Part shown: one piece after another, positions 1 through 54,605 of the stretch
Layout: the number at the start of each line of letters is the position of its first letter
How positions within the stretch are numbered: the first letter of the stretch is position 1
Assembly (NCBI GenBank): GCA_025057595.1
Contig: JANXBK010000010.1
Span: forward strand, 1-54,605
From: Thermodesulfovibrio sp.
GTDB lineage: Bacteria > Nitrospirota > Thermodesulfovibrionia > Thermodesulfovibrionales > Thermodesulfovibrionaceae
Length of the DNA: 54,605 nucleotides
Reading direction: 5' to 3'
Made by a program: the position numbers and the translations under genes
The notes under the pieces: model-generated
Told to the model about the DNA's origin: nothing
Databases searched by the model: none
The model's input: only the letters and a program-made list of their open reading frames with translations

Positions 1-735
1 GCAGATTTTTATGTGAATTTTGCTGTGGGCGTATCTAAAGGCATTGTCAAGTAGTAAAAAGATTATTGTTTCCAGAGCTTCCACATTGGTGTCCAGGAAA
101 ATATTTCTTGAAGTAATGATTAATCTTTTATCTGTTTCGTACTTGAGTAGCAATCTATTTATTAATTCGTTTAAATTAATTGTTTGTTTACTTCTAGATA
201 TTCTGGGTAGTTTCTTTATTGTTTCCATTGATTTTTTAAGTTCATCATCAATTAGATTACAACTATGCTCAATTCTTTCAATAACTCTCGTTTCTGGCTT
301 AAGCTTTAGTATCTCTATGTTTGTTTTCATAACTGATAGAAAGTTCCCAATTTTATGGGATAAAACGAAAAAGAGAAACTTTAAAAACTCTTCGTATTCT
401 TTTTCTTTTTTGCTTATTAAGTTTAAAATTTTTAAAAAAAGATAGCTTAACACAAGAATAAATAAAGATTCCCAGATAAGGACTGTTTTTGAATATTGAA
501 AAAATCTTTCTTCCTTGCGTTTATCAATTATTATTTCATCACCATATCTGTTTATATAAGGTGGCAGAGGGTAGTTTCTATTTTGCCTTAGTATCTCTCT
601 ATATATGTTAAGTATTTCATTTTCATATCTTTGCTGTTCCTCTTTGAAGAAATATATTGTTACAAAGTTAATTGCCGAAAATATAAATACCATTGAAATT
701 GCAAACATTATAAATATCTTTAGTTGAAAACTCAA
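1..735 (-). CDS. sensor histidine kinase, cut by the window edge
   Basis: Membrane sensor kinase that should phosphorylate the response regulator encoded just upstream. The reverse strand is open from 735 to the window edge (245 codons). A first membrane segment spans about residues 6-30, a short extracytoplasmic stretch follows, and a second membrane segment lies near 84-105. The H-box reads VLSHKIGNF with His near residue 127. An N-box, LLLDNAFRYAHS, is visible just before the cut. The G-boxes lie outside the window. The TTG start overlaps the regulator stop codon (ATTGA), which implies translational coupling. The signal sensed cannot be read from the sequence. Confidence 0.85.
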   Translation of the reverse strand, partial: MSFQLKIFIMFAISMVFIFSAINFVTIYFFKEEQQRYENEILNIYREILRQNRNYPLPPYINRYGDEIIIDKRKEERFFQYSKTVLIWESLFILVLSYLFLKILNLISKKEKEYEEFLKFLFFVLSHKIGNFLSVMKTNIEILKLKPETRVIERIEHSCNLIDDELKKSMETIKKLPRISRSKQTINLNELINRLLLKYETDKRLIITSRNIFLDTNVEALETIIFLLLDNAFRYAHSKIHIKIC

Positions 736-1376
736 TTTAGCTTGTATCCCCTTCCTTTATAGGTAGTTATACTGTTATGAGGCAGTATTTTTCTTAACTC
801 CTTTATATATGTTCTTACGACTTCGTCTCCTACAGCTTTACCAGCCCAGACATAATTTAATATTGTTTCGGTATCAACTATTTCTCCTCTTCTTTTAACA
901 AGAAGAGTAAGCAGATCCCAAGCAGTTTTTGAAATTTTGATTTCTTGATTATTTTTTAAAAGTATACGGGAGTCGATGTTGATTACTATATCATCTATCT
1001 GGATAACAGTGTCTATCTGTTTTCTTCTACTTAATGCATTAATTCTAAGAAGAAGCTCCCTTGGCTCAAAAGGCTTTGTAAGATAGTCGTCAGCTCCTTT
1101 AAGAAAGCACTCCTCTTTAGTTGAGATTTCGCTTTTTGCTGTGAGTATAAGAATGGGTGTTTTTATACGTTGATCCCTTATATATGCTATTAGATCTTCT
1201 CCACGGGAAAAATTTAATATTAGATCAAGAACAATAACATCAAAGGCATAAACTTGAAGAATGTGAGGAAGTTTTCTTTCGTCTTGAAGCCATAAAATAT
1301 CTATGCTATTAAGCTTTAAATACTCTTCAAGGCTTTCACCAAGTATTTTATCGTCTTCTATTAAAAGTACTTTCAT
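732..1376 (-). CDS. OmpR/PhoB-family response regulator
   Basis: DNA-binding response regulator of 214 residues. The receiver domain covers about 1-115: acidic pair in IEDD, phospho-acceptor Asp51 in VIVLDLIL, Thr79, and Lys101 in LTKPFEPREL. A winged-helix domain of the OmpR type covers about 120-214, with RTYIKELRKIL as the likely recognition helix. It is the first gene of a two-gene operon with the kinase, overlapping by four bases. All catalytic residues of the receiver are present, so ordinary phosphorelay signalling is expected. Target genes are not evident from the context. Confidence 0.93.
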   Translation of the reverse strand: MKVLLIEDDKILGESLEEYLKLNSIDILWLQDERKLPHILQVYAFDVIVLDLILNFSRGEDLIAYIRDQRIKTPILILTAKSEISTKEECFLKGADDYLTKPFEPRELLLRINALSRRKQIDTVIQIDDIVINIDSRILLKNNQEIKISKTAWDLLTLLVKRRGEIVDTETILNYVWAGKAVGDEVVRTYIKELRKILPHNSITTYKGRGYKLN

Positions 1377-1483
1377 TATAACTATATTTTTAATACATCG
1401 GATTTTTTAATAATTTTGTCAATTTAATTTTAAGATAAAGCTATAAATTAAATAAAGAAAAAGACAAAAACTGAAGAATTTGG

Positions 1484-1489
1484 CATAAT
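1484..1489 (+). promoter_or_regulatory. extended -10 element before the first GT9 gene
   Basis: TGG followed by CATAAT, ending 7 bases before the ATG at 1497. No Shine-Dalgarno sequence lies between. Transcription would start within a base or two of the ATG, giving a leaderless or nearly leaderless mRNA. Confidence 0.5.
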
Positions 1490-1496
1490 TAATTTC

Positions 1497-2537
1497 ATGA
1501 ATATTTTAATTCTACCCCTTTATGGACTCGGAGACACTCTTATGACAACGCCTGCTTTGGAGATTCTAAAAAAACAATCAAATTTTAAAATAACTTATCT
1601 TTGTATGTTTAGAACTAATTTTGATATTTTAAGAGCTAATCCTTTTATAGATGAGCTTATATTTTTCCCATTTATGCAAAAAAGTAAGTATGAGACTTTC
1701 AAATTTATTTTTTCTCTCCGAGGAAAATTTGATTATTCCATCAATTTCTATCCTTCAAATCGGTGGCAGTATAATCTTATTAGTTGGCTTTTTGGTGCAA
1801 AGTTTAGAATTGGACATAGATATATAAAAAGAGATTTAAGAGAGCTTAATTTTTTAAAAAATATGACATTCCAGGAAAGTGAGGAGCTTCACAATGTTGA
1901 GGAAAATGTAAGATTACTGAAGTTTTTAGATATTTACTGTGATGAGATTCCGCCAATGAAAATTTGTCTTTATGCTGAGGAGATAAATTCTGGAAAACAG
2001 TTTGTCTTCAATACATCAAAGAGAAATATGAGGGTAGGAATTCATACAGGAACAAGTAGTTTTAAAGGTCATAAAGGAAGAAGGTGGGAAAAGGAAAAAT
2101 TTTTAGAGTTAATAGATAGCTTTCCAGATTTTGATTTTTTTCTCTTTGGAACTTATGAAGAAGAAAGTGAAAATAGCTTTATCTTTGAGCAAGCTAAACA
2201 TAAAAATGTAGTTTTAGTTCATAACAAACCAATAAGAGAGGTTGCAGCAATAATTAAACAGATGAATCTGTTTGTCTCCAATGACTCAGGACTTATGCAT
2301 TTAGCTTCAGCAGTGGGAGTGCCTGTAGTAGCAATCTTTGGGCCAACCAATCCAAAGTGGGTTAGACCTTGGAAGGTAAAAAGTAAAGTTGTAAGAGTAA
2401 ATCTGCCGTGTTCTCCATGTTTTTATTATTCTCCAAAACCCCTAAAATGTGAAAATAAAATAAAGTTTCAATGTTTAAAAGATATAGATGTTTTCATGGT
2501 AAAGAAGGTTTTGTTGGAGTTAATTTTAGATAAATAA
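1497..2537 (+). CDS. glycosyltransferase family 9 (ADP-heptose:LPS heptosyltransferase type)
   Basis: Probable heptosyltransferase-like enzyme that adds a sugar to lipopolysaccharide core or a related surface glycan at the inner face of the membrane. Length is 346 residues, usual for GT9. The N-terminal Rossmann fold begins ILILPLYGLGDTLMTTPAL. The second domain carries the nucleotide-sugar binding motif NDSGLMHLASAVG near residue 261, followed by IFGPTNP. A Cys-rich tail (PCSPCFYY, then KFQCLKD) is typical of this family and recurs in the second GT9 gene at 4910. Donor and acceptor sugars cannot be told from sequence. Confidence 0.88.
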   Translation: MNILILPLYGLGDTLMTTPALEILKKQSNFKITYLCMFRTNFDILRANPFIDELIFFPFMQKSKYETFKFIFSLRGKFDYSINFYPSNRWQYNLISWLFGAKFRIGHRYIKRDLRELNFLKNMTFQESEELHNVEENVRLLKFLDIYCDEIPPMKICLYAEEINSGKQFVFNTSKRNMRVGIHTGTSSFKGHKGRRWEKEKFLELIDSFPDFDFFLFGTYEEESENSFIFEQAKHKNVVLVHNKPIREVAAIIKQMNLFVSNDSGLMHLASAVGVPVVAIFGPTNPKWVRPWKVKSKVVRVNLPCSPCFYYSPKPLKCENKIKFQCLKDIDVFMVKKVLLELILDK

Positions 2538-2583
2538 GATTCAATTTCATAGTTTTTTCACATAAATTACATATCCTACATGT

Positions 2584-2589
2584 TATAAT
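2584..2589 (+). promoter_or_regulatory. extended -10 element (TGT-TATAAT) five bases before a start codon
   Basis: The 16-base string ACATGTTATAATTTTT occurs here and again in front of truA. TATAAT ends five bases before the ATG at 2595 and there is no Shine-Dalgarno sequence, so the transcript should be leaderless. Confidence 0.6.
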
Positions 2590-2594
2590 TTTTT

Positions 2595-3296
2595 ATGAAA
2601 ATTCTTATAGTTTTGCCAACATATAATGAAGCTAAGAATCTTGACCTGTTAATTCCCAAGATTATTGAACAAAGGGTAGAACTTCTTTTTGTTGATGACA
2701 GCTCAGTAGATGGCACCGCAGAGATAATTAAACAGTGGATGAGAAAGACTGACAAAATAAATCTCATTCAAAGACCTGCAAAGCTTGGGCTTGGAACAGC
2801 TTACATAGAAGGGTTTAAATGGGCACTGGATAAAGATTATCAATATATCTTTGAGATGGATGCAGATTTATCCCATGACCCAGCTGACATTCCAAGATTC
2901 ATCAGCAAATGTGAAGAAGGCTATGACCTTGTAATTGGTTCAAGATACACAAGAGGCACTATAAGCGTTATAGGATGGGATTTTAAAAGGTTACTTCTGT
3001 CAAAGTTTGCCAATAGATATGCAACAACAATACTTGGACTACGGTTTCTTACTGATGTTACAAGTGGATATCGTTGCTACCGAAGAAATGTACTTGAAAG
3101 TATTGATTTTGACAGGATTAAATCAAATGGTTATGCCTTTCAGATAGAGATGGTTTACAGAGCCTATAAAAAAGGCTTTAAAATTGGCGAAATCCCCATA
3201 ATTTTTTATGAACGAAACAGTGGCTCTTCCAAGATGAACAAAAAAATTGTCCGTGAGGCAGCATTAATGGTTTGGAAATTGAGATTGGGAGGATAA
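2595..3296 (+). CDS. polyprenol-phosphate mannosyltransferase-like GT2
   Basis: GT-A fold glycosyltransferase of 233 residues, resembling dolichol/polyprenol-phosphate mannose synthases that charge a lipid carrier with a sugar from GDP- or UDP-sugar. The start LPTYNEAKNL, FVDDSSVDGT and the metal-binding EMDADLSHDP (near residue 88) are all visible, as are GSRYTRG and the late FYERNSGSSKM. No C-terminal membrane domain is present, so it is the soluble catalytic form. Lies in the glycan block and probably supplies an activated sugar donor. Exact sugar unknown. Confidence 0.88.
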   Translation: MKILIVLPTYNEAKNLDLLIPKIIEQRVELLFVDDSSVDGTAEIIKQWMRKTDKINLIQRPAKLGLGTAYIEGFKWALDKDYQYIFEMDADLSHDPADIPRFISKCEEGYDLVIGSRYTRGTISVIGWDFKRLLLSKFANRYATTILGLRFLTDVTSGYRCYRRNVLESIDFDRIKSNGYAFQIEMVYRAYKKGFKIGEIPIIFYERNSGSSKMNKKIVREAALMVWKLRLGG

Positions 3297-3309
3297 TAGA
3301 TTTTGCATT

Positions 3310-3685
3310 TCAAAGTCTTTTAAGTAAATTAATGTAGTAATCTCTGATTTTCTCAACATCTTTTAAATTTTTTTCAATATACCATAAATAATAGAATCAT
3401 CAATTTTGTCATAACTATGGACAATTATGTTTCTTAAGCCAATCATTCTATCAATTAGGTTAAAAAATTCCGAGGGAAACAAATTATTTTCGATTAAAAT
3501 TTCAAAAATTTCTCTATTATTTGAAGGCTCTTTAAGTTTTTTCAGTGATATAATGATTTTTCCGACTCTACTATGCCTTTGTGTTTCCAGGAGGACTTGT
3601 AAGCGTTTAAATCTTTTATTTCAAGAATTTTAAGCTTTCTCAACGAATCTTCAATTACTTCAATTTTTCTATGAAACAATTCCAT
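3310..3685 (-). pseudogene. HepT-like toxin (HEPN ribonuclease), two frameshifts
   Basis: Remnant of the HEPN toxin partner of a MntA/HepT toxin-antitoxin pair. The ATG at 3685 overlaps the end of the nucleotidyltransferase gene by 17 bases. Reading starts MELFHRKIEV and reaches WKHKGIVESEK, a typical HepT segment, then hits a stop. Adding one base in the A-run there restores the reading frame through the HEPN catalytic motif RNIIVHSY (R-x4-H). A second single-base loss in another A-run near 3370 interrupts the tail, which would otherwise end NLLKRL and stop at 3310. The catalytic residues are intact, but no single frame encodes the protein. Confidence 0.7.
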
Positions 3686-4114
3686 ATCTTTCAGTTCGAA
3701 GCTTGTCTAAAAATGGTTTGAAATCCATAAATTCACGCATTACATAATTTTTAAATTCAATATGTTCATCTTTTATTCTTTCGTATATGCAGAGGCCATT
3801 AATAATTATATCAAATAAAAGTTCTATGGAGACATATTTACCTTTCATGTTTAGAACACTAACTTTGTTGAGAAAACCAAATTTTTTAAAAATTTCAGTA
3901 AATATTGACTCTATCTGTGATATAAGTTCAAGTGCTTTTATTTGATTTATTTTATTACTGGGCAAAATAGCTATGTCTATGTCGCTGTCAGCCCTTAGTT
4001 TTCTCTTAATTGCAGAGCCATAGAGATAAATGGCTACTATTTCTTCTGGTATCTTATGATGAGATAATTCCTTATATTGTAAATAATTTTTCCTGAAATT
4101 TCTGTCTTTTGCAT
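3669..4114 (-). pseudogene. MntA-like nucleotidyltransferase antitoxin, apparent frameshift
   Basis: Minimal nucleotidyltransferase of the MntA type, which inactivates HepT by adding nucleotides to it. The core is clear: YLYGSAIKRK followed by ADSDIDIAIL (the GSx9-10DxD motif). The frame carrying the core stays open up to 4211, but its N-terminus would be a hydrophobic antisense read-through of the methyltransferase gene with no good start. A better start is the ATG at 4114, which sits five bases after TGT-TATAAT. It opens MQKTEISGKIIYNIRNYLI in another frame and would join the core after a one-base change near 4040. I therefore call it frameshifted. The alternative is an intact gene from 4211. 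Confidence 0.6.
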
Positions 4115-4119
4115 AGTCA

Positions 4120-4125
4120 ATTATA
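4120..4125 (-). promoter_or_regulatory. extended -10 element for the MntA/HepT remnant
   Basis: TGT-TATAAT on the reverse strand, five bases before the ATG at 4114. It has the same layout as the promoters of truA and the GT2 gene. It supports 4114 as the ancestral antitoxin start. Confidence 0.5.
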
Positions 4126-4184
4126 ACATAGCTAGGGAAATTAAAAATTGCAAATATCAGGAATATTTTGATAATATTCAGAAA

Positions 4185-4913
4185 ATGAAAAAGAAACATG
4201 AAGGATATCAAGATTATATACTAAGTAATAAAAGTTGGTTTGAAAAGTTTATAGAAAAAAATTTTAAATATTCCACTATCAAAAAACTCTATTTTACGCT
4301 TAGCCGTGTTGCCATTTTTTATCTGAGATATATTCCGAACATTTCAGTTTCTAAGTACATATTAGATATCGGGTGTGGTCCTGGAGAATCATTGGATTAT
4401 ATAAAGAGATATGTGAATTCCGATGCTGAATTGTTTGGAATTGATTTAGATAGAAATAAAAATTTATCTGAATTTGTTAATTTTTTTCAAGTTGATGTTG
4501 ATGAGAACAAGCTTCCATTTCATGATTCTTTTTTTGACATTGTAATTAGCACATTTGTATTGGAACATTTAAAAAATCCTCAAAAATTGTTTACTGAAGT
4601 CAAAAGAGTTTTAAAAAATAGAGGATATTTTTATTGTGTAACCGAAAATTATACTTCAATTTTTCTTCCAGGAAAGTTCAATTTTTACTCTGATCCAACA
4701 CATGTTAGACCTTGGACCAAAGAAAGTCTCAAGGCGCTTGCTCAAATGTGTGGCTTTGAAGTTATAAAAATTGGCCATTTTAGACCAATTGAGTTTTTTC
4801 TGCTCATTCCTTTTGTTCCAATCCTTAATTGGATTTTTAGACTTAAATCTTCGTTTGTCATATATGAAGCTATTTTTGGCAAAAGCATATACTGCATTCT
4901 AAAAAAACCTTGA
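4185..4913 (+). CDS. class I SAM-dependent methyltransferase
   Basis: Rossmann-fold methyltransferase of 242 residues. Motif I, ILDIGCGPGESLDYI, is near residues 60-74. The acidic end of beta-2 is GIDLD, and motif IV-like DIVISTFVLEHL precedes RVLKNRGYFYCVTEN. The C-terminal part is hydrophobic (LLIPFVPILNWIF), suggesting membrane contact. Similar proteins in glycan clusters methylate sugars or lipid-linked intermediates, but the substrate here is not shown. Upstream lies TGA-TAATAT seven bases before the ATG, again without a Shine-Dalgarno sequence. Coupled to the next gene by overlapping stop and start. Confidence 0.85.
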   Translation: MKKKHEGYQDYILSNKSWFEKFIEKNFKYSTIKKLYFTLSRVAIFYLRYIPNISVSKYILDIGCGPGESLDYIKRYVNSDAELFGIDLDRNKNLSEFVNFFQVDVDENKLPFHDSFFDIVISTFVLEHLKNPQKLFTEVKRVLKNRGYFYCVTENYTSIFLPGKFNFYSDPTHVRPWTKESLKALAQMCGFEVIKIGHFRPIEFFLLIPFVPILNWIFRLKSSFVIYEAIFGKSIYCILKKP

Positions 4914-6058
4914 GAAAACTCACTATCCTCATAAAAAACTGGCATTTTTATCTAAAGCGATTCTTTAGAAAATTTGATCATAAAATAACATTTTTTATTC
5001 TTAGTTGTTTAGTAAAAATTGGTATCGGAAGGGGCAGAAAAGAAGATCTTAAACAGAACATTCTATGTTTTATTACTGAAAATATTGGTGATACCATAAG
5101 AGCCTCTGGTGTTATTGATTTTATGAACACAAATTTTAAATCTCATTTTGTATGTACTGAGTATAACAAAGAAATTTTAAAACTTTGTGGAGTGAAAGAT
5201 GAACAAATGATAACGCTAAAGAGAGACCCAGGATTTCTTGATTTCATTAAAATCATTAGAAAAAATAATTTGCACAAATGGGATACTTCTTTAATTCTTG
5301 ATTACACAGAGACCATGCTATTTGCAATATATACCTCTAAATTGGCAGGAATAGGGAGGATTATTTATAAAATTTATAAAGATTCGGATCTGGAAAATTT
5401 GAGAACCCTTGCAGAAAATGCAAATGTTGATATTTTAACAGTAGCGAAATATTTAATTGTAAAAGACTTTTTTTATGTACCTTTGAAAAAAGAGATAAAG
5501 ATTAACACTGATGATAAATTCTCCCAATATAAAGACTACATTGGCATACATGTTGGCGGTTTTGGTTCTATTCTTTATCCTGTTTCACGAAAGTATCCCG
5601 AAGTATATACTTTTCAGTTAATAGAATCTCTTTTAAAAGAGGGTTACAAAGTCTTAATAACAGGAGATAGTTTTGACAGGAAAAGTTTTCGTAGGTATGC
5701 AAGAGAGCTTTCAAAGTATGAGAAATTTTTAGACTTAAGTGGTAAACTGTTATTATATGAACTTGCATCTCTATTAAAAGTCTTAAAAGCCTATATAACT
5801 CCTGACAACGGCACTTTGCATTTAGCACAGGCTGTGGGTTGTAAAGAAATTATTGCAATTTTAGGTCCCACTTCACCTCTATTAGTGCGGGGTAAAAATA
5901 CAACAATAATAAGACTTGATTTAGCATGTTCACCATGTCTGAATTTTTTAAAATTTCCTGTTAGATGCATAAATCCTAATTATCACCAATGTCTCAAAGA
6001 TTTAACGCCAGAAATGGTAATTAATGTCATAAAATCTAAAATAAACGCTTATATTTGA
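4910..6058 (+). CDS. second glycosyltransferase family 9 protein
   Basis: Heptosyltransferase-like GT9 enzyme of 382 residues with a longer N-terminus than its neighbour at 1497: a basic, hydrophobic stretch of about 45 residues before CFITENIGDTIRASGVIDFM. The binding motif TPDNGTLHLAQAVG lies near residue 297, followed by ILGPTSP and the family Cys tail (ACSPCLNF, HQCLKDL). The TTG start overlaps the methyltransferase stop (TTGA), so the two are translationally coupled. Probably adds another core sugar. The N-terminal extension may anchor it to the membrane. Confidence 0.85.
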   Translation: MRKLTILIKNWHFYLKRFFRKFDHKITFFILSCLVKIGIGRGRKEDLKQNILCFITENIGDTIRASGVIDFMNTNFKSHFVCTEYNKEILKLCGVKDEQMITLKRDPGFLDFIKIIRKNNLHKWDTSLILDYTETMLFAIYTSKLAGIGRIIYKIYKDSDLENLRTLAENANVDILTVAKYLIVKDFFYVPLKKEIKINTDDKFSQYKDYIGIHVGGFGSILYPVSRKYPEVYTFQLIESLLKEGYKVLITGDSFDRKSFRRYARELSKYEKFLDLSGKLLLYELASLLKVLKAYITPDNGTLHLAQAVGCKEIIAILGPTSPLLVRGKNTTIIRLDLACSPCLNFLKFPVRCINPNYHQCLKDLTPEMVINVIKSKINAYI

Positions 6059-6100
6059 ACAATTTTTAAAATTAATGTAAAATCATAAAATCATAAAATC

Positions 6101-6697
6101 ATGAAAACGATTAGTGATAAACTTATAGAACTTAGAAATTTAATAAATGCATGTCAAATTTGTCACAGAGCTAATATCGAATATAAAAATTTCCCTTTTA
6201 AAACCACTCTTGAATGGATTCCAAGAGAGACAAAAATTCTTTTCTTAGCGCAAGACCCTCCAGCTAATCAAAATTATTTTTATTCAAATCCTGAAAGTAG
6301 ATTTACCCAAAAATTACTTAAACTACTTGTTAGCTCTGAACTTTTGAAAGAAAATCAGCTGGAGGACTTTGTTAAAGAAGGATATTACCTTACTGATGCA
6401 GCTAAATGCTCTTGTGGCGATCAAAAGAATTGTAAAAAATTTTTAATAGAAGAAATAGACATTATTAAGCCAAAGATTATTTGCACATTGGGATTACAAG
6501 CTTTGAAGTCTCTGTTAAAACGACAAAAATTAACTTTAAAGAAGTTTGTAGGAAGAGGTGTTCCGAGTTCAATTCTAAAAAATGAGTTCTCCTCAATTTA
6601 TGTTTTCTCTTGTTATTTTCCTACTGCTATGGTAAAAGATGAGATAAAAATAAGGCATTTTAAGATACTAAATGGTCTTTTAAATAAAATATCGTGA
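6101..6697 (+). CDS. uracil-DNA glycosylase superfamily-like protein
   Basis: 198-residue protein with UDG-superfamily traits: ILFLAQDPPAN (residues 46-56) matches motif A, YLTDAAKCSC follows, and KPKIICTLGLQALKSLL is the usual beta-strand/helix. The usual second catalytic motif (HPSP or similar) is replaced by SCYFPTA near 170-176, so activity as a uracil glycosylase is uncertain. Cys18, Cys21, Cys103, Cys105 and Cys111 could bind a metal or iron-sulfur cluster, as in family 4 UDGs. Its position between glycosyltransferase genes is unexpected. The upstream region holds three copies of AAAATCAT (6079-6102), the last one containing the ATG. Confidence 0.65.
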   Translation: MKTISDKLIELRNLINACQICHRANIEYKNFPFKTTLEWIPRETKILFLAQDPPANQNYFYSNPESRFTQKLLKLLVSSELLKENQLEDFVKEGYYLTDAAKCSCGDQKNCKKFLIEEIDIIKPKIICTLGLQALKSLLKRQKLTLKKFVGRGVPSSILKNEFSSIYVFSCYFPTAMVKDEIKIRHFKILNGLLNKIS

Positions 6698-7767
6698 AAA
6701 TTCTTCATCTCATATATGACCATATCAACAATCCTTGGGTTGGTGGAGGAGGTGCGGTTCGGTGTTTTGAGATAAACAAGCGACTGGCAAGGAAAGGACA
6801 TGATATAACAATAGTTTCAGGAAAATATCCTGAAGCAAAGGATTATGAGGCAGAAGGTTTAAAATTTAGATTTTTAGGCAATGGCAGAAATTATGTATTA
6901 AGTGTATTTTCTTATGCATACGAGTCAATAAAATTTTTAAAGAGATATGCTAAAGAGTATGATATAACTGTTGAAGACTTTGCACCATGGAATCCCTTAT
7001 TTTCAAAGTTTTTTCATAAAAGGACGATTCTTCAACTGCATCAAAAAGAAGGTATAAACATATTTAGAAGATATTTTATTCTCGGAATTCCCTTTATGAT
7101 TATTGAAGCTTTATATCCTAAGTCGTATAAAAAAATTATAACTGTTTCAGAAGAGTCAAAGGGAAAATTCAATGTAAATGCTAAAGTTATCTCTAATGGA
7201 ATCTCGGAAGAGCTTTTAAAAGAAAAGATATCAAGGGGCGAATACATAGGTTATCTTGGAAGAATTGACATGTATCATAAAGGACTGGATGTGCTTTTGG
7301 ATGCAATAACTGATATTGATTTATCAGTCTATATAGCGGGAAAAGGTAAAGATGAAGGGATATTGAGAGAGATGATTAACAGAAAGGGATTAAAAGATAA
7401 AGTAAGACTAATAGGCTTTGTGAGTGGAAAAGACAAGATTGATTTTATAAAGAATGCTTTATTCATTGTTATGCCATCAAGATATGAAGCTCAAGGTATT
7501 GTAGCCCTTGAAGCAGCTGCTTTAGGAAAGCCTCTTATAGTTAGTGATATCCCTGAATTAAGATATGTCACTGAAAATGGCTTTGGTATAAGCTTTCGTT
7601 CTGAAGACGCTGAATCCCTTAGGCAAGCTATTGAATACTTACTAAAAAATGAACATCTTATTGAAGAAATGGGTTTGCGAGGAAGGAGGTACGCAGCAAA
7701 GTTTACATGGGATAAAATTGCTGATGAGTATGAAAAATATCTATATGAAGTTTTTGAAGAAGAATGA
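6694..7767 (+). CDS. glycosyltransferase family 4
   Basis: GT-B fold retaining glycosyltransferase of 357 residues. The N-terminus has the acceptor-domain glycine loop NPWVGGGGAVRCFEINKRLA. The GT4 domain opens with GYLGRIDMYHKGLDVLLDA, and the E-x7-E motif is in PSRYEAQGIVALEAAALG near residue 260. The GTG start overlaps the preceding stop (GTGA). Expected to act at the cytoplasmic membrane on a lipid-linked glycan. Sugar specificity is not readable from sequence. Confidence 0.9.
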   Translation: MKILHLIYDHINNPWVGGGGAVRCFEINKRLARKGHDITIVSGKYPEAKDYEAEGLKFRFLGNGRNYVLSVFSYAYESIKFLKRYAKEYDITVEDFAPWNPLFSKFFHKRTILQLHQKEGINIFRRYFILGIPFMIIEALYPKSYKKIITVSEESKGKFNVNAKVISNGISEELLKEKISRGEYIGYLGRIDMYHKGLDVLLDAITDIDLSVYIAGKGKDEGILREMINRKGLKDKVRLIGFVSGKDKIDFIKNALFIVMPSRYEAQGIVALEAAALGKPLIVSDIPELRYVTENGFGISFRSEDAESLRQAIEYLLKNEHLIEEMGLRGRRYAAKFTWDKIADEYEKYLYEVFEEE

Positions 7768-7841
7768 ATATTGAAGTTAATAAAGAATAAAGAGTTTTTA
7801 ATGGATTATGGGAAAATTGACAAGTTAATTTTTAGAGATAG

Positions 7842-9047
7842 ATGCTAAGAGATATCTCCTCAGTAACCTTTGCTTTCTTCTATGTTAACATTCTTGGCTA
7901 TGTCTTTCATTCAGTTATAAGTAGAAGTTTAGGACCTGTAGGTTATGGAGAGTTTATGGTGTTATACTCCTTTATGCTTACAGTGGGCAACATTACATCA
8001 CTTTTAGCAACTGTAAGCGTTAAAACATTAGTAGAGAATTTTGACAGTCGCTACGAGTTTTTAAGATCATTAAGGCTTATAGGTATTGTGTTAGGTGTAA
8101 TTTTTGCCTTCTTTGTCTGTCTAATGTCACCTTATCTTAAAAGTTTTCTTTATGTGACAGAATACTACTACTTTTTTATAATTGCTTTGGTATGGCTTGG
8201 AATGTTTATGCTTGCGGTTGAAAGAAGCTTTCTTCAGTCAGTTGGGAAATTTCCTCTTTTTGCTTTTTCATCTGCTATGGAGCTTACAATAAGACTTATA
8301 ACTGCCGTTACTGTATTGCTGTTAGGTTTTAAAGTTGGAGGAGTTATTTTTTCTTCAGCAGCTGGGATTTTTGCTGTTTTGCTCTTTCTTCTTTTAAAAA
8401 ATAGTGAACTTTTCGGTAAAAGAGCAAAATTAAATATTAAAAAAATGGTGAAAATAGCTCTATATGTTTCTCCCTCAGGTTTTTTTGTATATGCTGATGA
8501 TATATTTATAAGAAGAGTTTTTGATGAGTCCACAGCAGGACTTTTTGCTTCAGCATCAATTGTTGGTAAAGTTCTGATCTGGTTAACTTTAACACTTCTT
8601 GGTGTTTACTTTCCTAAATTTGTCAGATATAAAGAGACATCAGAAATTAAAAGATTTTTTCTTCAAATGGTGGGTTTAATTTTTCTTATTGAGCTACTTA
8701 GTCAGTTTGTGCTTTTAACAATTGGTGAGTTTTTATTTTTAGCACTTTTTGGTGAAAAGTTTAAAGAAGCAGTTTTATATTTGCCTTACTACTTTTTATC
8801 GGTACTACCTCTACTTTTAACCCTCTTGTTTATCAGTATTTTTACTGCCCTTGAAAAGGGCTTTTTTCTCATTTATTTTCATTTATTAGTTTATTATTTA
8901 GGTTTTATAGTACTCAGTTTTACATCCGTATTTAGTTATATTAAATATATATTTGTTGTAAATCTAATTTTTTGTTTCATCTATTTTACCTTATTAAAAG
9001 CTGTCTTCCTAAAGGGAAAGTTGACGAAAATAAATATTAACTTTTAA
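7842..9047 (+). CDS. polysaccharide flippase (Wzx/MATE-like)
   Basis: Integral membrane protein of 401 residues with about 12 hydrophobic segments, of the polysaccharide biosynthesis/oligosaccharide flippase family. The N-terminal signature is typical: FFYVNILGYVFHSVISRSLG then GPVGYGEFMVLYS. It would move lipid-linked glycan units across the inner membrane, closing the glycan block that begins at 1497. A stop codon directly precedes the ATG at 7842, which fixes the start region. No clear Shine-Dalgarno sequence is present. Confidence 0.87.
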   Translation: MLRDISSVTFAFFYVNILGYVFHSVISRSLGPVGYGEFMVLYSFMLTVGNITSLLATVSVKTLVENFDSRYEFLRSLRLIGIVLGVIFAFFVCLMSPYLKSFLYVTEYYYFFIIALVWLGMFMLAVERSFLQSVGKFPLFAFSSAMELTIRLITAVTVLLLGFKVGGVIFSSAAGIFAVLLFLLLKNSELFGKRAKLNIKKMVKIALYVSPSGFFVYADDIFIRRVFDESTAGLFASASIVGKVLIWLTLTLLGVYFPKFVRYKETSEIKRFFLQMVGLIFLIELLSQFVLLTIGEFLFLALFGEKFKEAVLYLPYYFLSVLPLLLTLLFISIFTALEKGFFLIYFHLLVYYLGFIVLSFTSVFSYIKYIFVVNLIFCFIYFTLLKAVFLKGKLTKININF

Positions 9048-9082
9048 AATATTTTTTTAAATCATAAAATAAAGAGGTAGCA

Positions 9083-9958
9083 ATGCAGAAAATACTAAAA
9101 ATTGGTTTACCAAAGGGAAGTCTACAGGAGACAACACTGAAACTTTTTAAAAAAGCAGGATTTAACATACATGTCTCTCAGAGATCTTACTATCCTTTGA
9201 TTGATGATGAAGAGCTTTCTTGTATGCTTCTTAGAGCACAGGAGATTCCGATTTATGTGGAGAAAGGATATCTTGATTGTGGACTTACCGGCTATGATTG
9301 GATACTTGAGCAAGAGGTGGATGTAGTTGAGGTTGCTGAGCTAAGATACGCTAAAGAAGGATTTAGACCTGTCAAATGGGTTATAGCAGTTCCTGAGGAC
9401 TCACAAATTAAAAAAGTTGAGGACCTACAAGGAAAAAGAATAGCCACAGAGCTTGTTGGATATACAAAAAGATATTTAAAGTCTAAGGGAATTAAAGCTG
9501 AGGTTTATTTTTCATGGGGAGCTACAGAAGTTAAACCTCCCTATTTAGCTGATGCTGTTGTTGATTTGACAGAAACTGGAACATCTCTTAGAGCAAATAA
9601 ACTCAGAGTTGTTGAAACAATACTTGAGTCTACAACTCGTTTTATTGCAAATAAAACTGCTTGGAAAGACAGCTGGAAAAAGAAAAAAATGCAGGATTTA
9701 GCAATTCTTCTTCAAGGTGCTCTTTTAGCTGAAGAAAAAGTAGGACTTAAGATGAATGTTCCAAAGGAGGCTCTAAAAGGAGTTTTAAGTCTACTTAATT
9801 CTTTACACTCACCCACTATCTCTCAGCTTTATGTGGAAGGCTGGTATGCAGTAGAAGTTATAATAGATGAAAAGAAGGTAAGAGAGCTTATACCAAAACT
9901 TAAAGATGCGGGAGCCTCTGGATTTGTAGAGTATCCCTTAAACAAAGTAATTCCTTAA
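9083..9958 (+). CDS. hisG: ATP phosphoribosyltransferase, long form
   Basis: First enzyme of histidine synthesis: condenses ATP with PRPP. 291 residues is the long, HisZ-independent form. The catalytic part begins [20 protein letters not shown], with [10 protein letters not shown] and the PRPP loop region [14 protein letters not shown]. The last 80 residues, including [19 protein letters not shown], match the C-terminal ACT-like regulatory domain that mediates histidine feedback. A Shine-Dalgarno AAAGAGG precedes the start. It stands alone among ribosomal genes here. No histidine leader peptide was seen upstream. Confidence 0.95.
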
Positions 9959-9971
9959 GGAGGTGTAATTT

Positions 9972-10286
9972 ATGTATGCGGTTGTAGAGACAGGTGGAAA
10001 ACAAATAAGAGTCTCAGTTGGTGACACAGTTAAAGTGGAAAAAATTGCTGCTGAAGTTGGACAAGAAGTCATCTTTGATAAAGTTTTACTTCTTAAGGAA
10101 GATGGAGAGCTTAAAGTAGGAACTCCCTATATTGAGGGAGCAAAGGTAAGAGCAGTGGTTGTTGAGACAGCAAAGGCAGATAAAGTGCTTGTTTATAGAC
10201 CACCTACAAAAAAATCTATTCCTAAGCTAAGAGGCCATAGACAGTGGTATACTAAAGTAAAGATAAAAGAGATTATAGGAGGTTAA
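9972..10286 (+). CDS. rplU: 50S ribosomal protein L21
   Basis: Large-subunit protein of 104 residues that binds 23S r[21 protein letters not shown] and the basic C-terminal [18 protein letters not shown] are family signatures. Preceded by AAGGAGGTG. The rplU-rpmA-obg order is one of the best-conserved bacterial clusters. Confidence 0.97.
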
Positions 10287-10288
10287 AA

Positions 10289-10555
10289 ATGGCTCATAAA
10301 AAAGGAGTAGGTAGTTCAAGAAATGGTCGTGACAGTCAAGCTAAAAGATTAGGAGTTAAAAGATTTGGTGGACAGTTTGTAAGAGCTGGTAATATTATTA
10401 TTCGTCAGAGAGGAACTAAGTTTCATCCCGGATTAAATGTGGGAGTAGGAGCTGATTACACTCTTTATGCATTAATTGATGGTATTGTCAAATTTGAAAG
10501 AAAGGATAAACAAAGACTAAAAGTCAGCGTTTATCCAGTTGAACAGCCTGCCTAA
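10289..10555 (+). CDS. rpmA: 50S ribosomal protein L27
   Basis: 88-residue large-subunit protein whose N-terminus reaches the peptidyl-transferase centre. [16 protein letters not shown] and [19 protein letters not shown] are diagnostic. The mature-type N-terminus starts directly after Met, without the cleaved extension found in Firmicutes. Two bases separate it from rplU. Confidence 0.97.
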
Positions 10556-10559
10556 GAAA

Positions 10560-10579
10560 GGGGGTGGCTAAGCCACCCC
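10560..10579 (+). other. stem-loop between rpmA and obg
   Basis: GGGGTGGC (10561-10568), loop TAA, GCCACCCC (10572-10579): a perfect 8-bp GC-rich stem. No T-run follows, so it is not an ordinary terminator. It fills the space where the obg Shine-Dalgarno sequence would be and ends 9 bases before the obg ATG. It may mark an RNA processing point or modulate obg translation. Confidence 0.6.
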
Positions 10580-10588
10580 ACTGTCATT

Positions 10589-11587
10589 ATGCAATTCGTT
10601 GATTATGTAAAAATCTATGTAAAAGCTGGTGATGGTGGACGTGGTTGTGTAAGTTTTAGAAGAGAAAAGTATGTTCCTCGAGGTGGACCAGATGGAGGAG
10701 ATGGAGGCAAAGGTGGAGATGTGATAGTTACTGCATCAAGAGATCTTCACACACTTCTTGATCATAAATATCAGAAGACTTATAAAGCTCAGAGGGGAGA
10801 GCATGGTAAAGGAAGTAATATGAAAGGAAAAGATGGAGAAGATTTGATAATAAAAGTGCCAGTTGGCACTGTAGTCAAAGATGCAGACACTGAAGAAATT
10901 CTTGCTGATCTTGATGAAGAGGATAAAAGTGTTGTTGTAGCAAAGGGAGGTAGAGGTGGACTCGGTAATGCTCACTTTGTTACTCCAACAAATCAAGCAC
11001 CAAGATATGCGCAACCAGGCCAAAAAGGACAGGAACGCTGGATTATTCTTGAGCTTAAATTGCTTGCAGATGTAGGATTGATAGGCTTGCCTAATGCGGG
11101 AAAATCAACATTAATATCAGTAATAAGTTCAGCTCGTCCTAAGATAGCTGACTATCCCTTTACGACCCTAACTCCAGTTTTAGGAGTTGTAAAATATGGT
11201 GAATATCAAAGCTTTGTAGTAGCTGATATTCCTGGTTTGATTGAGGGAGCTCATAAAGGTGCAGGACTTGGACATCAGTTCCTAAGACATGTAGAAAGAA
11301 CCTCTCTTTTACTACATCTTGTTGATATATCCGATCATCTACCTTCTAATCCTTGTGAAGATTTTGAGAAAATTCAAAAGGAGCTTGAGCTTTATAATCC
11401 AATGCTTGTCAGAAAACCTTTTGCTGTAGTAGGAACGAAAAAAGATTTAGCGCTAGAGGGTTATAGACTTAAAGCTCTTAAGGAATACTGTAGCAAAAGA
11501 GGAATTGATTTTTTTGCTATAAGTGCAGTAAAAAAAGAAGGGATTGATGAACTTTTGAGATATCTTTCAGTGAAGGTGAAAAAGTGA
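10589..11587 (+). CDS. obgE: Obg-family GTPase
   Basis: Ribosome-associated GTPase involved in 50S assembly and stress control. 332 residues: glycine-rich Obg fold (about 1-155, with PRGGPDGGDGGKGGDVIV), then the G domain: G1 GLPNAGKSTLI near 166, G3 DIPGLIEGAH, G4 GTKKD, G5-like ISAVKKEG. The C-terminal OCT domain of some Obg proteins is absent. No Shine-Dalgarno sequence is visible; a hairpin occupies that position. The last bases overlap proB. Confidence 0.96.
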   Translation: MQFVDYVKIYVKAGDGGRGCVSFRREKYVPRGGPDGGDGGKGGDVIVTASRDLHTLLDHKYQKTYKAQRGEHGKGSNMKGKDGEDLIIKVPVGTVVKDADTEEILADLDEEDKSVVVAKGGRGGLGNAHFVTPTNQAPRYAQPGQKGQERWIILELKLLADVGLIGLPNAGKSTLISVISSARPKIADYPFTTLTPVLGVVKYGEYQSFVVADIPGLIEGAHKGAGLGHQFLRHVERTSLLLHLVDISDHLPSNPCEDFEKIQKELELYNPMLVRKPFAVVGTKKDLALEGYRLKALKEYCSKRGIDFFAISAVKKEGIDELLRYLSVKVKK

Positions 11588-12681
11588 GAGTTGTAGTAAA
11601 AGTAGGAAGTAATCTTATAACTGATAAGGCAGGTAGAATTAACCAAAGAAGAATATATTTTCTCACAAAAGAAATTTCAGAGCTTCATAATAAAGGAGTT
11701 GACATAATTATGGTTTCCTCTGGTGCTATTGCCTCAGGTATAAGAAAGCTGGGACTTAAAAGTAAACCGAAAGACATAAAGGAAAAGCAGGCTACAGCTG
11801 CTGTTGGTCAGCCTCTTCTTATGTGGATGTATGAGAAGTTTTTTCATAGACATAAAAAATATGTTGCTCAGATTCTTCTTACAAGAGATGATTTAAGTGA
11901 CAGAGTCAGATATATTAATGCAAAAAACACCATTCTTACACTTCTTGAGATGGGGATAATTCCAATAATAAATGAAAACGATACAGTGGCAACAGATGAA
12001 ATTAAATTTGGAGACAATGATCAACTGGCAGCACTTGTTTCAGGACTTGTTGAAGCAAATAAATTAGTGATTTTATCGGATGTAGAGGGGCTCTACACAG
12101 CTGATCCAAAGGCAGATCCAAATGCAAAGCTTATAACTCATGTTAAAGAGTTTTCAAAAGAGCTTGAATTAATAGCAAAGCCAACTTCTACTGGTTATGG
12201 AACTGGAGGAATGTATTCAAAAGTTATGGCTGCCAAAAAGGCAACATCTTTTGGTATACCAGTCCATATTGTCAGCGGAAGAAAATATGGAGTAATAAAA
12301 GCAGTAGTGGAAGGGAGGGAAGTTGGAACATATTTTGAACCCGTAGCTCACAGAGTCACATCTCGTAAAGGCTGGATTGCTTATGCAGTAAGGGCAAAGG
12401 GAAAGCTTTACATAGATGATGGAGCAGTAAAAGCTTTAGTTGAAGATGGAAAAAGTCTTCTACCATCAGGAATAAGAAAAGTTGAAGGAGAGTTTGATAT
12501 AGGAGATGCTGTTTACTGTCTGTCAGAGAAGGGTGAGACAGTAGCAAAAGGATTAGTTAACTACTCTTCTTGTGAGATAAAACTTATTAAAGGTAAAAAA
12601 TCTTCCGAGATTGAAAATATCTTAGGATATAAGTACTCAGACGAGGTAATCCATCGGGATAATCTTGTTATAATTCTTTAA
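11584..12681 (+). CDS. proB: glutamate 5-kinase with PUA domain
   Basis: Phosphorylates glutamate in the first step of proline synthesis. 365 residues: amino-acid kinase domain (VVVKVGSNLITD, MVSSGAIASG, INENDTVATDEIKFGDNDQL, GTGGMYSKVMAAKKA) and a C-terminal PUA domain from about 275 (SRKGWIAYAVRAKGKLYIDD). GTG start overlapping the obg stop (GTGA). proA is not in the window. Converges on the DUF763 gene with a 14-base overlap of 3' ends. Confidence 0.95.
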   Translation: MRVVVKVGSNLITDKAGRINQRRIYFLTKEISELHNKGVDIIMVSSGAIASGIRKLGLKSKPKDIKEKQATAAVGQPLLMWMYEKFFHRHKKYVAQILLTRDDLSDRVRYINAKNTILTLLEMGIIPIINENDTVATDEIKFGDNDQLAALVSGLVEANKLVILSDVEGLYTADPKADPNAKLITHVKEFSKELELIAKPTSTGYGTGGMYSKVMAAKKATSFGIPVHIVSGRKYGVIKAVVEGREVGTYFEPVAHRVTSRKGWIAYAVRAKGKLYIDDGAVKALVEDGKSLLPSGIRKVEGEFDIGDAVYCLSEKGETVAKGLVNYSSCEIKLIKGKKSSEIENILGYKYSDEVIHRDNLVIIL

Positions 12682-13738
12682 GGTTTGCTACTCTTCTTAA
12701 AGCTAAAAGCTTTTCTTGTCTGCCTAATTTTGCTTCCTTTATTGCTTTTTCAAAAATCTCAATAGTTCTATCATATATTTTTTTGTTAACAGGATAAGGA
12801 GTTCTGTCTTTTCCTCCATGAGCAAAGCTAAATCTGGCAGGATCAATAAAGCTTAAGGGAGTTCCATATACAAGTTCTGCAGTCAATGCTAATGCTCTAA
12901 GTGTAGCAGCTCCAACTCCTTTGATTTGAAGAAGTTTTTCAAAATCCTCTGGTTGATTTTCATAAGTTTTAGTAAAGACTTTATAGAGCTTTTGAGGATT
13001 TATATCAGATGTGGTAATTTTATGTCTTTTAGGTAAGTTTAACACCTTTTTTGCCTCAGTCAAAAGAGTTTCTGGTTTTTGTTGGGAAAGTAAAATAGTG
13101 CTTCTTCTTAGTTCAGAAGCTTCCTTTGCAACAAAATTGAGAGTATGAGTTTTTATATCACAACATACAGCCACATGGGGTTCTTCAGTAAAGCTTTTTA
13201 ACTTTAAGCTTAGCCAGTGATATCTTCTTGCAGTAAGAGTTTTCTCACTCATTCCCTGTTGAATAACACACCAGTGTCCTTCGGGAGTAAAAAACATTGT
13301 ATGATGATAAAGGTTAAATCCATCTTGAACTGCTACATTGTCAACTTTTGCAGAAAGTCTACTTGCATAAATAAATTTCTCAGGCTCAAATCCTACTTTT
13401 TCTGCATAATTTATTATTTCTTGAGGAGTATTAAGTGCCTGAGAACCCTTACCTCCGGCGGCAAGTAAACCAAGCTCTGTTCCTAAGTCTTTTAAAGCCT
13501 CTTTTAATGCTCCAGTTACAGTAGTTGTAACTCCACTACTATGCCAATCAAAACCAAGCACACAGCCAAGACTTTGAAACCAAAAAGGGTCTGAAAGTCT
13601 TACAAGTACTTCTTTGTGTCCTAACTCTATAATCATTAGCTCAACTATCGCTTTTGCTAAGGAAACCATTCTTCTGAATAGCCATTGTGGAGCTTTTCCA
13701 CTATGAAGCGGCAGATTTGCTATGCCTGTTTTATACAT
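12668..13738 (-). CDS. DUF763 domain protein
   Basis: 356-residue member of the DUF763 family, recognised from MYKTGIANLPLHSGKAPQWL, WHSSGVTTTVTGALKEAL and the late FAHGGKDRTPYPVNKKIYD. The segment KLLQIKGVGAATLRALAL resembles a helix-hairpin-helix, hinting at nucleic-acid contact; that is inference. Biochemical function is not established as far as I know. It is divergent from truA with only 28 bases between start codons. The start is supported by TGT-TAAAAT five bases upstream of the ATG. Confidence 0.85.
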   Translation of the reverse strand: MYKTGIANLPLHSGKAPQWLFRRMVSLAKAIVELMIIELGHKEVLVRLSDPFWFQSLGCVLGFDWHSSGVTTTVTGALKEALKDLGTELGLLAAGGKGSQALNTPQEIINYAEKVGFEPEKFIYASRLSAKVDNVAVQDGFNLYHHTMFFTPEGHWCVIQQGMSEKTLTARRYHWLSLKLKSFTEEPHVAVCCDIKTHTLNFVAKEASELRRSTILLSQQKPETLLTEAKKVLNLPKRHKITTSDINPQKLYKVFTKTYENQPEDFEKLLQIKGVGAATLRALALTAELVYGTPLSFIDPARFSFAHGGKDRTPYPVNKKIYDRTIEIFEKAIKEAKLGRQEKLLALRRVANLKEL

Positions 13739-13766
13739 AGTTTATTTTAACATGTTATAATTTTTC
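13739..13766. promoter_or_regulatory. back-to-back minimal promoters for DUF763 and truA
   Basis: The 28-base gap holds two extended -10 elements that share the palindrome ACATGT (13750-13755). Rightward: TGT-TATAAT (13753-13761), then five bases, then the truA ATG. Leftward: TGT-TAAAAT (13752-13744), then five bases, then the DUF763 ATG. Neither gene has room for a Shine-Dalgarno sequence, so both mRNAs should be leaderless, and the two polymerases should exclude each other. Confidence 0.65.
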
Positions 13767-14531
13767 ATGCCTCAGATAAAGCTTTTAATCCAGTACGATG
13801 GAACTAACTACTTTGGATGGCAAAGACAAAAAGAAAAACTCACAATTCAGGCAGTCTTAGAGGAGAGTATTTCAAAAATATTAAAAAAAACTGTAAAAAT
13901 CCGTGCCTCTGGAAGAACTGATACTGGTGTACATGCATTAGGGCAGGTAGCAACTTTTAGAGCTGAAATGAAAATTCCTATTTTAAAATTCAAAAAGGCT
14001 ATAAATTGTTTACTTCCTCCTGACATAAGAGTTATTGATATTGAAGAAGTACCAGATGATTTTCATCCTCAATACTCAGTGAGGAGAAAATCTTATCTAT
14101 ACTACATTAGTCTTGATGAGATATGCTCTTGTTTTATTCAAAGATATGTTTGGCACTATCCAAAAGATTTAAATCTTGATGCTATGATTTCAGCTACTGA
14201 GATTTTTAGAGGTAGAAAGGATTTTACTGCGATAGCGGGAAGCACAGATATAAAAGATAAGATAAGAACAGTTTATGAGCTTACTGTTCAGAGAGTTGAT
14301 AAAATAGGCTTTTTGGATATGTTTTTTTTAGGAAATTACCTAAAAATTCGTATAGAGGCTGATGGATTCTTAAGATATATGGTAAGAAATATTGTAGGTG
14401 CACTTGTAGAGGTTGGAAGAGGAAGGCTTACTATTCATAATTTAGAAGAAGCTATAAGAAGAGGAGTAAAACCATCTCCTCTTCAAACAGCTCCAGCAAA
14501 AGGGCTTTTTTTAGAGAGGGTTGTTTATTAA
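13767..14531 (+). CDS. truA: tRNA pseudouridine(38-40) synthase
   Basis: Isomerises uridines 38-40 in the tRNA anticodon arm. 254 residues, normal length. Starts IKLLIQYDGTNYFGWQRQ. The catalytic Asp sits in RASGRTDTGVHALGQVATF near residue 52. Later motifs RRKSYLYYI and DGFLRYMVRNIVGALVEVG are typical. The start is fixed by the promoter five bases upstream. Converges on the dksA-like gene with a four-base overlap. Confidence 0.95.
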   Translation: MPQIKLLIQYDGTNYFGWQRQKEKLTIQAVLEESISKILKKTVKIRASGRTDTGVHALGQVATFRAEMKIPILKFKKAINCLLPPDIRVIDIEEVPDDFHPQYSVRRKSYLYYISLDEICSCFIQRYVWHYPKDLNLDAMISATEIFRGRKDFTAIAGSTDIKDKIRTVYELTVQRVDKIGFLDMFFLGNYLKIRIEADGFLRYMVRNIVGALVEVGRGRLTIHNLEEAIRRGVKPSPLQTAPAKGLFLERVVY

Positions 14532-14920
14532 CCTCCTTCTTCTGATTCAAACTTTTCCATCATTTCAATCCTTTCTTGACAGTCTCTACAGTAAATAGCA
14601 AAAGGAAGAATTTTCAGTCTTTCTTCAGGTATTTCGTCACCACACATCTCACATACTCCATAAGTACCCTCATCAAGTTTTCTAAGAGCCTGTTCAATTT
14701 TCTTAAGAACATCTCTATGAGCGCTTAACTGTTTTAAGCTTATGTCTTCGGAAAGATCAATCACACTTAAATCCGCGTCATCCATAACTGTTTCTATAAT
14801 CTGACGTCTTTCAGCAGTTTGAAACTTCCTTATTTCCTCTTTTGCTTCTTGAAGAATCTGCTCCTTCATTTTATTAAGCATTTTTTTCAGTCTGTCCTTT
14901 CTTAGCTCATCTATTTTCAT
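14528..14920 (-). CDS. TraR/DksA C4 zinc-finger protein
   Basis: 130-residue DksA-like protein: coiled-coil N-terminal half (about 1-80) and a C-terminal C4 zinc finger, CEMCGDEIPEERL followed by YCRDCQERIE. Proteins of this family enter the RNA polymerase secondary channel and adjust transcription, often with ppGpp. The coiled-coil tip carries DDADLSV, so the acidic tip residues needed for DksA-like action are plausible. Directly follows frr with no gap, so it belongs to the rpsB-tsf-pyrH-frr operon and may be made in proportion to translation factors. Confidence 0.88.
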   Translation of the reverse strand: MKIDELRKDRLKKMLNKMKEQILQEAKEEIRKFQTAERRQIIETVMDDADLSVIDLSEDISLKQLSAHRDVLKKIEQALRKLDEGTYGVCEMCGDEIPEERLKILPFAIYCRDCQERIEMMEKFESEEGG

Positions 14921-16789
<1,869 letters not shown>

Positions 16790-16801
16790 TCCTCGTCCTC
16801 C

Positions 16802-17587
16802 TTACTCCTCTATATAGTGTTCCATTGGTTTGAGATACTCTTCTTCTTGCATGATTTTCTCTCTTATAGCTACTTTCTCTGCCTCTTCTTCTAATTTTTT
16901 AACAAATATCTCTTTGCCCTCTAGCACAGCATCTGCTATCTTTGATGTAATAAGTTTAATTGCTCTTATGGCATCGTCATTACCTGGAATAACATAGTCA
17001 ACAAAATCAGGATCGCAGTTTGTGTCCACTATAGCAACAATAGGAATTTCCAGTTTTCTTGCCTCTGAGACAGCTATTTTTTCTTTCTTAATATCAACAA
17101 TGTAAACTGCCTTTGGAAGCTCTACCATATCTTTGATTCCTATAAGATTAATCTCAAGTCTTTGTCTTTCTTTCTCTAACTTTGCAATCTCCTTTTTTGT
17201 ATGTAAATAAAGTGTGCCATCTTCTTTCATCTGTTCAATTCTTTGCCATTTTTCTACACTTTTTCTTACTGTTGAAAAGTTTGTAAGCATTCCTCCAAGC
17301 CATCTGTGATTTACATAAAAAACACCTGCTCTCTTTGCTTCTTCAGCAATTGCTTCTTGAGCTTGCTTTTTAGTTCCTACAAAAAGTATTCCTCCACCCT
17401 CAGCTGCAACATTTTTGATGAACTCATAGGCATCTTCGATTCCTTTTACTGTTTTTTGAAGATCAATAATATGGATTCCATTACGCTCTGCAAAGATATA
17501 CTTTTTCATCTTTGGATTCCATCGTTTCACTTGGTGTCCAAAATGGGCACCTGCTTCAAGAAGTTCTTTCATTGTAATTACTGCCAT
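16802..17587 (-). CDS. rpsB: 30S ribosomal protein S2
   Basis: Small-subunit protein of 261 residues. [36 protein letters not shown] and [20 protein letters not shown] are diagnostic. First gene of the operon that runs to the DksA-like gene. Strong AAGGAGG Shine-Dalgarno sequence. The upstream leader contains two hairpins described separately. Confidence 0.97.
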
Positions 17588-17617
17588 AGGTAATCCTCCT
17601 TATTTGGTTCCTCCTCC

Positions 17618-17692
17618 GCCCTTTTCTCCTTAACCCTTTCAGGACCATCGGAGAAGTCTTAGGGCGTGTGTATTAAGGGTCAAAGACCCTTA
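17618..17692 (-). promoter_or_regulatory. structured leader upstream of rpsB
   Basis: Two stem-loops in the 129-base gap. The distal one pairs 17674-17681 with 17685-17692 (TAAGGGTC/GACCCTTA, 3-base loop). It may be the terminator of the preceding GGDEF gene, although only a weak T-run follows. The proximal one pairs 17618-17621 with 17662-17665 (GCCC/GGGC) and 17624-17629 with 17650-17655 (TTCTCC/GGAGAA), closing a 20-base loop. An S2-responsive translational operator is possible by analogy with rpsB leaders elsewhere; that is inference. Confidence 0.45.
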
Positions 17693-17716
17693 CATAAAAT
17701 TAAAATTTATCACAAT

Positions 17717-18961
17717 CTATTTTGCTGTTTCAATTGTTCTTACAGTGTCTTTAATCTTTTTAGCATTAAGTAAAGCTTTGTCTACTTCATGATAGAATTC
17801 TTTGAAATCCCTAAAGTATCTAAATTTGATTCCTGGACAGATACATCCAACTCCTGCGGAGGCACTTGCAGGATATTTTTTATATTTTTCCTTTAATTTT
17901 TCTTTTATTCTCTCTGCAAAAGATTTAGCTCCCTCAGGAGTAGTTGCTATAAGAATACATCCAAACTCATCTCCTCCAACTCTACCCGCAAGATCCTCTT
18001 TTCTTTTATTTTTCTTTAAAATTTTTGCAAAAGTCTTGATTAATCTGTCACCCTCTAAATGGCCAAATTTATCGTTTATTTCTTTTAAGTTGTCAAGATC
18101 AAAAAGAACAAGACAGAAGCTATTACCATATCTTAAACTTCTTGAAAACTCCTCCTGAAGCCTTTGTAAGAAGTATCTCCTGTTGTGTATTTTAGTTAAA
18201 GGATCTGTAATAGATTCTTTATAAAGAAGTTGGTTAAGTTTTTGAAGTTCCTGTGTTTTTTTTCTAATTTCCTTTTGTAGCCTTTTATTTAAGCTCATAG
18301 TTTGTTTATAAAATTTGAAAAGAGTAATTGCAGCTGATAGAAGATTAACAAAGGAAACCAAGTTAAAAATACAAAATTCATCAAAGGCGTTTGGTTGAGG
18401 ATGTGAGAAATTTATAACGCCAACTACTTCCTCTTTTATTTTTATCGGTGCAGAAAGCACAGATCTTATTGGTAAAGAAGATATATTGGGATTAAATCTC
18501 TTATCTGTGGGAGCATCAGGAAGGTAAATATGCTCTCCTTCATTTAAAACTAATCCAGCTAAGCTTTCTTTAATACTCATTTTTTTAGTCTTTAGTTCAT
18601 TAAACTTTATTTTTCCTGAAGCTGCTCTTAGGATAAGATAGTTTCCTTTCAGATGTTTCTCCCAAAAAGAGATATTTTCTACAGGAATAAGTTTTATAAA
18701 TTCCTCTAAGCAGTAAGAGATAAACTTGTAGATATCCTTTTCTTCATTTATTTTATCAATTATTTTATTTAAAGTAGAGATAGTTTTTATTGAAAGCTCA
18801 GTATTACGAGCAAAGTCTTCACTTAATTCAAACATTGATTTTTCTAAGAGATTTTTATCTTTTATAGCCTTTAGTATGACTTCTTTTAAATTTTCCTCGC
18901 TGAGAGCTTCAGTATCTTTTAAATTCAGAACTTTCGCTATTGATATTAAAAAATCTTTCAT
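17717..18961 (-). CDS. GAF-GGDEF diguanylate cyclase
   Basis: Probable cyclic-di-GMP synthase of 414 residues. A GAF sensor domain covers about 55-215 (VENISFWEKHL, RSVLSAPIKIKEEVVGVINF), a short coiled linker about 222-245, and the GGDEF domain 246-410. The active-site motif is intact (RVGGDEFG, near 328), and the substrate region FDLDNLKEINDKFGHLEGD is normal. An inhibitory site RKED stands five residues before GGDEF, the exact I-site spacing, so product feedback inhibition is expected. Overlaps the HDOD gene upstream by four bases. Confidence 0.92.
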   Translation of the reverse strand: MKDFLISIAKVLNLKDTEALSEENLKEVILKAIKDKNLLEKSMFELSEDFARNTELSIKTISTLNKIIDKINEEKDIYKFISYCLEEFIKLIPVENISFWEKHLKGNYLILRAASGKIKFNELKTKKMSIKESLAGLVLNEGEHIYLPDAPTDKRFNPNISSLPIRSVLSAPIKIKEEVVGVINFSHPQPNAFDEFCIFNLVSFVNLLSAAITLFKFYKQTMSLNKRLQKEIRKKTQELQKLNQLLYKESITDPLTKIHNRRYFLQRLQEEFSRSLRYGNSFCLVLFDLDNLKEINDKFGHLEGDRLIKTFAKILKKNKRKEDLAGRVGGDEFGCILIATTPEGAKSFAERIKEKLKEKYKKYPASASAGVGCICPGIKFRYFRDFKEFYHEVDKALLNAKKIKDTVRTIETAK

Positions 18962-19803
18962 AGACTCTCTATATCCTCCGTGGATATTAAGTTTGTCAGA
19001 TCGTTTATTATTACCTCCAGAGTTGGAAGATCCAGAATTTCATAAACTTCCTTTTGTTTAAAATCATAGGGAGTTTTTATTTTAAAGGGATAGTAATTAA
19101 GTTCATGAGCGAGATAATCGGAAAGATGCACTAATGCAACTGTAGAAGAATTATTCTTTGATTTTTTTGGATTTTCATGATGTAAGAATATTACATCCTG
19201 TAAAACTTCTGGTAAACCCCATGGCTCGGCAATCCATTTTCCAACTTCAGAATGAGTTGTATTAATAGCTTTTTTTTCTGCTTCTAAAACAGACAGTCCA
19301 TCAGAAATATAGCTTTCTATTTTTTTGAAATACTCATAAAAGGAAAAATGAATTCCTAATAATCCTAAATCATGTAAAGCACCTGCTGTAAAATTCTCCT
19401 CTGCTTCTAAATTTAGATATTTTTCAGATATAATTTGAGATACTATACCTGTGATAATTGAGTGCCTAAAAAGCCTTTTATAACTTTCTTCTCTTGTTTC
19501 AATAGGTTTAAAGATACTAAATACTGCAATACTTAATGCGATATTCTTTAAGGATTTAAATCCTATTTTAAGTAAAGCATCTTTAACTGAGGTAATAGGT
19601 TTATAAGAGCCAATATAGACTATATTAGCAACACCTAAAACTTTTGACATTATTGGTGGATCTCTTTCAATAATTTCTACTAATTCATCAAGATGTGTTG
19701 TTTCTTTCGCAGTTAAACTAATAATTTTTTGTGCTGTGTAGGAAAGAGTCGGAATTTTCTTAAGTTTTTGAATTTCAATTCTTATTTCATCTGTAGGATT
19801 CAT
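18958..19803 (-). CDS. HDOD domain signalling protein
   Basis: 281-residue HDOD protein, a degenerate relative of HD phosphohydrolases. The order is typical: LKKIPTLSYTAQKIISLTA, IIERDPPIMSKVLGVANI, KDALLKIGFKSLKNIALSIA, then GALHDLGLLGIH and VGKWIAEPWGLPEVLQDVIFLHH. A histidine-aspartate pair survives in ALHDLG, so weak metal binding is possible. HDOD proteins act as scaffolds in signalling. Co-transcribed with the diguanylate cyclase (four-base overlap), so they probably act on one pathway. Confidence 0.88.
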   Translation of the reverse strand: MNPTDEIRIEIQKLKKIPTLSYTAQKIISLTAKETTHLDELVEIIERDPPIMSKVLGVANIVYIGSYKPITSVKDALLKIGFKSLKNIALSIAVFSIFKPIETREESYKRLFRHSIITGIVSQIISEKYLNLEAEENFTAGALHDLGLLGIHFSFYEYFKKIESYISDGLSVLEAEKKAINTTHSEVGKWIAEPWGLPEVLQDVIFLHHENPKKSKNNSSTVALVHLSDYLAHELNYYPFKIKTPYDFKQKEVYEILDLPTLEVIINDLTNLISTEDIESL

Positions 19804-19833
19804 TTTAGTATTAGAAATGATACAATATAAATT

Positions 19834-20100
19834 ATGGAATTTTCAACAACTTTAAATAATTTTGTTGGTATTATAGCAGGCATAATAACCACTTCAGCAC
19901 TCATTCCTCAAGCACTAAAGATTTATAAAACAAAGTCAGCTAAAGATATTTCTCTTTCGATGTTCATATTTTTAGCAGTTGGAATAGCATTATGGCTTCT
20001 TTATGGAATTTTGATTAAAGAGATTCCTGTAATCCTTGCTAACTCTGTATCTTTAGTTATTATATTTTCAATAATATTTATGAAACTTCGTTATGGATAG
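19834..20100 (+). CDS. SemiSWEET-type sugar transporter
   Basis: 88-residue membrane protein with three hydrophobic segments, the half-size form of eukaryotic SWEET transporters that works as a dimer. The PQ motif is in TTSALIPQALKIYKTKSAKD, and the third helix carries LANSVSLVIIFSIIF. Expected to mediate facilitated sugar movement across the inner membrane; substrate unknown. TGA-TACAAT lies seven bases before the ATG, with no Shine-Dalgarno sequence. Overlaps the end of the convergent DAHP synthase by 10 bases. Confidence 0.88.
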   Translation: MEFSTTLNNFVGIIAGIITTSALIPQALKIYKTKSAKDISLSMFIFLAVGIALWLLYGILIKEIPVILANSVSLVIIFSIIFMKLRYG

Positions 20101-21110
20101 ACTCTTCCTACAACTTCTGTAAATCTTTTAATTTTTTCAATCATTTTACCAAATGTATCAAAATCAAGCGACTGTATTCCGTCAGAGAGAGCTTTTTCAG
20201 GTTCGGGATGAACTTCTACCATTATTCCATCAGCTCCAGCAGCTACAGCAGCAAAAGCCATGTCAGGAACATACTTTGCATGTCCAGTGGCATGAGAAGG
20301 ATCAATAATGACTGGAAGATGTGTTTCTTCTTTTAGTACTGAAACAGCTGATATATCAAGAGTGTTTCTTGTTGCAGTCTCAAATGTTCTTATTCCTCTC
20401 TCACATAAGATTACATTCATATTTCCCTCACTTAAAATGTACTCAGCACTCATTAACCACTCTTTTATTGTCATAGACATACCCCTTTTAAGTATCACCG
20501 GCTTTTTAGTTTGTCCAACTTTTTTGAGTAGTTCAAAATTTTGAGCATTTCTTGTTCCTATCTGAAGTAGATCAACATACTCACTGACAAGCTCTACATG
20601 TTCTGGATTTACTACTTCTGTGACAGTAGGCAACCCTGTAGTTTCACTTGCAGCTTTAAGGAGCTTAAGTCCTTCTTTACCTAATCCTTGGAAAGAGTAA
20701 GGTGATGTGCGGGGTTTGAAGGCACCTCCTCTTAATATGTGGGCTCCCAGCAGTTTTACAGTTTTTGCTGTTAACATAATTTGCTCCTCGCTTTCAACCG
20801 CACAGGGTCCGGCAATAACGACTATTCCGTCTCCTCCAATCGCAATATTTCTAACTTTAATCACTGTTTTTTCCTTTTTTATTTCTCTTGAGGCTAATTT
20901 ATAAGGTTTAAGAATTGGTATAACTGCCTCAACTCCTGGAAGAGCCTCAAGACTCTGAAGCGTGAATTTTCCTCTTTCATCACCAACAGCACCTATTACA
21001 TTTCTTGTTTTGCCATAGATCACATGAGCTTTGTAACCAAGTTCTTCTATTTTTGTGATAACCCTTTTTAGTTGCTCTTCTGTTGCTTCTGGTTTCATTA
21101 CTATCACCAT
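20091..21110 (-). CDS. aroF: 3-deoxy-7-phosphoheptulonate synthase with N-terminal ACT/ferredoxin-like domain
   Basis: Entry enzyme of the shikimate pathway: joins PEP and erythrose 4-phosphate. 339 residues: regulatory ferredoxin-like domain about 1-70 (MVIVMKPEATEEQLKRVI) and type I DAHP synthase barrel about 80-339 (VIAGPCAVESEEQI, LRGGAFKPRTSPYSFQGLG, IIDPSHATGHAKYVPDMA, ADGIMVEVHPEPEKALSDG). I take the ATG at 21110, eight bases after AAGGAGGT, rather than the in-frame GTG at 21119 inside that motif. Preceded by a complete aromatic-amino-acid attenuator (21141-21258). The symbol follows the Thermotoga/Bacillus-type naming. Confidence 0.95.
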   Translation of the reverse strand: MVIVMKPEATEEQLKRVITKIEELGYKAHVIYGKTRNVIGAVGDERGKFTLQSLEALPGVEAVIPILKPYKLASREIKKEKTVIKVRNIAIGGDGIVVIAGPCAVESEEQIMLTAKTVKLLGAHILRGGAFKPRTSPYSFQGLGKEGLKLLKAASETTGLPTVTEVVNPEHVELVSEYVDLLQIGTRNAQNFELLKKVGQTKKPVILKRGMSMTIKEWLMSAEYILSEGNMNVILCERGIRTFETATRNTLDISAVSVLKEETHLPVIIDPSHATGHAKYVPDMAFAAVAAGADGIMVEVHPEPEKALSDGIQSLDFDTFGKMIEKIKRFTEVVGRVYP

Positions 21111-21140
21111 TTTTAACACCTCCTTATTTTCTCTAAAAAT

Positions 21141-21186
21141 AAAAAACGGATCTCAGGGGATTTTCTGCCCCTGACATCCGTTTTTT
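21141..21186 (-). terminator. intrinsic terminator of the attenuator
   Basis: Lower stem AAAAAACGGAT (21141-21151) with ATCCGTTTTTT (21176-21186), upper stem 21153-21159 with 21168-21174, one C-C mismatch between, and an 8-base loop. The T-run on the minus strand lies at 21146-21141. It sits between the leader peptide and the DAHP synthase Shine-Dalgarno sequence. Confidence 0.85.
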
Positions 21187-21216
21187 AATTTAAAATAATC
21201 TGTCAGAGGCAGATTA
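21141..21216 (-). promoter_or_regulatory. transcription attenuator of DAHP synthase (alternative hairpins)
   Basis: Reading on the minus strand after the leader peptide. Hairpin 1:2 pairs 21215-21210 with 21202-21197 (AATCTG/CAGATT). Antiterminator 2:3 pairs 21212-21201 (CTGCCTCTGACA) with 21176-21165 (TGTCAGGGGCAG), 12 bp with one G-U. Terminator 3:4 has a 7-bp GC-rich upper stem (21174-21168 with 21059-offset partner 21159-21153) and an 11-bp lower stem ending in a T-run (21151-21141). The three foldings exclude one another. Ribosome stalling on aromatic codons would favour 2:3 and read-through. Confidence 0.85.
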
Positions 21217-21258
21217 GATGAAGAAAAAGCCAAACCAATAAAATACTCTTTTGAACAT
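21214..21258 (-). CDS. aromatic leader peptide [14 protein letters not shown]
   Basis: 14-codon open frame with an AAGGAG ribosome binding site about five bases upstream. Eight of the 14 residues are aromatic: six Phe, one Tyr and one Trp. This matches the role of control codons sensing charged tRNA-Phe, -Tyr and -Trp. The stop codon lies in the first arm of hairpin 1:2, so a ribosome that finishes the peptide masks the antiterminator arm. It resembles the pheA/pheST leaders of enteric bacteria in concept but precedes DAHP synthase here. Confidence 0.87.
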
Positions 21259-21273
21259 TTCTTTCTCCTTTTG

Positions 21274-21347
21274 TCGGGGTGAGAGGATTTGAACCTCCGA
21301 CACCACGGTCCCGAACCGTGTGCGCTACCAGACTGCGCTACACCCCG
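21274..21347 (-). tRNA. tRNA-Pro (anticodon CGG)
   Basis: Full cloverleaf: acceptor CGGGGTG/CACCCCG, D arm GCGCAGTCTGGTAGCGC, anticodon stem CACGG/CCGTG with loop TTCGGGA (anticodon CGG), and T arm GGAGG TTCAAAT CCTCT. CCA is not encoded. It begins 10 bases after the pgeF stop and ends only about four bases before the Shine-Dalgarno sequence of the aromatic leader peptide, so it probably shares their transcript. Confidence 0.95.
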
Positions 21348-21357
21348 TTTTTTATTA

Positions 21358-22008
21358 TTATAACATTCCTATTATTCCGTATTGTCTTCCAGCAAACTTT
21401 TTTTTATGCCTATAGGAAGCATAAAGGTTACTTTTACAATAGGTACAATCAGGACAGATCCATATATTTTCCTTTGGGATATTTAAAGATAAAGCTTGAA
21501 GAAGATTTGCAATGGAAAGATCAACATGTTTTTTCCCATCAAAGCTTAAAATAAACTCTTCAGATGGTGTTTGAGTTTTAAGAGCTTCAATAACATCCTG
21601 TCCAACTTCATAACAACATCCCTTTATACTTGGTCCCATTGCAATAAGTAAATGTGCTGGATTAGAGTTAAAAGTCTCTTTCATCTTTATAATTGTTCTT
21701 TTAAGAATTCCTTTTGCAGTTCCTCTCCAGCCTGCATGAACAGCAGCAACTACTTTAGCTGAAGGATCAAAAATCAGTATTGGAACGCAATCCGCTACTT
21801 TTACACCGATAAGTATATTTCTCTTGTCAGTTATAACTGCATCAGCTATCTTACGGTCTATATAGTCTTTCAAAACTAATACATTATCAGTATGTCTTTG
21901 AATTGGAAAATATAGCGGAGAAGTTAAATAATCAAGATTAAAATTTTTCCCTGTAAACAAAGCTAAGATGTTATAATCTTTTAAATTTTCTGGATACAGA
22001 ATATGCAT
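21358..22008 (-). CDS. pgeF: YfiH/PgeF-family multicopper polyphenol oxidase-like protein (purine nucleoside phosphorylase / peptidoglycan editing)
   Basis: 216-residue protein of the DUF152 family. The metal-binding His/Cys region is present: VGVKVADCVPILIFDP, VAAVHAGWRGTAKG, AMGPSIKGCCYEVGQDV and the C-terminal CPDCTYCKSNLYASYRH. Members have been described as laccase-like, as purine nucleoside phosphorylases and as peptidoglycan editing factors; which applies here cannot be read. TATAAT lies five bases before the ATG (22014-22019), without a Shine-Dalgarno sequence. tRNA-Pro and the DAHP synthase leader follow with very short gaps. Confidence 0.9.
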   Translation of the reverse strand: MHILYPENLKDYNILALFTGKNFNLDYLTSPLYFPIQRHTDNVLVLKDYIDRKIADAVITDKRNILIGVKVADCVPILIFDPSAKVVAAVHAGWRGTAKGILKRTIIKMKETFNSNPAHLLIAMGPSIKGCCYEVGQDVIEALKTQTPSEEFILSFDGKKHVDLSIANLLQALSLNIPKENIWICPDCTYCKSNLYASYRHKKKFAGRQYGIIGML

Positions 22009-22061
22009 ATTTAATTATACAAAAAATTTATTTTTAACGATATTTTTTGCAATAATAAATT

Positions 22062-23318
22062 ATGGCAGTTTACTTTAAAAGTCAAGTAAAGGAAATTCCA
22101 AAAGCAAAAAGTTTAGTAAGAGTAGAGATGAAACATCTTCAAGTTGGTAAGCCTCTTCCTTTTGATGTTTATATAGTAGATGATGGAATTCATAAAAAAG
22201 TTTTTAATAAAGGCACAGTAATATCAAGACTGTATTTGGAGATTTTAAAAGAAAAAGGGATAAGTCATATTTATGTTGAGCCTATCGCTAAGGAAATTAT
22301 GGAAGATTATGTTCGTAAAAAGCCTCAAAAGGAGTCTGGATTTGACAGTCCAGTTGTTTTTAAAAATTACTCATTTCTTAAAGAAAAATACTTTCAAATT
22401 GAAAAAAGACTTATACTTCCAGAGACACAAATAAATTTTTCCCTCTATTTGCTTGATAGATTTGAACTTAAAAAGATTATTGAAGCTTCTGAAAAAAAGC
22501 CTATAGTAGTTACAGAAAAGATGATTCCTCCTTTTGGGGATCTGGTTATTGAGCAAAAGGATATACCCCTATATAAAGCTTATATTGAGTCACTTGAAAC
22601 TCAAGTTGAAAATTTAAATAAAGAAAATCAGAAAGAGTTAAGAAATCTTGTTTTTAAGGAAAACTCAAAGATTGTTATCGTTGATTTACTGAAAGACCCA
22701 AGGAGTGGAGAAAAGATTAAAAAAGTTAGTAATTTTGTAATAAGTCTTGTTGAAACTGTAATTGAGGAGCCTGACTCAATTTATTCTCTGCTTACTTTAA
22801 AGGGTTATGACTACTATACTTATACACATTGTGTTAATGTAGGCGTATTAGCTACTGGCTTAGGTATTCAACTTGGATTAAAAAAGGAGGATATTTATAA
22901 ACTTGGTCTTGGAGCAATACTACACGATATTGGGAAATCTGAGATACCTCATGAAATACTTAATAAACAAGGCCGACTAAATGACACGGAATACAAAATA
23001 ATACAGCAACATGTAATTAAAGGTTATGAAATTCTAAAAGACAGAAAAGAAATACCTTCAGAGTCATTAATTGCAGTTATACAGCATCATGAAAAGATAA
23101 GTGGAAAGGGATATCCTTTTAAGTTAAAGGATGGAGAGATTAAAATTTTTGGAAGAATCGCAGCAATAGCAGACTGTTATGATGCACTAACAACCCGAAG
23201 ACCCTATAAACCTCCATTAACCCCCTTTTTTGCCTTATCTATACTCGTTAAAGAAAAGAGCAACTACGATTCAGAGCTTTTAAAGTTATTTATAAAGATG
23301 CTTGGTAAAATAAGATGA
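22062..23318 (+). CDS. HD-GYP domain phosphodiesterase
   Basis: 418-residue probable cyclic-di-GMP phosphodiesterase. The N-terminal DUF3391-type region (about 15-80: VEMKHLQVGKPLPFDVYI) precedes a linker and the HD-GYP domain (about 240-415). Catalytic motifs are intact: HCVNVGVLATG, HDIGKSEIPHEIL near 288, QHHEKISGKGYP near 341, and ADCYDALTTRRPYK. Together with the GGDEF and HDOD genes it makes a local cluster that can make and destroy the same second messenger. Candidate -10 TGC-AATAAT five bases before the ATG. Confidence 0.92.
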   Translation: MAVYFKSQVKEIPKAKSLVRVEMKHLQVGKPLPFDVYIVDDGIHKKVFNKGTVISRLYLEILKEKGISHIYVEPIAKEIMEDYVRKKPQKESGFDSPVVFKNYSFLKEKYFQIEKRLILPETQINFSLYLLDRFELKKIIEASEKKPIVVTEKMIPPFGDLVIEQKDIPLYKAYIESLETQVENLNKENQKELRNLVFKENSKIVIVDLLKDPRSGEKIKKVSNFVISLVETVIEEPDSIYSLLTLKGYDYYTYTHCVNVGVLATGLGIQLGLKKEDIYKLGLGAILHDIGKSEIPHEILNKQGRLNDTEYKIIQQHVIKGYEILKDRKEIPSESLIAVIQHHEKISGKGYPFKLKDGEIKIFGRIAAIADCYDALTTRRPYKPPLTPFFALSILVKEKSNYDSELLKLFIKMLGKIR

Positions 23319-24559
23319 AAAATTTATTTGAAGAAAGTTTATCTAAATCAAAATCTGAACCTCTCCCATATAGAATGGCTCCAAGAAATCTTGAGGAGTA
23401 TGTAGGACAAAGCCATATTCTGTCAGAGGGTAAACTTTTAAGAAGAGCAATTGACTCAGACAAAGTAACATCTCTTATTCTTTATGGTCCTCCAGGAGTT
23501 GGAAAGACTGCCTTAGCAAGAGTAATTGCTAATAAAACAAAAGCTCACTTTCAGTGGCTTAATGCTACTACATTAAGCATTGATGAGTTAAGAAAGTATA
23601 TCACAACAGCACGTCAGAGACGATCAAAAGGTGAAAGAACTATATTTTTTATTGATGAGATTCACAGATTAAACAGAATTTCTCAAGATGCGCTTCTTCC
23701 TGATATTGAAGAGGGAAACATAATACTTATTGGTGCAACAGTAGAAAATCCTTTTTTTTATTTAAACAGCGCTCTTCTTTCAAGAAGTCATATTTTTGAG
23801 CTTAAGCCTCTGACTGATGAAGAGATTATTGAAATTTTAAAAAGAGCTTTAGAAGATAAAGAACGAGGATTTGGGACTCTAAAAGTATACATTACAGATG
23901 AGGCGATCAGACACATTGCAAAATCATCAGATGGAGATGCAAGAAAAGCTTTATCTGCTCTTGAAATAGCTGTTTTAACAACTGCTCCAAATGCTGAAGG
24001 TGTTATTAATATTGATATTAAGACAGCGGAAGAGAGTATTCAGAAAAAACATATTGTCTATGATAGAGCAGGAGATCAACACTACGATACAGTTTCAGCT
24101 TTTATTAAAAGTATGCGTGGCAGCGATCCAGATGCCACATTGTACTGGCTTGCTAAAATGATTTATGCCGGTGAAGACCCCAGATTTATAGCTCGCAGAA
24201 TTGTCATTGCTGCAGCCGAAGAAGTTGGTAATGCTGATCCATTGGCTCTTGTTGTGGCTACAGCAGCTTCTCAGGCAGTTGAGATAGTTGGAATGCCAGA
24301 GGCAAGAATAATTCTTGCTCAAGCAGCAATTTATGTTGCTAAGGCTCCAAAAAGCAATGCTTGTCTTAGAGCAATTGAAGAAGCATTAAAGGATATTGAG
24401 TCGGAAAGAACTCAAGCTGTACCTGAACATCTTAAAGATTCTCACTACAAAGGAGCTAAAAGGCTTGGGCGTGGTAAAGGCTATAAATATCCTCACGATT
24501 ATGGAGGATATGTTGAACAAAAGTACATGCTTAAACAAAAGAAATATTATAAGTCTTAG
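23315..24559 (+). CDS. rarA: replication-associated recombination protein A (AAA+ ATPase)
   Basis: RarA/MgsA-type AAA+ ATPase of 414 residues that acts at stalled forks. Walker A GPPGVGKTALARVI near 58, Walker B IFFIDEIHRLNR, sensor-1 ILIGATVENPFF, sensor-2 region SSDGDARKALSALEIA, then the tetramerisation domain with KSMRGSDPDATLYWLAKM and GNADPLALVVATAA. Overlaps the HD-GYP gene by four bases and converges on queE (4-base overlap of ends). Confidence 0.95.
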   Translation: MKNLFEESLSKSKSEPLPYRMAPRNLEEYVGQSHILSEGKLLRRAIDSDKVTSLILYGPPGVGKTALARVIANKTKAHFQWLNATTLSIDELRKYITTARQRRSKGERTIFFIDEIHRLNRISQDALLPDIEEGNIILIGATVENPFFYLNSALLSRSHIFELKPLTDEEIIEILKRALEDKERGFGTLKVYITDEAIRHIAKSSDGDARKALSALEIAVLTTAPNAEGVINIDIKTAEESIQKKHIVYDRAGDQHYDTVSAFIKSMRGSDPDATLYWLAKMIYAGEDPRFIARRIVIAAAEEVGNADPLALVVATAASQAVEIVGMPEARIILAQAAIYVAKAPKSNACLRAIEEALKDIESERTQAVPEHLKDSHYKGAKRLGRGKGYKYPHDYGGYVEQKYMLKQKKYYKS

Positions 24560-25182
24560 ACTCCTCTTTTGTTTCCAAAAATATATTTGTGAAGTTGTAA
24601 ATTAAGCCTTGCAGTTAGACTATCCTTTAGAATCCATTTTGCAAGCTCTTCTGCAGATAGTATTCCATAAGCAGGAGAGAGAAGTATCTCTTTAACATTT
24701 ATTTTATGAGTTTTTATAAAATCTTTTGCCCACTCATAATCCTCTTTATTTGTTAAGACAAACTTAATTTCATCTTCTTTTTTTAAAAATCTAAGATTAT
24801 CAATTAGATTTTTATCGCTCATTCCACTTCCTGGAGTTTTTATATCCATGATTATTTTTGCTTTTGGATTTATTTTTTCAACTGAAACTGAACCATTTGT
24901 TTCTATTAGGACATTGTAATTTTTAACAAGCATATCAATAAGCTCATATACTTCCTCTTGAAGAAGTGGCTCCCCACCTGTTATTTCTACATAGTTTAAA
25001 TTATATTTTTTGATCTCTCTAATAATTTCATCAACTTCCATATCAACTCCTTCATAGTAAGCATATTTTGTGTCACAGTAACTACATCTTAGATTGCAGC
25101 CTGTAACTCTTACAAATATCATAGGCAGTCCTACGAGGGAGCTTTCTCCTTGAATACTTGTAAAGATTTCGCATATCTTCAT
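24556..25182 (-). CDS. queE: 7-carboxy-7-deazaguanine synthase (radical SAM)
   Basis: Radical-SAM enzyme of queuosine/7-deazapurine synthesis that converts carboxy-tetrahydropterin to CDG. 208 residues. The iron-sulfur motif is CNLRCSYC (Cys29, Cys33, Cys36; CX3CX2C), preceded by the family marker FTSIQGESSLVGLPMIFVR. EITGGEPLLQ binds SAM. queC, queD and queF are not in the window. Overlaps its upstream neighbour by four bases. Confidence 0.93.
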   Translation of the reverse strand: MKICEIFTSIQGESSLVGLPMIFVRVTGCNLRCSYCDTKYAYYEGVDMEVDEIIREIKKYNLNYVEITGGEPLLQEEVYELIDMLVKNYNVLIETNGSVSVEKINPKAKIIMDIKTPGSGMSDKNLIDNLRFLKKEDEIKFVLTNKEDYEWAKDFIKTHKINVKEILLSPAYGILSAEELAKWILKDSLTARLNLQLHKYIFGNKRGV

Positions 25183-26081
25183 ATTTTAATGTGAGAGTTT
25201 ATTATTCTGTATCCTTGGAAGGTTTCCTTTAACCATACTTTTACAGTAAATCTATCATTTGGAAGAAATCCATAGGCAAGCTCTTTCCATAAAACTAATA
25301 CAGAATCACCCTCCTTTTTAATAACTGCAACTGGATGTTTCGCAAAAGAAAGAAATACTCTTACAGCTTTAGATTCCTTAGATTTTAAAATTGCCTCATC
25401 ATTTTTTATTTTATATTTTTCATCTATATAGACACGTTTTGTAAAAAGATCAACAAATCCTGTTGTATACTCCTCATGAAAACGAGCTACAAACCACCAT
25501 CTTAAAAAATCATTCGGAAGCGGATAAACTCTGTATTGGTGAGCCTCAATTTTTTGCTTTAAAAACTCTTTTGCCTCAACTTTAAGATATGCCTTTGTTG
25601 TAATATATGATGCAATAAAGACTAAAGCAATAACATAAAGAAATTTTGCTTGTTTTTTTAGTTTAATTGAAACTCCTACAGCAAACAAAAGAGGAAGTAA
25701 TATGTAGGGATCAACTATAAAAGTAAGAGACAAGTTATAAGAAGTATTGTCAATGGGAGAAAGAATTTTTGTTCCATACTGATTTGTAAGATCAAGCAAA
25801 ATATGAGTAAGATATCCTAAGAAAGATATAAAATATGTTTTTAAAAATCCTGTTTTTTTGTAAAGTAAAGTAGCTGGTATAAGAGGAAATAAAATCAATG
25901 CAAAGACTCCATGAGTAACGCCTCTGTGATATGTTAAGAAAAGCTCTTTATTATATATTCTAAGAAGGACATCTATATCAGGAATTAGAGAGGAAAGAAT
26001 GAGCACAAACAGAAGAATTTTCTTTTTAGTAATTAATTTTGACAATGTAAAGCCTGTTAAACTATGAGTTAATGGATCCAT
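25179..26081 (-). CDS. membrane-bound metal-dependent hydrolase (YdjM/DUF457 family)
   Basis: Membrane protein of about 300 residues from the start I prefer. It opens MDPLTHSLTGFTLSKLI, has LSSLIPDIDVLLRIYN and YHRGVTHGVFALILFPL, and two or more further membrane segments; the paired His and Asp residues are the family's metal ligands. An in-frame TTG exists at 26099, but family members begin MDPLTH, and TGT-TAAAAT (26090-26098) lies eight bases before the ATG at 26081. Cellular role unknown; related proteins respond to membrane or DNA stress. Confidence 0.82.
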   Translation of the reverse strand: MDPLTHSLTGFTLSKLITKKKILLFVLILSSLIPDIDVLLRIYNKELFLTYHRGVTHGVFALILFPLIPATLLYKKTGFLKTYFISFLGYLTHILLDLTNQYGTKILSPIDNTSYNLSLTFIVDPYILLPLLFAVGVSIKLKKQAKFLYVIALVFIASYITTKAYLKVEAKEFLKQKIEAHQYRVYPLPNDFLRWWFVARFHEEYTTGFVDLFTKRVYIDEKYKIKNDEAILKSKESKAVRVFLSFAKHPVAVIKKEGDSVLVLWKELAYGFLPNDRFTVKVWLKETFQGYRIINSHIKI

Positions 26082-26132
26082 TTTAAAAAATTTTAACAAA
26101 ATTTAAGTTTTAAAAAGAAATTTTGTTTAGAC

Positions 26133-26161
26133 TTGACATTTAAAAACTTTTTATGTATTAT
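26133..26161 (+). promoter_or_regulatory. sigma-70-type promoter of atpB-atpE
   Basis: TTGACA (26133-26138), 17-base spacer, TATTAT (26156-26161). It is followed by a short leader with AAAGGAGG and the GTG start at 26191. Confidence 0.8.
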
Positions 26162-26190
26162 ATTTTAAACTTCAAAAAAGGAGGCTTAAA

Positions 26191-26868
26191 GTGGAAGCAC
26201 CAACCTTCTTGGGTATGATTTTGCCAGATATTCCAGTTTATGTTAGTTATTCATGGTTAGCAATTTTATTTCTTATTTTCATCTCTTTAATTATACGTAG
26301 CAAATTATCACTTATACCTGCAGGTATTCAAAACTTTATGGAAGTTATAATGGAATTTCTAATGGGTCAAGCTCAGGCTTCTATAGGAAGTAAATATGCA
26401 CGAACGTTTATTCCTCTTTTAGGCACTTTATTTCTCTATATTCTGACTTGTAATCTGTTTGGTCTAATTCCTGGATTTGATTCGCCAACAGGAAATTTGA
26501 ATACTAATGCAGCTATGGCGGTTCCGGTATTCTTTCTTTATCACTTTTATGGTTTTAAAGTTCATGGAATAAGATATCTTGAGCATTTTTTAGGTCCAAT
26601 AAGAAGTATTTACGCTATACCTTTTATGGCTTTTATGTTCATTGTTGAATGGATTAGCCATATTGCAAGACCAATTACACTTTCTGTCCGACTCTTTGGT
26701 AATATGATGAGCAAGCATTTACTGTTAGGTGTGTTAGGAGTTTTGACTCCCTTACTTGTGCCTACTCTTGTATTAATTTTGGGTACAGCAGTTAGTTTTA
26801 TTCAAGCCTATATTTTTATGATTCTTACAGCAGCTTATATTGGTGGAGCTGTAGAAGAGCATCATTAA
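26191..26868 (+). CDS. atpB: ATP synthase F0 subunit a
   Basis: Proton-channel subunit of ATP synthase, 225 residues with five or six hydrophobic segments. The functional region ARPITLSVRLFGNMMS (about 160-174) contains the essential arginine, and the last helix carries FIQAYIFMILTAAYIGGA. GTG start after AAAGGAGG. Only atpB and atpE are here; the remaining F0 and F1 genes must lie elsewhere. Confidence 0.95.
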   Translation: MEAPTFLGMILPDIPVYVSYSWLAILFLIFISLIIRSKLSLIPAGIQNFMEVIMEFLMGQAQASIGSKYARTFIPLLGTLFLYILTCNLFGLIPGFDSPTGNLNTNAAMAVPVFFLYHFYGFKVHGIRYLEHFLGPIRSIYAIPFMAFMFIVEWISHIARPITLSVRLFGNMMSKHLLLGVLGVLTPLLVPTLVLILGTAVSFIQAYIFMILTAAYIGGAVEEHH

Positions 26869-26901
26869 TACTCTGAAAAAGAAAGGAGGTGTAAAAAGTA
26901 A

Positions 26902-27237
26902 ATGAAGAGAGTTTTAGTTGCTTTTTTACTTATGGGATTAATTCTTTCAGCAGGAGCAGTGTTTGCTGCTGAGCCATCTACTGAGGCTGCAAAACTCAAC
27001 TACTATGGGTTTGCCAGCTTAGGTGCTCTTGTTGGAATAGGACTTGCAGCAGGTGGTGGAGGAATTGGAATGGGTCATGGATTAAGAGGAATTATGGAAG
27101 GCTCTGCAAGAAATCCAGCTGTATCTGGTAAGTTATTAACAACTTTCATCATTGGTTTGGCATTGATTGAAACATTAGTTATTTATACTCTTGTTATAGT
27201 TCTTATCACATACTATGCAAATCCTTTTGTGAAGTAA
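26902..27237 (+). CDS. atpE: ATP synthase F0 subunit c
   Basis: Rotor-ring subunit of 111 residues, longer than the usual 75-90 because of an N-terminal signal-peptide-like segment (MKRVLVAFLLMGLILSAGAV, ending FAAEP). The two-helix hairpin follows: GAL...GIGLAAGGGGIGMGHGLRG, then polar loop EGSARNP, then helix 2 with the ion-binding Glu in GLALIETLVIYTL (near 90). The Gln and Ser of Na+-binding rings are not apparent, so protons are the likely ion. Strong GGAGGTG upstream. Confidence 0.94.
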   Translation: MKRVLVAFLLMGLILSAGAVFAAEPSTEAAKLNYYGFASLGALVGIGLAAGGGGIGMGHGLRGIMEGSARNPAVSGKLLTTFIIGLALIETLVIYTLVIVLITYYANPFVK

Positions 27238-27246
27238 TTTTTCCTA

Positions 27247-27276
27247 AAGGGGAAGCTTTTAGCTTCCCCTTGTTTT
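27247..27276 (+). terminator. intrinsic terminator after atpE
   Basis: AAGGGGAAGC (27247-27256), loop TTTTA, GCTTCCCCTT (27262-27271), then GTTTT. A 10-bp perfect stem. It also lies at the end of the convergent minus-strand gene. Confidence 0.85.
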
Positions 27277-27280
27277 AATT

Positions 27281-27952
27281 TTATAGATAATGGGGAGAGT
27301 AATTGATTATTTTTGCTTTTTCGCCTTCATTAAGAATTTCTAACATTGCAGTTAGGGATTTTAAATGAAAAATATTAAACTCCTCTGAATTTTTTAGTTC
27401 TCCTCTGTTAAAGGCAGACAGAAAGATAAATGATTTATATATTCTTTTTGAAGTTTTAAAAGTAAAATTTGATAGAGTTTTTTCAAAAAATCTCTCACTT
27501 AGCTTTCTGACATTTTTATTAATAGTCATTATTTGAAACCAGTAGACTCTGTCAATTATTCTGTCTGCCTTAAGTTCAAAGATCGCATGTTGTAGAGGGT
27601 TTAAATCTCTAATATCGTGATGAAGCTTAGCATCTGCTGCCAAATGGGTTAAAAATCCGTAAGCAAAGGATTTCTCCTCAGGTGTTTTTGCCTCCCGAAA
27701 AAGATTTAATCCTGTAGTCCACGTATGAGGATTTTTGTCCTGGGAGAGGTATTTCTTGCCAATTGCTATATCAGGTATTATATTGCCATATATATAATAT
27801 TCCTTATACGCTCTTATTAACGATAAAACAGATAGAGGAATAAGATGAGACAAAGTTAGTATTTGTTGAGAAAGATATGTATGGGTTAACGGTCCCCAAG
27901 CATAAGATACTTCAGGAGTAAAGACTAAAAGAACTGCTAAAATCCAAAGCAT
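27281..27952 (-). CDS. secreted zinc-dependent phospholipase C-like protein
   Basis: 223-residue protein with an N-terminal signal peptide (about 1-18, cleavage near YA/WG). The mature protein would start WGPLTHTYLSQQI, as in zinc-dependent phospholipase C, where the N-terminal Trp and His bind zinc. Further ligands are plausible in GNIIPDIAIG, NPHTW and YGFLTHLAADAKLHHDI. Function on phospholipids is inferred from family only. Start overlaps the end of pth by one base. Confidence 0.78.
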   Translation of the reverse strand: MLWILAVLLVFTPEVSYAWGPLTHTYLSQQILTLSHLIPLSVLSLIRAYKEYYIYGNIIPDIAIGKKYLSQDKNPHTWTTGLNLFREAKTPEEKSFAYGFLTHLAADAKLHHDIRDLNPLQHAIFELKADRIIDRVYWFQIMTINKNVRKLSERFFEKTLSNFTFKTSKRIYKSFIFLSAFNRGELKNSEEFNIFHLKSLTAMLEILNEGEKAKIINYSPHYL

Positions 27953-28521
27953 TAGCAGTCTCCTCTGTTGTAAATATTCATTGCTTTGGTAATCCCCTCT
28001 TTTAGTATTGTAATAACTGCATCTGAAGCTTTTAAGATTTTTTGTTTTATCAATTCTTTTTGCTCCTCTGAAAATTTAGATAAAACGTAATCAGAGACGT
28101 CACCTCTTTCTGGTTTTCCAATACCTACTTTAATTCGTATAAAATCTTTCGTTCCTAAATATTCAATAATTGATTGAATACCTCTGTGTCCACCAGAGGA
28201 ACCATTTCTTTTAATCTTGATTTTTCCTACAGGTAAATCAAGATCATCATGAATAACAATAAGAGAATCTGGCAGATTTTTTAAGATTTTCTCATCTGCC
28301 AATTTCTTCAATGCTTTTCCACTTAGATTCATATAGGTGGAAGGCTTTATAAGAGTGATTATTCTATTTTCTATTCCTCCTACTGCTATTAAATAATCAT
28401 CTTCCTTTCTAAACTGCAATCTGTATCTCTTTGCTAACTCATCTACTACCATAAAACCCACATTATGTCGTGTGTTTTTGTATTTTTTGCCCGGATTTCC
28501 TAATCCTGCAATTAATATCAT
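27952..28521 (-). CDS. pth: peptidyl-tRNA hydrolase
   Basis: Releases tRNA from prematurely dissociated peptidyl-tRNA. 189 residues. Substrate and catalytic residues are in GLGNPGKKYKNTRHNVGFMV (Asn and His) and HDDLDLPVGKIKIKRNGSSG (Asp), with GHRGIQSIIEYLGT after it. Follows rplY by eight bases, the common prs-rplY-pth order. Confidence 0.96.
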   Translation of the reverse strand: MILIAGLGNPGKKYKNTRHNVGFMVVDELAKRYRLQFRKEDDYLIAVGGIENRIITLIKPSTYMNLSGKALKKLADEKILKNLPDSLIVIHDDLDLPVGKIKIKRNGSSGGHRGIQSIIEYLGTKDFIRIKVGIGKPERGDVSDYVLSKFSEEQKELIKQKILKASDAVITILKEGITKAMNIYNRGDC

Positions 28522-28529
28522 TCAAGTAG

Positions 28530-29168
28530 TTATTCCTCCTCTTCCTCTTTAGCCTTTTTACCTTTCTTTATTACCTCAGGCTCTACCATTTCTTCTACTG
28601 GTTTTATCTCGGCTTCTTCGGCTTCAACTGTAACTGTTGCTAAAACCTCGTCTGGATCCGATAAAACTTTTATTCCCTCTTCAAACTTAATATCTCTTAA
28701 ATGAATAGAGTCTCCAATTTCAAGTTGAGAAACATCAACTTCTATATGACCTGGAATTTTTTCTGGTATTGCTTCTATTTCAATCTCTGAGATACCATGC
28801 TGAAGCACACCTCCCTGTTTTACTCCGATAGCCTCTCCTGTAAGTACAACAGGAACTGTGACTCTGATTTTTTCAGTAGCACTTACTTCCATAAAATCAA
28901 CATGAAGAAGCTGACCGCTTACAGGATCAACTTGATAGTCTTTAAGTATTACTTGTTTTTCTTCATTAGGAAGTTTCAGTGTAACAAAAATTTTCTCTTT
29001 TGTTGCAATGTTCATAAACCGTAGAAGATGCCTTGTCTGTATTTGTATAGGTAAAGATTTACCATCTTTATAGACTATGCAGGGAATAATCCCTTTTTTA
29101 CGCAACTGTCTTGCAGCTCCTTTTCCTAATTTAAATCTTGGTTCAACCTCTAACACATATTTTTGCAT
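28530..29168 (-). CDS. rplY: 50S ribosomal protein L25/general stress protein Ctc
   Basis: 5S-rRNA-binding protein of the long CTC type, 212 residues: the L25 domain (about 1-92, with RKKGIIPCIVYKDGKS) followed by the beta-rich TL5/CTC domain (VDFMEVSATEKIRVTVPVVL, GGVLQHGISEIEIEAIPEKI). It ends in an acidic, lysine-mixed tail. Shine-Dalgarno AAAGGAGG before the start. Confidence 0.95.
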   Translation of the reverse strand: MQKYVLEVEPRFKLGKGAARQLRKKGIIPCIVYKDGKSLPIQIQTRHLLRFMNIATKEKIFVTLKLPNEEKQVILKDYQVDPVSGQLLHVDFMEVSATEKIRVTVPVVLTGEAIGVKQGGVLQHGISEIEIEAIPEKIPGHIEVDVSQLEIGDSIHLRDIKFEEGIKVLSDPDEVLATVTVEAEEAEIKPVEEMVEPEVIKKGKKAKEEEEE

Positions 29169-29183
29169 TATCTTAACCTCCTT

Positions 29184-30134
29184 TTAAACAAATAGTGAGC
29201 TAATTGATGTTTCTTCATGGATTCTTTTTATTGCCTCACCTAACAGATGAGCGACAGTAAGAACTTCTATAATTGGACAACGCTCCTTTTTATCACCTAT
29301 TGGAATTGTATCTGTAACGATTAATTTTTCTAAAAATGAGTTATTAAGTTTTTCAATCGCACCTCCAGAAAGCACTGCATGTGTACAGGCAGCAAAAACT
29401 CTACGAGCTCCCTTATCCTTGAGCGCTTCAGCTGCTTGAACTACTGTTCCTGCTGTATCAATCATATCATCTATAATGAGAGCATCTTTGTCTTTTACAT
29501 CACCAATAACATGCATAATTTTAGATACATTAGGAGCATCTCTTCTTTTATCAATTATTGCCAGTGGTGCATTGATCTTTTTAGCAAAAGCTCTTGCCCT
29601 TTCAACTCCTCCAGCATCGGGAGAAACAACTATGATATTATTTAAAAGATCATTTTTCCTTAAGTAATCTAAGATTACTGGAGCAGCATAAAGATGATCT
29701 ACAGGTATATCAAAAAATCCTTGGATTTGACCTGCATGTAAATCAATTGAAAGCACTCTGTTTGCACCTGCTATGGTAATCAGATTAGCTACTAGTTTTG
29801 CTGAAATTGGAACTCTTGGTTGAGCTTTTCTGTCTTGACGGGCGTAGCCGTAGTAGGGAATAACTGCTGTAATTCTTCTGGCAGAGGCTCTTTTAAGCGC
29901 ATCAATTATTAAAAGAAGTTCCATAATATTGTCATTCACTGGAGTACAGGTTGACTGAATAACAAAGGCGTCAGAACCTCTGACATTTTCTTTGATCTGA
30001 ATCATTATTTCTCCATCGCTAAAGGTACTTACTGTGGCTTCAGTTAAGGGGATTTTTAAATACTCACTGACTTTTTTTGCAAGCTCTCGATTTGAGTTTC
30101 CGGTAATTAACTTAATTCCATCTGGCATACTCAA
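29184..30134 (-). CDS. prs: ribose-phosphate pyrophosphokinase
   Basis: Makes PRPP for nucleotides, histidine and tryptophan. 316 residues. Signatures are [60 protein letters not shown] and the PRPP loop [17 protein letters not shown]. Supplies the substrate for HisG, also in this window. Starts about 40 bases after the tRNA-Gln gene. Confidence 0.96.
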
Positions 30135-30142
30135 CTCCTGAA

Positions 30143-30168
30143 ATAAAAATTACCCTCCGGCGGAGGGT
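30143..30168 (-). terminator. hairpin between tRNA-Gln and prs
   Basis: ACCCTCC (30152-30158) pairs with GGAGGGT (30162-30168), loop GGC. On the minus strand it is followed by AATTTTTATTT. It can end the tRNA-Gln transcript, or partly reduce read-through into prs. Confidence 0.65.
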
Positions 30169-30174
30169 TTACTA

Positions 30175-30246
30175 CTGGGGAGGCAGGATTCGAACCTGCG
30201 AATGGCGGATCCAAAATCCGCTGCCTTGCCGCTTGGCGACTCCCCA
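30175..30246 (-). tRNA. tRNA-Gln (anticodon TTG)
   Basis: Acceptor TGGGGAG/CTCCCCA, anticodon stem GCGGA/TCCGC with loop TTTTGGA (anticodon TTG), T arm GCAGG TTCGAAT CCTGC, discriminator G. CCA is not encoded. The 5' end lies two bases after the ispE stop, so it is almost certainly processed from the ispE transcript. A tRNA-Gln between ispE and prs is a known arrangement in several phyla. Confidence 0.95.
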
Positions 30247-30247
30247 A

Positions 30248-31099
30248 CTATGAAGTAAGTGTATGTACAACTCTACACCAATATTTTCCTTTAAATGCTG
30301 TAGCGGCTACTTTAGCCTTTTCATCATCTTCGAAAACTCCAAATACAGCTGAGCCACTTCCACTCATTAAACTTAATATTGCACCAGCTTTTATAAGTTT
30401 TTTCTTTATTTCTTCCACTTCAGGAAAACTGTTTAGTAAAATCTTTTCAAAATCATTCCAAATTTTAATTTTCTCTATTTTCCCCTCACAAAGATTTTTA
30501 TATAACTGCCAAATACTATTATTTATTTTTTCATATTTTTCTGTCAAATCCTCTTTTAATCTTAAGGATTCATAGGCAAATTTTGTTGAGATACCGAAAG
30601 AGGGTTTTACAACTAATAGGGTATAAACTTTTTCTATCTGTAAAGGTTTTACGATATCGCCCTTGCCTTCCACTAAAGCAATTGGAAGATGAAAGAAAAA
30701 AGGTACATCACTACCAACTGATATTGCAATTTCTTTTAATTTTTCTAAGCTTAAGTTTAAATTCCAGAATTTATTGAGAGCCTTTAAAGTTACAGCTGCA
30801 TTTGAGCTTCCACCTCCAAGTCCTGAAGCTGTTGGAATTTCCTTTTCTATTTTTATTAATACACCATCTTCTACTTTGCAGTGGTCCTTCAGAGTTTTTG
30901 CAGCCCAATATACAATATTTTCCTCTTTACTTATTGGAAGATTTATCTTTACTTCAAGTTTATCGTAAGGCTCAAAGGTTATAGTATCATGCAAATCAAT
31001 TGCATGAATTAGTGAAAGGATATCGTGGTAGCCATCATCTCTCTTTTTTAAAACAGATAAAGCCCAATTAATTTTTGCAAAGGATTTATAAGTAAGCAT
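30248..31099 (-). CDS. ispE: 4-diphosphocytidyl-2-C-methyl-D-erythritol kinase
   Basis: GHMP kinase of the MEP isoprenoid pathway, 283 residues. KINWALSVLKKRDDGYHDI at the N-terminus, the ATP loop PTASGLGGGSSNAAVTLKAL, GSDVPFF, and the C-terminal LMSGSGSAVFGVF are all standard. Start overlaps the TPR gene stop by one base. Other MEP genes are not in the window. Confidence 0.96.
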   Translation of the reverse strand: MLTYKSFAKINWALSVLKKRDDGYHDILSLIHAIDLHDTITFEPYDKLEVKINLPISKEENIVYWAAKTLKDHCKVEDGVLIKIEKEIPTASGLGGGSSNAAVTLKALNKFWNLNLSLEKLKEIAISVGSDVPFFFHLPIALVEGKGDIVKPLQIEKVYTLLVVKPSFGISTKFAYESLRLKEDLTEKYEKINNSIWQLYKNLCEGKIEKIKIWNDFEKILLNSFPEVEEIKKKLIKAGAILSLMSGSGSAVFGVFEDDEKAKVAATAFKGKYWCRVVHTLTS

Positions 31100-32764
31100 T
31101 AATTCCTGATAAAGTTTTTGACTTCTTGAATCTTTTTTTCTAATCTTTCTTTAATTCCTTCCTCTTTCTCATGAAACTTTAAAGCCTCTTGCCATGCCTC
31201 TAAAGCTTCTTTATATTTTTTAAGCTCTTTATATACATCGCCAAGATGTTCAAGGATGACAGGCTCATCCTTTACATATTTGATAGCTTCAAGAAGATAG
31301 TAAAGAGCTTTGTCTTTGTCTCCGAGTTTGAACCAAACCCAACCAAGGCTGTCAAGATAGTAACCATTTTGTGGTTTAAGTTTTACAGCCTTTTCAATTA
31401 AAACTAAAGCCTCATTAAGATTTATGTCTCTGTCTGCGTAGCTGTAACCAAGATAGTTTAATGCTTCAGCATGATCTGGATTTAGAGATATAACCTTTTT
31501 CATAAATTTCTCTGTTTGATGAAATTCTCCGAGTTTGTCAAATACTACACCTGCAATAAAGTTTACATCAAGATTATCAGGGAAGACACTAAGAGCCTTC
31601 TCAATATAAGTTTTTGCAAGCTTATAGTTTTTTAGATCTATAGCTACTTCAGTAGCATAAATATAGACTTCTGGAATGTCTGGTGCAAACTCTAATACTT
31701 CGTCGTATATATTTAATGCTTCTGTTAATCTCTTTTGTTTAGTATATACCAATGCAAGATTTAAAAAAGCATTTACCTGTTTAGGATTAAGAGAAATAAT
31801 TTTTTTAAGCAATCCTTCTGCTTCCGAGTATTTTCCTGTATCTATATAAATTAAAGAAAGATAATACATAAATTGTTGGTTATCAGGATGTTTTGAAAGA
31901 AGATATTGAAGCTCTTCTGTAGCTTTTTCATATTGCTTTGTTTGAAGATAAAGTAAAGCAAGCTTTTCTCGAATCTCTTCAACCGAGGATTTTTGCTTTT
32001 TGAGAGCCTCAAGTTCTGTTATAGCCTCTTTATAATGTTTATGGGATAGATAAAGATTTATAAGTCTTTCTCTTACAAAAATATTTTCAGGGTTTAATTG
32101 AAGAGCTTTTTTTAAGTATTCTACAGCCTCCTTAAAGTTGCCTCTGATTTCTTCTATAATCGCAAGATTAGCATATGCTGACTCATAGTTTGGATTTATA
32201 TCAAGAATTTTTTTAAAGGTTTCCTCTGCAGCTTTAAAATCTTTTTTTTCAAGATAGACAATTCCTGTAAAGTGTAAAGCCATAAGATTGTCAGGATCTT
32301 CCTCAAGAATCTCTTTAAATGTTTGAAGTGCTTTGTCAAGCTTTGAAGAGATAATATAAAGATTTCCTATTTTTGTTAGAATTTCAATTCTATTTGTAGT
32401 TTTTTCTAAAATTTTTTCATACAACTCAATAGCTTGCTCGATTTTTTTCTCTTTAATATAAACTGATGCTAAAATCTTTAATCCCTCTAAATTATCAGGT
32501 TCTTTTTTAAGCGCTTCATCTAAATACTTTTTTGTGCTTTCTATATCATTTAGTTTTAAATAAGTATCTGCTAACACTATCTTAAGAAAGACAGAAGAAG
32601 GGTCTTTTTTTAATGCCTTTTCAAAGTGTGATATTGCTGTATTTAAATCATTATTTATACTTGAATAATATCCTAAGATAAATTCAAAGTAAGCTTCTTC
32701 CTCATTAGCCAAGCTTTTAGAAGACAGTGTTAATACTGTTAGAAAAATAAAAAAACAATATATT
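31099..32764 (-). CDS. secreted or membrane-anchored TPR-repeat protein
   Basis: 558-residue protein (start codon at 32775; most of the chain is repeats). An N-terminal signal or anchor segment covers about 1-23 (LLIYCFFIFLTVLTLSSKSL). From about residue 27 there are roughly 15 tetratricopeptide repeats to the C-terminus, visible as recurring Leu, Gly/Ala, Tyr, Ala and Pro positions (for example ALHFTGIVYLEKKDFKAAEE). Likely a periplasmic scaffold for protein contacts. First gene of the ispE transcript; TGC-CATAAT lies five bases before the ATG. No specific partner can be named. Coordinates of this entry stop just short of the start; the full frame is 31099-32775. Confidence 0.85.
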
Positions 32765-32775
32765 AATAAGCGCAT

Positions 32776-32789
32776 AAGTTATTATGGCA
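32776..32789 (-). promoter_or_regulatory. extended -10 element of the TPR gene
   Basis: TGC-CATAAT on the minus strand (32789-32781), then five bases, then the ATG at 32775. No Shine-Dalgarno sequence. It lies just downstream of the terminator of the small peptide unit, so the two units are separate. Confidence 0.55.
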
Positions 32790-32804
32790 TATTTACTTAA
32801 ACTT

Positions 32805-32829
32805 AAAAAAGGGGAGGATTATCCTCCCC
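32805..32829 (-). terminator. intrinsic terminator of the Cys-rich peptide unit
   Basis: GGGGAGGA (32811-32818), loop TTA, TCCTCCCC (32822-32829) followed on the minus strand by a six-base T-run (32810-32805). A textbook terminator directly after the 19-codon gene. Confidence 0.88.
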
Positions 32830-32836
32830 AATAGTT

Positions 32837-32896
32837 TTAACAAGAGCCTTTACACTTGCAGGTAGGCATCGATTTTGAAGAAAGCTTCTTAATCAT
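32837..32896 (-). CDS. 19-residue Cys-rich peptide MIKKLSSKSMPTCKCKGSC
   Basis: Short open frame with a strong ribosome binding site (AGGGAGGTG, about six bases before the ATG). It has its own terminator eight bases downstream and a structured leader upstream. The peptide is basic, with three Cys in the last seven residues (TCKCKGSC) and no hydrophobic segment. I do not recognise it. It could be a modified-peptide precursor, a small metal-binding peptide, or a regulatory leader peptide sensing Cys-tRNA. No maturase or transporter gene lies beside it. Translation is judged likely from the site and terminator, not from a known family. Confidence 0.6.
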   Translation of the reverse strand: MIKKLSSKSMPTCKCKGSC

Positions 32897-32905
32897 AATA
32901 ACACC

Positions 32906-32961
32906 TCCCTTTCATAGGGATTCAAGCCTCTTCATGAGGCTTTCTTAGAGCTTCATGCTCT
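32906..32961 (-). promoter_or_regulatory. leader with three tandem AUGAA-loop hairpins
   Basis: On the minus-strand transcript in order: AGAGC-ATGAA-GCTCT (32961-32947), AAGCCTC-ATGAA-GAGGCTT (32942-32924) and TCCCT-ATGAA-AGGGA (32920-32906). Stems are 5, 7 and 5 bp with different sequences, loops are identical, and spacers are 4 and 3 bases. The right arm of the third stem is part of the AGGGAGG ribosome binding site, so folding would hide it. Different stems with one fixed loop indicate selection on an RNA structure recognised through its loop. Confidence 0.7.
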
Positions 32962-32965
32962 CTTA

Positions 32966-32971
32966 ATTATA
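32966..32971 (-). promoter_or_regulatory. extended -10 promoter of the Cys-rich peptide unit
   Basis: TGA-TATAAT on the minus strand. Initiation about seven bases downstream would fall at the first base or so of the first hairpin, so nearly the whole leader is the three stem-loops. No convincing -35 element was seen. It is divergent from the radA promoter region. Confidence 0.6.
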
Positions 32972-33016
32972 TCAAATTTTTTGTAAAATTGTATAAAAAT
33001 AAATTATTATTAACTC

Positions 33017-34366
33017 ATGAAAGAAAAGCTTAAAAGAGTTTTTCAATGCCAAAGCTGTGGATATATTTCAGCAAAGTGGATAGGACGCTGTCCAGATTGT
33101 GGTTCATGGGGTAGTTTTGTAGAGGAGCTACAGAGGAGTTCAAAAAAGTTTAGGAGCATGGAAGCAGTAACTCCAATTTCTCTTAAATCAGTAGAAATAT
33201 CAGCTTTTGATAGATTATCAACTGGCATAGGTGAGTTTGATAGAGTTCTTGGAGGAGGAGTTGTTAAAGGCTCTTTGGTCTTGATTGGTGGAGACCCAGG
33301 TATAGGAAAATCAACTCTGCTACTTCAGGCTTCTCAAAATCTTTCAAAAAGATATGGAAAGGTTCTTTATGTTTCAGCAGAGGAGTCTTTGGCTCAAATA
33401 AAACTTAGAGCTGAAAGATTAGGAGTAGACTCGGAAAATATCTTTTTGCTTAGTGAAACACTTATTGAAAAAGTTATAAATTTTGCCTCAGAAGATGATT
33501 TTATCGCAGTAGTTATTGATTCAATCCAAACAGTATACACTGAAGATGCTTTATCAGCTCCTGGCTCAGTAACTCAGATAAGAGAGTCAGCGATGAAGCT
33601 AATGAATTTTGCAAAATCAAAGGGTATTGCGGTTTTTTTAGTAGGACATGTAACAAAGGAGGGAGCAATAGCTGGACCAAGAGTTCTTGAGCATATTGTT
33701 GATACAGTGCTTTATTTTGAGGGAGAAAGAGGTCATATATACAGAATTTTAAGAAGTGTTAAAAACAGATTTGGTCCTTCAAACGAGATCGGAGTATTTG
33801 AGATGACAACTACTGGACTTAATGAAGTTGAAAATCCCTCTTTACTGTTTCTTTCAGAGTACGGTTTACAAAGTGGAGCTGCCGTTACTGCAACAGTGGA
33901 AGGCACAAGAGCAATTCTTACTGAGATTCAGGCTCTTGTTACACCCTCAAGTTTTGGAATTCCAAGAAGAAATTTTATAGGAGTTGACTATCAAAGAGTA
34001 AATCTTCTTATAGCAGTTTTAGAAAAAAGAGGCAGGATTAATCTCTCAGCAGCAGATATATTTGTAAATGTTGTTGGAGGACTAAAGATTACTGAGCCTT
34101 CTTCAGATCTTGCTATAATTTCCGCGATTACTTCTTCTTTTAAAGAAATACCTTTAGCTAAAGAATTAGTTATTTTTGGTGAAGTTGGTTTAAGTGGAGA
34201 GATAAGAGCTGTTTGTCAAGTAGAGTTAAGGCTTAGGGAAGCATCAAGAATTGGTATGAAGGAGGCAATAATTCCTTTCAGTAATCTTGAAAGACTTAAG
34301 GAAAGATTTGATTTAAAAATTAAAGGAGTAAAATCGATAAATGAGGTTATTGAAACTATTATTTAG
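33017..34366 (+). CDS. radA: DNA repair protein RadA
   Basis: RecA-like branch-migration ATPase, 449 residues. N-terminal zinc finger CQSCGYISAKWIGRCPDCGS (Cys11, 14, 25, 28), Walker A GGDPGIGKSTLL near 94, the RadA motif KNRFGPSNEIGVFEM, and a C-terminal Lon-protease-like domain (LNLSAADIFVNVVGGLKI-type segment; GEVGLSGEIRAVCQ). A possible -10 TATTAT (33005-33010) lies six bases before the ATG, with TTGTAA 18 bases upstream of it. Overlaps the next gene by 26 bases. Confidence 0.95.
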   Translation: MKEKLKRVFQCQSCGYISAKWIGRCPDCGSWGSFVEELQRSSKKFRSMEAVTPISLKSVEISAFDRLSTGIGEFDRVLGGGVVKGSLVLIGGDPGIGKSTLLLQASQNLSKRYGKVLYVSAEESLAQIKLRAERLGVDSENIFLLSETLIEKVINFASEDDFIAVVIDSIQTVYTEDALSAPGSVTQIRESAMKLMNFAKSKGIAVFLVGHVTKEGAIAGPRVLEHIVDTVLYFEGERGHIYRILRSVKNRFGPSNEIGVFEMTTTGLNEVENPSLLFLSEYGLQSGAAVTATVEGTRAILTEIQALVTPSSFGIPRRNFIGVDYQRVNLLIAVLEKRGRINLSAADIFVNVVGGLKITEPSSDLAIISAITSSFKEIPLAKELVIFGEVGLSGEIRAVCQVELRLREASRIGMKEAIIPFSNLERLKERFDLKIKGVKSINEVIETII

Positions 34367-34976
34367 CTTTGTATTATTTTTTCTTTTCAGCTGTGTATCA
34401 AAAGAGCCTGGAATTTTAAAAAAAGATTTTTACGTAGAAAATATAAATAGCTTTATAAAAAAAATACAAAACTACAACTCAGTTGAAGGCACACTGAATC
34501 TTTTCTACGAAAGTAAAGATGGAGTCCTAATAGATACTGAAGCGTTCCTACGAATAGAAAGCAATAAACTTATTTTGAGAGTTTATTATCTTGGATTTCC
34601 AGCGGGAGAGATTTATGAAGAGGATGGACAAGTAAGCTCTAATGTTTTTATTGAAAAAGACTTTCTTAAGCAAATTGTAACAGGTATAAAAAAAGGATTT
34701 CTTTGGTGGCAGGGAGATTTTTCAATAGAAGAAAATCCAGAAGAGTTTACCCTTAAAGAGACTGACCGAGTGGTGTTTATTCAGAAGGAGGATTTTGTAC
34801 CTGTTAAGCAGATTTTAACTATAGATAGTAAAAATATTCTGATTAATTACGAAAGATATGAGAAGATTCAGACAGAGGAGGGTGAGTTATTTATTATGCC
34901 TGTTAGCATAAAGGTAAACTACAAGAATTTTCTTCTTAAAATTGAAATTGAAAAGATGAAGATACAACGTGGGTAA
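34341..34976 (+). CDS. predicted outer-membrane-type lipoprotein
   Basis: 211 residues with a lipoprotein signal (MRLLKLLFSFVLFFLFSC, lipobox ending at Cys18). The rest is beta-rich and resembles LolA/LolB-like folds or DUF4292-type lipoproteins: INSFIKKIQNYNSVEGTLNL, ILRVYYLGFPAGEIYEEDG, and a C-terminal VNYKNFLLKIEIEKMKI. A role in lipoprotein or lipid handling is possible by fold only. Its position between radA and rsmA gives no clear clue. Overlaps both neighbours. Confidence 0.6.
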   Translation: MRLLKLLFSFVLFFLFSCVSKEPGILKKDFYVENINSFIKKIQNYNSVEGTLNLFYESKDGVLIDTEAFLRIESNKLILRVYYLGFPAGEIYEEDGQVSSNVFIEKDFLKQIVTGIKKGFLWWQGDFSIEENPEEFTLKETDRVVFIQKEDFVPVKQILTIDSKNILINYERYEKIQTEEGELFIMPVSIKVNYKNFLLKIEIEKMKIQRG

Positions 34977-35736
34977 AAAATTAGGACAGCACTTCTTAAG
35001 AAACAAAGAAATTCTTAAAAGGATAGTTGAAGTTTCAGAAATAAACTCCTCAGACACAGTCGTTGAGATAGGCGCAGGAATGGGAGATTTAACAGAGTTT
35101 TTAATAGAAAAAGCTAAAGAGGTTATAGCGATTGAGATTGATCCAGCTTTATTTAAAATTCTCAAGGAAAGATTTTTTAGTAAAGAAAATTTAAAACTCG
35201 TTAATTTAGATGCTCTAAAGTTTCCTTATGAAGAGCTTCCGAATTTTAAGGTTGTAGCAAATATACCCTACTATATAACAAAACCAATAATTTTTAGACT
35301 TATTGAACTAAAAAATCTTTTATCAATGACTGTCACTCTTCAAAAGGAGGTTGCAGAAAGAATTATAGCAAAGCCAAAAACAAAAGCATACTCCCTCTTA
35401 ACCATAATAGTGCAATACTATACAACTGCTGATTTAAAATTTTACATTCCCCCTCATTTTTTTACTCCTCCACCAGAGGTTACCTCTGCTGTAGTAAAAA
35501 TAGACAGAAGAGACACTCCAGCAGTAGAGGTTGAAGATGAAAAACTTTTTTTCAAAGTAGTTAGGTCAGCCTTTAGCAAAAGAAGAAAGACAATTTCTAA
35601 CTCCTTAAAATCCATAGTTGATGAGCCAAAGGCATTTCTTCTAAATATTGGAATTGATCCAATGAAAAGAGCAGAGGAGCTTTCAATTGAGGATTTTGCA
35701 AAAATTTCTAACAGATTGACAATTTTAAAAAAATGA
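34969..35736 (+). CDS. rsmA: 16S rRNA dimethyladenosine transferase
   Basis: Dimethylates two adjacent adenines at the 3' end of 16S rRNA. 255 residues: KKLGQHFLRNKEILKRIVE, SAM motif VVEIGAGMGDLTEFL, catalytic VANIPYYITKPIIF, and the C-terminal helical domain with FSKRRKTISNSLK. GTG start within the end of the lipoprotein gene (8-base overlap). Confidence 0.95.
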   Translation: MGKKLGQHFLRNKEILKRIVEVSEINSSDTVVEIGAGMGDLTEFLIEKAKEVIAIEIDPALFKILKERFFSKENLKLVNLDALKFPYEELPNFKVVANIPYYITKPIIFRLIELKNLLSMTVTLQKEVAERIIAKPKTKAYSLLTIIVQYYTTADLKFYIPPHFFTPPPEVTSAVVKIDRRDTPAVEVEDEKLFFKVVRSAFSKRRKTISNSLKSIVDEPKAFLLNIGIDPMKRAEELSIEDFAKISNRLTILKK

Positions 35737-35775
35737 TACATACTATTTAAACTTTTAAAAAGGGGGGATGTAAAT

Positions 35776-36129
35776 ATGAAGAAGTTACTGATTGTTATGG
35801 TGGTGGTTGCTGTTTTAGCAGCTTTATCCACAGTATCTTTTGCTCAAAGAGGTATGGGTCCAGCTGGACCGTATCCAGCAATTGATCCTCAAAAAGCACA
35901 GCAGTACTGCAAGGAGATTCAGCCACTCTGGCAAAAGGATTTACAGCTAAGAGGAGAAGTTTTAACTTTATGGGCACAACCCAATCCAGATTGGAATGCA
36001 ATTAAGCAAAAAGAACAAGAAAGAGCAGCTCTTAAAGTAGAGATGCATAAGAAAGCTCATGAGATGGGACTTCCCTATGCACCAGCAGGTAAAAGAGGTT
36101 TAAATATTAGAAGAATATGTGGTTGGTAG
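35776..36129 (+). CDS. small secreted Spy/CpxP-like protein
   Basis: 117-residue periplasmic protein: signal peptide about 1-23 (LLIVMVVVAVLAALSTVSFA, cleavage before QRG), a Gly/Pro-rich start, then a mostly helical region rich in Gln, Lys and Glu (AQQYCKEIQPLWQKDLQLRG, KQKEQERAALKVEMHKKAHE). This resembles the Spy/CpxP/ZraP group of periplasmic chaperones or metal sensors; assignment is tentative. Two Cys remain (one in QQYCKE, one near the end in RRICGW). Preceded by a G-rich ribosome binding site. Confidence 0.6.
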   Translation: MKKLLIVMVVVAVLAALSTVSFAQRGMGPAGPYPAIDPQKAQQYCKEIQPLWQKDLQLRGEVLTLWAQPNPDWNAIKQKEQERAALKVEMHKKAHEMGLPYAPAGKRGLNIRRICGW

Positions 36130-36134
36130 AAAGC

Positions 36135-36153
36135 TTGGGGGCATAGCCCCCAA
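36135..36153. terminator. hairpin between convergent genes
   Basis: TTGGGGGC (36135-36142), loop ATA, GCCCCCAA (36146-36153). A perfect 8-bp GC-rich stem with no long T-run on either side. Probably a shared terminator for the small secreted protein and cheW. Confidence 0.6.
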
Positions 36154-36159
36154 ACAAAA

Positions 36160-36678
36160 TTAACTCTCAATAGCAATTTTTTCAGCAGACTCCACCATTT
36201 CAGCAGTTTCCTCTTTACCAATTAATTTATCCATATCAAGAAGGATAATTAGACGATCTTCAAGTTTAGCAATTCCCCAAATGAACTCAGAAGTTACAGA
36301 ACAGGTCATTGGAGGAGGAGGTTCAACTATATTAGTTGAGATTCTTAATACTTCTGAGACAGAGTCTACAATAAGCCCTATTGTAACACCCTGAATATCC
36401 ATGATCATGATTCTTTGTTTTGCTGGATCAGTTGCTTCAGGAAGCCCGAATTTTTTTCTTAAACTTACAACAGGAATAACTTTGCCGCGAAGATTTATAA
36501 CTCCCTCTACATAGTAAGGCGCATTTGGCACTCTTGTTATTTCTTTCATTCTATTTATCTCTTGAACCTTTAAGATATCTACAGCATACTCTTCTTCACC
36601 AAGAGTAAATGTAACAAATTGAAGAATCCTTGCGTCACTGCCCACTTTTTTTTCACTTACTACTAATGAGGATTGCAT
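36160..36678 (-). CDS. cheW: CheW-like coupling protein
   Basis: 172-residue chemotaxis scaffold that links receptors to CheA. Single CheW domain: FVTFTLGEEEYAVDILKVQE, the receptor-contact segment NAPYYVEGVINLRGKVIPVV, GLIVDSVSEVLRI, and IWGIAKLEDRLIILLDMDKL. No cheA, receptor or flagellar gene lies nearby. Good promoter and Shine-Dalgarno sequence (AAAGGAGG) upstream, so it is expressed on its own. Confidence 0.93.
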   Translation of the reverse strand: MQSSLVVSEKKVGSDARILQFVTFTLGEEEYAVDILKVQEINRMKEITRVPNAPYYVEGVINLRGKVIPVVSLRKKFGLPEATDPAKQRIMIMDIQGVTIGLIVDSVSEVLRISTNIVEPPPPMTCSVTSEFIWGIAKLEDRLIILLDMDKLIGKEETAEMVESAEKIAIES

Positions 36679-36709
36679 CTTACCTCCTTTTGAAGATTTT
36701 AATTACAAA

Positions 36710-36738
36710 ATTATATTGAAATCTAACTAATTTTTCAA
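36710..36738 (-). promoter_or_regulatory. promoter of cheW
   Basis: TTGAAA (36738-36733), 17-base spacer, TATAAT (36715-36710) on the minus strand, followed by a leader of about 30 bases with AAAGGAGG. Confidence 0.75.
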
Positions 36739-36760
36739 TAAAACTTCAATCTAAAAAAAA

Positions 36761-37876
36761 TCACTTAGCAAAGCTTTTTCTAAAGCGCCAAACTGAAAAG
36801 CTAAATAAAACTGCTCCAAGAATGATTATTCCTACTATATCGTGCCAAACATATTTTATTCCGTTGCCTTTAAAAAGAACACTGTAGCCAAAATCAATAA
36901 AGTAACGCATAGGAGAAATAAGGCTTAAATACTGCATAACAGGATGCATTGACTCAGGTGGTGTCCATGCACCAGAAAGAAAAAGCATTGGTATTAAAAT
37001 TACAAGCATTAGCATCATTGATTGGGCAAGATTTTTTGCTACCGTTGATATGACAAGTCCAAGAGAGGAGATAGCGAAAACATAAAAAAGCATCACTGGA
37101 TAAAAAAGAAGTAAACTTCCTCTTAATGGTACATTAAATACTCCTTTAAGTATTCCAAAAATACTTATCGGCGAAAGAAGTGCTATAGTGAAAACTGTTG
37201 GAATAATCTTGGCAATAAATATCTCCCATGGTCTTACTGGAGTAACTAGTAATTGCTCAATTGTTCCATGTTCTTTTTCCCTCACCATTGCCGCAGCTGT
37301 TAAAAGAAGAGCTACCATTGTAATCATGTTAAAATACTCAAGCATACTCATAAACCATGATGTCAATGTATTCGGATTAAATTCAACTCTTATTCTTTCC
37401 TCAATTAACTGTAAATTATTGATAAGCTTTCCTGCTTTTCTTTCTAAAATCTCTAAGGAGTACTTATAGGCAATCTCTGAAACATAGGCAACTGCAACAG
37501 TGGCTGTCATAGACATTGTTCCATCAATAATTATTTGTATTTTTGCATCACCCTTATCAATTTTCCTTTTAAGGTCAGGTGGAATAATCACTGCCATTGA
37601 TGCTTTTGCAGTGTCAAGCCAGTAAAGTAACTCTCTGTCACTTTCAGCATAGGAGATAATCTTAAAGTAGGGTTTTTGAAATCTACTTATTAGTTCTCTA
37701 CTTTCTTTTGTCTTACTCATATCGTAAATAACTATAGGAAAATTTTTTACTTCCATTGTAAATCCACTTCCTGCTGTATAAATTGCACCTGTGAATGCCC
37801 AAAGAAGTATGAAAACTAAAGCTTTGTCTCTTATAAGATGAAGAAACTCTTTTTTTACTAAACTAATAACTCTCAT
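36761..37876 (-). CDS. ABC-2 type exporter permease (distal)
   Basis: 371-residue membrane permease of the YbhR/YhhJ type: one N-terminal helix, a large extracytoplasmic domain (about 45-165), and five C-terminal helices. KEFLHLIRDKALVFILLWAF at the start and REKEHGTIEQLLVTPVRPWE after the second helix are family signatures. With its partner at 37876 it forms the membrane pore of the four-gene exporter. Adjacent genes overlap by one base. Confidence 0.9.
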   Translation of the reverse strand: MRVISLVKKEFLHLIRDKALVFILLWAFTGAIYTAGSGFTMEVKNFPIVIYDMSKTKESRELISRFQKPYFKIISYAESDRELLYWLDTAKASMAVIIPPDLKRKIDKGDAKIQIIIDGTMSMTATVAVAYVSEIAYKYSLEILERKAGKLINNLQLIEERIRVEFNPNTLTSWFMSMLEYFNMITMVALLLTAAAMVREKEHGTIEQLLVTPVRPWEIFIAKIIPTVFTIALLSPISIFGILKGVFNVPLRGSLLLFYPVMLFYVFAISSLGLVISTVAKNLAQSMMLMLVILIPMLFLSGAWTPPESMHPVMQYLSLISPMRYFIDFGYSVLFKGNGIKYVWHDIVGIIILGAVLFSFSVWRFRKSFAK

Positions 37877-38991
37877 TATCCAATTCTCTTGCGGAAAAAG
37901 ATTATAGCTAAAGTATAAACCACAGCTGCATAAAGGCTAAGTGAGATTAAATCTGTAACATAGTTTTCTATGCCTATTCCTTTAAGATATACTCCTCTTA
38001 CAATATCCATAAAATAGGAGGCAGGAATTATTTTACTAATTAATTGTCCTGTTTTAGACATAGCTGTAGTGGGAGAAAAGTATCCTGAATAAATAAAGGA
38101 AGGTATAATTGTTCCAATAAAGGCTATCAACATTGCTGTTATTTGAGTTTTTGCTGCTACTGAGATAAGCACTCCGACTCCTACTGTACAGAAAAGATAG
38201 AGAATTGTTGAAAATGTAAGAAAAAGAAAGCTTCCGATGAATTTTGTCTTAAAAAGAGCAATCGTAAGTATGAAAATAATTAAATAAGTAATAAAAGAAA
38301 CTGAAATATAAGGAATTGCTTTTCCGAAAACTACTTCCCAAGGCTTTACAGGACTGCAATATAAATTAAAAATGCTTCCAGATTCTTTTTCTCTTACAAT
38401 AATTAATGAAGCAAGTAAAACCGAGTAGAACATAAGTGTTGTAACAAGCTCACCAGGAAGGATAAAGTTTTTACTTTCCAACGTAGGATTATACCATGCT
38501 CTCATCTCTACTGATATAGGAAATTTAATTTGACTCATACTTTCCTTAAGAATTTTTTCATTAAACTGATTATTTATTGCTGATACATAACCTTTCATAA
38601 CCTCTGCTCTCATAGGAAATGAGCCATCTATGAGAACTTGCACTTGTGTGGAGTTGCCACTGTAAAGCTTTCTTGAAAAATCTGGTGGTATGACTATAAC
38701 TATACGACACTCTCCAGACTTAATGAGCTCCTCTGCATCCCTGTATGAATCAATGAGTCTATGAAGTTTAAAGTATTCAGAGTTTGTAAAGGAGTCTCTA
38801 TACTCTCTACTTAACTTTGTTTTATCATAATCAATAAAAGAGACAGGAATATTTTTCACATCAAGAATCAATCCGTAGCCCATAAGAATAATAATCACTA
38901 CAGGCACAACAAGGGCAAAGGAAAGGTAAAGAGGATCGCGCAAAAGCTCTTTGAACTCCTTCTTCAGTATAGCGATAACTCTTCTAAACAT
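37876..38991 (-). CDS. ABC-2 type exporter permease (proximal)
   Basis: 371 residues, a paralogue of the neighbouring permease with the same topology. KEFKELLRDPLYLSFALVVP and REKESGSIFNLYCSPVKPWE are the matching signatures. The two permeases probably heterodimerise (YbhS/YbhR pattern). Overlaps the ATPase gene by eight bases. Confidence 0.9.
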   Translation of the reverse strand: MFRRVIAILKKEFKELLRDPLYLSFALVVPVVIIILMGYGLILDVKNIPVSFIDYDKTKLSREYRDSFTNSEYFKLHRLIDSYRDAEELIKSGECRIVIVIPPDFSRKLYSGNSTQVQVLIDGSFPMRAEVMKGYVSAINNQFNEKILKESMSQIKFPISVEMRAWYNPTLESKNFILPGELVTTLMFYSVLLASLIIVREKESGSIFNLYCSPVKPWEVVFGKAIPYISVSFITYLIIFILTIALFKTKFIGSFLFLTFSTILYLFCTVGVGVLISVAAKTQITAMLIAFIGTIIPSFIYSGYFSPTTAMSKTGQLISKIIPASYFMDIVRGVYLKGIGIENYVTDLISLSLYAAVVYTLAIIFFRKRIG

Positions 38992-40732
38992 TAGGGATCT
39001 TGCTGACAGAGAATAAATTTCTTTTTTCTGTTTCTTTTATATAGTCAACAAAAGCTTCTTGTAGGGGAACAGAGATTAAAGAGACTTCAAACTGTTTAAC
39101 TCCTGCATCTTTTAATAACTCAATAAGCCTTTGCTGAGTCTTTTCAGGTTCAAAGGTGCGAAGAAATATCTTATTTCCGTATATTGATATATCTTTGTAG
39201 TTTTTTATAAGTAAATCATAGGTTTCCATAAATTTTTCAGTTTTAACCTGAATTAGACTACCTGAGATTTTTTCAGAGTTTTTCTTTATCTCTTCAGGAC
39301 TTCCATCTGCGATAATACGTCCCTGATGCATAAGGCAAAGTCTATCACAGTTTTCTGCCTCATCCATATAGTGGGTTGATACAATTACTGTAGTGTTGTA
39401 ATTTCTTGAAAGCTCAAAAATTATCCTCCAGAAACTTCTCCTTGCAACAGGGTCAACACCACTTGTTGGCTCATCAAGAAACAGTATAGGTGGCTTATGT
39501 AAGATCGCACAGGCAAGAGCTATTCTTTGTCTTATCCCGACTGGAAGATCCTTAGTTAGTCTTCCTTCAACTTCTTTAAGTCCGAGTAATTCAATTATTT
39601 CGTTAAAATTGTTACTTTTTGCATTATAGAGTCCTGCATAAAGTTTCATATTTTCTGCTACAGTAAGGTCTTTGTAAAGAGAGAATCTTTGTGACATATA
39701 ACCAATGATGGACCAGACTTTGTTTTTCTCCCTTTTTACATCAAGACCATAAATAGTAATATCACCCTCTGTTGGAGCAATAAGTCCACACATCATTTTT
39801 ATAAGAGTTGTCTTTCCTGCTCCGTTTGGTCCAAGAAGTCCGAGTACTTCTCCTCTTTTTACTTCTAAATTTACAGAGTCAACAGCTTTGAATTTTCCAA
39901 ATATTTTTGTTACTGAACGACATGAAATTATTGAGTTTAAACTTTCAGCTTTAGTCTTTTGCTGCACTTTAATTTTAAGGGACTGAAAAGAGTCTTCTTT
40001 GTTGTCTTCTGTCACTTTTTTTATAAAAACTTCCTCTAAATTACCTAACTGTTCAGGTTTACCTTGAAGAAGTATTTTCCCTTCATGCATTAAAGCTACT
40101 TTATGGCATCTTTCTGCTTCATCCATGTAAGATGTAGTCAGCAATACAGTAACTCCTCTTTCTCTTACAACTCCATGAATGATGCTCCAGAAGTCCTGTC
40201 TTGAAAGAGGATCTACTCCAGTGGTTGGCTCATCAAGAAGAATTATATCAGGCAGATGTAGCAGTGTGCATACAACTGCAAGCTTTTGTCTCATTCCTCC
40301 AGAAAGTGCTTTTGCCTGTCTTTGAACAAAAGGAGCAAGCCTTGTTATCTCAAGTAGGAGTTTTTTATTTTTTTCAAATATATCATCAGGGATGAGTCTT
40401 AAACCTCTAAAAAACTCAATATTTTCCTCAACTGAAAGAGAGTCATATAGATTTAATCCTAACCCCTGAGGCATGTAGCCAACAGTAGCCTTTACTTTCT
40501 CTGGATTTTTAATAACATCAATATTATTTATGAATACTTTACCGCTGTCTGCCCTAAGTACTCCAGCAAGAATTTGTATTATTGTGGTTTTTCCTGCGCC
40601 ATCAGGACCGATAATTCCAAAGACTTCACCCCTATTTACACAAAAGGAGACACTATCAACTGCTTTTATTTTTTTGTAGCTTTTACAGAGATTCTCAACT
40701 TTTATTACCGGATTTAATAGGGTTTTATCCAT
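38984..40732 (-). CDS. double ABC ATPase of an exporter (YbhF-like)
   Basis: About 582 residues with two fused nucleotide-binding domains. NBD1: Walker A GPDGAGKTTII, signature LSGGMRQKLAVV, Walker B IILLDEPTTGVDP. NBD2: Walker A GPNGAGKTTLIKM, Walker B ILFLDEPTSGVDP, but its signature is altered to LPVGIRQRIALA. That makes one ATP site likely non-standard. I place the start at the ATG (40732); an in-frame GTG lies at 40750 inside the hlyD end. Energises export by the two permeases. Confidence 0.9.
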   Translation of the reverse strand: MDKTLLNPVIKVENLCKSYKKIKAVDSVSFCVNRGEVFGIIGPDGAGKTTIIQILAGVLRADSGKVFINNIDVIKNPEKVKATVGYMPQGLGLNLYDSLSVEENIEFFRGLRLIPDDIFEKNKKLLLEITRLAPFVQRQAKALSGGMRQKLAVVCTLLHLPDIILLDEPTTGVDPLSRQDFWSIIHGVVRERGVTVLLTTSYMDEAERCHKVALMHEGKILLQGKPEQLGNLEEVFIKKVTEDNKEDSFQSLKIKVQQKTKAESLNSIISCRSVTKIFGKFKAVDSVNLEVKRGEVLGLLGPNGAGKTTLIKMMCGLIAPTEGDITIYGLDVKREKNKVWSIIGYMSQRFSLYKDLTVAENMKLYAGLYNAKSNNFNEIIELLGLKEVEGRLTKDLPVGIRQRIALACAILHKPPILFLDEPTSGVDPVARRSFWRIIFELSRNYNTTVIVSTHYMDEAENCDRLCLMHQGRIIADGSPEEIKKNSEKISGSLIQVKTEKFMETYDLLIKNYKDISIYGNKIFLRTFEPEKTQQRLIELLKDAGVKQFEVSLISVPLQEAFVDYIKETEKRNLFSVSKIPNV

Positions 40733-41664
40733 TCTGCAGATTCTTTCCACTTTATAACTACATCTGCTGGCATTCCAGGCTTAAGAACTCCTTGAGGATT
40801 GTCAACTGAGACTTCTACTCCAAACACAAGTTTTACTCGTTCCTGTCTTGTTTCAACATTCTTTGGAGTGAATTCTGCTTGTTCATAAATCTTTGTAACT
40901 TTACCGTTGAAATACTTATCAGGATAGGCATCTATGTACACTCTTGCAGGAAGCCCAATTTTTATCTTTCCAATCTCGGGTTCAGGTACATAAACTTTAA
41001 CATAAAGCCTGTTTAAGTCAACAATAACATATAATAGACTGCCTGGATTTACAACCTCACCAACTTCAACTGGTCTGCTCAATACCACTCCAGCTGAGGG
41101 TGAGTAAATTTTAGTTTCCTTTAAATCAGCTTGAACTTCCAGAAGTCTTTGTTGTAAAGCTCTGCAGTTTGCCTCAGCTTGAGCTATAGCTTTAGAGGCT
41201 GCCTCCACTTCTGCAGCTGCAGATTCATACTGCATCTTAACTTTATCAAAATCGCTTTTAGAGATTAGTTCTTCCCTTATAAGACTGCTGTAGCGCTCAT
41301 AATCTTTTTTTGCTTTTTCATAGGATGCTTTTGCCTTTACAAGATTTGCTTGAGCTTGAGCCAAAGCAGAGTAAGAGGCATTTAGTGTTTCAGCTGTAGC
41401 TTTATATCTTGCAATAAGTTGTTCTGAGTCGAGCTCACAAAGAAGCTCTTCAGCTTTTACACTTTCTCCCTCATCTTTGTAAAGCTTTATAATTCTGCCT
41501 TGAATTTTTGGTGCTATGTCTATCTGTCTTCCTTCAATTCTTCCACTAAGAATAATAACTCCTTCAGGAGTTTTTTCTGATTTTGTGATAACACTGTAAA
41601 GGATTATAAAAAAAAGAGTTAAAATAAAAAGAAGTATCAGAAACTTTTTTATTTTTGGCAGCAT
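40714..41664 (-). CDS. HlyD-family periplasmic adaptor of the exporter
   Basis: Membrane-fusion protein, 316 residues from ATG 41664. One N-terminal membrane anchor (FLILLFILTLFFIILYSVIT), a lipoyl half-motif (GRIIKLYKDEGESVKAEELL), a long alpha-helical hairpin (about 85-180), a second lipoyl half (KIYSPSAGVVLSRPVEVGEV) and a beta-barrel domain. It would join the ABC exporter to an outer-membrane TolC channel; a TolC-family gene lies at 50594. The upstream ATG at 41679 is unlikely because TGG-TAAAAT (41678-41670) overlaps it and stands five bases before 41664. Confidence 0.9.
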   Translation of the reverse strand: MLPKIKKFLILLFILTLFFIILYSVITKSEKTPEGVIILSGRIEGRQIDIAPKIQGRIIKLYKDEGESVKAEELLCELDSEQLIARYKATAETLNASYSALAQAQANLVKAKASYEKAKKDYERYSSLIREELISKSDFDKVKMQYESAAAEVEAASKAIAQAEANCRALQQRLLEVQADLKETKIYSPSAGVVLSRPVEVGEVVNPGSLLYVIVDLNRLYVKVYVPEPEIGKIKIGLPARVYIDAYPDKYFNGKVTKIYEQAEFTPKNVETRQERVKLVFGVEVSVDNPQGVLKPGMPADVVIKWKESAEWIKPY

Positions 41665-41711
41665 TAAATATTTTACCATTTTTAAGGATAGTTTCAGGTA
41701 TGAGATTTTTA

Positions 41712-41740
41712 TTGAATCTGTAAGCTTTTTTTGTTATTAT
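41712..41740 (+). promoter_or_regulatory. promoter of thrS
   Basis: TTGAAT (41712-41717), 17-base spacer, TATTAT (41735-41740). Initiation near 41747 leaves only a few bases before the Shine-Dalgarno AAGGAGGT (41751-41758). Confidence 0.75.
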
Positions 41741-41767
41741 ATTTAAAAAGAAGGAGGTAGACAAGGT

Positions 41768-43657
41768 ATTAAAGTTAGATTAGAAAACGAAGTTTTTAAT
41801 ATTGAGCGTAAAGATTTAGAAAAATTTCTTAAAGAAAAAAATATTATAGCAGTTAAGGTCAATGGTGAATTAAAGGATCTTTTCTATATATTCTCACTTA
41901 ATGAGGACAATCAAATAGAGTTAATTCCTGAACAAAGCAAAGAAGGAGTTGAAATTCTAAGACATAGTACAGCTCATGTTATGGCTCACGCAGTCAAAGA
42001 GCTTTTTCCAGATGTTAAAGTTGCTATTGGCCCTGCTATTGAAGATGGATTTTACTATGATTTTGACAAAGAGGAGCCCTTTACAGAAGAAGATTTATCT
42101 AAAATTGAAAAAAGAATGAGAGAAATTATAAAAGCAAAAAATCCTTTCAGAAGAAAAGATATCAAGAAGCAGGAGGCAGTCAAGCTTTTTGAATCTTTAG
42201 GTGAGACTTATAAAATAGAGATACTTAATGAGATAGAAGATGAAGAAGTATCTCTTTATGAAGAGGGTAGTTTTATAGATCTTTGTAGAGGTCCTCATGT
42301 TCCACATACAGGATATATTAAAGCTTTCAAACTTCTTTCTGTAGCAGGAGCCTATTGGCGTGGAGATGAAAGAAATAAGATGCTACAAAGAATTTATGGA
42401 ACTGCTTTTACTACTGAGCAGGAACTCAAAAAGTATCTCGAGTTTCTTGAAGAGATAAAAAGAAGAGATCATAGAAGGCTTGGCAAACAACTTAAAATTT
42501 TTGAGATCAATGAAGAAGTAGGCCCTGGTTTAATAATATGGTTACCTGCTGGTGCAGTATTAAGAAAAATTATTGAAGATTTTTGGAAAGAAGAGCATAT
42601 TAAAGCTGGATATCAACTTCTTTATACTCCCCATATTGCAAAACTTGAGCTTTGGGGCAAAAGCGGTCATCTTGATTTTTATAGAGAAAACATGTTTTCT
42701 CCAATGTATATAGATGATATAGCCTATCAGCTTAAACCAATGAACTGTCCTTTTCATATACAAGTTTATAAATCAGAGATAAGAAGCTATAGAGATCTTC
42801 CACTAAGATTTGCTGAGCTTGGAACTGTTTACAGATATGAGCGTTCAGGAGTTTTACATGGGCTTTTAAGAGTTAGAGGATTTACTCAAGATGATGCACA
42901 TATTTTCTGCACTGAGGAGCAACTGGAGGAGGAGATTCAGAAAGTTCTTGATTTTACAATTTTTATTCTTTCAACTTTTGGTTTTGACTCCTATGAGATT
43001 TATCTGTCTACAAGACCTGAAAAATATGTGGGAAGCCTTGAGAACTGGCAAAAAGCCACCTTAGCTCTTGAAGATGCTTTAAAAAGAAGGGAGTTGCCCT
43101 ACAGAGTTGATCCAGGAGAGGGAGTTTTTTATGGTCCAAAGATTGATATAAAGATTAAAGATGTTCTTGGAAGAGCATGGCAGTGTAGCACAATTCAAGT
43201 GGATTTTAATATTCCTGAAAGATTTGATATTGTCTATACAGGCAAAGATGGGAAATTCCATCGTCCCATAATGATTCATAGGGCTCTTATGGGTTCTTTA
43301 GAAAGATTCATCGGAGTTTTAATTGAGCATTATGCAGGTGCTTTTCCTTTGTGGTTGTCGCCGGTTCAAGTTGAAGTAATGTCCATATCAGAAAAACAAC
43401 GAGATTATGCAGAGCAGATATACAATATCTTTAAGAATCAAGGTTTCAGGGTAAAACTTAATGTAGAAAGTGAAAAAATAGGATACAAAATAAGACAGGC
43501 AACTTTAAATAAAATTCCTTATATGATTATAGTTGGAGAAAAAGAAAAGGAAAGCGGAAAGATTACTGTGAGGAGTAGAGAAGGTGAAAACTATGAGCTT
43601 TTATCAGTAGAGGATTTTATTGAAAAATTAAAATATTTAAATCAAAGGAGGTGTTAA
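41768..43657 (+). CDS. thrS: threonyl-tRNA synthetase, ATT start
   Basis: Charges tRNA-Thr. The conserved frame begins before the first ATG (41981), and the TGS domain is complete from [20 protein letters not shown]. No ATG, GTG or TTG occurs in frame before 41981, so ATT at 41768, nine bases after AAGGAGGT, is the likely start, giving 629 residues. Domains: TGS about 1-60, editing/SAD 70-230 ([20 protein letters not shown], and C/H residues in [14 protein letters not shown]), catalytic core with zinc-binding [13 protein letters not shown] and [20 protein letters not shown], and C-terminal anticodon domain. Followed at once by infC. Confidence 0.93.
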
Positions 43658-43658
43658 A

Positions 43659-44165
43659 ATAGCAACAAAGGACATAAGAGTAAACGAAGCAATCAAAGCT
43701 AAGGAAGTAAGACTAATTGATGAAAATGGAAAACAGATTGGCATAGTAAACATAAGAGAGGCACTTCAGATTGCAAAAGACAGAGGATATGATCTTGTAG
43801 AGGTTGCTCCAAATGCGAATCCACCTGTTTGCAAAATAATGGATTATGGAAGATATAAATATCAACTTGAAAAAAAGCTTTCCCATAAGAGGACACCATC
43901 AGTAAAGGAGATCAAAATAAGACCACAGATTTCAGACCATGATCTTCAGCTAAAGGTAAGACATATTAAAAGATTTCTTCAGGATGGAGACAAAGCAAGA
44001 GTGATACTGTTTTTCAAAGGAAGAGAGATCGTTCATCCTGAGTTTGGTATGAGAGTTTTTGATAAAATAAAGGCTCTTTTAGCCGATACAGCTCATAGGA
44101 TAGAACAAGAGCCTCGTTTAGAAGGCAGTAACATAAGTATGATCATTGCACCTTCAAAAGATTGA
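43659..44165 (+). CDS. infC: translation initiation factor IF-3, ATA start
   Basis: 168 residues. The conserved N-terminus (ATKDIRVNEAIKAKEVRLID) starts well before the first ATG (43839). The only start candidate after the Shine-Dalgarno AAAGGAGGTG is ATA at 43659. Rare AUU/AUC/AUA starts on infC are known to let IF-3 repress its own synthesis by rejecting weak start codons. N-domain about 1-75, linker KKLSHKRTP, C-domain with KEIKIRPQISDHDLQLKVRH. The thrS stop lies inside the same ribosome binding region. Confidence 0.94.
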   Translation: MATKDIRVNEAIKAKEVRLIDENGKQIGIVNIREALQIAKDRGYDLVEVAPNANPPVCKIMDYGRYKYQLEKKLSHKRTPSVKEIKIRPQISDHDLQLKVRHIKRFLQDGDKARVILFFKGREIVHPEFGMRVFDKIKALLADTAHRIEQEPRLEGSNISMIIAPSKD

Positions 44166-44211
44166 TAAAATTGTTTTTAATCTATTAAAATAGTACTCTG
44201 AATTTTAATAG
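44162..44211 (+). promoter_or_regulatory. promoter and inverted repeat in front of rpmI
   Basis: A possible promoter TTGATA (44162-44167), 18 bases, TAAAAT (44186-44191). A perfect 10-bp inverted repeat, CTATTAAAAT (44182-44191) and ATTTTAATAG (44202-44211), loop AGTACTCTGA, reaches the first G of the Shine-Dalgarno GGAGG. It could act as an RNA operator or as a DNA operator over the -10. Confidence 0.5.
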
Positions 44212-44221
44212 GAGGTTTATA

Positions 44222-44422
44222 ATGCCAAAGCTTAAGACTCATAAAGGTGCGGCAAAGAGGTTTAAAGTAACTGCTACAGGTAAGATAATGAGAAGAAAGG
44301 CATTTAGAAGACATCTTTTTACAGGAAAGCCTTCAAAAAGAACAAGAGCATTGAAACATCCTACAGAAGTAGATAAAACTCAATACAAGGCAATGAAGTC
44401 TTTACTGCCCTATGAATTCTGA
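44222..44422 (+). CDS. rpmI: 50S ribosomal protein L35
   Basis: 66-residue basic protein: [20 protein letters not shown], then [20 protein letters not shown] and [16 protein letters not shown] at the end. Preceded by GGAGG. Normally followed by rplT; here rpmH follows instead. Confidence 0.96.
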
Positions 44423-44437
44423 TAAGGAGGTGCTCAT

Positions 44438-44578
44438 TTGGGAACTCATTTAACCTATAGACCTCACAGATTAAAGAAGAAAAGAACTCATGGATTTTTA
44501 AAGAGAATGAGTACTCCTGGAGGAAGAAGAGTTATAAAAAGAAGAAGAGCTAAAGGAAGATGGAGATTAACACCTTAG
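44438..44578 (+). CDS. rpmH: 50S ribosomal protein L34, TTG start
   Basis: 46-residue protein missing from ATG-based calls. It reads [20 protein letters not shown] then [20 protein letters not shown], the L34 signature. TTG at 44438 stands about eight bases after AAGGAGG. Its end overlaps the yidD start by 19 bases. It normally precedes rnpA, which is absent here. Confidence 0.93.
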
Positions 44579-44784
44579 TTTCAAAGCCGATCATTCAGAT
44601 AATAAAGTTTTACAGAAAATATATATCTCCCTTTATGCCTGCTGTATGTAGGTTTACTCCTACTTGTTCTGAGTATGCTGAGGAGGCAGTTAAAAAATAT
44701 AAAATAAAGGGATTGTATCTTACAGTAAAAAGAATTCTTAAATGTCATCCTTTTCATCCTGGAGGATATGATCCATTAAGGTGA
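44560..44784 (+). CDS. yidD: membrane protein insertion efficiency factor YidD
   Basis: 74-residue membrane-associated protein helping Yid[21 protein letters not shown], then [17 protein letters not shown] and [16 protein letters not shown], with the conserved Cys residues and HP motif. Start lies inside rpmH. Four bases before yidC. Confidence 0.95.
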
Positions 44785-44788
44785 CAGT

Positions 44789-46309
44789 ATGGATAACACC
44801 GGAGTAAGAGCTCTTTTAGCAGTAATATTAAGTATGTTAATACTTTTTGCAACTCAGTATTTTTACTCAAAATATTTTAGATCTTCAGAGACAAAACCTT
44901 CTCAAGTAGAAAAGACCTTACCGAAAACTGAGCCAGAAAAGCCTTTAGTAAAGGAAGAAACAAAATTTTTAGAAAGAGAGCAAAAACTTAGGGAAGTTAT
45001 TGTGGAAAATGATGTTTTCAAAGTTATTTTTTCTAATGAGGGTGCTACTATAAAAAGAGTAGAATTAAAAAAATACAAAGACAACAAAGGAAATCCTATT
45101 GTTTTCACATCTTATGAGATCGCACCTTTAGGTATTTTTAAAAAAGACTCAAACGAGCAGATAAAACCTCTTTTTACTGTTGATGACTCAAAGGCTTCCT
45201 TTAAAGAATCTGATGAGGCTACAGTAGTTTTTACCTACTCAGACAGCGAAGTGTTTATAAAAAGAGCTTTTAAACTCAATAAAACTGATTATTCAATAAC
45301 AGTTAATGAAGAGATAGAGGGAGTAGGTTTTTATCGTGTAACTCTTGGTAAAGATTTTGGAATTTTTGAAAAAGAAGATGCTCCTCATTGGGGACCAGTT
45401 ATTCTTAAAGAGGCTGACAGAGTAGAGATTAATCCAACAAAAATAAAGGAAGCTGTAAGCTATAAAGATATTAATTGGATAGCACAGGAGGATAAGTATT
45501 TCTTTTCAGCCTTAGTTCCTGATACAAAATCAAATCAATTTACAGTGTTTCCCTATAAAGATACAGCTCTTATTTTTGCAGAGCTTTCTCAAGGTAAAAA
45601 CACTTACAGAGTATTTATTTCACCAAAGGAGTATGACTACTTAAAGAAATTTAATGTCGGACTTGAGCATATTGTTGATTTTGGATTTTTCTCAATAGTG
45701 GCAAGACCTCTTTTTTGGTTTTTAAAGTTTCTGTATAGTTTTATTGGAAACTACGGATTTGCAATAGTAATTCTTACCATTATAGTGAGAATCCCGTTTA
45801 TTCCTATTGTAAACCGAGGACAGAAATCTATGCAGAAGTTAAGTGAGCTTCAACCTAAGCTTGCACAGCTTAAGGAGCAGTACAAGAATGATCCTCAAAG
45901 ACTTCAGAAGGAGATATTAGAGCTTTACAGAAAATATAAAATAAATCCCTTTACAGGATGCCTTCCAATACTCCTTCAACTTCCCATATTTTTTGCTCTT
46001 TACAAGGTTTTAACAGTAGCTATAGAGCTGAGACAAGCGCCCTTTGTCCTTTGGATTCAGGATCTTTCAGTAAAGGATCCCTACTATGTTTTACCAATTC
46101 TTATGGGTGCTACTATGTTTATTCAACAGAAGATTACACCATCCACAGCTGATCCAACTCAGCAAAAAATTCTGCTAATTTTACCAATTATATTCACATT
46201 TTTATTTCTTACTTTTCCTTCTGGTTTAGTGCTTTATTGGCTTATAAACAATATTTTTGGGATAGCCCAACAGATTTATATTAATCAAAAAATTAAGAAA
46301 GCTAAGTGA
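44789..46309 (+). CDS. yidC: membrane protein insertase YidC
   Basis: 506 residues of the Gram-negative type: an N-terminal membrane anchor (ALLAVILSMLILFATQYFYS), a large periplasmic beta domain (about 60-310) and five C-terminal helices. The core carries AIVILTIIVRIPFIPIVNRG, the coiled hairpin MQKLSELQPKLAQLKEQYK, NPFTGCLPILLQLPIFFALY and FPSGLVLYWLINNIFGIAQQ. Inserts proteins into the inner membrane. Confidence 0.95.
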   Translation: MDNTGVRALLAVILSMLILFATQYFYSKYFRSSETKPSQVEKTLPKTEPEKPLVKEETKFLEREQKLREVIVENDVFKVIFSNEGATIKRVELKKYKDNKGNPIVFTSYEIAPLGIFKKDSNEQIKPLFTVDDSKASFKESDEATVVFTYSDSEVFIKRAFKLNKTDYSITVNEEIEGVGFYRVTLGKDFGIFEKEDAPHWGPVILKEADRVEINPTKIKEAVSYKDINWIAQEDKYFFSALVPDTKSNQFTVFPYKDTALIFAELSQGKNTYRVFISPKEYDYLKKFNVGLEHIVDFGFFSIVARPLFWFLKFLYSFIGNYGFAIVILTIIVRIPFIPIVNRGQKSMQKLSELQPKLAQLKEQYKNDPQRLQKEILELYRKYKINPFTGCLPILLQLPIFFALYKVLTVAIELRQAPFVLWIQDLSVKDPYYVLPILMGATMFIQQKITPSTADPTQQKILLILPIIFTFLFLTFPSGLVLYWLINNIFGIAQQIYINQKIKKAK

Positions 46310-47688
46310 TTACCTCAGAGTCTGATACAATTGCTGCAATCGCTACAGCATTAGGTGAGGCGGCAATAGGAATTGTTAGAGTAAGCGGACCAGAAGCTAT
46401 AAAAATCTTAAGTAAAATTTTTTACTCACCAAAAGGTACAGATATAACAAAAGTAAAAACTCATACAATCCACTATGGATTTATAGTTGATCCAGACACT
46501 TCTGAAAAAGTTGATGAAGTTTTAGTTACTGTTATGAAAGCACCTCATACTTACACAAAAGAAGATATGGTTGAGATAAACTGCCATGGAGGATATGTGA
46601 CTTTAAAAAGAGTTCTTGATATTGTCTTAAAAAGTGGTGCTCGTCTTGCTGAGCCAGGAGAGTTTACAAAAAGAGCGTTTTTAAAGGGAAGAATAGATCT
46701 AAGTCAAGCAGAATCAGTAATTGATCTTATTAGAGCAAAAACAGAACAGGCTCAAAAAATAGCTCTTGAGCACTTAAGTGGAAGGCTTTCAGAAAGAATA
46801 AATAAAATGAGGGATACTCTTATGAGAGTTTGTGCTCATGTTGAGGCATATATAGATTTTCCAGAAGAAGATATAGAAGGATTGACACAACAAGAGATCT
46901 TAGAGGAGATAAGAGAGATAAAGACTCAGATAAAATCTTTAATTGAGGGTTATGAGGAAGGAAAGATTTACAGAGAGGGACTTACAACAGCTATTGTGGG
47001 AAAACCAAATGTGGGTAAATCTTCTTTGCTGAATGCACTTTTGATGAAAGACAGAGCGATTGTCACTGAGATTCCAGGTACAACAAGAGATATAATTGAA
47101 GAGTATGTGAATATTAGAGGGATTCCACTTAAAATTCTTGACACAGCAGGAATAAGGCAGGCTTACGATTTAGTTGAGGCAGAGGGAATAAGAAGAACTC
47201 TAAAAGCAGTAGAGGAGGCAGAGCTTGTTCTGTTAGTTCTTGACTGCAGTAGAGCAATTGATAGTCTTGATGAGGAGATAATTAATAAAGTCTTAGACAA
47301 AAAAGTTATTGTTGTTATAAATAAAAGGGATATAAAAAGTGAAAGCTTTATTTTACCAGAAGTTCTAAAGGATAAACCTGCTGTTGAAATCTCTGCAATT
47401 AAGTCTGAAGGCATTGAAGAGTTAAAGAATTTAATCTTTAATACAACAGTAACTGGAAGGTTTACTTGTGAAGGTGTAGTTGTTACAAAGCTTAGGCATA
47501 AGATAGCTCTTGAGGGAGCCTTAAAAGCCTTAGAGAATGCCGAGGAGTCTTTCATAAAAAAAGAGCCTCTTGAGATTGTAGCTATGTTTCTACATGAGGG
47601 ATTAAACAGCCTTGGTGAGATTGTAGGAGCTGTGACTACAGAAGATTTACTTGATATAATCTTCAGTGAATTCTGTATCGGAAAGTAA
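46306..47688 (+). CDS. mnmE: tRNA uridine-5-carboxymethylaminomethyl modification GTPase
   Basis: With MnmG modifies wobble U34. 460 residues: N-terminal tetrahydrofolate-binding domain (AIATALGEAAIGIVRVSGPE), helical domain, inserted G domain (G1 GKPNVGKSSLLNALL, G2/G3 IPGTTRDIIEEY and LDTAGIRQ, G4 NKRD), and the C-terminal catalytic FCIGK. GTG start overlapping yidC by four bases. jag/khpB, often between yidC and mnmE, is absent. Confidence 0.96.
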   Translation: MITSESDTIAAIATALGEAAIGIVRVSGPEAIKILSKIFYSPKGTDITKVKTHTIHYGFIVDPDTSEKVDEVLVTVMKAPHTYTKEDMVEINCHGGYVTLKRVLDIVLKSGARLAEPGEFTKRAFLKGRIDLSQAESVIDLIRAKTEQAQKIALEHLSGRLSERINKMRDTLMRVCAHVEAYIDFPEEDIEGLTQQEILEEIREIKTQIKSLIEGYEEGKIYREGLTTAIVGKPNVGKSSLLNALLMKDRAIVTEIPGTTRDIIEEYVNIRGIPLKILDTAGIRQAYDLVEAEGIRRTLKAVEEAELVLLVLDCSRAIDSLDEEIINKVLDKKVIVVINKRDIKSESFILPEVLKDKPAVEISAIKSEGIEELKNLIFNTTVTGRFTCEGVVVTKLRHKIALEGALKALENAEESFIKKEPLEIVAMFLHEGLNSLGEIVGAVTTEDLLDIIFSEFCIGK

Positions 47689-47689
47689 T

Positions 47690-48559
47690 CTATTTATTCA
47701 GTTTGCCTCCTACTGTTGCTTGACTAATAACTTCTTGAAGTGCCTTTTCATTTATCTCTACTTTATGTTTTCTTTTGAGCTCTTCTATATAGCTGTTAAA
47801 CCACTCCTGTTGTTTTTTTATCTTTAGTTCCTCTATAAGTTGATTTTTTATGGATTCAAAATCTGTAGGAGTTCCCTTTATATCTGTAACTTTAAAAATA
47901 TATAACTCGCCTTTGTAGGTAAGAGGCATGCTAACTTGGCCCTTCTTTAGATTAAATACCACATTTTGGATTTGTGGATTAAGTTGATTCTTTTTGAAAA
48001 ATCCGATATCTCCACCCATAGCTTTTGTTTTTTCATCCCTTGAAAGCTCTTTTGCTAAAGCTGCAAAATCTTCTCCTTTGTTTAGTCTCTCATAGACTTT
48101 TTTTGCCTCTTCTTCATTTTTTACAACAATCTGGCTAAGTCTGACTTCTTGAGGTTTTATAAACTCCTCTTTATGTTTTTCATAGTAGTCTTTAGCATCT
48201 TTTTCTGTTACAGGTTTAAAACTCTTTAACTCTTCCTCAAGAAGCATATTTATAAGAGTGATTTTTTTGAACTCTTCAACCCTCCTTTTAAAGTCTTTTG
48301 ATTTTTGAAGACCTTTGTCTTTTGCTTCTTCATAAAGGAGTTCTCTTTTAATTAACTCCTCTTTAAGCCTTTTTGAGCCTTCAGAAGAGGTAAGAAATAT
48401 CTTAGTTTGAGGAGGAAGGCTCTGAAGCTCCTCAATAAGTTGAGATTTTGTTATTTTAGATGAGCCTGTTTTAACAATAGTTTCGTCTCTGTCTTTTGCA
48501 CATCCTGAAAGTAAAATCAGAGCAAAGACAAAAATAAAAAAAGTGTTAATCTTCATCAT
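47690..48559 (-). CDS. parvulin-type peptidyl-prolyl isomerase lipoprotein (PrsA/SurA-like)
   Basis: 289 residues. Lipoprotein signal with lipobox LILLSGC (Cys about 20), N-terminal helical chaperone domain (about 30-125: KSQLIEELQSLPPQTKIFL), then a parvulin domain about 130-225 (VRLSQIVVKNEEEAKKVYER, GEDFAALAKELSRDEKTKAM, GGDIGFFKKNQLNPQI), and a C-terminal helix. Likely folds exported proteins in the periplasm. Its end lies one base from the mnmE end (convergent). Confidence 0.9.
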   Translation of the reverse strand: MMKINTFFIFVFALILLSGCAKDRDETIVKTGSSKITKSQLIEELQSLPPQTKIFLTSSEGSKRLKEELIKRELLYEEAKDKGLQKSKDFKRRVEEFKKITLINMLLEEELKSFKPVTEKDAKDYYEKHKEEFIKPQEVRLSQIVVKNEEEAKKVYERLNKGEDFAALAKELSRDEKTKAMGGDIGFFKKNQLNPQIQNVVFNLKKGQVSMPLTYKGELYIFKVTDIKGTPTDFESIKNQLIEELKIKKQQEWFNSYIEELKRKHKVEINEKALQEVISQATVGGKLNK

Positions 48560-48623
48560 TATCTCCTTACTTAATTTTTTTAAAGTTTAACATAAAATGT
48601 CTTTTATTGCAAATGAATTTACC

Positions 48624-48651
48624 TTGACAAAAAATTAGCAAAGTAGATATT
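48624..48651 (+). promoter_or_regulatory. candidate promoter of the mla operon
   Basis: TTGACA (48624-48629), 16 bases, GATATT (48646-48651), 11 bases before the ATG. The -35 is a consensus match; the -10 is weak. Confidence 0.5.
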
Positions 48652-48662
48652 TTAAAACTTCA

Positions 48663-49433
48663 ATGAAACAATTTTTAAAAGTTATTGGGAGAGGTGTTCT
48701 TTCTCTTTTTTTGTTTCTCGGAAGAATTTTTCTCTTTCTTTTGGAGATAATATATATAACCTTTACAACACCACTTAAAGTAAGGAATTTTCTAAGACAG
48801 ATACGATTTTTTGGGAATAAATCTTTAGTTGTTGTTGTCTTTACAGGTGCTTTCTCTGGTATGGTTTTAGCTCTTCAGGGATATTATGCCTTAAATAAGT
48901 TTGGGGCTGAAGCTTTACTTGGACCAGTTGTTGCTTTATCTCTTATAAGAGAACTTGGTCCTGTTCTTTGTGCATTAATGGTTACAGGAAGAGCAGGCTC
49001 TGCAATTACCGCAGAGATAGGAATTATGAGAATTACAGAGCAGATTGATGCTTTAACTGTTATGGCAGTAAACCCTATAAGATATATCGTTGTTCCAAAT
49101 ATTCTTGCAGGATTTGTAACTTTTCCCCTTCTTACAGCAATTTTTGATTTAGTAGGAATCTATGGAGGATATTTTGTCTCTGTTTATGCACTTGGATTAA
49201 GTGAAGGAACTTACTTTTCCCAGATGGAGCTTTATGTTGATATGGAAGACATAAAAGTAGGGCTTTATAAATCTCTAAGTTTTGGAGTTATTGTTACATG
49301 GATATGCACTTTTATGGGATACAATGCAAAGTATGGAGCAAGAGGAGTTAGCAAAGCCACAACAGAGGCAGTAGTTTTGTCATCTGTTGTTATTCTTATT
49401 TGGGATTATATGTTGGGAGCACTTCTTTTATGA
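48663..49433 (+). CDS. mlaE: phospholipid ABC transporter permease MlaE
   Basis: 256-residue membrane permease of the Mla system, which moves phospholipids between the inner and outer membranes. Segments KSLVVVVFTGAFSGMVLALQ, LIRELGPVLCALMVTGRAGS, AITAEIGIMRITEQIDALTV and MAVNPIRYIVVPNILAGF are diagnostic. First gene of a cluster with mlaF, mlaD, a TolC-like gene and mlaC. Confidence 0.93.
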   Translation: MKQFLKVIGRGVLSLFLFLGRIFLFLLEIIYITFTTPLKVRNFLRQIRFFGNKSLVVVVFTGAFSGMVLALQGYYALNKFGAEALLGPVVALSLIRELGPVLCALMVTGRAGSAITAEIGIMRITEQIDALTVMAVNPIRYIVVPNILAGFVTFPLLTAIFDLVGIYGGYFVSVYALGLSEGTYFSQMELYVDMEDIKVGLYKSLSFGVIVTWICTFMGYNAKYGARGVSKATTEAVVLSSVVILIWDYMLGALLL

Positions 49434-50173
49434 TAGAGATTAAAGATCTTCATAAATCCTTTGGTACTCAAAGGGTTCTCAAAGGTGTTAATCTTAAAAT
49501 TGAAGAAGGACAAGTTACTGCTGTTGTTGGAAGAAGCGGAGGAGGCAAGTCTGTTCTTCTTAAGCATATTGTAGGTTTGATTAAACCTGACAGAGGAAGT
49601 ATCTTTATTAGAGGGCAGGATATAACTAAGCTTAGTGGTAAAAGACTTGACGAGATAAGATCTCAAATTGGAGTTGTTTTTCAAGGTGGAGCTCTTTTTG
49701 ACTCTCTTACCGTATACGATAATGTTGCCTTTCCTTTAGTTGAAAAAGGCAAGTTAAAAAAAGAGGAGATTCATAAAAGAGTAATAAAAGCTCTTAGCGA
49801 TGTTGGACTACAGGGCATGGAGTATAAATATCCTGCAGAGTTAAGTGGAGGTATGAGAAAAAGAGTTGCCTTAGCAAGAGCTTTAATCTCTGAGCCTAAG
49901 ATAATTCTTTTTGATGAGCCGACAACAGGGCTTGATCCGATTTTAGTAAGAACTATTCATAAACTAATTAGGCAGGCTCATGAACAGTACGGTTTTACAG
50001 GGTTAATAATAAGCCATGAGATTCCAGAAATTTTTGAAATTTCTGATAAAGTTGCTATGCTGCATGATGGTAAAATAATAGAAGTTGGAACTCCTGAGGA
50101 GTTTCAAAAAAGTGAAAATCCCTATGTAAAAAATTTTATAATGGGATTAGAAGAACAGGAGGACAGATTATGA
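49430..50173 (+). CDS. mlaF: phospholipid ABC transporter ATPase MlaF
   Basis: ATPase partner of MlaE, 247 residues from the ATG that overlaps the mlaE stop (ATGA). Walker A GRSGGGKSVLLKHI, Q-loop VFQGGALFDSL, signature LSGGMRKRVALARAL, Walker B IILFDEPTTGLDP, switch His in IISHEI. A start 30 bases earlier is open but lies within mlaE and extends past the family N-terminus MIEIKDLHKSFG. Confidence 0.94.
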   Translation: MIEIKDLHKSFGTQRVLKGVNLKIEEGQVTAVVGRSGGGKSVLLKHIVGLIKPDRGSIFIRGQDITKLSGKRLDEIRSQIGVVFQGGALFDSLTVYDNVAFPLVEKGKLKKEEIHKRVIKALSDVGLQGMEYKYPAELSGGMRKRVALARALISEPKIILFDEPTTGLDPILVRTIHKLIRQAHEQYGFTGLIISHEIPEIFEISDKVAMLHDGKIIEVGTPEEFQKSENPYVKNFIMGLEEQEDRL

Positions 50174-50613
50174 AAAGAGAGAGTGTTGAGATAGCAGTAG
50201 GAGTATTTGTCCTAATTGGTATCTTTGCTTTAGGATATCTCTCTTTTAGACTTGGCAAGATAGATTTTTTAACGCAGGATTATTATACTGTTTATGCTGA
50301 ATTTGATAAAATTGGAGGGATTAAAAAAGGCTCTGTTGTTGAGATTGCTGGTGTTGCTGTAGGCACAGTTGAAAAAGTATTTTTAAATGAAAAGTATCAT
50401 GCAGTTGTAGAGATGAAAATAATTAACTCAGTAAAACTTCCAGATGACTCAACTGCTTCAGTTAGAACAAAGGGACTTATTGGTGAAAAATATATTCAAA
50501 TTATACCAGGAGGCTCCGATGTATTTATAGCAAATGGTGGGAAAATCAGACATACAGAATCAGCAGTAGATATAGAGGAGGTGCTGTCAAAATATGTGTT
50601 TGGTAAGATTTAA
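50170..50613 (+). CDS. mlaD: MCE-domain lipid-binding protein MlaD
   Basis: 147 residues: N-terminal membrane anchor (EIAVGVFVLIGIFALGYLSF) and one MCE domain (YTVYAEFDKIGGIKKGSVVE, IAGVAVGTVEKV, VRTKGLIGEKYIQIIPGGS). It forms the periplasmic ring on MlaE. Short compared with enteric MlaD, with little beyond the MCE fold. ATGA overlap with mlaF. Confidence 0.92.
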   Translation: MKRESVEIAVGVFVLIGIFALGYLSFRLGKIDFLTQDYYTVYAEFDKIGGIKKGSVVEIAGVAVGTVEKVFLNEKYHAVVEMKIINSVKLPDDSTASVRTKGLIGEKYIQIIPGGSDVFIANGGKIRHTESAVDIEEVLSKYVFGKI

Positions 50614-51961
50614 AATTTTAGTATTATTTTTTCTTCTTTTTTTGTTAGAAACAGTCTTTGCAGCTGAGCAAACAATCACTTTAGATTTGAAAAGCTGTAT
50701 TGAAAAAGTTGTCAGATATCATCCTGAGCTTAATGAGTATAAAACCGACATCGAAGCCTACAAAGCAAAGCTTGCTCAGGCAGAGGCAGCCAGTCTTCCT
50801 CAAATTGAGCTTATTGCTTTAGGAGGTCCTTCTGTAGAGGCTAAAAAAGAGGCAATATCTCCGGTTGTAAGAACAGATGTTAAATCAACAACAATAAACG
50901 GTGTTTTTGGAATGCTTATAATGCAAGCACTTCAGCCAATTTATACCTTTGGAAAGATATCTGGTTATAAAGAGGCAGCAAAGTCTGGCATAAAAGTCTC
51001 TCAAGCAGAGCTTGAAAAAAAAAGGTCAGAGCTAATATTAAAAACAAAAGAGCTTTACTGGTCCTTAGCCTTAGTTAGAGAGTTGAAAGTTGTTGCAGAG
51101 GAAATAAAAAAAGAACTTGAAAAAGCAATAAATAAAACAGAGGAGGATTTGAAGAAAGATATTCCTTTAGCTGATGAGTTAACACTTTATAAGCTTAAGA
51201 CTTATTTTGGAGAGGTAAAAAGAAATATAAATGAAATAGAGAAAAATGAATCAATTATAATTGAAGCATTAAAATTTATGACAGCGACTCCTAAAGGAGC
51301 CACTCTTCAGATTACTACAGAGCCTTTGAAACCTGAGGATTTTACCTTAAAACCTGAAGACTTAGTAAAAAATGCCTTTTTTCTAAGACCTGAGATAATT
51401 CAAATAAATGAGGCAGTTAAAGCAAAACAGGCATTAATTGATGTGGAACGAAGCAATCTTTATCCTCAGATTTTTCTAATGCTTAGAGGAAGTATATCTG
51501 GAGCTACAAATAGAGAAAGAATTCATAATCCCTACATCTCTGATCCACTTAATGAGTCAACCTTAGCAGTTGTCTTAGGTGCAAAACTTAATGTAGATTT
51601 TGGAATTACAAAGGGAAGAATAAAAGAGGCAGAGGCTGAGTATCAAAGGATTCTTGACAAAAAGAGATTTGCTGAAGAGGGCATTCCACTTCAGATAAAA
51701 AAAGCCTATTTAGAGTATCTTGAGGCTTCTCAATCTATAAAAGATCTTGAGGAGGCACACAAAAACGCAAAGAAATGGCTTGTAGCAGCAGATGCAAATA
51801 TTGATATGGGTGTTGGAGAGATGAAAGATTTAGCAGATGCTATACTGGCTTATGCTACAACAAAGATAAACTATCTTAAAGCCCTTTACAATCAAAAGAT
51901 TGCTATCGCTAATTTAATTCAAGCTTCTGGAATGGATAAATCTGAAAGGGAGGTTAACTAA
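50594..51961 (+). CDS. TolC-family outer membrane channel
   Basis: 455 residues. Signal peptide about 1-24 (ILVLFFLLFLLETVFAAEQ), then two repeats of the outer-membrane-efflux domain: LKSCIEKVVRYHPELNEYKT, long coiled helices (about 110-225), and the second repeat LVKNAFFLRPEIIQINEAVK, LGAKLNVDFGITKGRIKEAE. Lies between mlaD and mlaC, overlapping mlaD by 20 bases. It could serve the HlyD exporter at 36761-41664 or be part of the lipid pathway. Confidence 0.88.
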   Translation: MCLVRFKILVLFFLLFLLETVFAAEQTITLDLKSCIEKVVRYHPELNEYKTDIEAYKAKLAQAEAASLPQIELIALGGPSVEAKKEAISPVVRTDVKSTTINGVFGMLIMQALQPIYTFGKISGYKEAAKSGIKVSQAELEKKRSELILKTKELYWSLALVRELKVVAEEIKKELEKAINKTEEDLKKDIPLADELTLYKLKTYFGEVKRNINEIEKNESIIIEALKFMTATPKGATLQITTEPLKPEDFTLKPEDLVKNAFFLRPEIIQINEAVKAKQALIDVERSNLYPQIFLMLRGSISGATNRERIHNPYISDPLNESTLAVVLGAKLNVDFGITKGRIKEAEAEYQRILDKKRFAEEGIPLQIKKAYLEYLEASQSIKDLEEAHKNAKKWLVAADANIDMGVGEMKDLADAILAYATTKINYLKALYNQKIAIANLIQASGMDKSEREVN

Positions 51962-52573
51962 ATGTCTAAGAAACTCTTAATTTCCTTTTTTATTCTTTTT
52001 TTTATTTATTCTGTCTCCTACACAGCTATTACTCCTAAGGAGCAGATAAAAAAGGGAGTTGACAGTGTGATATCAATTCTTAAAGATCCAAAATACAAGG
52101 GGAAAGAAAGGATTCATCAAAGAAGAGCTGCTTTAAGAGCTGAAATTGGTAAATTTTTTGATTTTGATGAGATGTCTAAAAGAGCCTTAGGTATTTATTG
52201 GAAAGAGAGAACTCCTCAAGAAAAAAAGGAGTTTGTTGAGCTTTTTAAAGATCTTCTTGAGAGGTCTTATGCAGAAAAAATTGAATCTTATACAGATGAG
52301 GAGATTCTTTATACTGATGAGTTTATTGAAAACAGTAAATATGCAACTGTTAAAACAAAGATAATAACAAAGGAAAGAAAAGATATTCCAATTGACTACA
52401 GACTTTACTTTAATGGCAAAGAGTGGAAAGTTTATGATGTGCTGATAGAGGGTGTAAGTCTTGTAAGTAACTACAGAAGTCAGTTTAATAAAATTATAAG
52501 AGTTCATTCCTATCAAGAGCTTATAAAAAGAATGAAGGCAAAACAATTAGAAGAAAGAATAAGGGAGAGGTAG
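51962..52573 (+). CDS. mlaC: periplasmic phospholipid-binding protein MlaC
   Basis: 203 residues. Signal peptide about 1-20 (LLISFFILFFIYSVSYTA), then an MlaC/Ttg2D domain: FFDFDEMSKRALGIYWKERT, PQEKKEFVELFKDLLERSYA, YRLYFNGKEWKVYDVLIEG and VSLVSNYRSQFNKIIRVHSY. Carries phospholipid between the inner-membrane MlaFED complex and the outer membrane. Starts right after the TolC gene stop. mlaA and mlaB are not seen. Confidence 0.92.
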   Translation: MSKKLLISFFILFFIYSVSYTAITPKEQIKKGVDSVISILKDPKYKGKERIHQRRAALRAEIGKFFDFDEMSKRALGIYWKERTPQEKKEFVELFKDLLERSYAEKIESYTDEEILYTDEFIENSKYATVKTKIITKERKDIPIDYRLYFNGKEWKVYDVLIEGVSLVSNYRSQFNKIIRVHSYQELIKRMKAKQLEERIRER

Positions 52574-52574
52574 C

Positions 52575-53048
52575 ATGAAAAAAGTATTAATTGAAAAAGT
52601 AAGAGAGTTAATGGATATTTTAGATTCCCAACATTTAGTTATTCCTTGCTCAGAGTTTGATGAAGCTTTAGTAGCAATGAAAGAGCTCAATCCTGATGTT
52701 ATAGTTTTTACTGAAAAAGCCTTTAACTTAGAGCCTTTAGAAGTTTGCAGAGCAATAAGGGAGAAATACTCACTTGTAGTGCCAATTATTGTAGTGCTGA
52801 ATTTTTACTCTCTGTTAGAGCTTTCACAACTGAAAGTGCTTGGAGCAAGAACTTTAGTTAAACCCTTCAGTAAAGAAGAACTAAATCAGTTAATTTATGA
52901 GGTTACAACCCCACCAAAGGTGCTCCCTGTAGTTGAAAAGATTGCACTTCATAAGGAAGAGTTGAAAGAGGTTGTAAGACAACAGGTAAAATCTGAGCTT
53001 AAAATACTAATGAAGCAAATTCTGGAGGGAATAGAAAAATATGCTTAA
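52575..53048 (+). CDS. degenerate receiver-domain protein
   Basis: 157 residues: a CheY-like fold (about 1-115) and a C-terminal helix (about 120-157, LKEVVRQQVKSELKILMKQI). The position of the phospho-acceptor Asp is Thr46 (DVIVFTEKAF) and the N-terminal acidic pair is missing, while the switch Lys is kept (LVKPFSKEEL). It probably does not accept phosphate and may work as a binding module. Follows mlaC by one base and overlaps valS by eight. Confidence 0.75.
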   Translation: MKKVLIEKVRELMDILDSQHLVIPCSEFDEALVAMKELNPDVIVFTEKAFNLEPLEVCRAIREKYSLVVPIIVVLNFYSLLELSQLKVLGARTLVKPFSKEELNQLIYEVTTPPKVLPVVEKIALHKEELKEVVRQQVKSELKILMKQILEGIEKYA

Positions 53049-54605
53049 AGGGAAGGTCCAGATATCAGAAAGTTATGAGCCACAGAAGAAAGAAACCAGG
53101 ATTTATAGCTATTGGGAGAAAAAGGATTATTTTAAACCAGATTTTAATGCCCCAAAATCCTCCTACTGTATAGTAATTCCACCACCTAATGTTACAGGCA
53201 CTTTACATATGGGGCATGCTTTAAATGCTACACTACAGGATATTTTAATTCGTTACAGAAGAATGCTTGGACATTGCACATTATGGCTTCCTGGAACAGA
53301 CCATGCAGGAATTGCAACTCAAAATGTAGTAGAAAAACAGCTTTTGAAGGAAGGTATTGACAGATACCGATTAGGAAGAGCAGCTTTTTTAGAGAGAGTT
53401 TGGCAGTGGAAGGAGTCTTGTGGTGGAGTAATTATTGAGCAACTTAAAAGACTTGGAGCTTCCTGTGATTGGAGTAGACTCCGTTTTACAATGGATGAGG
53501 GACTTTCTGAGGCTGTAAAAGAGGTATTTTTAAGACTTTTTGAAGAAGGATTAATTTACAGAGACTTAAGACTTATAAACTGGTGTCCAAGATGTCTCAC
53601 TGCACTGTCTGACCTTGAAGTTGAGCATGAAGAGATAGATGGAAAGCTTTATTATATAAAGTATCCTCTAAAGGAAGACCCTTCAAGTTTTATTACTGTT
53701 GCTACAACTCGTCCTGAGACAATGCTTGGAGATACAGCAGTTGCTGTAAATCCAGAAGACAAAAGATACACAGAGTTTGTCGGCAAAATACTTATTCTTC
53801 CTTTAGTAAATAGAGAGATTCCTGTTGTGGCTGATAAAGTTGTTGATATGGATTTTGCAACAGGAGCTGTCAAGGTTACACCAGCTCATGATTTCAACGA
53901 TGCTGAGATTGCACAAAGACATAGGCTTCCGTCTGTTTGTGTTATAGATGAAGAAGGTAAAATGACAGATGAGGCAGGAGCTTATAGAAATCTTGACAGA
54001 TACGAAGCAAGAAGGAAGGTGGTGGAAGACTTAACAAAGCTTGGTTTAATTGAAAAAGTTGAAAAATATCGTCATTCTGTTGGCCATTGTTATAGATGTA
54101 AGACAGTCATTGAGCCTCATCAGACAGTTCAATGGTTTGTAAAGGTAAAACCTCTTGCAGAGGAGGCTATAAAGGTTGTTCAAGAAGGTAGAATCCGTTT
54201 TATTCCTGAAGGATGGGTTAACAACTACTATGCATGGATGAAAGACATAAAGGACTGGTGTATATCAAGACAGCTTTGGTGGGGTCATAGAATTCCTGTA
54301 TGGTATTGTGCAGACTGCAAAACAAAGGAGGACATTCCTCAAGGTGATCTAATTGAAATAATGTTTTATAAGCCTTTCAGTCTTAACGGAAAAGAGATTT
54401 GGACTGGCAGTTACAATCAACTAAGAAGCTTAGGAATTACAAAAGAGGAGATTGAAAAGACAGCAAAGATCATAAAAATTCCAAAAGAGATTTTACCTTT
54501 AGCAAGTAGAGATGAGTTAGAAAGCTGTCCAAACTGTGGTAGCAAAGAGATTATTCAAGACCCTGATGTTCTTGATACATGGTTTTCTTCAGCTTTATGG
54601 CCTTT
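53041..54605 (+). CDS. valS: valyl-tRNA synthetase, N-terminal part, cut by the window edge
   Basis: Charges tRNA-Val. 521 codons present, with the class I HIGH motif as HMGH in PPNVTGTLHMGHALNATL (near 57), WLPGTDHAGIATQ, the editing domain (VATTRPETMLGDTAVAVNPE, KVTPAHDFNDAEIA) and the zinc-binding pairs CPRC, CYRC, CADC and CPNC. Between CADC and CPNC there are about 69 residues, longer than the usual few tens. KMSKS and the anticodon domain lie beyond the edge. Start fixed by the overlap with the previous gene. Confidence 0.95.
   Translation, partial: MLKGKVQISESYEPQKKETRIYSYWEKKDYFKPDFNAPKSSYCIVIPPPNVTGTLHMGHALNATLQDILIRYRRMLGHCTLWLPGTDHAGIATQNVVEKQLLKEGIDRYRLGRAAFLERVWQWKESCGGVIIEQLKRLGASCDWSRLRFTMDEGLSEAVKEVFLRLFEEGLIYRDLRLINWCPRCLTALSDLEVEHEEIDGKLYYIKYPLKEDPSSFITVATTRPETMLGDTAVAVNPEDKRYTEFVGKILILPLVNREIPVVADKVVDMDFATGAVKVTPAHDFNDAEIAQRHRLPSVCVIDEEGKMTDEAGAYRNLDRYEARRKVVEDLTKLGLIEKVEKYRHSVGHCYRCKTVIEPHQTVQWFVKVKPLAEEAIKVVQEGRIRFIPEGWVNNYYAWMKDIKDWCISRQLWWGHRIPVWYCADCKTKEDIPQGDLIEIMFYKPFSLNGKEIWTGSYNQLRSLGITKEEIEKTAKIIKIPKEILPLASRDELESCPNCGSKEIIQDPDVLDTWFSSALWP

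Follow-up and report, generated by a model that had tools for sequence, protein, structure and literature searches.

A small cysteine-rich peptide gene with a tandem-hairpin leader RNA and a co-inherited radical SAM protein in Thermodesulfovibrio and other Nitrospirota

The interval 32805-32971 of the window (the whole 54,605-nucleotide stretch of Thermodesulfovibrio sp. DNA that was analyzed) carries, on its minus strand, a unit of three AUGAA hairpins and a peptide ORF. Overall, it is best explained as a RiPP precursor gene with a tandem-hairpin leader switch, i.e., it is probably a small monocistronic precursor gene the translation of which is controlled by its leader RNA. Two finds are joined here: a near-invariant family of ~20-residue peptides with its own radical SAM maturase, which extends over Nitrospirota, Nitrospinae, and some Deltaproteobacteria and had no match among Pfam or NCBIfam models in this analysis, and a covarying leader RNA, absent from Rfam 15, at the start of the peptide gene.

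All parts that the initial annotation had described (promoter, three AUGAA hairpins, a Shine-Dalgarno [SD] sequence partly inside the third stem, a 19-codon frame ending in TCKCKGSC, and a terminator) are present:

32966..32971, minus strand: −10 box TATAAT of an extended −10 promoter (TGATATAAT), seen in the sequence; promoter activity is predicted
32947..32961, minus strand: hairpin 1, AGAGC(AUGAA)GCUCU, from sequence and fold; kept in nearly all genomes of the genus
32924..32942, minus strand: hairpin 2, AAGCCUC(AUGAA)GAGGCUU, which is helix 1 of the covariance models R1 and R2; order-wide, with covariation in 7/7 pairs
32906..32920, minus strand: hairpin 3, UCCCU(AUGAA)AGGGA, which is helix 2 of the models and the 3′ arm of which enters the SD sequence; from sequence, fold, and models
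32902..32909, minus strand: SD sequence GGGAGGUG, starting within the third stem; from sequence
32837..32896, minus strand: ORF MIKKLSSKSMPTCKCKGSC for the putative 19-aa precursor peptide with the C-terminus TCKCKGSC; from sequence and the conserved C-terminus
32805..32829, minus strand: intrinsic terminator, GGGGAGGAU-AAU-CCUCCCC followed by UUUUUU, GC-rich with a U-run; from sequence and fold

The stems of hairpins 1, 2, and 3 comprise 5, 7, and 4–5 bp, respectively, and the proposed overlap of the third hairpin with the SD sequence is borne out by their coordinates. All three hairpins and the terminator are part of the minimum free energy (MFE) fold (−51.7 kcal/mol; z = −4.0), and 0 of 200 shuffled sequences was equally stable. 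A TATAAT-type box is also found directly 5′ of the hairpins in the other leaders of the genus and, across the order, in the majority of leaders with two hairpins, and an extended SD of the GAAAGGAGGUG type is kept across the peptide family. By names given from their sequences, the neighbors of the peptide gene are radA, which is divergent, and a gene for a TPR protein, which is followed by ispE. A TPR gene 3′ of the peptide gene and on the same strand (window:31099-32896) was observed at ~27 loci in several families, some of which then carry an ispE-like gene; in the genus, the maturase gene is gone from this peptide/TPR cluster, and radA is divergent there in some species only. A search of the same genome for further copies of the unit returned only chance-level pieces.

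Leader and peptide are both conserved in relatives, so that the lack of conservation by which the initial annotation would have been refuted was not observed. The unit was found in 15 of 15 other genomes of the genus (DNA search against 100 relatives), with shorter matches in other families, and whole-genome searches with the RNA model yielded matches at E ≤ 0.005 in 83 of the 176 genomes of the order, the strong ones lying nearly all at the peptide gene. In one genome of the genus (L023), hairpin 1 is degraded. The three hairpins emphasized in the initial annotation hold for the genus, but two are the common form outside of it. The peptide follows the consensus M-(K/T/V)-I-(K/R)-K-V-x(6)-T-C-K-C-K-(S/G)-S-C (19–20 residues, three Cys). 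Its C-terminal pattern, CKCK-x-[S/T/C]-C-stop, was detected in 117 of 396 genomes of the phylum, a few of these matches being chance ones without a start codon, and the reversed control pattern gave no match. The CKCK-x-SC end is kept in records from Nitrospirota, Nitrospinae, and Deltaproteobacteria. In eight families (f2, f3, f4, f5, f8, f9, f23, and f25), the peptide is present mostly without ANGAA hairpins, for which reason the RNA is dispensable for peptide function and control by the hairpins is lineage-specific. The open-access literature yielded nothing naming CKCKGSC-type peptides or a radical SAM RiPP of Nitrospirae. Two copies of the precursor gene per genome were observed in L193, L310, and L172/L173; in L193, both are preceded by the leader hairpin element.

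Outside the genus, the peptide gene usually lies immediately 3′ of that for a ~380-aa protein with the C-terminal pattern GGCRYRA...KDLYKC. This is a radical SAM protein (Pfam Radical_SAM, 3.6e-22) that reached the cut-off of no NCBIfam family (best model, 84.6 versus 650 bits). As the corresponding gene is unlinked to the peptide gene in the genus (in this genome, the ortholog lies at G000:C66:60381-61526), it was out of sight of the initial annotation. The maturase is present in 118 of the 396 Nitrospirota genomes; both partners co-occur in 111, the peptide alone is found in 6, the maturase alone in 7, and neither in 272 (counts uncorrected for phylogeny). At 75 loci, the maturase family is the neighbor of the peptide, mostly upstream and on the same strand. 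Beyond the phylum, where 50 genomes reached via radA loci and mostly belonging to other groups were searched, one Nitrospinae, one Deltaproteobacteria, and one Desulfobacteraceae record contain a full-length maturase gene adjacent to that of the peptide, with the peptide ends GLCKCKSSC, GLCKCKTSC, and, in two tandem copies, GLCKCKHSC/GLCKCKRSC (L310, Desulfobacteraceae).

In 31 aligned maturases, the CxxxCxxC cysteines (C103, C107, and C110) are invariant, as are seven cysteines of the SPASM region (C301, C317, C349, C354, C360, C364, and C383), by which the sequences are assigned both to radical SAM enzymes and to those with a SPASM domain. The AlphaFold model of the maturase from this genome (pLDDT 95) has its best fold matches, among those listed, in SkfB (Z 26.8), SuiB (Z 26.4), and CteB (Z 23.8). 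Residues 1-70 of the model form four strands, then two helices; the structural alignment with SkfB starts at residue 10 and that with SuiB at residue 5. Because the latter spans residues 5-388, an N-terminal RRE-like domain is within the fold match, and the model suggests that the maturase possesses an RRE domain. With SkfB, CteB (SCIFF/ranthipeptide), and SuiB (streptide), it shares the domain order RRE–radical SAM–SPASM/twitch, the fold (Z 24–27), and a short adjacent precursor; it differs from them by an identity of ~18–22% in the structural alignments and by a precursor of 19–20 aa with three Cys and a CKCK-x-SC end. Like SCIFF, the precursor contains Cys and is widely distributed, but assignment to the SCIFF ranthipeptides was rejected, as these need six Cys in ~45 residues, compared with three in 19–20 here, and no NCBIfam match was obtained for the peptide.

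By the gene associations, a short precursor is thus encoded beside, and is co-inherited with, the maturase, although the two are unlinked in this genus; at this level, a precursor–maturase pair is nearly certain. Since the peptide is co-inherited with an RRE–radical SAM–SPASM maturase, it very probably serves as a RiPP precursor; confidence is high that the two proteins form a RiPP precursor/maturase pair. The RRE domain would bind the peptide, which would then be crosslinked at Cys residues. It is very improbable that the peptide is instead used unmodified, as a metal-binding or metallothionein-like molecule, with the radical SAM protein working on another substrate: CKCKGSC could bind soft metals unaltered, and the annotated portion of the neighbors includes no evident conserved peptidase or exporter, but neither the co-occurrence of the two genes and their adjacency across phyla nor the RRE–radical SAM–SPASM architecture, which is that of RiPP maturases, would be expected. 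As for the role of the presumed RiPP, a peptide core that hardly varies between phyla speaks for a physiological one (metal binding, cofactor, or signal) over that of a diversifying antibiotic. It was by such a signature, a tiny and near-invariant peptide linked to a maturase, that peptide-derived cofactors, e.g., PQQ and mycofactocin, came to notice. In genus g14 of family f2, one genome (G028; L189) was observed to encode the peptide but no full-length maturase, and in another (G039; L187), the maturase match contains an in-frame TAA; this is possibly decay of the peptide–maturase system.

The leader hairpins are, with high confidence, a cis-regulatory RNA. The structured leader with fixed loop and variable stems that had been proposed from the one locus recurs in relatives and covaries. 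At the locus itself, the loops are identical (AUGAA), as stated in the initial annotation, but as a strict rule this fails: the consensus across relatives is A-N-G-A-A, with U, C, or A at position 2, and the hairpin loops in 121 leaders are mainly AUGAA (86), ACGAA (12), and AAGAA (10), all others being far behind. When the best hairpin with a 5-nt loop in the upstream zone was taken regardless of loop sequence, the loop was ANGAA in 55 of 75 cases; conversely, when sites were chosen by the loop alone, 55 of 66 had a stem of at least 4 bp, compared with 4% of background ANGAA sites. Covariance model R1 was built from 12 leaders, all of them peptide leaders; with it, the present locus scores E = 1.8e-7. 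In the alignment of its 68 matches, every one of the seven pairs of the order-wide helix 1 showed compensatory change on both sides. The covariation score of the whole structure was 0.595 versus 0.175 for shuffled alignments, with 188 versus 68 changed cells (of the covariation alignments, A4 came from fitting to the model, and A2 was selected on spacing and stem). The SD hairpin (helix 2) covaries little, as expected if its sequence is constrained by the SD. In 1.59 Mb of collected DNA, which is enriched for peptide leaders and uptake islands (see below) through the way the loci were fetched, 60 distinct tandem ANGAA pairs were counted, compared with 0 for each of 19 permuted loops, and all 60 lie within peptide leaders or cobalt/nickel-corrinoid uptake islands. 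Within the genus, tandem ANGAA hairpins were seen at the peptide locus only, and none of the weak covariance-model matches elsewhere in its genomes contains them.

The possibility that the hairpins merely stabilize the mRNA or insulate the SD, the shared loop being a stable pentaloop without a partner, is unlikely. It would agree with their position near the predicted 5′ end of the mRNA, and the sequence of the SD hairpin (GAAAGGAGG) is similar to an extended SD, which could by itself conserve that loop; however, the loops of the upstream hairpins are nearly fixed while their stems covary freely, and in the uptake islands the loops join mutually exclusive terminator or anti-SD helices. Two other ideas were abandoned. 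A DNA operator is unlikely because the stem sequences change with compensation under a constant loop, and pairing of the AUG in the loop with a tRNA anticodon or the anti-SD was dropped because loop position 2 varies.

The statement of the initial annotation that no described family fits was upheld, as no Rfam 15 family matched at its gathering cut-off: scanning the window revealed tRNAs only, and the locus gave weak sub-threshold matches only. Literature searches for tandem-hairpin RNAs turned up guanidine-II, ANTAR, and general riboswitch work only. Targets of CsrA/RsmA are hairpins with ANGGA loops that overlap the SD. They share with the present leader a purine motif displayed in the loops of several hairpins, the final one lying over the SD, but the motif is GAA here and GGA there. 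CsrA, which is encoded in this genome, is absent from hairpin-bearing members of families f10 (G024, G036), f6 (G020, G032), and f13 (G038) and is therefore excluded as a general binder; on both grounds it was rejected as unlikely. ANTAR RNAs consist of two small hairpins with conserved loops (hexaloops with A1 and G4), which are read by proteins such as EutV, NasR, and AmiR (PMC3369931). Two tandem hairpins with fixed loop residues occur in both, and so does, in the cobalt islands, a hairpin mutually exclusive with a terminator; in contrast to ANTAR RNAs, the loop is a pentaloop, ANGAA (A1, G3), and what is covered at the peptide gene is the SD and not a terminator. The ANTAR domain (PF03861) was detected in 0 of 16 genomes of the genus and in 5 of 101 relatives (a very divergent one could escape detection). 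Because of its absence, together with the different length and positions of the loop, an ANTAR binder was rejected for the genus.

The same RNA appears in a second context. The best foreign matches of R1, for which only peptide leaders had served as training set, were a leader in G025 (E = 1.4e-5) and one in G037 (E = 0.0017), both E-values referring to a single genome while 61 were searched. Model R2, which includes these two leaders and is circular for them for that reason, adds a third, in G325. Each of the three precedes a gene for a TonB-dependent receptor, and the surrounding islands encode CbiM and TonB-system proteins and, variously, CbiZ, a CobN-type chelatase, NikL, and CbiQ. In all three leaders, the SD region (UCUUAGGAG) lies downstream of a perfect complement to itself, namely the 5′ arm of hairpin 2 together with its loop (CUCCUAAGA), a pattern found in just G025, G037, and G325 among 176 genomes; the SD-blocking fold is the MFE structure in two of the three. 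Further tandem ANGAA hairpins, which were not used to fetch the islands, precede a methyltransferase-like gene (L341:5442 and L342) and a gene adjoining the TonB system (L343, position 3330). Here, it is the 5′ arm of hairpin 1, together with its loop, that pairs with sequence farther downstream; this sequence ends in U6 (z −7.1, −4.5, and −4.7), and in the predicted folds the resulting helix looks like a terminator. Upstream of cbiM (L341:621), a single ANGAA hairpin follows the same design. The link to cobalt, nickel, or corrinoids, which comes from the gene content of three genomes, is a lead, and a signal related to them is quite possible, if less than probable. With Rfam 15, cobalamin riboswitches were found elsewhere in two of the islands and none on the ANGAA leaders; they (L341:2068-2277 and L342:13509-13683) precede another TonB receptor gene, suggesting two RNA controls within one island, a cobalamin riboswitch and ANGAA leaders.

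The best reading of both contexts is that a loop-binding protein or ligand acts as the switch. The leader would adopt alternative structures, and a factor binding to two ANGAA loops would stabilize the tandem-hairpin fold. In the uptake islands, this fold would exclude the terminator or the lock on the SD, so that the genes are predicted to be ON when it is bound; at the peptide gene, where the last hairpin holds part of the SD, translation is predicted to be OFF when bound. The switch would thus operate in opposite directions in the two contexts, as judged from structure alone. The factor may well be a protein, in which case a dimeric RNA-binding protein is the probable candidate, or else, as for guanidine-II, a small ligand or ion. 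The guanidine-II (mini-ykkC) riboswitch comprises two small hairpins with ACGR tetraloops that are bridged by the ligand (PMC5486947). Both RNAs place two small, GC-rich hairpins of fixed loop sequence near a ribosome binding site, but the ANGAA loop is a pentaloop, most copies lack the self-complementary CG, and guanidine-II was found neither on scanning the window nor, with E-values of up to 10 allowed, at the locus; it was rejected on loop length and sequence and for lack of an Rfam match. A direct riboswitch of analogous design, in which no protein takes part and the two ANGAA loops would pair with a small ligand or metal ion between them, is nevertheless a possible explanation. It would account for the occurrence of small, constant-loop hairpins in tandem beside SDs or terminators, for their presence in leaders of cobalt/nickel-corrinoid uptake genes, and for there being no obvious protein partner. 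On the other hand, the variation at loop position 2 means that most copies cannot form a C-G kissing pair of the guanidine-II kind, cbiM is preceded by one ANGAA hairpin only, and very few genes per genome carry the element.

Autogenous control, by which the Lys/Arg-rich precursor (KIRKVSKK...) or the maturase would bind the hairpins and stop its own translation, is distinctly improbable. Although the element is found almost solely at the peptide gene in most genomes and the N-terminal half of the peptide is strongly basic, G025 and G325 carry ANGAA leaders in cobalt islands with no maturase detected and no match to the peptide pattern, and other families often have basic peptides without any hairpins. 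Returning to a loop-binding protein or ligand as the switch, it is tentatively proposed, as a rather speculative reading, that tandem ANGAA hairpins are regulatory RNAs of a new class, either riboswitches or targets of an RNA-binding protein, by which Nitrospirota sense their cobalt, nickel, or corrinoid status, and that uptake genes are turned on by antitermination or SD release and a new RiPP with an invariant CKCK-x-SC core (a metal-handling or cofactor-like product) is turned off. The shared RNA element offers a direct route to the signal because it is also present in leaders of cobalt/corrinoid-uptake genes, the terminator and SD switches of which are clear and testable in vitro.

Two minor observations concern the variability of the hairpins. 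Between the attenuator and the start of the methyltransferase-like gene (L341:5510-5550), a further ANGAA sequence (AGCCACGAAGGTC) and a hairpin with an AGGAA loop are present, which suggests that this leader has more than two sites. At four loci of family f13 (L202, L204, L205, and L206), an SD hairpin is present but has another sequence (CUUUGCACAAAGGAGG) and a non-ANGAA loop; from the sequences, occlusion of the SD seems to be maintained at these loci without the ANGAA loop.
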